From IMG/VR virus record IMGVR_UViG_3300025769_000040, positions 1 to 34,451 of that record: DNA of 34,451 bases. One strand, given 5' to 3'. Both the position numbers and the translations under genes were made by a program. Shown piece by piece: positions 1 to 34,451 of this stretch. Positions within the stretch are counted from its first letter, which is position 1. The number at the start of each line of letters is the position of its first letter. Under the pieces are notes generated by a model. That model made no database searches and was not told where the DNA came from. It saw only the letters and a program-made list of their open reading frames with translations. The stretch comes from a virus.

Positions 1-47
1 GCTTCTACTGCATCTGCTTGTGCTTTAGCATTTATACGAGCTACCCT
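1..47. repeat. Terminal 47-bp direct repeat (circular assembly overlap), left copy
   Basis: Bases 1-47 are identical to bases 34405-34451. Joining the ends through this overlap keeps one minus-strand coding frame open across the junction, giving a 155-residue protein. The window is therefore a circular or circularly permuted genome of 34,404 unique bases that was opened inside a gene. Because the repeat lies in a coding sequence and is so short, it is more likely an assembler k-mer overlap than the packaged terminal repeat of the virion. Confidence 0.93.
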
Positions 48-158
48 TGCATTATATTGAGCCATAGCTTTTCTAGCTTTAGCTTCTTGACTAGCCGCTT
101 TTATACCAAAAAGACCGCCTAATATCTTACCACCTATAGCCATTGTTAATGGATCCAT
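1..158 (-). CDS. Internal virion protein, T7 gp14-like (N-terminal part; gene spans the contig ends)
   Basis: The ATG at 158 begins MDPLTMAIGGKILGGLFG and reads leftward off the window. Across the 47-bp overlap it continues in frame into the frame ending at 34095, giving 155 residues in all. The N-terminus is short and hydrophobic/glycine-rich. It is followed by a long alanine-, glutamine- and lysine-rich amphipathic helix and a glycine-rich patch (QRGG). This plan, and the position between tail tube B and two larger virion proteins, matches the smallest internal core/ejection protein of T7-like phages (gp14), which forms a pore in the outer membrane during DNA ejection. The start overlaps the tail-tube-B stop as TAATG, so translation is probably coupled. 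The role rests on gene order and general features, not on a diagnostic motif. Confidence 0.75.
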   Translation of the reverse strand, partial: MDPLTMAIGGKILGGLFGIKAASQEAKARKAMAQYNARVARINAKAQADAVE

Positions 159-2992
159 TATGCACCCTCCGCATTAATGTGTGTGGCAATACTTAATACT
201 GTCATAGGATAGGGTAAGTCTTGTCGCACCTCTATTACTTTTTCTCGTTCGTAGTCCGAAGCTACAAAAAATCTTTGTTGTCCTGTCTTAACTTCTAGTG
301 CCTGACCTAGTGAGTCTTGCGTGTCTAGCACAGAGTATGTTGTTAGTTGTTTACCTTGCTCGCCTACAGCCGCACCTTTAGTTTTAAAGAATCGCACAAT
401 AATCTTGGATATAGCTTTAACCCTGCTTTGTGACAGCTTGTTGACTAGGTTAGGCTCGATGGGCATAGGGCGTAGTGTGGACACATAAGGCAGTCCAGCA
501 ATTACTTTAGCACCATACTCGTCTACACTTACCTCACCGCTTGTTACAACTTTGTCGGCAATATAGTTATCGTCTACTAGTACCTGTACTGTTTTACCTT
601 CTAAGTGCGAAAGCCCTGTAACCTTGTTGCTAATTTCTTTAACTGTTATAGCTCTATCTGAGCCATCTGCAAATGAGCCTCCAGCCATTTCGCTTCCTGC
701 ACCCCAGCTAACATCCCAAACAAAGTCTACGCCAGCACCAGCAAAATCATCAGAAGACTCTGTAGTAGGTTGGGTAATTAACCATCTTAAACTAATATAT
801 CTTTGAGAGGGTGTAAATCCAATAAATCCAGGACCTGGTTCAGTGCCTGATCTTGTGTATCTAGTTTGCAAATCATTTAAGTCGCCAAAACCACGATCTA
901 AAAGATAATTACCATCAACTCTAGCTGTTCCACTAACTACAAACTCTTTTACTGGAACTTTAGTTGTTGTACCAATAATTCTTAAATAAAAATTATCAGC
1001 ATCAATTTTTTCTACTTCGTAATTATTGCCTGTTAAGTCGCTGTATGTAGATGACTCAATGTTTACAAAGTCGCCTGTAGAGTATCCGTGACCTGTAATA
1101 TTGATAATTAAATAGTCTTCACTAATATCATTCTTAGCATTACCAGACTTGCTACCAGTACCCTGAAACTCTTTGCCTGAATCTACATACCAATTAAGGT
1201 CTTTGCGTGGATGAAACTTTTCAATGCAGTATTTAGTAACAGGTGTATCCTCACCAGTTGTGCGTTTAACACAAGCCCAGACTGTGTCTTCACCGCTGTC
1301 GTGTATAGATGCGGCACTATAAAACTCTCCGTCTGTTTCTATTCTAGCCCAGCCACGAATTTGTTGACCACGCTCGTAGGTCATAGCACAAGCCTTGCCG
1401 TCATCCTTTATGCACCATACAATCTGGTTAGGTTGCTTTTGAATAAACATTTCTTTTACACCAGAATCAGTTACATCTTCGCTAATAACATTTAAGTCAT
1501 TACCAACAAACGTATCTGAAGTTTGGTCGTACACCAACTCACGCAACTTTAGTCCATCACGTTGCACATATACCACGACATCGTTTGCAATCTCAGCCTG
1601 TAGTGCGGCAGAGCCATACGAGTTTTCTACAAGTGTTGTGATGTTATCTTGTGTAATTAGTGCATCTCTATCCGCAGAACGAACAGATACCGCTGTACCT
1701 GCTGTGCCTAAGAAAAGGTAACGCTTGCCTTCTAGCCACTTGGGTTCTTCAGGCGAGTCGATAGTACGCTTAATCGCATCGGTAGAAAGGCTACCAGTTA
1801 AAAAGTTATATATGTCCCCAAACGCTGATGCAAATAAATCTGCTGGTTGGTCTATAGAACCTGCAAGCCATAGTCTGTTTTCAAAAAATTCTGACGCTGG
1901 GGGAAAGCCACGATAGTCTGAGTAGGCTCCCTCAAGCCAATGTACTGTAGCGTCTGGGTTTGCTTGACCACCTTGAAGCATTGAAACAATAGTCGCAGTA
2001 GCAGTAGTAACCGCTGTGCCTACAGTTGTGCTTACCGATGTAATTTTTACAACACCTTTATGATAAATATTTTCAGCCTCAATACTTGCGTTAATAGTAT
2101 TTGTTGCTATTACAACAGATATTCTAATCTCAGTATTTGCATCTTCGGGTACTGTAGAAGCGTACTTAAAGTTTCTTGCGGTTCCTCCAGTTGTGTCGCC
2201 AATAACAACATAACTTTCCCAACTTCCACCAGCTATACGTCTTTCAATAATAACTGAACCCTTCCAAGTCTCAGATGTTTCAAAGCTCCAGTTTGAAAAA
2301 CTAACATCTAGTGCATCACTTTGTGCTGTTCCATTACTACTAAATGCTACTTCTTTTTTATTTGCGGCTCGTATATGTTCGATACCCCAATGAGAACCTT
2401 CGTGACCCTTGTGGAATATTGCTGTGCTTGCTGTTAAAGTAGTTGTGCCTGTGTAAACATTACTAGGTGCTGACGCATCAATATTAGTTGTAGTATCATT
2501 TATTTCCATTAATGGTGGATACACATAACTAATTTTTTCAATAGTAAATGTAGGAGCAGTTGTTGCTCTTTTAAAGATCATAGCTTCTTTTGTAGGACAG
2601 GTAAGTATAAGTGTATCGTAGCGTCTGTTAAACTGTACTGTACGAAGCTCTGCGGTAGTGTAGTCAATGTTATCTGTTTCGGTTACGCTAACAACTTGAT
2701 CTACACCATTAGCATCTGTGTAATGTACTTTGGCGTAGTCTGTACCCAGCTCGATTACATAACGAATGTCGCTGGAAAAATCAAACTCAATCATACGGGC
2801 TGGATTACTTCCGTCAGTACCAGTTAGTGCTACAAACTCTGAGCCTGCTCTACGCTCTACACCGCCCTGTGGTAATACAAAAAAATTGTCGAGATCACGA
2901 CAACCAATCTTGTAAACTTCAAAGTCTGAGCGACCATCAATGTTGCGAGATAGTTCCCCAGCATTAAACGCCTGTGTGTAATTAATAGCCAT
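158..2992 (-). CDS. Tail tubular protein B (nozzle), T7 gp12-like
   Basis: This 944-residue protein starts with the typical nozzle-protein opening: YTQAFNAGELS, then RSDFEVYKIGCRDLDNFF, then a PQGGVERRAGSEF segment in the first 55 residues. A later ENRLWLAGS segment is also characteristic of the family. T7 gp12 is about 790 residues, so this version is longer, with extra beta-rich sequence. It is expected to form the six-fold tail nozzle below the gatekeeper ring and to bind fibres and receptors. Its start shares TAATG with the stop of tail tube A, and its stop shares TAATG with the gp14-like start. Transcription is leftward as part of the late block downstream of the capsid terminator. Confidence 0.93.
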   Translation of the reverse strand: MAINYTQAFNAGELSRNIDGRSDFEVYKIGCRDLDNFFVLPQGGVERRAGSEFVALTGTDGSNPARMIEFDFSSDIRYVIELGTDYAKVHYTDANGVDQVVSVTETDNIDYTTAELRTVQFNRRYDTLILTCPTKEAMIFKRATTAPTFTIEKISYVYPPLMEINDTTTNIDASAPSNVYTGTTTLTASTAIFHKGHEGSHWGIEHIRAANKKEVAFSSNGTAQSDALDVSFSNWSFETSETWKGSVIIERRIAGGSWESYVVIGDTTGGTARNFKYASTVPEDANTEIRISVVIATNTINASIEAENIYHKGVVKITSVSTTVGTAVTTATATIVSMLQGGQANPDATVHWLEGAYSDYRGFPPASEFFENRLWLAGSIDQPADLFASAFGDIYNFLTGSLSTDAIKRTIDSPEEPKWLEGKRYLFLGTAGTAVSVRSADRDALITQDNITTLVENSYGSAALQAEIANDVVVYVQRDGLKLRELVYDQTSDTFVGNDLNVISEDVTDSGVKEMFIQKQPNQIVWCIKDDGKACAMTYERGQQIRGWARIETDGEFYSAASIHDSGEDTVWACVKRTTGEDTPVTKYCIEKFHPRKDLNWYVDSGKEFQGTGSKSGNAKNDISEDYLIINITGHGYSTGDFVNIESSTYSDLTGNNYEVEKIDADNFYLRIIGTTTKVPVKEFVVSGTARVDGNYLLDRGFGDLNDLQTRYTRSGTEPGPGFIGFTPSQRYISLRWLITQPTTESSDDFAGAGVDFVWDVSWGAGSEMAGGSFADGSDRAITVKEISNKVTGLSHLEGKTVQVLVDDNYIADKVVTSGEVSVDEYGAKVIAGLPYVSTLRPMPIEPNLVNKLSQSRVKAISKIIVRFFKTKGAAVGEQGKQLTTYSVLDTQDSLGQALEVKTGQQRFFVASDYEREKVIEVRQDLPYPMTVLSIATHINAEGA

Positions 2993-3612
2993 TATATAAT
3001 CGGTTGCTCGTTATAACGTGATAAAATAAAGTCACTTTCTTCCATCTCCCAATATTTGTTTTCTAGTGTATCAACGCTACGGGCGGCAGGAAGAACTATC
3101 TGTTCGTACTCTTGTATCAAATTGTTTTGCATTACTTGGTCTAGTTGCATTGGAACTGCTAACTTAATCGCAAGGTTTTGTATTACTGCTCTTGTCAAAA
3201 ATGCGTCTAGCTGGCTTACATCGTCTGGCTTGCTTACATAACAAAGATAAACAGTTTCGTAGTCACAGAGTATTGTACGCCCTTCTACGACCCATTGTGT
3301 GCGGTCATCGTAGGCATCGGCTTTGTCGTACACATTCATTACCCGAATGCAGTCATTGGGTAGTTGGTACTTGTACTTAAATTTAAAAGCAGGGGTTTCG
3401 GTCAACCTAGAAAGCTGTGAGCGTTTTAATGCGCTGTTCCACTTGTATGTGCGTAGTGTTTCTTCTAGTGCCTGATCGAACAAAATGCCGCAAAGTTTTG
3501 CACTTTGAACGACAGCTTCGGAATCAGTTTGATTAATATCAAGAGAGGCAATGGTATCTGCTCCAATCTTGAGGAGAGCGTGATTACATATTTCTACTTT
3601 AGATAAACCCAT
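2992..3612 (-). CDS. Tail tubular protein A (gatekeeper/adaptor), T7 gp11-like
   Basis: This is a 206-residue protein, close to the 196 residues of T7 gp11. It begins MGLSKVEICNHALLKIGA, the usual opening of the family, and contains YQLPNDCIRVMNVYD in its middle. These features mark the adaptor ring that joins the connector to the tail nozzle and retains packaged DNA. A GGAGG ribosome-binding site stands just upstream of the ATG at 3612. The intrinsic terminator of the capsid gene lies immediately before that site, so expression probably depends on read-through past it. The stop overlaps the next start (TAATG). Confidence 0.92.
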   Translation of the reverse strand: MGLSKVEICNHALLKIGADTIASLDINQTDSEAVVQSAKLCGILFDQALEETLRTYKWNSALKRSQLSRLTETPAFKFKYKYQLPNDCIRVMNVYDKADAYDDRTQWVVEGRTILCDYETVYLCYVSKPDDVSQLDAFLTRAVIQNLAIKLAVPMQLDQVMQNNLIQEYEQIVLPAARSVDTLENKYWEMEESDFILSRYNEQPII

Positions 3613-3620
3613 AGTACCTC

Positions 3621-3674
3621 CAAAAAATAAAATGGGGGGCTTACTCTAGCCGAGAAGGAAAGCTAGATGCCCCC
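3621..3674 (-). terminator. Intrinsic terminator after the major capsid gene
   Basis: Read on the minus strand, GGGGGC (3674-3669) pairs with GCCCCC (3640-3635), and an inner TCTAGC/GCTAGA stem extends it. The 3' arm is followed by ATTTTATTTTTTG. The element lies 9 bases past the capsid stop and ends at the ribosome-binding site of tail tube A. T7 also has a terminator directly behind its capsid gene, which lets capsid mRNA outnumber tail mRNA. This one looks like a host-type rho-independent signal. Confidence 0.85.
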
Positions 3675-3682
3675 AAGTTTAA

Positions 3683-4639
3683 TTATGCTTCAGAAACTTG
3701 AATCTGAACAACTTTCTCTTCTTCCATACGAACAGCCCCGCAACGCATTGCAGAGTAAGCGTACCAGTTGAAGCGTTTGTCAGCACGTTTCGCAATGTCA
3801 GTTTCGATGCCCATTCCTACAGCAGAGCGGATACCAGACTTAACCCAAGCGAAGTTAGCACGAACGTTGTCGTCGGTAGAAGATACCGCAGGAACGTCAG
3901 ATGATGACCAAGTTAGGTTAGCTGTGTTAGTGTCTGTTGCAACGAAAGGAAGCAAGTTAGAAACAACAATCTTGAATCCGTAGAATGTGTCGATGCCACC
4001 AGAAACTAGGGCTTTAACATTCATAAAGTCAGCAGATGTAGCTTCTGTGTTACCTAACAAATCTTCGATCTGAGTAGGTGTAACAGCTAGATATGCTTCG
4101 TTCATTGGGTCGTCGAGGTCAACACCATTCTTCTGGAGGATAGCACGGGCTTCACGAATCTTAGCGATTGTGAGACCAGAGTTAGCCTGAAGAATCTTCT
4201 GACCAGAACCAAGAGTTGCACTTCCAGCACCAGCTTTACCAGTAGATGCAGTACCTAATGCACCGCTAATGAACTCAATATCTTTCTTACGCATTAACGC
4301 AGAAACCTGACGCTGAACATACTCAGACTCAGGGTTGATAAGAGTTTGCACTTTGTCGAAGCGGTCAAGCAAGATACCAACTTCATAGTTGGACAACTCA
4401 ACACGACGACGAAGGTGCGTGATAGCATCATCAGGAGAGTTCATTCCACCTGAGTTTGCTGATGTGTCTACTGCTCCAGCGAATACTGAATCTAACTGAT
4501 CGTAGAAAGCTACTTCACCAGTTACCTGATCTTCCAAAGAAAGACCATTGAATTTACCGCCTTTAGTTTCAGCAACAAGATCAAGAGTCTTGCCATACTG
4601 ATTAACGTATGCGGTATCGATACTATTTTGATAAGCCAT
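3683..4639 (-). CDS. Major capsid protein
   Basis: This 318-residue protein lies directly downstream of the scaffold gene and upstream of tail tube A, which is the canonical slot of the major head protein. It is rich in A, N, D and V. It contains an arginine-rich HLRRRVELSNYEVGILLDRF segment near residues 73-92 and an alanine/glycine-rich stretch (STGKAGAGSATLGSG) near 130-145, and ends QIQVSEA. This composition fits HK97-fold capsid proteins of marine podoviruses. I recognise the family by context more than by one signature. A strong AAGGAG site precedes the ATG. The gene has its own upstream promoter-like region and a terminator behind it, making it a monocistronic, highly expressed unit. 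Confidence 0.88.
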   Translation of the reverse strand: MAYQNSIDTAYVNQYGKTLDLVAETKGGKFNGLSLEDQVTGEVAFYDQLDSVFAGAVDTSANSGGMNSPDDAITHLRRRVELSNYEVGILLDRFDKVQTLINPESEYVQRQVSALMRKKDIEFISGALGTASTGKAGAGSATLGSGQKILQANSGLTIAKIREARAILQKNGVDLDDPMNEAYLAVTPTQIEDLLGNTEATSADFMNVKALVSGGIDTFYGFKIVVSNLLPFVATDTNTANLTWSSSDVPAVSSTDDNVRANFAWVKSGIRSAVGMGIETDIAKRADKRFNWYAYSAMRCGAVRMEEEKVVQIQVSEA

Positions 4640-4818
4640 TGTATAATCTCCTTGTTTAAGTTTAGGCTCAATTAATTAATAATTAACAACTAATCGGCTC
4701 TGATTGTCTCCACAAGGAGGTCTTGCCTACCATTTAGCGTCTGGGTCGACGGCAACTGGGGTGGGTCTTGCGATTGTCCACCCTTATTGCTTATAAGTCT
4801 TAGCATATCTTTATAATA
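4640..4818 (-). promoter_or_regulatory. Long structured leader of the capsid mRNA
   Basis: About 180 untranslated bases separate the scaffold stop and -35 box from the capsid ATG, which is unusual in a genome where most genes overlap. On the minus strand a hairpin forms from GGGTGG and CCACCC near 4750-4785, followed by AT-rich sequence and the AAGGAG site. The long 5' leader may stabilise the capsid mRNA or tune its translation. I see no open reading frame of note in it. Confidence 0.5.
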
Positions 4819-4824
4819 TGTCAA
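4796..4824 (-). promoter_or_regulatory. Putative late promoter for the capsid gene
   Basis: A perfect TTGACA -35 box lies at 4824-4819 on the minus strand. Seventeen bases further is AAGACT, a poor match to TATAAT, although GCTAAGACT closely resembles GCAAAGAGT at the same distance from the TTGACT upstream of the small terminase gene. The region immediately follows the scaffold stop and precedes the capsid leader. Recognition is either by host sigma-70 or by host polymerase altered by a phage factor. Confidence 0.5.
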
Positions 4825-4832
4825 GACTCTTT

Positions 4833-5684
4833 TTATAAATTTTCTCCAAGTTTTGTCATAAGATCAATTCGCTTCTGAGTAATGTGGTCTGGAATCTTCG
4901 CACCAGTACGAATGTAATCCTTGACTTGCTCGTTTACGTCAAACAACTGATCTTTGAGTCCAGCCATTGTTCCCGTCTGATGATGTCCGATTTCTTCGTC
5001 ATCCGCAAACTTAGATGCAATGTTACCTAAAGTCATAGCTAGTGCTGGGTCTTTTAACAATCCAGTTTCCCTAGCATACTGTAGGTTTTCCTCTGGCATA
5101 CCATTAGCTTTTAACATAGCCTCGATGCCATTCATCATTCCGTCATAGCTGTCGCCCCATTGACCACGAAGCTCTTTGTCCATCTCGACTTCAGCTTCTT
5201 TCATTGCGGCTTCTGATTCCTCTAGCTCTTGAGCAACCATTCCCAGATACCAGTCAACAAGCCCTTCAGCTTTATCAGCACTCGCTCCCATTTTAAACGC
5301 TTGGTCTTTAAATCCTTCGACAGCTTTTTCAAAAAACGGAGCCGAATCCTCACCAACAAGTTCTCTAAACTCGTCGCCAATGGTAAAATCATACCCGTCA
5401 GTATTTTCTGGGCGACCAAGTTTACCATAAAACTCGCCCCACTCTTCTTCCGTAGCGTCAGGTTTAGGGATATCGCCCTTTTTACCTGCGAAACTCTGAA
5501 GCTCCTTAATGTATTTTCCAACTTCTGTAGCATCTTTGCCCTCCAAGTTTTTCCAGAATCCAGCGTCTTTAATTTCTGCATCTTCAATCTGCTCTAGCAT
5601 TGATGACACAAATGAGGCTGGCTGTGTGTTAGACTCCTCTACTACTTCTTCTACTACTTCTTCGTTTGTTGTTTCTTCACTCAT
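4833..5684 (-). CDS. Capsid assembly scaffold protein
   Basis: This is a 283-residue, strongly acidic and largely helical protein. It opens with a glutamate- and valine-rich stretch (MSEETTNEEVVEEVVEES) and ends in a short basic segment (HITQKRIDLMTKLGENL). An acidic body with a C-terminal basic helix, sitting between the connector and capsid genes, is the classic podovirus scaffold pattern (T7 gp9 type). The scaffold directs capsid polymerisation and then leaves or is removed. It overlaps the upstream 91-residue gene by 8 bases, which suggests translational coupling. Confidence 0.9.
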   Translation of the reverse strand: MSEETTNEEVVEEVVEESNTQPASFVSSMLEQIEDAEIKDAGFWKNLEGKDATEVGKYIKELQSFAGKKGDIPKPDATEEEWGEFYGKLGRPENTDGYDFTIGDEFRELVGEDSAPFFEKAVEGFKDQAFKMGASADKAEGLVDWYLGMVAQELEESEAAMKEAEVEMDKELRGQWGDSYDGMMNGIEAMLKANGMPEENLQYARETGLLKDPALAMTLGNIASKFADDEEIGHHQTGTMAGLKDQLFDVNEQVKDYIRTGAKIPDHITQKRIDLMTKLGENL

Positions 5685-5952
5685 AATCTGCCCTCTCTAT
5701 TTCTTTCATATTTATTTGTTTTTTAATTGCAAGTATAATACTACGCAAAGAGTTCATCTTAGCTTCAATGATTGGGTCATTGTATTCAGAGATGTCTTCC
5801 CACTTGCATAGTAAAACTAAGTATCTAGCTACTAAGCAAGCGTTATCATTGGAAGGGTCAAAGACTTCGACGAAAGCCCGTCTTGTTTCTTCTGATAAAT
5901 CCTTCTCACTATCCCACGAAAAGTCGTAGGTTACTTTATCAATTATATCCAA
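5677..5952 (-). CDS. Hypothetical protein between connector and scaffold
   Basis: This 91-residue acidic protein (MDIIDKVTYDFSWDSEKDL) has a predicted helical C-terminal half that includes LRSIILAIKKQINMKEIERA. It starts one base after the connector stop and overlaps the scaffold start by 8 bases, so it belongs to the late head operon. Small unknown genes in this slot are frequent in marine podoviruses. No domain is recognised. Confidence 0.75.
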   Translation of the reverse strand: MDIIDKVTYDFSWDSEKDLSEETRRAFVEVFDPSNDNACLVARYLVLLCKWEDISEYNDPIIEAKMNSLRSIILAIKKQINMKEIERADYE

Positions 5953-7602
5953 CTATCCTCCTAGTTCAGCGTTTACCAAGTCCTGTATGAACTCTGCACC
6001 AGAACCCTCCTCTGGTTTCTTCTGAGTCTTAACGTAGGCATCACTCATTGCTTGAGCCGCCATCGCCTGTTGTTGTGCTAGTGCCGCCTCTTCACGGGCT
6101 TCACGGATGCCAGCAACTTCTTCTTCAGAAAGCTGTAGGTCAACAGGAACCATATTAACTTCCTGTATAAAGCGAGCAGTCTTGTCTGCGTTTACGTTGT
6201 CTAAAATCTCTGGCTTGTACTGTGCAATCTGCATCATCTGGCTCATAGCTGTCATTGTTCCGAACAACTCAATCTGGCGAGATGCGATAGATGCCTTACC
6301 AACCAAGTCAAACTCTAGCTTCGCTCCAGACAACTCTTCGATCTCAAGCTCTGGGAACATACCATTACGCAACATAATACCAAACGCACGTTCAAGAATC
6401 GGTGTCACAAAGTATTTGTTCAAACGATTTACGGCTGGCGTAAGAAACTGTAGCGACAAGTTAAGACGCTCGGCAGATTCAAACGCTGTCATATTTTGCT
6501 TGTTCATCAAAGGATTGAATAAAGGCACATAGAAAGCGTCTAGGATTTCCTGCTCTTTCTTTTCAATCATTGCGTCATTGACAACAATGTTATCCATTGG
6601 GCGTAGTTGCTCTGGCTTAGATAGTGGGTTACCAGCGTTCCAGTAAATAATAGAACCCTGATCGTTGGAAATACGCCTAACGCTTCCATCGTTGGGAGCC
6701 AGCCACGGGGGGTTACTCACACGCTCTGCTCCTCGTATCCGTGACACTTCCATACGATTAATCAGGGGTAAAGTTGAAAACACTTCTAAGGCTGGTGAGC
6801 GACCATACTTCTCGTAGTTGGTTTTGTAGAACCGACCAACGCTGTATGGCATCTCATCAAATCCAGACTCCATCACAATCTCTTGGTGTTGCACAGAGAT
6901 GTAGTATGAGGCTATCTTTTTCTCAGCCTTGTCTGTGGAGTCTACCTTGTAGCTGTCTCTAGGCATCACGATGTGAATAAACGTGTACTCTTTGGTAGAG
7001 GTTCTTGGGTTCACCGCAAGGTCTTGGATATCCTGTGGGCAACTATCGCCAAACTGTTGAAACGCCTGACGTGCAGTTAGCTTAAACTCACGAATGACTG
7101 TATCAATCTCGCCCAGATAGTTCTCGCAGAAGTAAAACTGGTTGATGTAGTGCGAGCGGAAGTTAAGCATACGGGTGGTTGATGGCTCACAGTACAACGC
7201 TGTAGTGCCGATGTAGCCACAATGGTCTACGCATTGACCCATCTCCTCGTAGAAGTTTGAGTCTTCGATAGCCCGTACAAACTTTTTGGTTGTAGACGAT
7301 AAAGCACGAACCACGTTGTCATTCTTGAGTAGGTCACGATCTTGTGCCACAACACGAATCCAGTTCTGTCCCTGTGGGAACAGGTGGCTCATCATTCCTG
7401 CCGTAAACATACGACGAGCCTTGATGCCTATATCTGTGATACGCTGAACATCGTCACGCTGACCTTTAGCCCGCTTGCTTTGGATGTTGTCTGAGCTTGG
7501 GTTGCAAAACTCTGCGGCAGACTCATACAGATTTTCGAAGTTAGTCCGCTCGGAGCTAGACTTCTCACGCTTATACATTGCAATTAAAGAACTAGCATCC
7601 AT
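5953..7602 (-). CDS. Head-tail connector (portal) protein, T7 gp8-like
   Basis: This 549-residue protein compares with about 536 in T7 gp8. It begins with the connector-family pattern of a long helix (SLIAMYKREKSSSERTNFEN) and an early MSHLFPQGQNWIRV segment. Later regions include CGYIGTTALYCEP, MPYSVGRFYKTNYEKYGRSP and AERVSNPPWLAPNDGSVRR. These are typical of the podovirus portal that forms the 12-subunit DNA channel at one capsid vertex and docks the terminase. The C-terminus is rich in A, Q and M. The start shares bases with the stop of the preceding 188-residue gene, so the two are probably coupled. Confidence 0.94.
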   Translation of the reverse strand: MDASSLIAMYKREKSSSERTNFENLYESAAEFCNPSSDNIQSKRAKGQRDDVQRITDIGIKARRMFTAGMMSHLFPQGQNWIRVVAQDRDLLKNDNVVRALSSTTKKFVRAIEDSNFYEEMGQCVDHCGYIGTTALYCEPSTTRMLNFRSHYINQFYFCENYLGEIDTVIREFKLTARQAFQQFGDSCPQDIQDLAVNPRTSTKEYTFIHIVMPRDSYKVDSTDKAEKKIASYYISVQHQEIVMESGFDEMPYSVGRFYKTNYEKYGRSPALEVFSTLPLINRMEVSRIRGAERVSNPPWLAPNDGSVRRISNDQGSIIYWNAGNPLSKPEQLRPMDNIVVNDAMIEKKEQEILDAFYVPLFNPLMNKQNMTAFESAERLNLSLQFLTPAVNRLNKYFVTPILERAFGIMLRNGMFPELEIEELSGAKLEFDLVGKASIASRQIELFGTMTAMSQMMQIAQYKPEILDNVNADKTARFIQEVNMVPVDLQLSEEEVAGIREAREEAALAQQQAMAAQAMSDAYVKTQKKPEEGSGAEFIQDLVNAELGG

Positions 7603-8168
7603 TACATTAATCCTAAGTTTCTAAGTTGAGTTGTTCTGTATTGTGATTTTATTCTGCCTTTAGCCGAATCAAGATAATCTGAAAGATATTTAGAGTACGC
7701 TGTTTTTTCGTTTCGAATTTTTTGAGCCGCTATACTGCCCTTTAATTTAGGATAACCTTTAGGGTTTATAAATTCATCTCTAGATTTTAATTTTTCTACA
7801 CCTGCAACATCTGCTTCTTTTTCTAAAAACTTAGCTTCTTTTTCTCTGGCTCTTACTTTAAAGTCAAGATCACTTTCATAGGTAGCTTTACCTCTACGAG
7901 TACCTGTTCGTTTTCTTGTTGCTGATTCAAAACCTTTGAGTGGGTCTAGCTCTCTTACTGTTTTGTCGGCTATGGCAGATGCTTCTTTGCCTGAAACTCT
8001 AGGCTTGCCACCAAGTCTACGCTCGGCTCCTGTAATGTATGCACCCCGTCTTGCTCTTCGTGCGGCTATTTGTCTCATTGTCGGTGCAATGAACTCCGCA
8101 TCTACTTCCTCAACTGGAGGTGGCGGTGCTATTGGCGTTGGTGGCTTGACTGTCTTTGTTCTGCCCAT
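7602..8168 (-). CDS. Hypothetical basic protein upstream of the connector
   Basis: This 188-residue, strongly basic protein has a proline-rich start (PPTPIAPPPPVEEVDAEF), then an arginine-rich segment (RQIAARRARRGAYITGAERR) and a lysine-rich, probably helical C-terminal half. It overlaps the upstream 126-residue gene by 59 bases in another frame and touches the connector start. Basic, partly disordered proteins at this site could bind DNA or be minor head components, but no family is recognised. Confidence 0.75.
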   Translation of the reverse strand: MGRTKTVKPPTPIAPPPPVEEVDAEFIAPTMRQIAARRARRGAYITGAERRLGGKPRVSGKEASAIADKTVRELDPLKGFESATRKRTGTRRGKATYESDLDFKVRAREKEAKFLEKEADVAGVEKLKSRDEFINPKGYPKLKGSIAAQKIRNEKTAYSKYLSDYLDSAKGRIKSQYRTTQLRNLGLM

Positions 8169-8490
8169 TGATAAGTCTCCTGATTCTATCTAAATCGTAG
8201 CATTTAAGTTTTTGGTTCTCTCGCTCAAACACAGCCCACTTCATTTCATAGGGAGCAATCTCGAATAAGCGTTTTATGTCTCCTGCCGCATAATGTACAT
8301 ACCAACAATCCAATTTGTCAAGGTCTTTTTCAGTCTTTTTACCAAATAACAAATCTTTATTGTGCATTATAGCCATAACAAAGACTCGGTTGTCGCTATA
8401 CACTACCCCATTAGTCGAGTAGTGAATCAGTAATTCCTCGAACTCGCTCCCATAGCGGTCTATCGCCAACTGTATCGGCTTGTTGTACAT
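8110..8490 (-). CDS. Hypothetical protein overlapping the large terminase gene
   Basis: This 126-residue protein (MYNKPIQLAIDRYGSEFEEL) starts 80 bases inside the 3' end of the large terminase gene and ends 59 bases inside the next gene, each in a different frame. A GGAGGCGGAGG site precedes its ATG, which supports translation. Sequences such as SDNRVFVMAIMHNKDLL and DCWYVHYAAGDIKRLFEIAP suggest a compact mixed alpha/beta fold. Small proteins directly behind the terminase are common in marine podoviruses. Function is unknown. Confidence 0.75.
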   Translation of the reverse strand: MYNKPIQLAIDRYGSEFEELLIHYSTNGVVYSDNRVFVMAIMHNKDLLFGKKTEKDLDKLDCWYVHYAAGDIKRLFEIAPYEMKWAVFERENQKLKCYDLDRIRRLINGQNKDSQATNANSTATSS

Positions 8491-9841
8491 ACGCCTCCGC
8501 CTCCCCTACGTTTGTTGGTAAGTGTAACACAGCCCCACCTGTGAGGTATGGTGTCACTAAATTAAGATGTATTGCCATAACCATAGTGCGGAAAGCATCC
8601 GCCCCGTGTGAGTGGGCATCGTGTACTGGTCGCCCAGCCGAACCCTCTCGGTAGGCATCTAAGTGTTCTAACAAGTCTTGACAGCGTTCGTGTATCCACA
8701 CATTCCGCATCATACGACGGCATATCTCGATATCTTGCAAGACTGAGTTGGTCTTTGGAACTCTTCGAAAGTCTATACCCACCTCTTTAGCTCTGGTCAC
8801 TAGGTCGCCAAATAACATACGTTTGGATACGTCGTGTGGTGCAAAGTGTCCTGCATACTTGTAGTTCTTGCTGTTGACCACCACCGCATAGTCCTCGATC
8901 TTCTTACCTGTAGATTCGTGATAGTCGATAATCAGGGGCTTGCCGTCTACAACCTGTGCAAATACTATACTGGTTGCGTCTGATGTACCCAAATCCCAGA
9001 AGGTGTACACGGGGCTACTACTGCTAGCTACGTTTCCGAACCGCCCTTCGTTGCGGAGGATTTGCAGTTCGTGTCCGTAGTAGGAGTTTTCGACTTGCGA
9101 CACAGCTTCGTTGAGATATTCCTGCCTCGCCATAGCATACGAAATAATCCCTGAGTCCACATCATCCTGAATATTCTTAAACTCCCTTCCGTCATACGGA
9201 TTAATCTTACCAGCAAGCTCAGGGTTAATCGACACCCCGTTTCCCACCCAATAGGCGGTCTTGGTATCTTCGAGTGTGTACCATTGAGTAAACCAATCCT
9301 TGCGGTCTTTGTTATTTTCGTACAGTCGCCATAGGTGATTTGATTTTCCACGCAACGTGCCATTAAAAATAACCGATGCCGAACCTTCAGTAAGAATTGG
9401 AGCCAAGAAACCTGACACTTCTTCTTTATGCAAGCTAAACTCTGACAATACATAGCCACTACCCCCCTGTCCTACGAAGTTTAAGTTATCCGTGCCGTCA
9501 ATCTTGATGCGGCTTCCGTTGATTAGGTCTAAGAAAAAATCGCTGTTGTTTTTGCGTCGCACGATCTCTGGTGGGCATAGGAGGTCTATTAGCTTTTTAC
9601 CCCCTGCCCACTCACAGATGTTGTCCCATAACGCCCGTTGCGCCCACGCTCTGGTGGGGAATAGGTAATAATAGTTGCCAGCCGTCTGTATCGCTTTCTT
9701 AACAAGAGCATTAAAGGATGTGACATCTTTACCTGCCCGTCTATGCCACGATATGACGGAGTATTGTACGCCAGAGTCTATAGCTTCTAAGAAAGGAAGC
9801 TGGTAGTCTCTAGGCTCAATCGTCGGTATACGTATCCGCAC
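8411..9841 (-). CDS. terL: Terminase large subunit
   Basis: This 476-residue DNA-packaging motor starts at GTG. The ATPase domain has a Walker A-type SWHRRAGKD (residues 31-39, Lys38) and a Walker B-like YVLSEFSL (near 130-137). The RNase H-like nuclease domain has TFWDLGTSDA (Asp283), a PHDVS segment (Asp337) and a final VHDAHSHGADAFR (Asp408, Asp415). These acidic residues should coordinate the metals that cut concatemeric DNA. The gene overlaps a small Cys-rich gene at its start and a 126-residue gene at its end. It acts with the small subunit encoded four genes upstream and docks on the connector. Confidence 0.96.
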   Translation of the reverse strand: MRIRIPTIEPRDYQLPFLEAIDSGVQYSVISWHRRAGKDVTSFNALVKKAIQTAGNYYYLFPTRAWAQRALWDNICEWAGGKKLIDLLCPPEIVRRKNNSDFFLDLINGSRIKIDGTDNLNFVGQGGSGYVLSEFSLHKEEVSGFLAPILTEGSASVIFNGTLRGKSNHLWRLYENNKDRKDWFTQWYTLEDTKTAYWVGNGVSINPELAGKINPYDGREFKNIQDDVDSGIISYAMARQEYLNEAVSQVENSYYGHELQILRNEGRFGNVASSSSPVYTFWDLGTSDATSIVFAQVVDGKPLIIDYHESTGKKIEDYAVVVNSKNYKYAGHFAPHDVSKRMLFGDLVTRAKEVGIDFRRVPKTNSVLQDIEICRRMMRNVWIHERCQDLLEHLDAYREGSAGRPVHDAHSHGADAFRTMVMAIHLNLVTPYLTGGAVLHLPTNVGEAEAYVQQADTVGDRPLWERVRGITDSLLD

Positions 9842-9965
9842 AGGATTCCCTCTCAGCCAAACACTCGATACACAGCCACTCGGTCACTACCCCGTAGTCG
9901 TCTTCCATTCCCACTACTGGGTTGTCCGATGTGCTTATACAACAACAGTCATAACACGTTCTCAT
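9816..9965 (-). CDS. Small cysteine-rich (zinc-finger-like) protein, 49 aa
   Basis: The ATG at 9965 overlaps the stop of the upstream gene as ATGA, and the frame ends 26 bases inside the large terminase gene. The protein opens MRTCYDCCC and has a second pair, CIEC, at residues 32-35, with a further cysteine at 42. Two CxxC knuckles about 25 residues apart suggest a single zinc-binding ribbon. A role in binding nucleic acid or in helping the terminase is plausible but inferred. The tight coupling is the main support that it is a gene. Confidence 0.7.
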   Translation of the reverse strand: MRTCYDCCCISTSDNPVVGMEDDYGVVTEWLCIECLAERESCADTYTDD

Positions 9966-10192
9966 ATTTCCTCGATACTTTCTATGCACCCACAGGGTAT
10001 TACAATTTTGTCTGCGGTCTTAATATCTCCTATGTATTTGGTCGTAAATAATCGTAGGTACTTCTTGGTGTGGCTATCCACCCACCCAACGCTGTGGGCA
10101 AGGATGGGTTCGATGTCCGTTTCTGTGTGCAGGTCGGCAACTATGTCATACCAACACACCAGCACCCTAGTATTCTTTTTAAGTCTCTTCAA
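9962..10192 (-). CDS. Hypothetical protein, 76 aa
   Basis: The frame begins at TTG (10192), overlapping the end of the preceding zinc-ribbon gene. A GTG start a few codons further in is also possible. The protein has a basic start, a WYDIVADLHTETDIEP segment and ends IPCGCIESIEEI. It is probably a small beta-rich protein, since WVDSHTKKYLRLFTTKYIGD reads like SH3-type strands. Its stop is coupled to the next start as ATGA. No family is recognised, and the true start is uncertain. Confidence 0.6.
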   Translation of the reverse strand: MKRLKKNTRVLVCWYDIVADLHTETDIEPILAHSVGWVDSHTKKYLRLFTTKYIGDIKTADKIVIPCGCIESIEEI

Positions 10193-10349
10193 GATTTATA
10201 AACTCCACTCCACAGTACGGGCAGTATCTGGGGTCGTTGATGCCCTCATCCCCAATCTCGTGTATAAAGAAATAGTTACAGCAGTTGTAACATTCCATAT
10301 ACGATAGTTCATTTAGCATCTTTAGTATTTCGAACAGGTCGGGGTTCAT
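10179..10349 (-). CDS. Zinc-ribbon protein, 56 aa
   Basis: The ATG at 10349 overlaps the small terminase stop as ATGA. The protein has CYNCC at residues 20-24 and CPYC at 43-46, giving four cysteines in a classic zinc-ribbon arrangement after an N-terminal helix. The stop lies 14 bases inside the next frame. Together with the Cys-rich gene at 9816-9965 it makes two zinc-knuckle proteins packed between the terminase subunits. They may be assembly or transcription accessories, but function is not shown by the sequence. Confidence 0.75.
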   Translation of the reverse strand: MNPDLFEILKMLNELSYMECYNCCNYFFIHEIGDEGINDPRYCPYCGVEFINLEET

Positions 10350-10765
10350 TCGTTTGTTCCTTTGGAACTTGATTCCACTTTATTTGATCGTACCCCTTTG
10401 CGTACTTTTTTTGATTGTACCCCTTTTTTGGTTCCATTCCTTTTCCCATTAGAAGCTCCCTTCTTGTATTGTACCACCTCTATGATTATGTCTTGCTTCT
10501 CCTCACCCAGCCCAGCCAGCTTCGCCAGCTTGTCAGATGCCTGTGCGTTGCCACGCTCGGATTCTGTGAACAGATGCTCTAGGACAGCCTTGCGTAGCCC
10601 CTCTTTGTCCTCCAAGTCTAATCCCGACTCGGATGCCTCCTTCACCTTGTCTTGAGCTTTAGATAGCTTCCTGTACAAACTCTCGAACTCCTGTGACAAA
10701 GCCCACAACTTCTTGTTGTCCCCGTCAGCCTCCTGCAACCTAGCGAATATTTCTTGTGATGTCAT
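10346..10765 (-). CDS. Probable terminase small subunit
   Basis: This 139-residue protein is the first gene of the leftward late block. It has a helical N-terminal half (EIFARLQEADGDNKKLWALS), a central GNAQASDKLAKLAGL segment resembling the helix-turn region seen in small terminases, and a lysine-rich, repetitive, probably disordered tail (KKGVQSKKVRKGVRSNKV) suited to DNA contact. The small subunit recognises phage DNA and regulates the large subunit. The identification rests on position, length and this pattern, so some doubt remains. A TTGACT-type -35 box lies upstream at 10806-10801. Confidence 0.7.
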   Translation of the reverse strand: MTSQEIFARLQEADGDNKKLWALSQEFESLYRKLSKAQDKVKEASESGLDLEDKEGLRKAVLEHLFTESERGNAQASDKLAKLAGLGEEKQDIIIEVVQYKKGASNGKRNGTKKGVQSKKVRKGVRSNKVESSSKGTNE

Positions 10766-11264
10766 AATGTAATGAATACTCTTTGCAAGACTGGATGTAA
10801 AGTCAAATTTTTAAAAAGTTGGTTGAGGTCTAAACGCTAAAAAAATTTCAAAACTCGCTCCGATGCCCCCCCTTCGCATACGCCCCCGCCACACCTTATA
10901 GTAGCACTACAACGAGCGTTGCATTCTGGTCGCACAGGTAGGGGTAGCTCGTTCTGGTTGCACAGATTGGCACAGCATCTGCTCGTGTGTGCGTACGTTG
11001 GGTTGCTAGCAGTCGTCAGCTGTAGGCTCTGAACCCTCGTTGTTTTCCCTATGTATGTACCTCTCTCTGTGTATGTGTATTTCTCTATCTGCTTCTGTAA
11101 CCTGTTGCCTATCAATTACTTACAAAAGATATGTAAAATCGAACCGCACTTAAGTTGTTCATTATCAACGACTTAGCTCATATCGATATAAAAATATCGT
11201 AGGCTATAGAATTTGGTGTGATTTTTTTGTGATTTTTTTTTCGCCCATTTCGACCCCATAAACA
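10766..11264. other. Divergent non-coding region, candidate origin or packaging end
   Basis: There is no convincing gene in this stretch between the leftward and rightward blocks. It holds a C-rich patch near 10870-10890, a 10-base palindrome ATATCGATAT (11180-11189) overlapping a hairpin CGATAT-AAAA-ATATCG (11184-11199), and two long T runs in tandem, each preceded by GTGA (11216-11240). Such palindromes and T tracts are common in origins, bent DNA and promoter upstream elements. In T7-like genomes the terminal repeat also lies beside the early region, so the physical end of the packaged DNA may be here. None of these roles can be assigned from sequence alone. Confidence 0.5.
10778..10806 (-). 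promoter_or_regulatory. Putative late promoter upstream of the small terminase gene
   Basis: The minus strand has TTGACT (10806-10801), then 17 bases and AAGAGT. The last hexamer and its flank (GCAAAGAGTATT) resemble the capsid promoter (GCTAAGACTTAT). The spacer, TTTACATCCAGTCTT, also closely matches that of the fibre promoter, TTTACATAAAGACTT. The -10 is not a good sigma-70 box. This is the natural start of the leftward block. Confidence 0.4.
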
Positions 11265-11293
11265 TTGAGTATAGTAATGTTAAAGATTTTAAT
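11265..11293 (+). promoter_or_regulatory. Putative early promoter
   Basis: TTGAGT (11265-11270) is separated by exactly 17 bases from TTTAAT (11288-11293), five of six matches to TATAAT. Transcription would start near 11300 and give a leader of about 265 bases before the first early ATG. The upstream T-rich runs could serve as an UP element. Host sigma-70 polymerase is the expected user because no phage RNA polymerase gene is present. Confidence 0.5.
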
Positions 11294-11299
11294 AAAATT

Positions 11300-11566
11300 A
11301 TTGTGTCGAGCTTCGAAACCATTCTGATACCTTTTTCATCGTAACGCAACAGCTCGCACATCGGAGCTTAAAACGATTAGCGAAACGGTCACGACACGGT
11401 ACAACAGGTCGGACAGGTGAAAGGCTCACCAACGAGATGCACACTCGGTAAACCGTTAGGATAACGTCAGACTCAACAAGTGCAGGGATTCGAGCCAATG
11501 CCAACGCCAATGAGAGCAAGCCGATCAGTCTGCACAGCGGTCTTAGGATAAACAAAGGAGAAAACG
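11300..11566 (+). promoter_or_regulatory. Structured 5' leader of the early transcript
   Basis: This long untranslated leader contains several perfect inverted pairs: AGCTC/GAGCT (11351-11355 with 11364-11368), GGTGA/TCACC (11416-11420 with 11426-11430) and CGAG/CTCG (11433-11436 with 11444-11447). The last two are enclosed by AACGGT/ACCGTT (11384-11389 with 11452-11457), making a three-way junction. The end of the leader carries GCGGTCTTAGGATAAA (11537-11552), identical to the cleavage-site region of the two downstream hammerhead ribozymes, then AACAAAGGAG. A tandem CCAATG-CCAACG-CCAATG lies at 11495-11512. I do not recognise a known riboswitch or ribozyme in it. Confidence 0.6.
11548..11560 (+). 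promoter_or_regulatory. Repeated early-gene ribosome-binding cassette (ATAAACAAAGGAG)
   Basis: The sequence TAAACAAAGGAG, followed by a short A-rich spacer and ATG, stands before six early genes: 11567, 11858, 12221 (one extra C), 12589, 13054 and 13706. The identity extends well beyond the ribosome-binding core. The first three copies are also preceded by GCGGTCTTAGG. The cassette decides the start at 12589, where an earlier in-frame ATG lacks it. Confidence 0.85.
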
Positions 11567-11791
11567 ATGAAATATTATGCGAAAATAGAGACTGAAAATT
11601 ATCGTTACGATGAATGGTTCGAGGCTGATTCAAATGATGAGGCTGTGGATATGTGTTATGATCTTCAGCGTAAAGTTAAAGACGAAACCGAAGAAAGTGC
11701 GAGGTGTGATTTATGTGTATGGATTAATACAGATGGAAGAAAAACCCTGTATTGGGAGCATATTCACACCACTGATGCAAAATTAGCCTAA
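11567..11791 (+). CDS. Early protein, unknown, 74 aa
   Basis: This is the first gene of the rightward early block. The protein (MKYYAKIETENYRYDEWFEA) looks like a small beta-hairpin/helix fold: an aromatic-rich N-terminus, a helix over DSNDEAVDMCYDLQRKV, then strands with CDLCVWINTDGRK. A full cassette ribosome-binding site precedes the ATG. The last codons, GCC TAA, form the 5' strand of stem I of the hammerhead ribozyme that follows, so the gene end and ribozyme are physically merged. First-expressed small proteins of phages often modify host machinery, but nothing here identifies a target. Confidence 0.85.
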   Translation: MKYYAKIETENYRYDEWFEADSNDEAVDMCYDLQRKVKDETEESARCDLCVWINTDGRKTLYWEHIHTTDAKLA

Positions 11792-11842
11792 CTGATGAGC
11801 TGTAGTGACAGCGAAACCGCAGTGATTGCGGTCTTAGGATAA
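11783..11842 (+). ncRNA. Hammerhead ribozyme A, type I
   Basis: All core elements are present in order. Stem I 5' CCTAA (11787-11791) is followed by CTGATGA (11792-11798), then stem II GCTG/CAGC (11799-11802 with 11809-11812), GAAA (11813-11816), stem III CCGCA/TGCGG (11817-11821 with 11827-11831) with a 5-base loop, the cleavage residues TC (11832-11833), and stem I 3' TTAGG (11834-11838). Stem I may extend by three pairs past a G-A mismatch. Stems II and III are capped and stem I is open, which defines type I. Cleavage is predicted after C11833, leaving the next mRNA with a 5' end at TTAGGATAAACAAAGGAG. The stop codon of the preceding gene is inside stem I. Confidence 0.94.
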
Positions 11843-11857
11843 ACAAAGGAGAAAAAT

Positions 11858-12157
11858 ATGACTAAAGAACAGATGGTGAGCTTGGAAGAGATTCAAATGG
11901 ATGACGCATCGAAGCATTTAGATATTATGCAATCCACACTTAACGACCGAGCGAATATATTGGTAAGATGTGAAACACTTCGGATAAATGGTATGGAGAG
12001 ACATAAAGACGCAGAGCTAGCCCTGTTTATGGGTAGATATAATGCGTCAAAAGACATTTTGTTTCTTTTGGGCGGTGGCAACCTTCTCGACGAGTACAAC
12101 GAGTACGAGAGCAAAAACATCGCAGAAGCTGTGAGGAAAGCTGAAAGACTAGCCTAA
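11858..12157 (+). CDS. Early protein, unknown, 99 aa
   Basis: This small, mostly helical acidic protein (MTKEQMVSLEEIQMDDASKH) has a central LALFMGRYNASKDILFLLGGG segment and a charged C-terminal helix (AEAVRKAERLA). It has no recognised domain. It is flanked by hammerhead ribozymes on both sides, so after processing it would sit on its own short mRNA. That mRNA would carry a defined 5' leader and a 3' end made of ribozyme hairpins. As with the first early gene, the end codons GCC TAA belong to stem I of the following ribozyme. Confidence 0.85.
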   Translation: MTKEQMVSLEEIQMDDASKHLDIMQSTLNDRANILVRCETLRINGMERHKDAELALFMGRYNASKDILFLLGGGNLLDEYNEYESKNIAEAVRKAERLA

Positions 12158-12204
12158 CTGATGAGCCGTAGACGGCGAAACCGCAGGGATGCGGTCTTAG
12201 GATA
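12150..12204 (+). ncRNA. Hammerhead ribozyme B, type I
   Basis: This second complete copy has stem I CCTAA/TTAGG (12153-12157 with 12197-12201), CTGATGA (12158-12164), stem II GCCG/CGGC (12165-12168 with 12173-12176) capped by TAGA, GAAA (12177-12180), stem III CCGCA/TGCGG (12181-12185 with 12190-12194) capped by GGGA, and cleavage residues TC (12195-12196). Relative to copy A, stem II changes a T-A pair to C-G and both loops differ, while every core base is kept. That is covariation, the signature of a conserved RNA structure. Cleavage after C12196 would free the 117-residue gene's mRNA with the same TTAGGATAAA start. Confidence 0.94.
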
Positions 12205-12220
12205 AACCAAAGGAGAAAAT

Positions 12221-12574
12221 ATGTATAAAGAAAAATCACCACTAGAAAAAATACAAGGTATGACTGTTTGGGTTTACGACAACAGTCTAGGAAACTCAAG
12301 CAATGGCGGTCTATCGTCATACAAAACAACCCTAGAGATCGGTAAAGATATCGAGATCGTAGAGGGTGCGTATGAGGGAATTGTTGTAGCTAAGCCTATC
12401 GGAAATCCACCAGAGGGTCATATTGGTTGGATGGCAGGAGGGTGCTTTGTGTCCACGTCAGATAGTCGATGGAGCGATGCTATCGAGCATATGATGGGTC
12501 ACAGATTCTATGGAGCAATACCACTCCACGACCGAAGCGAGTCTCAAGAGCTGTACGATAGAATGTGGAATTAA
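12221..12574 (+). CDS. Early protein, unknown, 117 aa
   Basis: This protein starts MYKEKSPLEKIQGMTVWVYD and is glycine- and serine-rich with likely beta strands (LEIGKDIEIVEGAYEGIVVA). It ends in HDRSESQELYDRMWN. It follows ribozyme B and uses the repeated ribosome-binding cassette. The next gene follows after only 14 bases without a ribozyme, so this gene and the 70-residue one should remain on one message after cleavage. No family is recognised. Confidence 0.82.
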   Translation: MYKEKSPLEKIQGMTVWVYDNSLGNSSNGGLSSYKTTLEIGKDIEIVEGAYEGIVVAKPIGNPPEGHIGWMAGGCFVSTSDSRWSDAIEHMMGHRFYGAIPLHDRSESQELYDRMWN

Positions 12575-12588
12575 ACAAAGGAGACAAT

Positions 12589-12801
12589 ATGATAAACGTA
12601 GAATTAAAACGCCAGTATTTCGTGAAACTTGGAGACGGGTCGTCAGAGTTTGAGTATGTAGTGAACGAGTTGCTACCCGAAAGTATGCAACACGATTATG
12701 ATCTTAGCGAGATCGATGAGGCACACATAGAAGGAGGTAGATATATACTTCTGCTTCAAAATGAAGTAGTCGTGGAGAAGATAGATTTAATTGAGGGCTG
12801 A
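12589..12801 (+). CDS. Early protein, unknown, 70 aa
   Basis: I place the start at ATG 12589 because the cassette AAACAAAGGAG lies just upstream. An in-frame ATG at 12565 lies inside the previous gene and has no such site. The protein (MINVELKRQYFVKLGDGSSE) is acidic with a strand-rich C-terminus (GGRYILLLQNEVVVEKIDLI). No domain is recognised. Its stop TGA falls within a small hairpin (GGCT/AGCC, 12796-12808) that opens the structured intergenic region beyond it. Confidence 0.82.
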   Translation: MINVELKRQYFVKLGDGSSEFEYVVNELLPESMQHDYDLSEIDEAHIEGGRYILLLQNEVVVEKIDLIEG

Positions 12802-13053
12802 TAAAGCCTGCCTTGCGGTGCATAGGTTAACCGCCTTCGCCTTAGAGTCTAGGTGTTATCAAAGCTAGATGATATGTAGATTCTTTAAAAGCGATACGAG
12901 TCAAACGGGTTGCGTGATGTCGCTGTAAAGTACAATGCGACCAACTGATGGATGCATCTGCGGTTGGAGTAAAAAGGCTACCTACCCGTGCGATACAAAC
13001 CTAGCGGTGCTTTAGGTTAACCGCTCGATTTTAAATTAAACAAAGGAGAAAAT
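12802..13053 (+). ncRNA. Structured intergenic RNA with a duplicated pseudoknot-like motif
   Basis: This 252-base gap has no gene but many perfect inverted pairs. ACGGGT/ACCCGT (12905-12910 with 12984-12989) encloses GTCGC-TGTA/TACA-GCGAC (12919-12941) and CCAAC/GTTGG (12941-12967, with inner GATG/CATC). The motif CCTNGCGGTGC...AGGTTAACCGC occurs twice (12811-12834 and 13000-13024). In each copy CCT/AGG and GCGGT/ACCGC interleave as in a pseudoknot, or the latter forms a simple hairpin. GCGATAC is also repeated (12891 and 12990). The second copy lies just before the ribosome-binding cassette of the next gene. I do not recognise the class. It could be a regulatory leader, a self-cleaving RNA of another type, or a small RNA. 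Confidence 0.6.
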
Positions 13054-13302
13054 ATGAAGATAGAAACAATAGACGCAGGAATCCGAGCCGCATTAGAGCT
13101 TGGTTATAAGAATCCGCATTGCGGAAGATTCGTTGCCACACTTAGAAAAAGTGATGGTGGCTCGCATCAAATGGTAGCCATCGAAGATGAGTCACAGACT
13201 GATAGCATCTACTTTGAGGGTGCGGAGTTAGACATAGAGAAAAAGGGTGAAATTACATTCAATGGTTTTACCTTTGATGAATGGAAAGAAGAGGTGGAGT
13301 AA
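13054..13302 (+). CDS. Early protein, unknown, 82 aa
   Basis: This protein starts MKIETIDAGIRAALELGYKN, with a helix followed by strands (GRFVATLRKSDGGSHQMVAI) and an acidic C-terminal FDEWKEEVE. The full cassette ribosome-binding site precedes the ATG, and the stop shares TAATG with the lysozyme-like gene, so the two are probably translated together. No family is recognised. Its position directly downstream of the structured intergenic RNA makes it the gene most likely to be controlled by that element. Confidence 0.8.
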   Translation: MKIETIDAGIRAALELGYKNPHCGRFVATLRKSDGGSHQMVAIEDESQTDSIYFEGAELDIEKKGEITFNGFTFDEWKEEVE

Positions 13303-13679
13303 TGAATTGGTCAGCAATATTATTCGTGATCGCAATGGTCGAGAGCGGAGCAAACTCCAACGTAAAAGATGGTGATGGTGGGCTTGCGGTGGGTATGTAT
13401 CAAATCCATCAATCCTATGTTGACGATGTCAATAGGGTTTATGGCACAGAATATACGCACGAAGATATGCGTACCCGAAGCAAGGCTGAAGACGTGGTGA
13501 TTAAGTACCTCAACTACTGGGGTTCACGTTATCAACTCAACACGGGCAACGTACCGATGGCAGAGGATTATTTCCGCTTGCACAATGGCGGCTGTCATTT
13601 TTGGAAGAAGCGACACAAGACTGACGGCTATGTGAGAAAGTGTCAGAAAATTATTGAACGCTACAACCTGAAGATATAA
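13302..13679 (+). CDS. Lysozyme-like / lytic transglycosylase-fold protein, 125 aa
   Basis: I choose ATG 13302 (TAATG overlap, GGTGGAG upstream) over ATG 13281, which lies inside the previous gene. The protein has the compact transglycosylase plan: AMVESGANSN with probable catalytic Glu14, then GGLAVGMYQIH (residues 26-36) and DYFRLHNGG (89-97). This suggests cleavage of peptidoglycan between sugars. There is no cleavable signal peptide and no cell-wall-binding domain. It is the only endolysin-like gene visible, yet it sits in the early block far from the holin-like gene. It could be the lysis enzyme, expressed early and held back by the holin, or could have another role. Confidence 0.75.
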   Translation: MNWSAILFVIAMVESGANSNVKDGDGGLAVGMYQIHQSYVDDVNRVYGTEYTHEDMRTRSKAEDVVIKYLNYWGSRYQLNTGNVPMAEDYFRLHNGGCHFWKKRHKTDGYVRKCQKIIERYNLKI

Positions 13680-13705
13680 GTTTAAATAAACAAAGGAGAA
13701 AAATA

Positions 13706-14017
13706 ATGTACACAAAAGTAAAGATACAACATTTCAACTGCACGTTTGAAGAGATGAAAGAAGTGTGGCAACGGACGCACCAAGCAAGTAATATGGTCAT
13801 AAGAGAAGAGGAAGACGGCAAGAAGAATCCCGAAATGTGGATAAGCACAAACATCGAGGACATCGAGCATACTTGGTTCCTAGACTGGGATTATCAAGAG
13901 CAATGGAACGAGTGGTGGGATGAATACCTAAACCCACCAGAAGAGGAAGAGGAAGACGAGTTGATCGATGAGATCGATTGGGGTGCAGAGTTAGCAGATA
14001 TAGAAAAGGAGAAGTAA
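13706..14017 (+). CDS. Acidic tryptophan-rich early protein, 103 aa
   Basis: This protein has an unusually high content of tryptophan and acidic residues. It contains WFLDWDYQEQWNEWWDEYL near residues 57-75, followed by a run of glutamates (PPEEEEEDELIDEIDWGAEL). Strong acidity with exposed aromatics recalls DNA-mimic or anti-restriction inhibitors, but this is only a compositional resemblance. The cassette ribosome-binding site precedes the ATG. It is the last gene to use that cassette, after which spacing becomes tight and ribosome-binding sites vary. Confidence 0.8.
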   Translation: MYTKVKIQHFNCTFEEMKEVWQRTHQASNMVIREEEDGKKNPEMWISTNIEDIEHTWFLDWDYQEQWNEWWDEYLNPPEEEEEDELIDEIDWGAELADIEKEK

Positions 14018-14018
14018 G

Positions 14019-14192
14019 ATGTTAGAGTTAGAAAGAGTAGACGGCAAGTTCAATATTAGTGGCAACCTGTACGATGACGAGGAGGCGATGCGTATTGCAG
14101 ACTTCATAGTCAACGTGCTTCAAGACGAACATATCAACGAACACGGGCTGGCTGAGTACCAAGACAAGTTCGGTGACGAGGGAGACTACTAA
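14019..14192 (+). CDS. Small early protein, 57 aa
   Basis: The ATG lies 2 bases past the previous stop, after AAAAGGAGAAG, and the stop shares TAATG with the next gene. The protein begins MLELERVDGKFNISGNLYDD, then has a helix (EEAMRIADFIVNVLQDE) and an acidic end. It is too short to classify. Tight coupling on both sides supports it as a real gene. Confidence 0.75.
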   Translation: MLELERVDGKFNISGNLYDDEEAMRIADFIVNVLQDEHINEHGLAEYQDKFGDEGDY

Positions 14193-14536
14193 TGACATAC
14201 AAAGAAAAGAGAAAGGCGAGCCATTGGAACCGCAAGATGTGGAGCAGGAACGAGGGCAAGTGGGAGCAGAGATTCGAGGAGATCGAGAACCCTAGCTTGC
14301 GAATTAAGGTGGCGTGTGTTATGCTATGGGACTGCACACATCACGATGTTGTGGAGGGTAGAGACTTTACCCTTCTCAAATCTTACGCAGACAAGTGGAA
14401 TCCACAAGTCGAGGCTGAGTTTGAGGAGCAGGATTTAGTTGACGCACTACATAGCTTCAGATATCCTATCAAGATAGCTAGAAAAAGAGCGGTACCACCG
14501 AAGACAAATATAGATTATAGAGGAGGAGTAAAATGA
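14192..14536 (+). CDS. Hypothetical protein, 114 aa
   Basis: This protein has a basic start (MTYKEKRKASHWNRKMWSRN), an ENPSLRIKVACVMLWDCTHH segment and a basic C-terminus (KIARKRAVPPKTNIDYRGG). It overlaps the previous stop (TAATG) and the start of the HIRAN-nuclease gene by 4 bases (ATGA). It is probably a small nucleic-acid-associated protein in the replication operon, but no family is recognised. Confidence 0.78.
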   Translation: MTYKEKRKASHWNRKMWSRNEGKWEQRFEEIENPSLRIKVACVMLWDCTHHDVVEGRDFTLLKSYADKWNPQVEAEFEEQDLVDALHSFRYPIKIARKRAVPPKTNIDYRGGVK

Positions 14537-15465
14537 TACTAAAATTAGTAGGCGTAACATTCGCCACAGACCACAACCCCGAACTCAAACAGCTACGACC
14601 TAGTGGTAGCGTGAGCTTCGAGGCAGAACCCGACAACGAGTACGACCCCAATGCGGTCAAGGTTATGTACAAAGACCAACACATTGGCTATGTACCCAAG
14701 TCAGAGGTCGCACAGAAGACTGCACTTGAGGCAGGAACAGCACGAGTAGTAGACTATGCGTACTGGGATTCGGATATCAAGTGGAATGAGAATCACATCG
14801 GTCAGTTCCAGTCTATGACATTCGAGATCGGTGACGTAGAGGTGGACAATGGTCGCATCATTGGCGGTCGATACCTTCGATGCACCAAGTTCCTCAAATA
14901 CTTCGACCCATACGGCGGTGGCGATGGTCTAATCCGTTGGGCATTCAAGCAGGGTACTACCTTCGAAGAGTACGAAGAGGCATTGAATACCTGTGCCGAA
15001 GATGGTACGCTGATGCACGATGCAATCGAGAAGTACTTTGATGTAGATAGCTACCGATCAGAATTGCTACCCGAAGGTTGGGATAACTTTGTCGAGAAGT
15101 ACGAACCCGAATGGGTGTATGGCGAGGAGCGGTTCTACGACAACAACCTAATGATTACAGGGCAACCCGACTTCGTTGGCTACATTACTTGGAAGGGTCA
15201 GCGCATCCGTGCGGTGGTGGACTGGAAGTCTAGCAAGAAGCCGAGTATGAAACACAAGATACAGGCTAGCATCTACTCGATGAACTGTGCTATAGATGAA
15301 CAACCCATCGAGGGTGCGTTGGTTGTGGCGTTCGGTGCTGATACCAAGCAGGGATTCAGCGTGGGCTTCGTGAGTCGTGAGCAGATAGAGTCTAACTATC
15401 AAGCGATGGAACATATCAAGAAAGCAATGGAGTGTGTAAATGTCTATGTCGATGAATACTACTAA
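14533..15465 (+). CDS. HIRAN domain fused to a PD-(D/E)XK exonuclease (RecB/Cas4-like)
   Basis: This is a 310-residue two-domain protein. Residues 1-85 read as a HIRAN domain: LVGVTFA at the start, FEAEPDNEYDPNAVKV (29-44) and IGYVPKSEVA (51-60). HIRAN domains bind DNA 3' ends or damaged forks. Residues 150-260 form a RecB-type nuclease with GTLMHDAIEKYF (His162, Glu166), GQPDFVG (Asp213), VVDWKSSKK (Asp230, Lys232) and QASIYS (Gln244, Tyr248). It should process DNA ends, in replication-linked recombination or host DNA breakdown. It sits just upstream of the initiator and helicase genes. The stop lies inside the next gene. Confidence 0.88.
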   Translation: MILKLVGVTFATDHNPELKQLRPSGSVSFEAEPDNEYDPNAVKVMYKDQHIGYVPKSEVAQKTALEAGTARVVDYAYWDSDIKWNENHIGQFQSMTFEIGDVEVDNGRIIGGRYLRCTKFLKYFDPYGGGDGLIRWAFKQGTTFEEYEEALNTCAEDGTLMHDAIEKYFDVDSYRSELLPEGWDNFVEKYEPEWVYGEERFYDNNLMITGQPDFVGYITWKGQRIRAVVDWKSSKKPSMKHKIQASIYSMNCAIDEQPIEGALVVAFGADTKQGFSVGFVSREQIESNYQAMEHIKKAMECVNVYVDEYY

Positions 15466-16075
15466 GGAATGTCACGCCTTCAATGTTGAGGAGGCAATTA
15501 AGTATGGCGTAGAGAAGGCTATACTACTGCAACACATACGCTTCTGGTGCAACCAAAATGCAGGGAAGGAGGACAGTACGCACGATGGTCGTGTGTGGAT
15601 GTACCAAAGCGTAGAGGATATGCACAAGCACTATCCGTACTGGTCAACCCATAAGCTACATAGGTTACTCAAGGCTATGGAAGATGAAGGTCTGATTGTG
15701 TCGGGCAACTACAACAAGATCGGATACGATAGAACGAAATGGTATTCTATGAATATCGATATTGTAAATCCGCAAAATGGAACTCGTAGAAGTACAAGAC
15801 CTATACCAGATACTAAAGAAGATACTAAAAAAGATACTCTGTTCGAAGAGTGTTGGAAGCTGTATGATCGTAAAGGCAATAAACGTATTGCTCTTAGGTA
15901 CTGGAAGAAGTTATCTAACGATGACAGGTTAAAGATAAAAGAAAACATACCAACCTATGTGCAACTGCGTGAGAAGCAGTATCGCAAGGACTTTCAGGGT
16001 TGGATTAATCCCACGAACAGAATGTGGGAAGACGAGATAGACTTCAAACCACAAGAGCAAAGGATGAAACTATGA
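15440..16075 (+). CDS. Winged-helix replication initiator / helicase loader
   Basis: This 211-residue protein has an N-terminal domain following the plasmid/phage replication winged-helix pattern. FNVEEAIKYGVEKAILLQHI is followed by WMYQSVEDMHKHYPYWSTHK, LLKAMEDEGLIVSGNYNK and YDRTKWYSMN. The C-terminal part is basic and probably binds helicase or DNA. It overlaps the end of the HIRAN-nuclease gene by 26 bases and the helicase start as ATGA. Next to a DnaB-type helicase and with no polymerase gene, it most likely marks the origin and loads the helicase so that host polymerase III can replicate the genome. The ATG at 15440 is preferred for its GGAG site. Confidence 0.82.
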   Translation: MSMSMNTTKECHAFNVEEAIKYGVEKAILLQHIRFWCNQNAGKEDSTHDGRVWMYQSVEDMHKHYPYWSTHKLHRLLKAMEDEGLIVSGNYNKIGYDRTKWYSMNIDIVNPQNGTRRSTRPIPDTKEDTKKDTLFEECWKLYDRKGNKRIALRYWKKLSNDDRLKIKENIPTYVQLREKQYRKDFQGWINPTNRMWEDEIDFKPQEQRMKL

Positions 16076-17331
16076 ACTTACCACACTCACCCGAAGATGA
16101 GATGGGGGTGCTAGGCTCTTGCCTACTCGACCCACTCCGTATCGGAAAGATAGAACTAGAACCCAAAGACTTCTATGATAAACGCAACCAGTTGTTATGG
16201 GAATCATTGAAAGCAATGTTCGCTGAGAACAAACCGATGGATGCTTTGACTATCGGTGCGTGGCTCAAGGAGAATGACAGGCTCGATAAGTTGGGTGGCT
16301 ACGACAGATTGCTTAAACTACAGTCACACGTCATTGTACCACACCACTCACAGCACTATGCAGAGGGTGTCAGAAAAGCCTCAAAATTGCGTTCTGAGAT
16401 CGATACACTCCAAGAAGGGCTAGCACTAGCCTATGGTGGAGAAAGTGCCTCAGAGAGGGTAATAAGTGCCTTAAACCTGTCCAATGTCAGCCGTAAAAAA
16501 GACCTTCCGATGTTTGAGTTGGGCAACCAGTTCATCAACGACTGCATCGAGGGTAACGTAGGTCACTTCGACTGGTGGTGTGACGAGTGGACACAGAAGC
16601 TAGGCAAGATGTCTAGTGAGCTGATGATCTTACACGCACCACGCTCGACAGGTAAGACGGCTATAATGTTGCAATGGATTGTCAACGCACACCGAGCAGA
16701 GAAGCGTACACCACTAGCAAGTATCGAGATGTTGAAACCCGAACTGATGCCACGATTGATTGGTCATTGTGGGCAGGTCAATACTTATCGTATGCGTACT
16801 AGAGGACACGCCACACCCGATGAGATTACACGTTCAAGAAATGCTAATGATGAGATCAAGTTGCTTGAGTTGTGTGTTCGTGACAAGGGTATGAGCATCG
16901 ATGACATTCGTGGTTGGGCAATCTCTGAAGCTAGGGATGGTGCTGACGCAATCTTCATCGACAACCTACTGTCAATCAACGATGGTGGCAAACATTACGA
17001 CAGTAAGACGCTGATGTATGATGACTTCATCCGTAAGTTGCGTGACCTGCGTGACGAGTTGGAAGTACCCATCATCCTACTAGCACACCCCAATGCTAAC
17101 AACGAGGTTGCGTGGTCAAAGGATGTAGAGAACTTCGCTGATGTGATCTTGTTCATAGCCAACGTGCCATACAATGGCGTGGAGATTAACGGCAAGGTCA
17201 TTAACCACAAGGGCTACGACCACGTTATCGCTAGGTTCCAAAAGAACCGACAGGGTATCAGTCCAGTAGCGAGCCTTGAGTTCGATAAGGAAAGACAGAC
17301 GTTCATACACAGGGAATGGGAAGATGTATAA
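16072..17331 (+). CDS. Replicative DNA helicase, DnaB family
   Basis: This 419-residue protein starts at ATG 16072, coupled as ATGA to the loader gene; a longer frame from 16024 would overlap it heavily. The N-terminal DnaB-like domain begins LPHSPEDEMGVLGSCLLDP. The RecA-type ATPase has Walker A APRSTGKT (residues 189-196), a catalytic Glu in SIEM (219), Walker B AIFIDN (293-298), the LLAHPNANNEV switch region (336-346) and the arginine-finger region FQKNRQG (389-395). It is hexameric in the family and moves 5' to 3' on the lagging strand. It is shorter than cellular DnaB, mainly in the linker. Confidence 0.93.
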   Translation: MNLPHSPEDEMGVLGSCLLDPLRIGKIELEPKDFYDKRNQLLWESLKAMFAENKPMDALTIGAWLKENDRLDKLGGYDRLLKLQSHVIVPHHSQHYAEGVRKASKLRSEIDTLQEGLALAYGGESASERVISALNLSNVSRKKDLPMFELGNQFINDCIEGNVGHFDWWCDEWTQKLGKMSSELMILHAPRSTGKTAIMLQWIVNAHRAEKRTPLASIEMLKPELMPRLIGHCGQVNTYRMRTRGHATPDEITRSRNANDEIKLLELCVRDKGMSIDDIRGWAISEARDGADAIFIDNLLSINDGGKHYDSKTLMYDDFIRKLRDLRDELEVPIILLAHPNANNEVAWSKDVENFADVILFIANVPYNGVEINGKVINHKGYDHVIARFQKNRQGISPVASLEFDKERQTFIHREWEDV

Positions 17332-17515
17332 GAAAGTAATATACAGAGACAAACGTGACGGAGAGGTGAAAGAAGAATACTTCGATGTCAAAGGTAGTCG
17401 TAATAAATCAGGACTGACGCTTGACAAACGATCCGAAAACGCTAGTATAGAGTTTATAAAGAATGAGTTCGTAGATTATCTAGGTTCATTCTATGGAGAA
17501 AACAAAACTAAATAA
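17324..17515 (+). CDS. Hypothetical protein, 63 aa
   Basis: The ATG at 17324 overlaps the helicase stop by 8 bases. A longer frame from 17276 would lie inside the helicase gene without a ribosome site. The protein is MYKKVIYRDKRDGEVKEEYF followed by a basic middle and IEFIKNEFVDYLGSFYGENK. The charged strands and helix suggest a small nucleic-acid-associated protein. It lies between helicase and SSB, so a replication accessory role is likely but unproven. Confidence 0.7.
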   Translation: MYKKVIYRDKRDGEVKEEYFDVKGSRNKSGLTLDKRSENASIEFIKNEFVDYLGSFYGENKTK

Positions 17516-17527
17516 GGAGTAACAACA

Positions 17528-18103
17528 ATGGGACTAACAAACGGAACAACTAACAACAGCAAGATCGTAACTATCGTAAAAGGTAAGTTCACCATTCGGC
17601 TACCCGAAGGTGCTGATGATCCGAATGCGGTAGAGCGTACACTCGAAAAGGGTGCTAACGCAGGGAAGGTAGTCAAGGAACTACAGTACACAGGCATCGA
17701 AGGTACTATCGAGCGATGCTATGTGGATGAGTCTGAGTTCGGTGCGAACTTTATCACAGAACTAATCGATGATGAGAACGCACGATTCAAGCTACAGATT
17801 CCTCTCGACTCACAGTTCTTCGGACAGTATGCCAAGCGTATGCCTAACGTAGATGTGAGCAAGCCTTTATTCTTGGGCTTGGGTTATGATCGTGAGCGTG
17901 AGCGTAACTTCCTTTATGCCAAGCAGGGCGATGATAAGGTAGGTATGGCTTTCACGAAGGACAATCCTAACGGATGCCCAGAACCAACCAAGAAAACTGT
18001 GAAGGGCAAAGAGGTATGGGACTGGGAAGAACAGGAGAACTTCTTATATGAGGTTGCGATGGACTTCTCTGCTAAACTTGAAACGGCAGACGTACCCTTC
18101 TAA
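17528..18103 (+). CDS. Single-stranded DNA-binding protein, divergent
   Basis: This 191-residue protein follows AAGGAG. The middle is strand-rich (FTIRLPEGADDPNAVERTL, FKLQIPLDSQFFGQYAKRMP, KPLFLGLGYDRERERNFLYA), consistent with an OB-type fold. The extreme C-terminus, LETADVPF, carries the acidic-Pro-Phe tip through which bacterial SSBs recruit replication and repair proteins. Together with helicase and loader this completes a minimal replication set that depends on host polymerase. The tip matches host-type SSB tails, so it could recruit host factors directly. The assignment rests on the tail and context, since the body is divergent. Confidence 0.8.
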   Translation: MGLTNGTTNNSKIVTIVKGKFTIRLPEGADDPNAVERTLEKGANAGKVVKELQYTGIEGTIERCYVDESEFGANFITELIDDENARFKLQIPLDSQFFGQYAKRMPNVDVSKPLFLGLGYDRERERNFLYAKQGDDKVGMAFTKDNPNGCPEPTKKTVKGKEVWDWEEQENFLYEVAMDFSAKLETADVPF

Positions 18104-18528
18104 TGTCTAAACTTCCCCACAACAGATCGTGGTACACAAAGAAGCTGGTTGAGAAGGCAAAGCGTTGTGTCAAGTTGCGAGATGATTACACCTGTCAGAA
18201 GTGCAAAAAACAAGTATCGGGTAGTAACTGTCACGCAAGCCACGTTCTGAATGTGGGCACTCACAAGAATATGGAACTCGACCCAAGTAATATGAAGGTT
18301 CTGTGTTCTTATTGTCACCTACATTGGTGGCACAAGGATGTACTACACGCCACCGAGTGGTACAAAGAACTCTTCCCCGAACGCTATGACTACTTGATGA
18401 TGTCAGCAAAGCAGAAGTGGAAGATACCTACGCCCGACCTAGCTGAACTACACGACAACACGCTCGCTGATGGCTCGGACTATGGGGTGGCTTACTATGA
18501 GATGATAAAAGGAGTTATAAATGGATAA
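18103..18528 (+). CDS. HNH endonuclease, NinG/Rap-like
   Basis: This 141-residue protein has a zinc-bound HNH core: CQKC (Cys31, Cys34), CHASHVLNVGTHKNMELDPS with His44 and His47, Asn63, then CSYCHLH (Cys68, Cys71, His72, His74). The order of the cysteine pairs around an ASH motif and the following WHKD resemble lambda NinG (Rap), a Holliday-junction or branched-DNA nuclease. It starts at the base where the SSB gene stops (TAATG). It probably resolves recombination or replication intermediates. A homing-type HNH nuclease is less likely because the gene is coupled within the operon. Confidence 0.8.
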   Translation: MSKLPHNRSWYTKKLVEKAKRCVKLRDDYTCQKCKKQVSGSNCHASHVLNVGTHKNMELDPSNMKVLCSYCHLHWWHKDVLHATEWYKELFPERYDYLMMSAKQKWKIPTPDLAELHDNTLADGSDYGVAYYEMIKGVING

Positions 18529-18616
18529 GGAATACTGGCTCAATATAAGTATGATACTGTTCCTGATAATTATTATCGGGCTAATGATTAGAGACTATGG
18601 GGAGTATTTAAAATGA
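18521..18616 (+). CDS. Tiny membrane protein, 31 aa
   Basis: The ATG at 18521 follows AAAGGAG and overlaps the HNH gene's end. The protein is MDKEYWLNISMILFLIIIIG, then LMIRDYGEYLK: one transmembrane helix with short charged flanks. Its stop overlaps the next start as ATGA. Single-helix phage peptides of this size can act as pinholins, or as superinfection or toxin-like membrane factors. Nothing distinguishes these here. Confidence 0.72.
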   Translation: MDKEYWLNISMILFLIIIIGLMIRDYGEYLK

Positions 18617-18690
18617 CTGTAACATTGGAGTTTGCGTTGATAGCTTGTTGTGTGATGTTGATAGCCATAGCAATATGGGGTGGTGAGTAA
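18613..18690 (+). CDS. Tiny membrane protein, 25 aa
   Basis: This frame overlaps the previous stop (ATGA) and the next start (TAATG). The sequence MTVTLEFALIACCVMLIAIA ending IWGGE is a single transmembrane helix with a cysteine pair. Because it sits in a chain of exact stop-start overlaps it is probably translated. It may form a pair with the preceding 31-residue membrane peptide. Confidence 0.65.
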   Translation: MTVTLEFALIACCVMLIAIAIWGGE

Positions 18691-18953
18691 TGCTACCATC
18701 TGATGCACAGGAACGTAAAGACATACCCATTTATCGTGGGTTCATAGAGTATTTCCCAGACGCAATCGTTGAGGTTACTAAGCTATCCGTCAAGGGTAGT
18801 AAGCAACATCACGGAGATAAAGTCTGGTGGGACAAGAGCAAGTCTAGCGACGAACTCGATGCCCTTATGCGTCATATGCTAGAAGGGGACTGGGCGGCTG
18901 TCGCTTGGCGAGCAATGGCGAACCTACAGAGGGAGTGCGATAAGACAAAATGA
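18690..18953 (+). CDS. Probable dATP/dGTP diphosphohydrolase (MazG-like, DUF5664-type)
   Basis: This 87-residue all-helical protein has the pattern PIYRGFIEYFPDAIVEVTKL, then GSKQHHGDKVWWDKSKSSDE, then ALMRHMLEGDWAAVAWRAMA. A GxKxHxG turn before an aromatic/Asp segment, followed by RHMLEGD and a helix with AWRAMANL, recalls the phage DUF5664/MazZ-like group of nucleotide pyrophosphohydrolases, which trim purine dNTP pools. The full acidic metal motif is not obvious to me, so the name is tentative. It is embedded in the operon with TAATG and ATGA overlaps. Confidence 0.55.
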   Translation: MLPSDAQERKDIPIYRGFIEYFPDAIVEVTKLSVKGSKQHHGDKVWWDKSKSSDELDALMRHMLEGDWAAVAWRAMANLQRECDKTK

Positions 18954-19534
18954 AAATGACATCATCCGAAGTATTTTTAGCAACAGAGTTTTCCAAAAAG
19001 ATTGTTGGTAACATCGACAACAAAGATTTTATGGATCACAGAAACAAACGAAGAACCAATAAAAAAGTATTAGAGGATAATATCAAAGGTAAACTTGCCG
19101 AGATGTTTATATGCAACGGCTTGGGAGAAAATGGTATTAAATCTGTTATGGACTTCGAAATATACGATGAGGGTGTTGGAGATGACTTTGATATAATATG
19201 TGATGAATTTAAGATAGATGTAAAAGCATCTTCACCAAAAGCTAAATGTATTATGGTCGAAGAAAATAAAATGAAGTCTTGGGAAAGCAGAGGCAAGCCA
19301 GACTACTTGTTAATGGTTTCTACTTACAACTCTGGTAGCAACTGGTACTGCGAATATGTTTGCGGTATAAGTATGGAGGAGTTCCTTGTAAAAGGAAAGC
19401 TACTTCAAAGGGGTGAGAACATTCCAAAGACAACATTCCCACTAAAAGCAAATAATTGGGTTATACATAAATCTGATTGTTATGATACAGATAATCTAAT
19501 AAAAACAATAAGGAGTAATAATGGCATACAGTAA
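18950..19534 (+). CDS. PD-(D/E)XK-type nuclease-like protein, 194 aa
   Basis: This protein is lysine- and asparagine-rich. Motif order fits a restriction-endonuclease fold: a conserved-looking GKLAEMF (Glu51) in the first helix, GDDFDI (Asp81) and IDVKASS (Asp90, Lys92) on adjacent strands. It would be a DNA endonuclease. It lies after the nucleotide hydrolase (ATGA overlap) at the end of the replication block. It might degrade host DNA, exclude rivals or resolve junctions. Its base composition is more AT-rich than that of the helicase or HIRAN genes, which hints at separate acquisition. Confidence 0.65.
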   Translation: MKMTSSEVFLATEFSKKIVGNIDNKDFMDHRNKRRTNKKVLEDNIKGKLAEMFICNGLGENGIKSVMDFEIYDEGVGDDFDIICDEFKIDVKASSPKAKCIMVEENKMKSWESRGKPDYLLMVSTYNSGSNWYCEYVCGISMEEFLVKGKLLQRGENIPKTTFPLKANNWVIHKSDCYDTDNLIKTIRSNNGIQ

Positions 19535-19676
19535 ACGTAAAGCAATAATGATATGTGAGCTGACGAAGATGTTTGGCATCGAGGACACAGCCCTCAACCT
19601 AGATATCAGCGTCGAGAGTGTTAAACGTGCAATAAGATATGCGAGGAAAACAGTAGTATGCTCAACGTCACACTAG
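19521..19676 (+). CDS. Small helix-turn-helix protein, 51 aa
   Basis: The ATG at 19521 follows AAGGAGTAAT and lies within the end of the preceding gene. The sequence MAYSKRKAIMICELTKMFGI, then EDTALNLDISVESVKRAIRY, reads as a minimal helix-turn-helix: a first helix, a turn near GIEDTALNLDIS, and a recognition helix SVKRAIRYARK. It may be a small DNA-binding regulator, perhaps of the late switch or the divergent region, but it could also be structural. The end overlaps the next gene by 19 bases. Confidence 0.65.
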   Translation: MAYSKRKAIMICELTKMFGIEDTALNLDISVESVKRAIRYARKTVVCSTSH

Positions 19677-19873
19677 AGAACGAAGAACTCAGCGTCACTA
19701 TGAAGGATGCAGATGCGTATTCCATTGAGGACTGCGTAGACTTACTCTCACGGGCTGTAAGTGCCGTGTGGGGTGAGGATATAGAATTGAAGATTGATCT
19801 GTTCGAGGATGATAAGGCTATCTATATAGAGCCAGATCAACCGAAAGATCATATAGAACACGAAGGAATGTAA
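19658..19873 (+). CDS. Hypothetical acidic protein, 71 aa
   Basis: This is the last gene of the rightward block. It begins MLNVTLENEELSVTMKDADA, followed by a helix (SIEDCVDLLSRAVSAVW) and an acidic tail (LFEDDKAIYIEPDQPKDHIE). It overlaps the preceding helix-turn-helix gene. No family is recognised. The alternation of strands and a helix with strong acidity could suit a small inhibitor or adaptor. Confidence 0.72.
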   Translation: MLNVTLENEELSVTMKDADAYSIEDCVDLLSRAVSAVWGEDIELKIDLFEDDKAIYIEPDQPKDHIEHEGM

Positions 19874-19926
19874 CCTAAACTAAAGAAAGGAGAAAAATCC
19901 CTTACCTGAAAACAATTGCTGATGAT

Positions 19927-19953
19927 GCCCCTGTAACAAGGGGCTTTTTTTTT
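19927..19953 (+). terminator. Intrinsic terminator ending the early/replication block
   Basis: GCCCCT (19927-19932) pairs with AGGGGC (19939-19944) around a 6-base loop and is followed by nine T residues. It ends rightward transcription just before the convergent leftward block. Upstream, at 19881-19897, AAAGAAAGGAGAAAAAT resembles the early ribosome-binding cassette but no start codon follows, which suggests the remains of a lost gene. Confidence 0.9.
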
Positions 19954-19982
19954 AGCACCAGTATATAAATACTAAGCCCATA

Positions 19983-20144
19983 CTACCTCACAGGTGTGAT
20001 GCGAAAATGTTGTAGCATCATATCTACATTCCAGTTGCCGTACATCTGCGTACAAGCCTTTCGTAATACATCGCCTCGGTTGTATTCATCTACTTGAACC
20101 ACAGCTTCTTTACCATACACATCGACAACTTTATACATAGACAT
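19983..20144 (-). CDS. Hypothetical protein, 53 aa
   Basis: I choose ATG 20144 because GGAGG lies 5 bases upstream. A longer frame from 20234 would run through the terminator-like hairpin and lacks such a site. The protein starts MSMYKVVDVYGKEAVVQVDE and ends LQHFRITPVR, probably a small strand-helix fold. It is the last gene of the leftward block and converges on the early terminator. No family is recognised. Confidence 0.7.
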   Translation of the reverse strand: MSMYKVVDVYGKEAVVQVDEYNRGDVLRKACTQMYGNWNVDMMLQHFRITPVR

Positions 20145-20159
20145 AAGTCCTCCGTTAAG

Positions 20160-20203
20160 ATTAAAAAATAAATGGGGCATTGGGAGTTTCAACGCTGATG
20201 CCC
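20160..20203 (-). terminator. Probable intrinsic terminator downstream of the holin-like gene
   Basis: On the minus strand GGGCAT (20203-20198) pairs with ATGCCC (20180-20175) around a 17-base loop, followed by CCATTTATTTTTTAA. An upstream GCGGT/ACCGC hairpin adds structure. The tail resembles that of the capsid terminator. The 53-residue gene beyond it would then be expressed by read-through or separately. Confidence 0.55.
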
Positions 20204-20248
20204 ACAACGCAAGAGCGGTAATGAATAACCGCAAGCTTACTCCCTAAC

Positions 20249-20674
20249 TTATTTTACCTGAGATGACCCGAAGTAAAACCCAACCAGAGCAAGCATTGTC
20301 TGCCGAACCTCTGGTAATAAAACGTATCCCTGTAACTCAATCCAACCATTTCCTTTGGCGAACATATCACCGAACAGGAAGCCGAATACTCCTCCTGCTT
20401 TTCCTGCTTCGATAGTAACAGGCTCGTTAAAGAACGCAAGTATGAAGGGTGCAAAAATCACAGCAAATAATGTACACAACGCAATGACACGACGAATCCA
20501 TACGCCACCTGCACCAGTACGTTTAGCCGCACGATCAGCGGAGTCGTCAGCCGCACCTTGTTTCTTCAGCATACCTTCAAGCATCTGCGCTTGGTTCTGT
20601 GTATTGGCGGCAATGAGCTTCATAATAAAACCACTCATACTACCACCAAGCATAGCTAATAATTCAACGGACAT
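20249..20674 (-). CDS. Holin-like protein with three hydrophobic segments, 141 aa
   Basis: The N-terminus is amphipathic (MSVELLAMLGGSMSGFIMKL), followed by a charged linker rich in D, K and R. A strong transmembrane helix (VIALCTLFAVIFAPFILAFF, about residues 63-82) comes next, then a hydrophobic GGVFGFLFGDMFAKG segment and a final hydrophobic helix (MLALVGFYFGSSQ). This matches the three-segment holin-type proteins found beside lysis and tail genes in many phages. It would permeabilise the inner membrane to time lysis. The endolysin partner is not adjacent; the candidate is the early lysozyme-like gene. Confidence 0.7.
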   Translation of the reverse strand: MSVELLAMLGGSMSGFIMKLIAANTQNQAQMLEGMLKKQGAADDSADRAAKRTGAGGVWIRRVIALCTLFAVIFAPFILAFFNEPVTIEAGKAGGVFGFLFGDMFAKGNGWIELQGYVLLPEVRQTMLALVGFYFGSSQVK

Positions 20675-20675
20675 A

Positions 20676-20786
20676 TCAATATCCCTTCATAGACTTGAGC
20701 TTCTTGCCAGTCTTCTTGGCTTCTTTCTTAGCCGCTTGCATACCAGCCTTAGTATATTTAAACTTTTTCTTTCCCACCTTTGGCAT
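20676..20786 (-). CDS. Very small lysine-rich protein, 36 aa
   Basis: The sequence MPKVGKKKFKYTKAGMQAAK, then KEAKKTGKKLKSMKGY, is over one third lysine. The start overlaps the previous stop as TAATG, and the stop lies one base before the holin-like gene. Proteins of this kind recur in marine phage genomes next to the other basic genes here. They may be minor DNA-associated virion components. Confidence 0.8.
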   Translation of the reverse strand: MPKVGKKKFKYTKAGMQAAKKEAKKTGKKLKSMKGY

Positions 20787-21070
20787 TACCACTTCACCTT
20801 ATCTGCCCAATAAGCCGCACTCATTTTGCCTTTGGCAATGTTGCGACGATGACGGGCTTTGAATGATTTACGTTTCATCTTCATACGCTTTGACTCACCT
20901 GCTTTAGGTTTGCCTGCAGTAGAAGCACCCTGTTCCCCGAACCGAATTGTCTTAACCTTATCACCCACTTTAGCCACAACAACGTGTGACTTCTTGGGAT
21001 GATTAGGAGTACGCTTCGGCTTATTAAATCCTGATACACCTGCTCGTTTTAGTCTAGGGTCTCTAGCCAT
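20786..21070 (-). CDS. Conserved basic marine-phage protein, 94 aa
   Basis: This strongly basic protein contains GVSGFNKPKRTPNHPKKSHV, IRFGEQGASTAGKPKAGESK, KSFKARHRRNIAKGKM and a final SAAYWADKVKW. I recognise this pattern as a family widespread in marine phages and in some large viruses, with no established function. The many positive charges and small size suggest it accompanies DNA in the virion. It is coupled to both neighbours by TAATG-type overlaps. Confidence 0.85.
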   Translation of the reverse strand: MARDPRLKRAGVSGFNKPKRTPNHPKKSHVVVAKVGDKVKTIRFGEQGASTAGKPKAGESKRMKMKRKSFKARHRRNIAKGKMSAAYWADKVKW

Positions 21071-21303
21071 TATCTATACCTCGCTGTTTTCTTAGCGATA
21101 CGCTTTGGTTGTTTGACGAATTGTTTGCCTGCCTTTGTGCCTTTGCGTTTGGCTCTAGTGGTAGCCGCATACTCCGCAGAGGTTAGGGCTTTGATTGCTT
21201 TTTCAGGTAGATAACGCTCACCAGTCTCGCTAGACTTCTTGCCAGACTTGGTACGCCATTTCTGCTTAGTCCATTTCTTTAATGATCTTTGAGATGGTTT
21301 CAT
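21070..21303 (-). CDS. Conserved basic marine-phage protein (DUF5872-like), 77 aa
   Basis: This is a basic protein with MKPSQRSLKKWTKQKWRTKS and GERYLPEKAIKALTSAEYAA, then a lysine-rich end. The pattern matches a small family common in marine viral genomes (DUF5872-like). Function is unknown, and a DNA-binding or virion role is the simplest guess. It is coupled to the 57-residue gene upstream by ATGA and to the 94-residue gene downstream. Confidence 0.83.
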   Translation of the reverse strand: MKPSQRSLKKWTKQKWRTKSGKKSSETGERYLPEKAIKALTSAEYAATTRAKRKGTKAGKQFVKQPKRIAKKTARYR

Positions 21304-21473
21304 CGGTAGCCCCCACCTTTAGCTTTATACATACGAGCCAACATCTGTGCTTTACGAGCAGACCATTGACCTGCCTTGCCACCCTTAGTGCCAGACTTGA
21401 TCTGTTGGAATAGACGCTTACGCATTGTGGGCTTGGTGTAGTTACCTGCCTCGTTGACCCGTGACTTCTTCAT
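21300..21473 (-). CDS. Conserved basic marine-phage protein, 57 aa
   Basis: The ATG at 21473 overlaps the previous stop as ATGA. The sequence MKKSRVNEAGNYTKPTMRKR, then LFQQIKSGTKGGKAGQWSAR and a KGGGYR end, is a pattern I recognise from many marine phages. Function is unknown. It is one of four consecutive basic genes (20676-21473) that form a tight overlapping set. Confidence 0.82.
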   Translation of the reverse strand: MKKSRVNEAGNYTKPTMRKRLFQQIKSGTKGGKAGQWSARKAQMLARMYKAKGGGYR

Positions 21474-21670
21474 CGTAGTATCTTACCTCCGAGTATAGCG
21501 ATACCTGCTAGTACAATACCTACAAATAACGCACGACCAATCATTAATGATGTTGTGTCTACTACCTTGAGTATCTGCCCAAGCACAGGAAGGTGACGGC
21601 TGTCTATGTACTTAGATGCAGTCGATACCCACTCTTTTTCTTTTTGGCTAAAGTCTCCGTCTGCTTTCAT
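21470..21670 (-). CDS. Single-pass membrane protein, 66 aa
   Basis: A charged N-terminal part (MKADGDFSQKEKEWVSTASK) and an amphipathic middle are followed by a C-terminal transmembrane helix (LFVGIVLAGIAILGGKILR). The orientation with a C-terminal anchor would leave the charged part outside the membrane. Its position in the lysis/accessory group makes a second holin or an anchored accessory possible. It overlaps the PEP-CTERM gene stop and the 57-residue gene start. Confidence 0.72.
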   Translation of the reverse strand: MKADGDFSQKEKEWVSTASKYIDSRHLPVLGQILKVVDTTSLMIGRALFVGIVLAGIAILGGKILR

Positions 21671-22215
21671 TATCTCTTCCTAGTTAAAAGTAACATACCG
21701 CCTGCTAACCCAACCAAAAGCATAGTAGCTGGTTCGGGTACTACAGTTAGTGGAGCGTCGCTATATATTTTAAAATCAACTGTGCCTACAGACTCAGGGT
21801 CATAGCTTGTGATAACTGCCACTAACTCGTTAGAGAACTCAACGTCTGCTAGGTAAAAGAATAAGCCGTCGTCTAGCTCATAGTTGCCATCGTCATCTGA
21901 TGCTTGTAGTGTGTAGACTTCAGCGAATCCAGATGTGCCATCGAACACACGATTCTCTATGGAGTAAACGTACAGGTAGGGGTCGTCGTAAGAGTATTCA
22001 TCTGAGTAAGATACTAGGTTTGCGTCGTAGTTATCAAAAGTTACAGTAGCCTCACCCTCTGCATAGATACGAAACACATCGTAGTGAAACTTCTGCTGAT
22101 CCTCAAAAAAGTAGTTTCCTTCTGACAAGGTCGCAGTCAAATCGTATTCGTAATCCGCATAGGCTGAAGTACCTATACCCAACATCAAAGCTATACTCAA
22201 TAATAATTTTCGCAT
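21670..22215 (-). CDS. Exported PEP-CTERM protein
   Basis: This 181-residue protein has a clear signal peptide (MRKLLLSIALMLGIGTSAYA), an acidic, tyrosine- and aspartate-rich body and a C-terminal PEP-CTERM sorting tail. The tail is VPEPATMLLVGLAGG followed by a hydrophobic stretch and TRKR at the end (residues about 158-181). In bacteria such tails are recognised by exosortase, which processes the protein at the PEP motif for surface or extracellular-matrix delivery. In a phage this implies the host has that system. The role could be coating or altering the infected cell's surface, for example superinfection exclusion or adhesion. It is co-expressed with the lysis and basic genes. Confidence 0.85.
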   Translation of the reverse strand: MRKLLLSIALMLGIGTSAYADYEYDLTATLSEGNYFFEDQQKFHYDVFRIYAEGEATVTFDNYDANLVSYSDEYSYDDPYLYVYSIENRVFDGTSGFAEVYTLQASDDDGNYELDDGLFFYLADVEFSNELVAVITSYDPESVGTVDFKIYSDAPLTVVPEPATMLLVGLAGGMLLLTRKR

Positions 22216-22216
22216 C

Positions 22217-22369
22217 CTACTTCCTTTTAGTTACCCATCTAATAAACTTCCTGAACTTGTTATTCTTTGGCAGAAACATAGAGATAGTTGCTAAGATGCC
22301 AAGCGTAGCTACACCTGCACCAATCAAGTTATCCTGTATCTGCTCCATAATAATCTTTAAATAAATCAT
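22217..22369 (-). CDS. Small membrane protein, 50 aa
   Basis: The ATG at 22369 overlaps the previous stop as ATGA, and the stop lies 1 base before the PEP-CTERM start. One transmembrane helix (LIGAGVATLGILATISMFLP) is followed by a strongly basic tail (KNNKFRKFIRWVTKRK). A helix plus positive C-terminal tail is typical of small holins or anchored cytoplasmic tails. It is a candidate lysis accessory. Confidence 0.75.
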   Translation of the reverse strand: MIYLKIIMEQIQDNLIGAGVATLGILATISMFLPKNNKFRKFIRWVTKRK

Positions 22370-22890
22370 ATACTGCTCCCATCCTGTTCAGCTTGGTTAA
22401 GATTATTGGGTACTGCACCATTAATAAATGCGTCTCGTATTGCCTGCTCCGCTTCACTTATTTCTGTCTTACCTTCGCCCACCTTAATGCCCATAAACGA
22501 TGTGGTCTTGGGTATCTCTTGATTAGAGAACTTAGAACCTTCGGGTGGTGTGATTGTACCTGTGGTGTTTAGCTCCTGTATCATAGGTGCGGCTTCGGCT
22601 ACAATCTGTACTGAGTTGTCTACGATTGCGTCTGCTTGAAAGTATGTAGCAGAGCTAAGTGCGATAACGCCTGATGCACCAATGCTTTGAGCCTGTGCGA
22701 TTGCTGTGCTTAGTACAGTTTCTTTTGCGATCTCGGCTGATACTTCTATAGCACCAGAGCCTATGGATTCGGTTACTGTTTCCTTGCCAGAGTAGATATC
22801 ATTAGGCTTCTCCACCTTAATATTCTCACCGCTACTTTCGGTGGAAGTAATGTAGCCCTCAATGATAACCTTCTGACCATCCTCAATCAC
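22366..22890 (-). CDS. Hypothetical protein, 174 aa
   Basis: This protein starts MIEDGQKVIIEGYITSTESS and is followed by an alanine-rich helical middle (EIAKETVLSTAIAQAQSIGA, ATYFQADAIVDNSVQIVAEA) and an acidic end. Its position after the fibre genes suggests a fibre-associated or tail accessory protein. No family is recognised. It is coupled to both neighbours by short overlaps. Confidence 0.72.
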   Translation of the reverse strand: MIEDGQKVIIEGYITSTESSGENIKVEKPNDIYSGKETVTESIGSGAIEVSAEIAKETVLSTAIAQAQSIGASGVIALSSATYFQADAIVDNSVQIVAEAAPMIQELNTTGTITPPEGSKFSNQEIPKTTSFMGIKVGEGKTEISEAEQAIRDAFINGAVPNNLNQAEQDGSSI

Positions 22891-23287
22891 TATATGCCTC
22901 TGTTGCTAACAATGCCTTGTACTCTTCAATAGTAAGAAAGTCTTCGATAGTGTAGCCCTTATCACCCAACCACGTTTCCCAATCCTGCAAATCATCGTAG
23001 GTCATATTGGGTGAGCGATATGTAACATCCTCCATAGCGGCTAAACGAATAACAGCAGTAGTATTATCCAAAGAGTAAACCTTAGTTAATACATAAGCCC
23101 CCAAGTCTTTAACAACAAGGTCGCCCTCCTCATCGTCAAAGGTAGCCCAGTTTGCATCGATAGGCATATCCTCTTCCAAAAAAGCTACTGGCACTTCTAA
23201 GAAAGCATAAGCATCACCATTAATGTGGCGAAACTTATCGTACTTGTGTACTACAATTTCATCAACTGTATCCTCAATCTCCGACAT
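22883..23287 (-). CDS. Hypothetical protein downstream of the fibre gene, 134 aa
   Basis: This is an acidic protein with strands (YDKFRHINGDAYAFLEVPVA) and a C-terminal WETWLGDKGYTIEDFLTIEE helical part. It overlaps the LamG-type fibre gene by 14 bases. A small acidic gene directly behind a fibre gene is often a fibre chaperone or a fibre-bound cap, which is a plausible but unproven role here. Confidence 0.72.
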   Translation of the reverse strand: MSEIEDTVDEIVVHKYDKFRHINGDAYAFLEVPVAFLEEDMPIDANWATFDDEEGDLVVKDLGAYVLTKVYSLDNTTAVIRLAAMEDVTYRSPNMTYDDLQDWETWLGDKGYTIEDFLTIEEYKALLATEAYSD

Positions 23288-25118
23288 ACGTTCTAGTCCT
23301 TGTTAATTCGTCACCAGTTAAAGCTGATGAGTAGTCTAATACTTGAGTAATAAAACTATTATTTTTCCGAGCAAATGTTTCAGTTGCTGTAGAGTTATTA
23401 ATTGTAAATAATTCTTTAGTAGTTTTGTCATTAGTAACCATATCAAACCCACACTCTGAGTTGTTGTGTGTGTAACCAGATGGGTTGCTTATAGATGTGT
23501 TACCTACAGCGTAATCAGCACTTACTAATGAGCCTGCGGTATCTGCAATTCTTGCCCCCCAGAAGTTTGCAAGCGTAACATTTGTTGCTGTGGCATTTCC
23601 TATAGCTCCATTCTCGCTAGTTATTGTAGTTGTTCCAATACCCTGCGACATTGAGAAAGTAAGCACCCCATCTACTTTTATGTTATATGCTGTTCCTGCT
23701 GTGGATGTAATCTCGCCAGTTCCTGCTGTTAATGTTGCAGTACCATCGTGCGTAATAACACTACTGCTAGTAATACCTGTAGCTACTAACTTGTCATTAA
23801 CACCATCAAAGGTAGCGACCTGTGTAGTCTTAGTAGCAAGTGCAGGGATTCTTTTAGTGGTTAATGTTCCAGTACCATCATTAGTATAGGCTGTGTAATT
23901 TACAAGATCAATAAACCCATCTGTTGTTGGCACAAAGTGTCTTACTAAAGCTCCACTTGCGTTAAACACTTTAGCATAAGCAACATCACCATTAACAAAG
24001 CTATCTGCTGACCCACTAAAGTTTCTAGCACCAATATATAAATCACCAACACTTGAACCTGCTGGCGATACACTTGAGTCAATAGTTTCTACTCCGTCAA
24101 TGTAAAGTTTACCGCCTTCTATTTTGTATGTAGTAAGTTTATCAAAGATAGTAGAGTCTACTGTCGCAGTAAGGTTAGCAGATTTGTAACCAAGTCGTAC
24201 TGATGTAGAATTATTTCTACCAGTAAAAAATCTTACACCAACAAATGAACCCATATAGTCGCCATCAGAACCCAATCTGGCTTTAAACTCAAAAGTAAAG
24301 TTATCATTTGGTGAAAGACCGCTTTCTATATAGTCATCTGTACCATCAAATGTTACACTAGGTATGTGACCATATTCGTGATTCCAAGATGCTATGCTGT
24401 TTTGCGTTGACCAAGATGTACCTGTGATCGTGCCGTGGTTACCTTTGCCACTTACATCGTATGCCTTAGTGCCGCTACCTTCGGCTAGTGGGTAGTGACA
24501 TAGTAAATCAGTAGAGCTGTTGCCTACTTTAATATCTGTGACCAAACCATTAAAGTGACGACCACTTGTAACGCCTAAAAATACTAACTCATCATTTCCA
24601 AAAGCTGTTGATGCCGCTGATACTGTTTCAGTAAATCTTTGAGTACCATCTAACTCGTAAGCAGAATAAATTAAATTAGAGCCACTTCTTTCACATACAA
24701 CTTTGCTCCACTCGTTTAGTGGTATAGCATTTGACGCAGAAGTTTGATAGCTAGTACCAGATATTCTTGAGGCAAGCCTGCCAGTAGTGCCGTTAAATCT
24801 TAAATATTGATTAGTAGCATTAATAGAAACAAGCTCTTGAAAAAATACAAAGCTCTGTGGATATACAGTCATTTCTATATACCAGTCACCTGTGGGCGAG
24901 GATGTTAATTGAGCATCAATATTATCCGCATCATCGTTATCTGAATCAATGCAGTTTACGCCAGTAAGGTTGGCATCTGTACCCTTAGAGTTGGGTAAGG
25001 TTTTGCCATCCTCCGTAGCCCCTCTGATCCAAGACGTAAGGTTGGTAATAGTGGGCAACAACCCACCAGTACCAGAGCCAAACGCCCCGAACCCTGCTCC
25101 AAACGAGCCGAAGTTCAT
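23274..25118 (-). CDS. Tail fibre/adhesin with LamG-like (concanavalin-type) domains
   Basis: I start at ATG 25118 (TAATG overlap, GGAGAAG upstream) rather than at an upstream TTG, giving 614 residues. After a glycine-rich N-terminus there are two jelly-roll domains. The first spans about residues 60-220 (WYIEMTVYPQSFVFFQELV to CHYPLAEGSGTKAYDVSGKG). The second follows (SVTFDGTDDYIESGLSPNDN to FVNGDVAYAKVF). The C-terminal 200 residues are threonine- and serine-rich strands. LamG-like folds bind glycans, so this is likely the receptor-binding part of the fibre, attached through the adjacent adaptor and T7-type fibre base. Confidence 0.85.
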   Translation of the reverse strand: MNFGSFGAGFGAFGSGTGGLLPTITNLTSWIRGATEDGKTLPNSKGTDANLTGVNCIDSDNDDADNIDAQLTSSPTGDWYIEMTVYPQSFVFFQELVSINATNQYLRFNGTTGRLASRISGTSYQTSASNAIPLNEWSKVVCERSGSNLIYSAYELDGTQRFTETVSAASTAFGNDELVFLGVTSGRHFNGLVTDIKVGNSSTDLLCHYPLAEGSGTKAYDVSGKGNHGTITGTSWSTQNSIASWNHEYGHIPSVTFDGTDDYIESGLSPNDNFTFEFKARLGSDGDYMGSFVGVRFFTGRNNSTSVRLGYKSANLTATVDSTIFDKLTTYKIEGGKLYIDGVETIDSSVSPAGSSVGDLYIGARNFSGSADSFVNGDVAYAKVFNASGALVRHFVPTTDGFIDLVNYTAYTNDGTGTLTTKRIPALATKTTQVATFDGVNDKLVATGITSSSVITHDGTATLTAGTGEITSTAGTAYNIKVDGVLTFSMSQGIGTTTITSENGAIGNATATNVTLANFWGARIADTAGSLVSADYAVGNTSISNPSGYTHNNSECGFDMVTNDKTTKELFTINNSTATETFARKNNSFITQVLDYSSALTGDELTRTRTYVGD

Positions 25119-25423
25119 TACACTTCTCCGAGAGGACAAACATTTACAGTAGCACTTGAAGCAATTTGTTCGCCAGCACGAATAATTGTAGTGTATGAGC
25201 TACCGAATGTTATTAGCTTTCCTGTGTTTGTAGATGGACTCTGTGAACCTGCACCAATTACAATCCAAGCATCTGATGATACAGGCGTAATAACAACGTG
25301 TTTCTCTGCGAAAGCCGCAGTTGATGTTGTTACGTTAGCCGCACTTGCTGTATCAATGTGTGCGAACTGTAGTTTATTTTGATATGCGTCTTCTGCTACC
25401 TTTACATTTCTGAATGAGGACAT
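25118..25423 (-). CDS. Small virion/fibre-associated protein, 101 aa
   Basis: This protein begins MSSFRNVKVAEDAYQNKLQF and is rich in alanine, threonine and serine, with beta-type sequence (WIVIGAGSQSPSTNTGKLIT). It lies between the fibre base gene and the LamG fibre gene and is coupled to the latter. Short beta-rich proteins in this slot are probably fibre adaptors or decoration proteins. No domain is recognised. Confidence 0.7.
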   Translation of the reverse strand: MSSFRNVKVAEDAYQNKLQFAHIDTASAANVTTSTAAFAEKHVVITPVSSDAWIVIGAGSQSPSTNTGKLITFGSSYTTIIRAGEQIASSATVNVCPLGEV

Positions 25424-25441
25424 AACCTTACCTTACCTTTC

Positions 25442-26098
25442 TTAGTGACCAAATGCCACCCAATGAATTTTTTGTAAACTATTTGCACCTTCAACATTTA
25501 CTTTTAACTGAGTAGATGTCGGTGCTGTTTCTATTTGTACTACCAAGTCTGTGTCGTCACCGCTTACCTGTGGCGTAGCCTGTGCAGATATAGTTGCAGT
25601 TGGGAACGCTGTGCCGTAAGTGATGGTGTATGTTTGATCTGATGTTGCAGTCAACGCACCAAACTTCATAATCAATCCGTTTGGAAACTCTACGCTTTCA
25701 CCGCCTGAGTATGCGTCAAAGTTCTGCTGTTGGTTTTGTGCTACTACACGATCAAGTGCTTTGTTAAGTGCAGTCGGGTCAATCGTCGAACCCTCCTGTA
25801 GGTCATACTGCTGTGTGTAGGGTACTGTACGCTCTACAATGTAGGTAGAACCAGTAGTTGCATTACCACCCAAAGTAATTGTAGCACCATTAGATGTATC
25901 TGAGTTTGTCGCTGTAACGCTAAACTGTGTAGCACTAGAAGGACTAGCGTTGTATGATAACGTAGTGTATGTTCCATCTGAATCGATACGAACCACACTA
26001 ATATCTGTTGTGTCGAAATACGGAATAGTAAAGTCAAACTTTGTCTGACCACTTACCGCTGTGAATGATTGTTTATTTGTTGTTGTACTTAACGCCAT
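25442..26098 (-). CDS. Tail fibre base protein with T7 gp17 N-terminal domain
   Basis: This 218-residue protein has the T7 fibre N-terminal fold pattern in residues 1-130: KQSFTAVSGQTKFDFTIPYF, then YNASPSSATQFSVTATN, GSTYIVERTVPYTQQYDLQE and DPTALNKALDRVVAQNQQQ. This domain attaches fibres at the connector/nozzle interface. The remaining part is short and beta-rich, without the long shaft of T7 gp17. Receptor binding is therefore probably passed on to the separate LamG protein downstream. It is the first gene of the fibre operon, behind a TTGACA promoter. Confidence 0.9.
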   Translation of the reverse strand: MALSTTTNKQSFTAVSGQTKFDFTIPYFDTTDISVVRIDSDGTYTTLSYNASPSSATQFSVTATNSDTSNGATITLGGNATTGSTYIVERTVPYTQQYDLQEGSTIDPTALNKALDRVVAQNQQQNFDAYSGGESVEFPNGLIMKFGALTATSDQTYTITYGTAFPTATISAQATPQVSGDDTDLVVQIETAPTSTQLKVNVEGANSLQKIHWVAFGH

Positions 26099-26115
26099 AC
26101 CAAACCTCGCTTCTT

Positions 26116-26145
26116 GTTATATTAAAGTCTTTATGTAAATGTCAA
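26116..26145 (-). promoter_or_regulatory. Sigma-70-type promoter of the fibre operon
   Basis: On the minus strand a perfect TTGACA (26145-26140) and TATAAC (26121-26116) are separated by 18 bases. It sits in the 60-base gap between the giant ejection protein and the fibre base gene. The spacer (TTTACATAAAGACTT) resembles that at the small terminase promoter, suggesting a shared late-promoter design. Confidence 0.7.
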
Positions 26146-26158
26146 GATCATTTTTAAA

Positions 26159-29100
26159 TTAAAATGCTCTGCCTTGTACTTCCCTGTCTCTGGATTGTGA
26201 GCCAATACCAAAGAACTCAGGCATCGTTCTTATTACAGACTCGTTAAACTCCATTCCTTCTTTCATATCCTGCTGTACTGTTTCTACAATAATTGGTAAA
26301 AATGCTTTATATACAGACTCGAACCAAGTTCTTTCATCACCAACTAAGTTTTCTCCAGTTATAAATTCTAGTGGTAAACTTACGGCAGATGATACTTTAT
26401 ACGATGCGTAATTTTTAAGAACTTTAGTTAAGTCTTGGTTTCTTTCTAAATCACCTATTCCTCTTGAAGCTAATGCAACTTCTGCGGCTAAAAATATTAA
26501 ACGAAGCTCACTAGCTCTACCGCCTGTAATATCAATAACATAGTTATCTAACCTTAATTTCATAAAATCTGGGTCTTCTGGGTCTAATTCTATTTCAAAA
26601 CCCATTAACGTAAATGCACCGACTAATCCAATAAAGGATGTGTAAGCTCTTGCCCACTCACCAGCAATACTTTTAGCTAACTCTGGGCTAAATGTTCTGT
26701 TACCAGCCGCATCTGTTGTCCACATACGTCTAGCAGAAATCATAGTTTGCCATTTAGAAGTTACCCATCTAGGAGCCATAAACCACTTACTTATAGTTTG
26801 TGCGCTATTTTCCAGTTTACCTAAGTCGCCCCTACCTGTATATTCATTAACAAATTTAGCGTAGGTCTGTAAAACCTCTGGTGTGGCTGTAGGATTCTTT
26901 TTAACAAAATCGTCAAACATAGACATACGCAACAGATTTAATCCAGTAATCATATGTCTATTTGATGCACGAACCCAAGGGATTCTTTCAGCCAATCTTG
27001 AGCTAAAGCCTTCCATTTGTCTTGAAAACTCTACGTCTAAGTCAAGTAAACCCAACCCAGCAGATACTGCTTTTTTATAGTTAGCACTACGTTTTAGTTT
27101 AGAGTCTATAGTTAAAAACTTAGCGTCAGATAAAAAGCTAGGGAATGTTTGACCAAACACTTTTACTGCACTTACGGGGTTAGATAATAAACGCAACATA
27201 CCCTGCCTACCAAAGTACCCCATATCAAACGATAGCTTTAATGCACGGAAAAAGTCCATTGATTTACCAAAGAAATCATAATGCCAACCACGCATCTTAA
27301 ATATTTCTCTACGCAACTTAGCTTTTGCTTGATACAACTCGTTGCGTTCTTGTTCTAACTCTGGGTCTACATCTACAGTTTTTGTTTTAAAGATAGCCAT
27401 TTCATCTATCTTACCTTCTTTTAATAATTTAAGGTCTTGTTCTACAGATGCTTTGTCGTCATACAAACGTAGGCGTTTACGCATCAACTTAATTTCTTGT
27501 TTAAGTTTTGCTTCTTCTTCTGTGTCGATAGGTTTAGCTTTTTTAACATCACGATATTCTTTGTCGTACTGGTCACGCAGTCTATCTAGTTGTTTTTTAA
27601 GTCTAGTAACTTTGTTTTCTTTTCTGTCATAAGCCGCTTGTTTTTTCTCAACAATCTTAACACCCTTTTCGATTGTTTTATTTTCTGTTTCCGTAAGCTC
27701 ACGACCAGTAGCATTCCGTGCATTATTTTTAACAGAGTCTACATCAAACTTTTCTTGAGTTGACAGCATACCTAAAGCGGCTAAACCACGACCAAGCTCT
27801 GTTCTTGCACGTTCAATGTTAGTTTGTGCAATATTTATTTTTTCATCATACCCATTTATTTCTTGTGTAATTATTACAGCTTCTTCTAGGTTGCCAGTAT
27901 CTAGTATCTCGTTACGTTTTATCTGTGCTTGTTTTTTAGATTCATCTAATGACGTTAAATATATAAGCAATGTGGCAACTTCATTGTCTGATAGTGGTCT
28001 TGGCTTTTTACCTATTTCTACAATTAATGCGTCTGCTTTTTTAATAATCTCTGTTTCACCCAGCTGAGATACATCATTAATTACCTCTAGTTGCGATTTT
28101 GTTTCTGGCGGTGAAAACCTTGCTAACTCCTGTGCTTCACGAATTTTATTTACGCTTGCACGATTAATTCCTGTAATTGTTCCACTTTCTACTGCATCAG
28201 CTTTTCGTTGCTCTGGAGTCTTAGCCATTTCTTCTTTAATGCGTTGTGTTGTACTACGCACAATTTCAGGGTCTATTTCTTGGAATCTAGCTTCTAAATC
28301 AAACTCACCAAACTCATCACCCAAAATAGTTTTAACTGCTCTCATAGCAACTTTTCTTTTTTGTGGGTCGTCGGGTAGTATTTTAAATTGTTTGTCGTTA
28401 GGGTCTGCAAATACAGCGTCTTTAACAAATAACAAGCCACCTATCTGAACCATCTCACTACCAGACACTACAGGCTTCATATCTGCTCTGTCGTAAAAGT
28501 AAGAGAACATAACTGGGTTATATCCAACCTGTGTCCAGTTAGGGTCGTTAAGTAGATTTGAGGCTAAGACATAATCATCTTCTGGAGTTGATTCAACAAG
28601 CTCACCCTGTACTGTAGCTACAGTAGACTTTCTTTCACCCACGCCAATTTTTGCGGCTTCGTATGGCGGTGCTATCATCTTAACATTTTTAAGTCTAACA
28701 GTAGCACGATAGTTAATAGGTGTACTAGCTCCACCAGCACGTTCCCCACGTTGTTCGTGAATTGTAACAACAAATACCCCGTGATCTGTATAGGCTGGGA
28801 TGTCAAGTCTTGACTCAACAATGTCGCCTTCTTGCTTGGGGTTTTTAAATTTATCGCCAACAAATTCTTTTTGCTTACCTTTAAGGGATTGCTCAATAGC
28901 TTTATCGGTAGGTAATAGTGGTAGGTTTACAAATGGAAATGATGGTCTACGCATTCTTACAAGTCTGCGGAAATACTCTGAGTCTATAGTACCAGTAAGT
29001 AAATCTTTTATTTCTCTTTTGAATACACGTTCTAGTATATTCTTTGGAGGTTTAGTAAACTTATCTTTGTCTGATCTTACTACTTGAAATCTTCGTGAAA

Positions 29101-32100
29101 CACCATCTTCAATTTCCATTAATAAATCTAAAAGTTCTTCTTGTAAATCTTGTTTAGGTAAATTACCTAATCCTTCTAATTCTGGTAATTGTTTTGCAAT
29201 AGACTGAAGTTCTTTGTATGTAAAAGTATATTCATTATCTACAAATAATAAATCTCTAATAGCACCTAAAGAATATGTTGTTCCTCTAAAATTAACTTCC
29301 TGATTTATTCTTTGCTCACGGCTAGTAAGTGCATCTGTATCAGTAGTAAGTGGTGCGGCAAATAAAGACATACGCATTGTTCTAAATAAATTAGTTAATG
29401 CTTTTCTTGTGCTATTACCTTTCTCTTTAGCTTTAGCTAACTCAGCTTCTGCTGAATATTTTTTACCTTCAGATGTAGTAAACTCTGGTATAGCCTTAGT
29501 AACATCAATAACTTTATCTAAAAATAAAACTTCTATTTTACCAGCTTCAATATGGTACTCATAAGACGGGTGGTAAAACTTGCCACGTTTGGGTGTTTTA
29601 ACTACTTTAGGTTCGTCTTTAAATCTGATAACAGTTACTGCCTCACGAATATTAACATCTTCCAACTCTGGGTCTGCAAATACTTTACCTATAGTATCTA
29701 CAGTACCTACGGCTTCGTAAAAGTTTGTTTTCGTTTGACTTTTTGCTTTTCCTAATAATTTAATTACAAATTCTTTTCGTTCGTCAAATGTAAACTCATT
29801 ATCAAAAATGTATTGCAACAAAGCGTTTACAGCATCTTTAGGTGAGTCTGCAGTATCTATTGCACTCAACGCACCCTCTTTATACTTTGTTAAATCCATT
29901 ACGACTTTTCGTGTGCCGTCAGGTAATTTTTTTGTTTTCTTAGTATTTAATATTTCAGATGTACGATTTTTAACTGAGTCAATATCTACCTCACCAGACT
30001 CAACTGCATCAGCAAAGTATTGAAAAATAATCTTCATCATATTGCGATTTGATAGATGAGATGTATCAGACATAATTGCAGGTATAAGATAGTAGTAACC
30101 ATCTGGGTCTTTTTGCAACTGATTAACAATGTTGTTTGCTACAGTTTTAGAGTCACTAGCCCACACACGACCAGTAATAATTGGATAAAATATACCTCCT
30201 AAGAATGTATTTCTTCCAAACTTACCGCCAACCATTCTGTCAGACTCAGTTACAGATACTAATTTACCAGCAAGAATCTCTGTTTTAATTTTGCGTACTT
30301 TAGTATTTTCGTTTGTTTTAAATCGCTTTAAATCTTCAGCAGTAAACTTAGACTCACGGATTGTAGTGTTGTCTATATCTTGTACTACCTTACCGCTACC
30401 CTGTAACAACTCAACATCAGCCTCAGTAATCACATCACCAGTAGCTAGCTTACCAGCTACAGTATTCATTAGGTCTATTACATCTTTGTCGGTTGTAATA
30501 TTTAACCCAATGTTTTGTAGACCCTTTGCTATAAAATCAATTAGCTTACGAACAGCAGAACGATCTTCTGTAGTCAATGCTTCGTAGTTAGTTGCAATAA
30601 TACCAGCCAGCTCAGCCAATGCTTCTTCGCTTTGTAGGTTTTCTCCGTACTTAGCTGTATGCTCATCTAACTTGGATTTTAACTCTTTATTAGTTGTGCG
30701 TGATATACGTTTGTATAAATCATCAGCAAGTTTTTGTGCCTGTGCATTTGTTGTAATGTTACGCAAAAATATAGCGTGGAAGGCTTCGTGTGCTACAGTA
30801 CGCTCATTTCGCATTTCTTTGCTTATATGAAGCGTTTTTGTGGCTGGGTCATAGACACCACCCGATTGATTCTTTCCAGACGCTTTAACGTAATCCTCTT
30901 GCGTTTCGTGTACTATTACTTTTACGTCTGGTGTAATCTGTGAAATAGCTTTTTGAACATTTGCAACCTGAGTATCTATATCAACATCAGGAGTTGTTTG
31001 TGCTTTAATAAATATATCACGGGCAGTTTCAATGCTTATGTTATTGTCAATAGCAATCTGCTCTAGTTGCGAATCAAACTCACCTCTGCGTACAGCATCT
31101 ATTTCTTCTTTAGTTAGCGTACCTTCTTCACGTTGTTTTAGTGACTGCTCAATAATGGACTCGTACTTATTATCCATATAGTCATTAAATGCTTGTGTAG
31201 CTTCCGCTGTTTTTTCACTAAACATAGTAGAAGCTAAGTTAACGGCAACAGAATCTTCTGCAACCATAGGGTCGCTCATAATTAGTTCTTGTATTTCTTC
31301 TGAAGATTTTTGGTTTGCAATGCGGTTTACTTCACCTTGAGTATATCTAAACCCAGAACCAGCAAAGGATGCACTGCCATCCATAATACTACCAACAATA
31401 GCACTTAACGCCACATTGTCTAAAATGCCAACATCGTCACCAAATCCTATTTGAATTAGGTTTTCTAATCCAGTAGCACTACCTTCAGATACAGTACCAG
31501 CAGTAGCACCTTTTATTGTATTTACAGTTATTGTTTTTAATGTCTGTTCTTTTATTTCTTGTTTAATTAATTTATCAATAATTTTAGTTGTACCAAGATA
31601 TTTTTCTGTAGCTGTGTTTATAGTTCCAACTAAAATAGGCTCAATAACTTTTCTGTTTAAAGAACTATCTTCTGGTAAAGTAATATAACTTTCTGCGGCA
31701 CTACTAACACCCATATATCCAGCAGAAATAGCAGGTTTTCTAGTTGCTACAGCTAAACCAATTTGGACAAAATAATCAAAAGCGTTTTGTTCTATAGCAA
31801 ATCCAATTCTATTACCAACAATATCCCACCTGCCGTTTTGCCACGCTTCCTCAAAAGTAACCTCTGGCTCTAATATTAAATCTTTAACATCATCAAAAGC
31901 CATATCTACAATTTCTCTTCCCTTTTGTTCTAAGTCGGAAGCAAAGTTTGGATTAACCTCTTCTACGGCATCTATAATTCTATCAGAATGACCTACTGGA
32001 TCAAAAAGCCAATCAACTGGTGTAGAGCTAACACCTTTAAGTTCGTCTAATTTTTCAGCTTGTTCTTTATATTTTTCTCTTGGTAAGCCTGTAACAGATT

Positions 32101-32524
32101 CCCAAAACCAAGCATCTACCTCATCCTGAAAGTCTGCGGCAGTTTTAATAGCTTGTGGAATACCAAGCCCTTTACCTTTAAGTCGTTTAAGATTGCTTGA
32201 TAAATGAAGCATTCTTTCATCCCACCAACTTAAATTTTTCTCATTAGCTTCTTTAGGTGTAGTACCTATGCCGTAATCTATTTCTATTTGACCTAGAGTT
32301 TGTTCGCTATTAAGTAACTCACCAAGTTTTTGGCTATAGTATCTTTGTGCTTTTATTTCTTCTATTTCATCATCAGTAAAATTTTCTGAGACAAACTGTC
32401 TTTCATTTTTTTCAAGATTCTGAAAAGGGTCGTAAATTAAATTATCTGCGGCAGTTAAAAAATCTGGAGACTTTAATGGACTAAATCCTTCTGGTACTTC
32501 GCTAAATCCTTTTGGTGTAGACAT
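26159..32524 (-). CDS. Giant internal virion/ejection protein with HEXXH metallopeptidase motif (T7 gp16 position)
   Basis: This 2121-residue protein is far longer than T7 gp16 (about 1,320). An N-terminal helical region includes hydrophobic stretches near residues 250-390. A peptidase-like domain follows with VAHEAFHAIF (His579, Glu580, His583) and a downstream ALAELAG helix (Glu638) as the third zinc ligand candidate. A long coiled coil lies around residues 1540-1720 (ENKVTRLKKQLDRLRDQYDK). The C-terminus resembles polyvalent-protein regions with WFMAPRWVTSKWQTM. Gene order places it as the channel/ejection protein. T7 uses a transglycosylase at its N-terminus for wall entry, and here a protease-like domain may serve entry or disarm host proteins. 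Confidence 0.83.
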   Translation of the reverse strand: MSTPKGFSEVPEGFSPLKSPDFLTAADNLIYDPFQNLEKNERQFVSENFTDDEIEEIKAQRYYSQKLGELLNSEQTLGQIEIDYGIGTTPKEANEKNLSWWDERMLHLSSNLKRLKGKGLGIPQAIKTAADFQDEVDAWFWESVTGLPREKYKEQAEKLDELKGVSSTPVDWLFDPVGHSDRIIDAVEEVNPNFASDLEQKGREIVDMAFDDVKDLILEPEVTFEEAWQNGRWDIVGNRIGFAIEQNAFDYFVQIGLAVATRKPAISAGYMGVSSAAESYITLPEDSSLNRKVIEPILVGTINTATEKYLGTTKIIDKLIKQEIKEQTLKTITVNTIKGATAGTVSEGSATGLENLIQIGFGDDVGILDNVALSAIVGSIMDGSASFAGSGFRYTQGEVNRIANQKSSEEIQELIMSDPMVAEDSVAVNLASTMFSEKTAEATQAFNDYMDNKYESIIEQSLKQREEGTLTKEEIDAVRRGEFDSQLEQIAIDNNISIETARDIFIKAQTTPDVDIDTQVANVQKAISQITPDVKVIVHETQEDYVKASGKNQSGGVYDPATKTLHISKEMRNERTVAHEAFHAIFLRNITTNAQAQKLADDLYKRISRTTNKELKSKLDEHTAKYGENLQSEEALAELAGIIATNYEALTTEDRSAVRKLIDFIAKGLQNIGLNITTDKDVIDLMNTVAGKLATGDVITEADVELLQGSGKVVQDIDNTTIRESKFTAEDLKRFKTNENTKVRKIKTEILAGKLVSVTESDRMVGGKFGRNTFLGGIFYPIITGRVWASDSKTVANNIVNQLQKDPDGYYYLIPAIMSDTSHLSNRNMMKIIFQYFADAVESGEVDIDSVKNRTSEILNTKKTKKLPDGTRKVVMDLTKYKEGALSAIDTADSPKDAVNALLQYIFDNEFTFDERKEFVIKLLGKAKSQTKTNFYEAVGTVDTIGKVFADPELEDVNIREAVTVIRFKDEPKVVKTPKRGKFYHPSYEYHIEAGKIEVLFLDKVIDVTKAIPEFTTSEGKKYSAEAELAKAKEKGNSTRKALTNLFRTMRMSLFAAPLTTDTDALTSREQRINQEVNFRGTTYSLGAIRDLLFVDNEYTFTYKELQSIAKQLPELEGLGNLPKQDLQEELLDLLMEIEDGVSRRFQVVRSDKDKFTKPPKNILERVFKREIKDLLTGTIDSEYFRRLVRMRRPSFPFVNLPLLPTDKAIEQSLKGKQKEFVGDKFKNPKQEGDIVESRLDIPAYTDHGVFVVTIHEQRGERAGGASTPINYRATVRLKNVKMIAPPYEAAKIGVGERKSTVATVQGELVESTPEDDYVLASNLLNDPNWTQVGYNPVMFSYFYDRADMKPVVSGSEMVQIGGLLFVKDAVFADPNDKQFKILPDDPQKRKVAMRAVKTILGDEFGEFDLEARFQEIDPEIVRSTTQRIKEEMAKTPEQRKADAVESGTITGINRASVNKIREAQELARFSPPETKSQLEVINDVSQLGETEIIKKADALIVEIGKKPRPLSDNEVATLLIYLTSLDESKKQAQIKRNEILDTGNLEEAVIITQEINGYDEKINIAQTNIERARTELGRGLAALGMLSTQEKFDVDSVKNNARNATGRELTETENKTIEKGVKIVEKKQAAYDRKENKVTRLKKQLDRLRDQYDKEYRDVKKAKPIDTEEEAKLKQEIKLMRKRLRLYDDKASVEQDLKLLKEGKIDEMAIFKTKTVDVDPELEQERNELYQAKAKLRREIFKMRGWHYDFFGKSMDFFRALKLSFDMGYFGRQGMLRLLSNPVSAVKVFGQTFPSFLSDAKFLTIDSKLKRSANYKKAVSAGLGLLDLDVEFSRQMEGFSSRLAERIPWVRASNRHMITGLNLLRMSMFDDFVKKNPTATPEVLQTYAKFVNEYTGRGDLGKLENSAQTISKWFMAPRWVTSKWQTMISARRMWTTDAAGNRTFSPELAKSIAGEWARAYTSFIGLVGAFTLMGFEIELDPEDPDFMKLRLDNYVIDITGGRASELRLIFLAAEVALASRGIGDLERNQDLTKVLKNYASYKVSSAVSLPLEFITGENLVGDERTWFESVYKAFLPIIVETVQQDMKEGMEFNESVIRTMPEFFGIGSQSRDREVQGRAF

Positions 32525-32526
32525 TA

Positions 32527-34095
32527 TTAATCCTTTATAAAAAATTTATCGCCAACTTTAATTATAGAGCCACTTGGTAAATCTTCAGCAATTTGAGAAT
32601 TAGATTGATAAGTTAATAATTCACTAATTGATGAAACGCCAGCAACAGACATAGTAGATTGTGGTGCTGGTGTCATTAATGCTTTTTGTCTGGCTAAATG
32701 TTTTTTATATGGTGTTAAATTTTCTGTAGCCCACTTTACAGGATCAGCACCTTCAACAATTACATCTTTATAAAAAGCCTGAAGTAAACCATCCATACGC
32801 TGTACGCCAAGACCAATTTGTTTTGCTTTTACAGCATCTTTAGTTTGATCATCAAATACGCTAGATATTTCTTTCATTACTTCTCTTTGAGTTGGCGTTA
32901 ATTGACTCTCGCCAAGTGCTCCTTCTTTAACAGCACCTGTACCAGATATAGTTTTAGTTATCATATCTAAAAGACTACGGGTAGTGCTTATGGAAAAATT
33001 AGGGCTAACCTTACCACTAGCACTTACTGTATAAAGTTTTGATAAGATGTCATCAACTTTATCCATTCTAAAAGATTCTTCATTTAATTTATTAATATTT
33101 CCAACAACTTCAGTATATAAATCAGTACTTTCTTCCGTGGTTTGTCTACCAGTAACTAATGCTTCTAAGGATAATGCTTGTGCCTCACTAATAAGAGGAA
33201 CCTCTTGTCCATTAATATTTACAGTTTGTATTCTAGCTTGTTGTATTTCTGGTAATTCTAGTAAACCATTATCATACTTAGCACGAAGTTGATTGGCAGT
33301 TTCGGTTTGTGTTTCAATAGTCTTAGATATAATTTTATTTTCAGCCTGACCACGAAGTCTAATAACCTCTTCTTGTTGTGCTATACTTAATTTACTAGCA
33401 TCGTAACCACCCTCTTGTGGAGATAATTCAAAAAAGTTTATATCTGTTGCAACTCTATTTTGTACTTCTTTAAAGTATCTGTTTTGTTCAAATGAGCGAC
33501 TATCAGATAAAAAACTATCATAAGTTTTAGTACCAAGATCAACACGACCTTTATTAGCATAATCATATTGTTCTTCTATAGATGTAAATGCCTCACCAGT
33601 AGAAGGATTAATTCTTAACTGCCCGTTAAGTGCGGCATCTTCTAGGTCTAAATATGTTCTATCTGAATTTTCTTTTACAATATCAAAATTTCTTTTTTGT
33701 GCAGAAAGTCCAACTTTACTTAAGTAAGTATTAAAATTAACTTCAGCGTTACGTTTTACCCTATTTGATAAATTACTATCCTGAAATTGTTGTTGTTGTT
33801 GTTCTTTCCATTGTTCGTAAAAAGTATTGATTTCATTTTCATCAGTCATTGATGAGATTGTATTTGTAAAAGCAAGAGCATCTGTTTCCATTCTATTATT
33901 TAACTCTGCTATTGCGGCTTCATCTTTTTTTTCTTGTATTTTTTCAAAAAGCCCACTAGCACCTTCAGCGGCAGTTTGCATTACCCTTGAGCCTGCACTT
34001 GCGGCTTTTGCGGCTAAATCAGCACTAAGCTCAACGGCAGTTCCCTCGCCAGAAACTTTAACTTGTGGTGTATATCTTTTAAGTGAAATAGCCAT
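32527..34095 (-). CDS. Internal virion protein, T7 gp15-like position
   Basis: This is a 522-residue, mostly helical protein rich in Q, E, K and A. It begins MAISLKRYTPQVKVSGEGTA and includes alanine-rich helices (ADLAAKAASAGSRVMQTAAE), a QQQQQ run in WKEQQQQQFQ, and ends SGSIIKVGDKFFIKD. In T7-like phages the middle-sized core protein (gp15) lies between gp14 and gp16 and builds the periplasmic tube during ejection. The order here is the same. It is coupled to the gp14-like stop. Assignment rests on position, size and helical content. Confidence 0.78.
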   Translation of the reverse strand: MAISLKRYTPQVKVSGEGTAVELSADLAAKAASAGSRVMQTAAEGASGLFEKIQEKKDEAAIAELNNRMETDALAFTNTISSMTDENEINTFYEQWKEQQQQQFQDSNLSNRVKRNAEVNFNTYLSKVGLSAQKRNFDIVKENSDRTYLDLEDAALNGQLRINPSTGEAFTSIEEQYDYANKGRVDLGTKTYDSFLSDSRSFEQNRYFKEVQNRVATDINFFELSPQEGGYDASKLSIAQQEEVIRLRGQAENKIISKTIETQTETANQLRAKYDNGLLELPEIQQARIQTVNINGQEVPLISEAQALSLEALVTGRQTTEESTDLYTEVVGNINKLNEESFRMDKVDDILSKLYTVSASGKVSPNFSISTTRSLLDMITKTISGTGAVKEGALGESQLTPTQREVMKEISSVFDDQTKDAVKAKQIGLGVQRMDGLLQAFYKDVIVEGADPVKWATENLTPYKKHLARQKALMTPAPQSTMSVAGVSSISELLTYQSNSQIAEDLPSGSIIKVGDKFFIKD

Positions 34096-34451
34096 TAATC
34101 CTCGCCTCCTATTCCCAATATAGCGGCTTCTGTTACACTGCCTATAAATTCTTGTTGACCCCTTGCTCTAGCAATATTTGCCCCAAGTTGACCTTCATAT
34201 ATTGTTTTTTGTGCTACACTTTCTCCACGAAGTTTTGCGACATCTCTTTGACGTTGTACTTCTAGTAAATCCATTTGCATAGTTATGGCAGAATCAATAA
34301 GACTTTGCAAGTCTGTTCCTGCTATCAATCCACCTCTTTGAAAAACACTCATACGTTGCTGTGCCGCAAACTCACGTTGTTGTTTAACAAGTCGTTTAGA
34401 TTGAGCTTCTACTGCATCTGCTTGTGCTTTAGCATTTATACGAGCTACCCT
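34095..34451 (-). CDS. Internal virion protein, T7 gp14-like (C-terminal part; continues at base 158 across the join)
   Basis: The frame enters from the right end and stops at 34095, overlapping the start of the next gene. Across the 47-bp overlap it is continuous with the ATG at 158. An internal ATG at 34352 (MSVFQRGGLIAGTDLQSLID) is not the natural start. This part is a long amphipathic helical region (MQMDLLEVQRQRDVAKLRGE) ending AAILGIGGED. It is part of one 155-residue protein, the smallest of the three ejection proteins. Confidence 0.78.
   Translation of the reverse strand, partial: RVARINAKAQADAVEAQSKRLVKQQREFAAQQRMSVFQRGGLIAGTDLQSLIDSAITMQMDLLEVQRQRDVAKLRGESVAQKTIYEGQLGANIARARGQQEFIGSVTEAAILGIGGED
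34405..34451. repeat. Terminal 47-bp direct repeat, right copy
   Basis: This stretch is identical to bases 1-47 and marks the circular join. It should be counted once when the genome is closed. Confidence 0.93.

Follow-up and report, generated by a model that had tools for sequence, protein, structure and literature searches.

Two hammerhead motifs in series between small early genes of a phage raise the question of whether they are functional ribozymes and, if so, what their cleavage would do for the genes around them. The DNA analyzed here (the window) is an entire virus record of 34,451 bases, the first 47 of which (1 to 47) are identical to the last 47 (34405 to 34451). Since identical ends of this kind are what a circular or complete assembly should show, the record is probably closed (circular), i.e., a complete genome. 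It encodes a head-tail connector of the podovirus kind and a capsid protein (both Pfam), a DnaB-like helicase, and a terminase with at most 35% identity to that of any named phage.

Two type I hammerheads in an early gene block

A block of small genes begins at 11567 and runs rightward into replication genes. One hammerhead separates ORF1 from ORF2 and the other ORF2 from ORF3, as follows.

11539 to 11564, + strand: GGTCTTAGGATAAACAAAGGAGAAAA, a third exact copy of the hammerhead 3' part and leader; precedes ORF1 and is not embedded in a hammerhead
11567 to 11791, + strand: ORF1, 74 aa, no family match; TAA stop (11789 to 11791) is the inner part of hammerhead 1 stem I
11787 to 11838, + strand: hammerhead ribozyme 1, type I (structure scan; R1 covariance model; Rfam HH9 below threshold)
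11787 to 11791 and 11834 to 11838, + strand: hammerhead 1 stem I, CCTAA/TTAGG
11792 to 11798, + strand: hammerhead 1 core CTGATGA
11799 to 11812, + strand: hammerhead 1 stem II
11813 to 11816, + strand: hammerhead 1 GAAA
11817 to 11831, + strand: hammerhead 1 stem III
11832 to 11833, + strand: hammerhead 1 U16.1 and C17, predicted cut after 11833
11834 to 11857, + strand: leader 1, 24 nt after the predicted cut, TTAGG and then A-rich with a AAAGGAGA ribosome-binding site, ahead of ORF2
11858 to 12157, + strand: ORF2, 99 aa, no family match, between the two hammerheads; TAA stop (12155 to 12157) within hammerhead 2 stem I
12153 to 12201, + strand: hammerhead ribozyme 2, type I (structure scan; R1 model; minimum-energy fold)
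12153 to 12157 and 12197 to 12201, + strand: hammerhead 2 stem I, CCTAA/TTAGG
12158 to 12164, + strand: hammerhead 2 core
12165 to 12176, + strand: hammerhead 2 stem II
12177 to 12180, + strand: hammerhead 2 GAAA
12181 to 12194, + strand: hammerhead 2 stem III
12195 to 12196, + strand: hammerhead 2 U16.1 and C17, predicted cut after 12196
12197 to 12220, + strand: leader 2, 24 nt after the predicted cut and equal in length to leader 1, AAAGGAGA ribosome-binding site ahead of ORF3
12221 to 12574, + strand: ORF3, 117 aa, PHROG 6045, unknown function, following leader 2

Further along the early block, a 250-nt gap (12802 to 13053) holds no clear gene and gives only a preQ1-II match at chance level (E = 2.9). 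Outside the block, a stretch of about 35 nt (10800 to 10834) is 85 to 95% conserved in most terminase relatives, with little conservation around it; it sits upstream of a small gene (10346 to 10765) and has a weaker counterpart at 11182 to 11204. Several contigs (e.g., L011, L012, L015, L033, and L034) start 20 to 60 nt from this stretch, which may therefore adjoin a genome end or packaging site, or it may be a promoter.

Each element spans 49 to 52 nt and has all parts of a type I hammerhead, with stem I open and stems II and III closed. Copy 1 reads, in order, CCTAA, CTGATGA, GCTGTAGTGACAGC, GAAA, CCGCAGTGATTGCGG, TC^, and TTAGG (the caret marks the predicted cut), and copy 2 reads CCTAA, CTGATGA, GCCGTAGACGGC, GAAA, CCGCAGGGATGCGG, TC^, and TTAGG. 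The core is perfect in both (C3 U4 G5 A6 N7 G8 A9 and G12 A13 A14, with A15.1-U16.1), and the cleavage nucleotide H17 (not G) is C17 in both. The stem sequences, among them a compensatory T-A to C-G change in stem II, were by sequence and structure scan as the initial annotation had given them, and its predicted cuts after 11833 and 12196 agreed with both. That the two are complete type I hammerheads in tandem was confirmed by sequence, by the structure scan, and by an independent covariance model.

The covariance-model check that the initial annotation had proposed came out differently with different models. At Rfam gathering thresholds, neither copy was matched in the window, and scores below threshold were 23 and 17.9 bits for HH9 (E = 0.0098 and 0.44) and 24.5 and 22.7 bits for RAGATH-1-hammerhead. 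The phage-specific R1 model, built on 29 other viral hammerheads (none from the window), hit both, with 54.4 bits for copy 2 (rough E = 2.2e-11) and 45.0 bits for copy 1 (rough E = 4.9e-9); the third-best place in the window reached only 15.7 bits. Core, stems, and cut site of RF02275 (HH9), RF02276 (type II), and RF03152 (RAGATH-1) are the same as those of the window copies, but when Rfam release 15 was run against 14 loci, no model reached its gathering score on any of the roughly 48 phage type I copies that 13 of them contain, whereas type II copies of relatives matched RF02276 above threshold. Since none of the type I copies in the test loci is picked up by these models and the phage-specific model scores strongly, the missing Rfam match reflects how the Rfam models are limited, and such a match does not define a hammerhead chemically; Rfam-based annotation now overlooks the tested type I phage copies. 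Among named phages, blastn with hammerhead 1 and its leader returned chance-level matches only, and an exact search of viral contigs for the common 22-nt 3' half plus leader returned none.

For copy 2, the hammerhead is the predicted minimum-energy fold. For copy 1 it is not (−15.6 kcal/mol for the hammerhead versus −17.8 kcal/mol), and the predicted pairing as a hammerhead is about 6% for stem II and most of stem III and 14 to 19% for stem I, in free-energy models, which take account neither of tertiary contacts nor of folding during transcription. To cleave fast at low magnesium, a type I hammerhead needs loop II to make a tertiary contact with the stem I side; no specific contact of this kind was found, and stem lengths were near constant across the set (stem I, 5 or 6 bp; stem II, 4 bp). 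A role as transcription terminators was ruled out, as stem III is not followed by a U-run and a terminator scan was empty at both sites. Also ruled out was a hidden third hammerhead at 11400 to 11566, where neither the structure scan nor the covariance model found one; the likeness of 11400 to 11537 to hammerhead 2 was not significant (43 of 500 shuffles reached the same level). The copy at 11539 to 11564 may be a relic or merely a common leader.

Covariation, placement, and carriers

Hundreds of similar hammerheads are present in other phages. A fetch pattern consisting only of the core and the inner three stem I pairs matched at least 120 stretches of viral contigs, and a structure scan of the fetched sequence (about 1.7 Mb) gave 209 type I matches, compared with 0 in the reversed sequence; together with the independent model scores, this argues that the window copies are not chance. 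Covariation was judged at stem positions outside the fetch pattern, over 158 distinct copies from viruses. All 158 form outer pair 1 of stem I and 157 form outer pair 2 (random dealing expects 68 and 64), the stem II pairs form in 151, 152, and 149, and stem III pair 1 forms in 158; the rows of a second covariation alignment were chosen for pairing, which makes it weaker evidence. With one substitution allowed, the core was perfect in 193 of 195 structures (the remaining two had U4>C), although most loci were fetched by the consensus core and only 72 distinct type I copies are independent of the fetch pattern. N7 was the freely varying core position, and position 17 was C in 181 cases, A in 12, and never G or T. 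Covarying stems combined with a nearly invariant catalytic core indicate selection for RNA cleavage and not for DNA identity, which rules out that the elements serve solely as a DNA repeat or recombination site. Type II scan matches within long genes (L053, 6546 to 6636; L227, 12476 to 12561) and a type III match overlapping a type I copy (L074) were rejected as scan artifacts.

Placement was counted for the 228 type I copies with enough flank. An ATG-initiated ORF began 10 to 60 nt after the predicted cut in 192 of them (median, 25.5 nt; quartiles, 22 to 29 nt), compared with 35 when the opposite strand was read, and an upstream ORF ended within −30 to +25 of the ribozyme start in 190. Both held for 175 copies, versus 5% of random positions drawn from the same DNA. 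Most upstream stop codons lie in or adjoin stem I, and in both window copies the TAA of the upstream gene is part of it. Two or more type I copies were found at 48 loci (the window and 47 others); one viral record has an array of 13 copies and another of 9.

A consensus-like phage hammerhead query matched pelagiphages and Flavobacterium phages. Cultured carriers of type I are the Flavobacterium phage elemoC and the pelagiphages HTVC019P, HTVC131P, and HTVC022P, in which the copies are unannotated:

HTVC019P (L226), 2947 to 3009: type I hammerhead
HTVC131P (L228), 2657 to 2721: type I hammerhead
HTVC022P (L229), 2296 to 2360: type I hammerhead

The pelagiphage copies, which show compensatory stem I changes, belong to the early region and precede a MarR-like regulator and integrase or a small ORF. 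Bacterial genomes with the pattern were mostly Legionella, with some Bacteroidota. One 5.8-kb contig binned as Aliivibrio carries nine copies whose A/T-rich leaders have no clear ribosome-binding site, presumably as in Bacteroidota. Type III hammerheads were also seen (L227, 5908 to 5962; L132; L138; L126), several of them just before a gene start and some beside a type I copy.

Homologous genes with differing hammerhead types or none

The initial annotation had tied its reading to the presence of the motif in close relatives; several carry type I and/or type II hammerheads at early junctions, and others carry none. The closest hammerhead-bearing relative (L032; terminase 88% identical) has seven hammerhead junctions, three consecutive ones with type I and the four flanking ones with type II, and three of its type II copies reach the Rfam gathering score. 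Over 49 nt, window copy 2 is matched exactly by two type I copies of L032. No homologues of ORF1 to ORF3 were found in this relative, and no relatives of ORF2 were found among viral contigs. Within the window operon, the element is present at the first two or three junctions only, and many relatives have none at all, so processing is not essential.

Homologues of ORF3 (58 to 73% identical) are preceded by type I (the window and L237), by type II (L233), or by no hammerhead (L232 and L234); where it is absent, the gene starts in a tight overlap or after a short spacer. The same three states were found in a second gene family, with type I in L238, type II in L032, and none in L024. After the cut, the ribozyme body is left on the upstream RNA in type I and on the downstream RNA in type II. 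Since the side of the body swaps between the types, the property that is kept would be a cut between stop and start and no particular 5' or 3' hairpin. At the level of sequence comparison, the occurrence of type I, type II, or neither at homologous genes thus suggests that what is selected is cutting between the stop and the start; this replacement argument is the main addition to the published picture.

Probable processing at gene junctions and its alternatives

The two hammerhead ribozymes probably act as processing sites at gene junctions. The earlier reading of an mRNA-processing system rather than stray motifs is supported by structure, covariation, core conservation, stop-ribozyme-start placement, and the replacement of type I by type II; exact placement between genes and the hundreds of copies in other phages suggest that they probably split a long phage message into single-gene messages. 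Each ribozyme in the early polycistronic transcript would fold between the upstream stop and the downstream ribosome-binding site and cut itself after C17 during transcription, yielding gene-length mRNA pieces. The downstream gene would thereby receive a 24-nt leader with a 5'-OH end, and on the upstream RNA the ribozyme body would remain, forming a structured 3' terminus that carries a 2',3'-cyclic phosphate. Cleavage in the window phage, these RNA ends, and an effect on expression are what we infer. The likeliest benefit would be context-free, independent expression and stability of small, often exchanged early genes, with the fixed leader insulating each gene from its upstream context. Stability is favored because RNase E, a 5'-monophosphate-dependent enzyme, makes little use of 5'-OH ends and cuts 5'-hydroxylated substrate poorly (PMC4191395); the same authors mention, as unpublished, that E. 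coli apparently has no kinase for the 5'-OH end made by a hammerhead. With the stop codon lying within stem I, a terminating ribosome may block or delay folding, so that cleavage may be partial. The more stable competing fold predicted for copy 1 is a weak point of the processing explanation.

Somewhat more tentatively, ribozymes that are unrelated in layout (type I, type II, and occasionally type III) could be interchangeable natural insulators, the cut between stop and start freeing a new early gene from its neighbors and leaving a standard, decay-resistant 5'-OH leader. If true, this would be a general rule of operon design in phages of several bacterial phyla.

Tandem type I or type III hammerheads, as in retrozymes and viroids, can release unit-length RNA. 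By analogy, the window pair might excise the ORF2 RNA (11834 to 12196), which would be circularized when its 5' TTAGG docks with its own 3' CCTAA-hammerhead and is religated. Consistent with this, both window copies have the same CCTAA/TTAGG stem I, all stem I sequences are identical within 18 of the 48 multi-copy loci, and the type I body retains a ligation-suited 2',3'-cyclic phosphate end (PMC3088659). However, stem I differs between copies, each pairing with itself, in 30 of the 48; neighboring copies thus usually differ, which rules out a circular-RNA system as the general purpose. The swap to type II at homologous junctions moves the body to the other product, spliced or circular products were sought and not found by Perreault et al. 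(PMC3088659), and the window, in contrast to retrozymes and viroids, is without repeat units or a retroelement, all of which make circularization quite improbable here. Rather less far-fetched, but still unlikely, is cleavage with little effect, the hammerheads being selfish or neutral sequences on exchangeable cassettes or homology patches that aid recombination of early-region genes. Identical or near-identical hammerheads do lie beside unrelated genes in related phages, and about half of the checked homologous gene pairs, in a set biased to hammerhead-bearing loci, have a hammerhead on one side only. Against it stand the strong covariation and almost invariant catalytic core, which reflect selection for RNA cleavage, and the strict stop/start placement; type II, whose layout cannot be aligned with type I, is not expected of a homology patch at the same junction.

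Lastly, copy 2 could be active with copy 1 held in its competing fold or blocked by ribosomes that terminate in stem I, the pair forming a translation-coupled switch that cuts only while translation of the upstream gene is poor. The predicted misfolding of copy 1 and the position of most upstream stops in or next to stem I would fit such a switch, but the overlap may be mere compact packing, TAA belongs to the common stem I sequence, and the energy models ignore tertiary contacts and co-transcriptional folding; we regard it as very improbable indeed.

The proposed processing at gene junctions has precedents. Clustered hammerheads flank genes in prophages, examples of them cleave in vitro and in E. 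coli, and Perreault et al. proposed in 2011 that they process phage transcripts into operon- or gene-length mRNAs (PMC3088659). Hammerhead clusters of phages are thus already in print, as is the processing role as a proposal; a 2017 review still lists what prokaryotic hammerheads do as an open question (PMC6155905). Among the open-access papers searched, no newer survey of phage hammerheads covering such arrays was found. The window shares with the prophage clusters (PMC3088659) several close hammerheads around single small genes of phage origin but belongs to a different phage group, known mostly from metagenomes, and its cleavage is predicted; the present analysis goes beyond them in the stop/cut/start geometry over hundreds of copies and in the alternation of type I, type II, and no hammerhead at homologous gene starts. 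The HHphage hammerhead of haloviruses HF1 and HF2 lies 13 nt before an early start codon, and an mRNA 5' end maps no more than 3 nt from the cut (PMC3088659). It is likewise just upstream of an early gene start codon but is a salt-adapted variant in an archaeal virus, in single copy before the first gene, whereas the window has type I copies with an ordinary core between genes. The synthetic insulator RiboJ, also a ribozyme that cuts itself ahead of the ribosome-binding site in a bacterial 5' untranslated region, standardizes the leader and in E. coli increased transcript levels about twofold and protein levels two- to tenfold (PMC6206723); it is engineered and placed after promoters, whereas the window copies are natural and lie between operon genes, and the likeness is an analogy only.

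The window pair is well supported as a further case of the published phage hammerhead clusters, and the comparative result makes the function testable: type I, type II, or neither at the same gene start constitutes a natural comparison in which the ribozyme variants share only the cut between stop and start. With carriers among cultured SAR11 and Flavobacterium phages, such tests are possible in grown phages.
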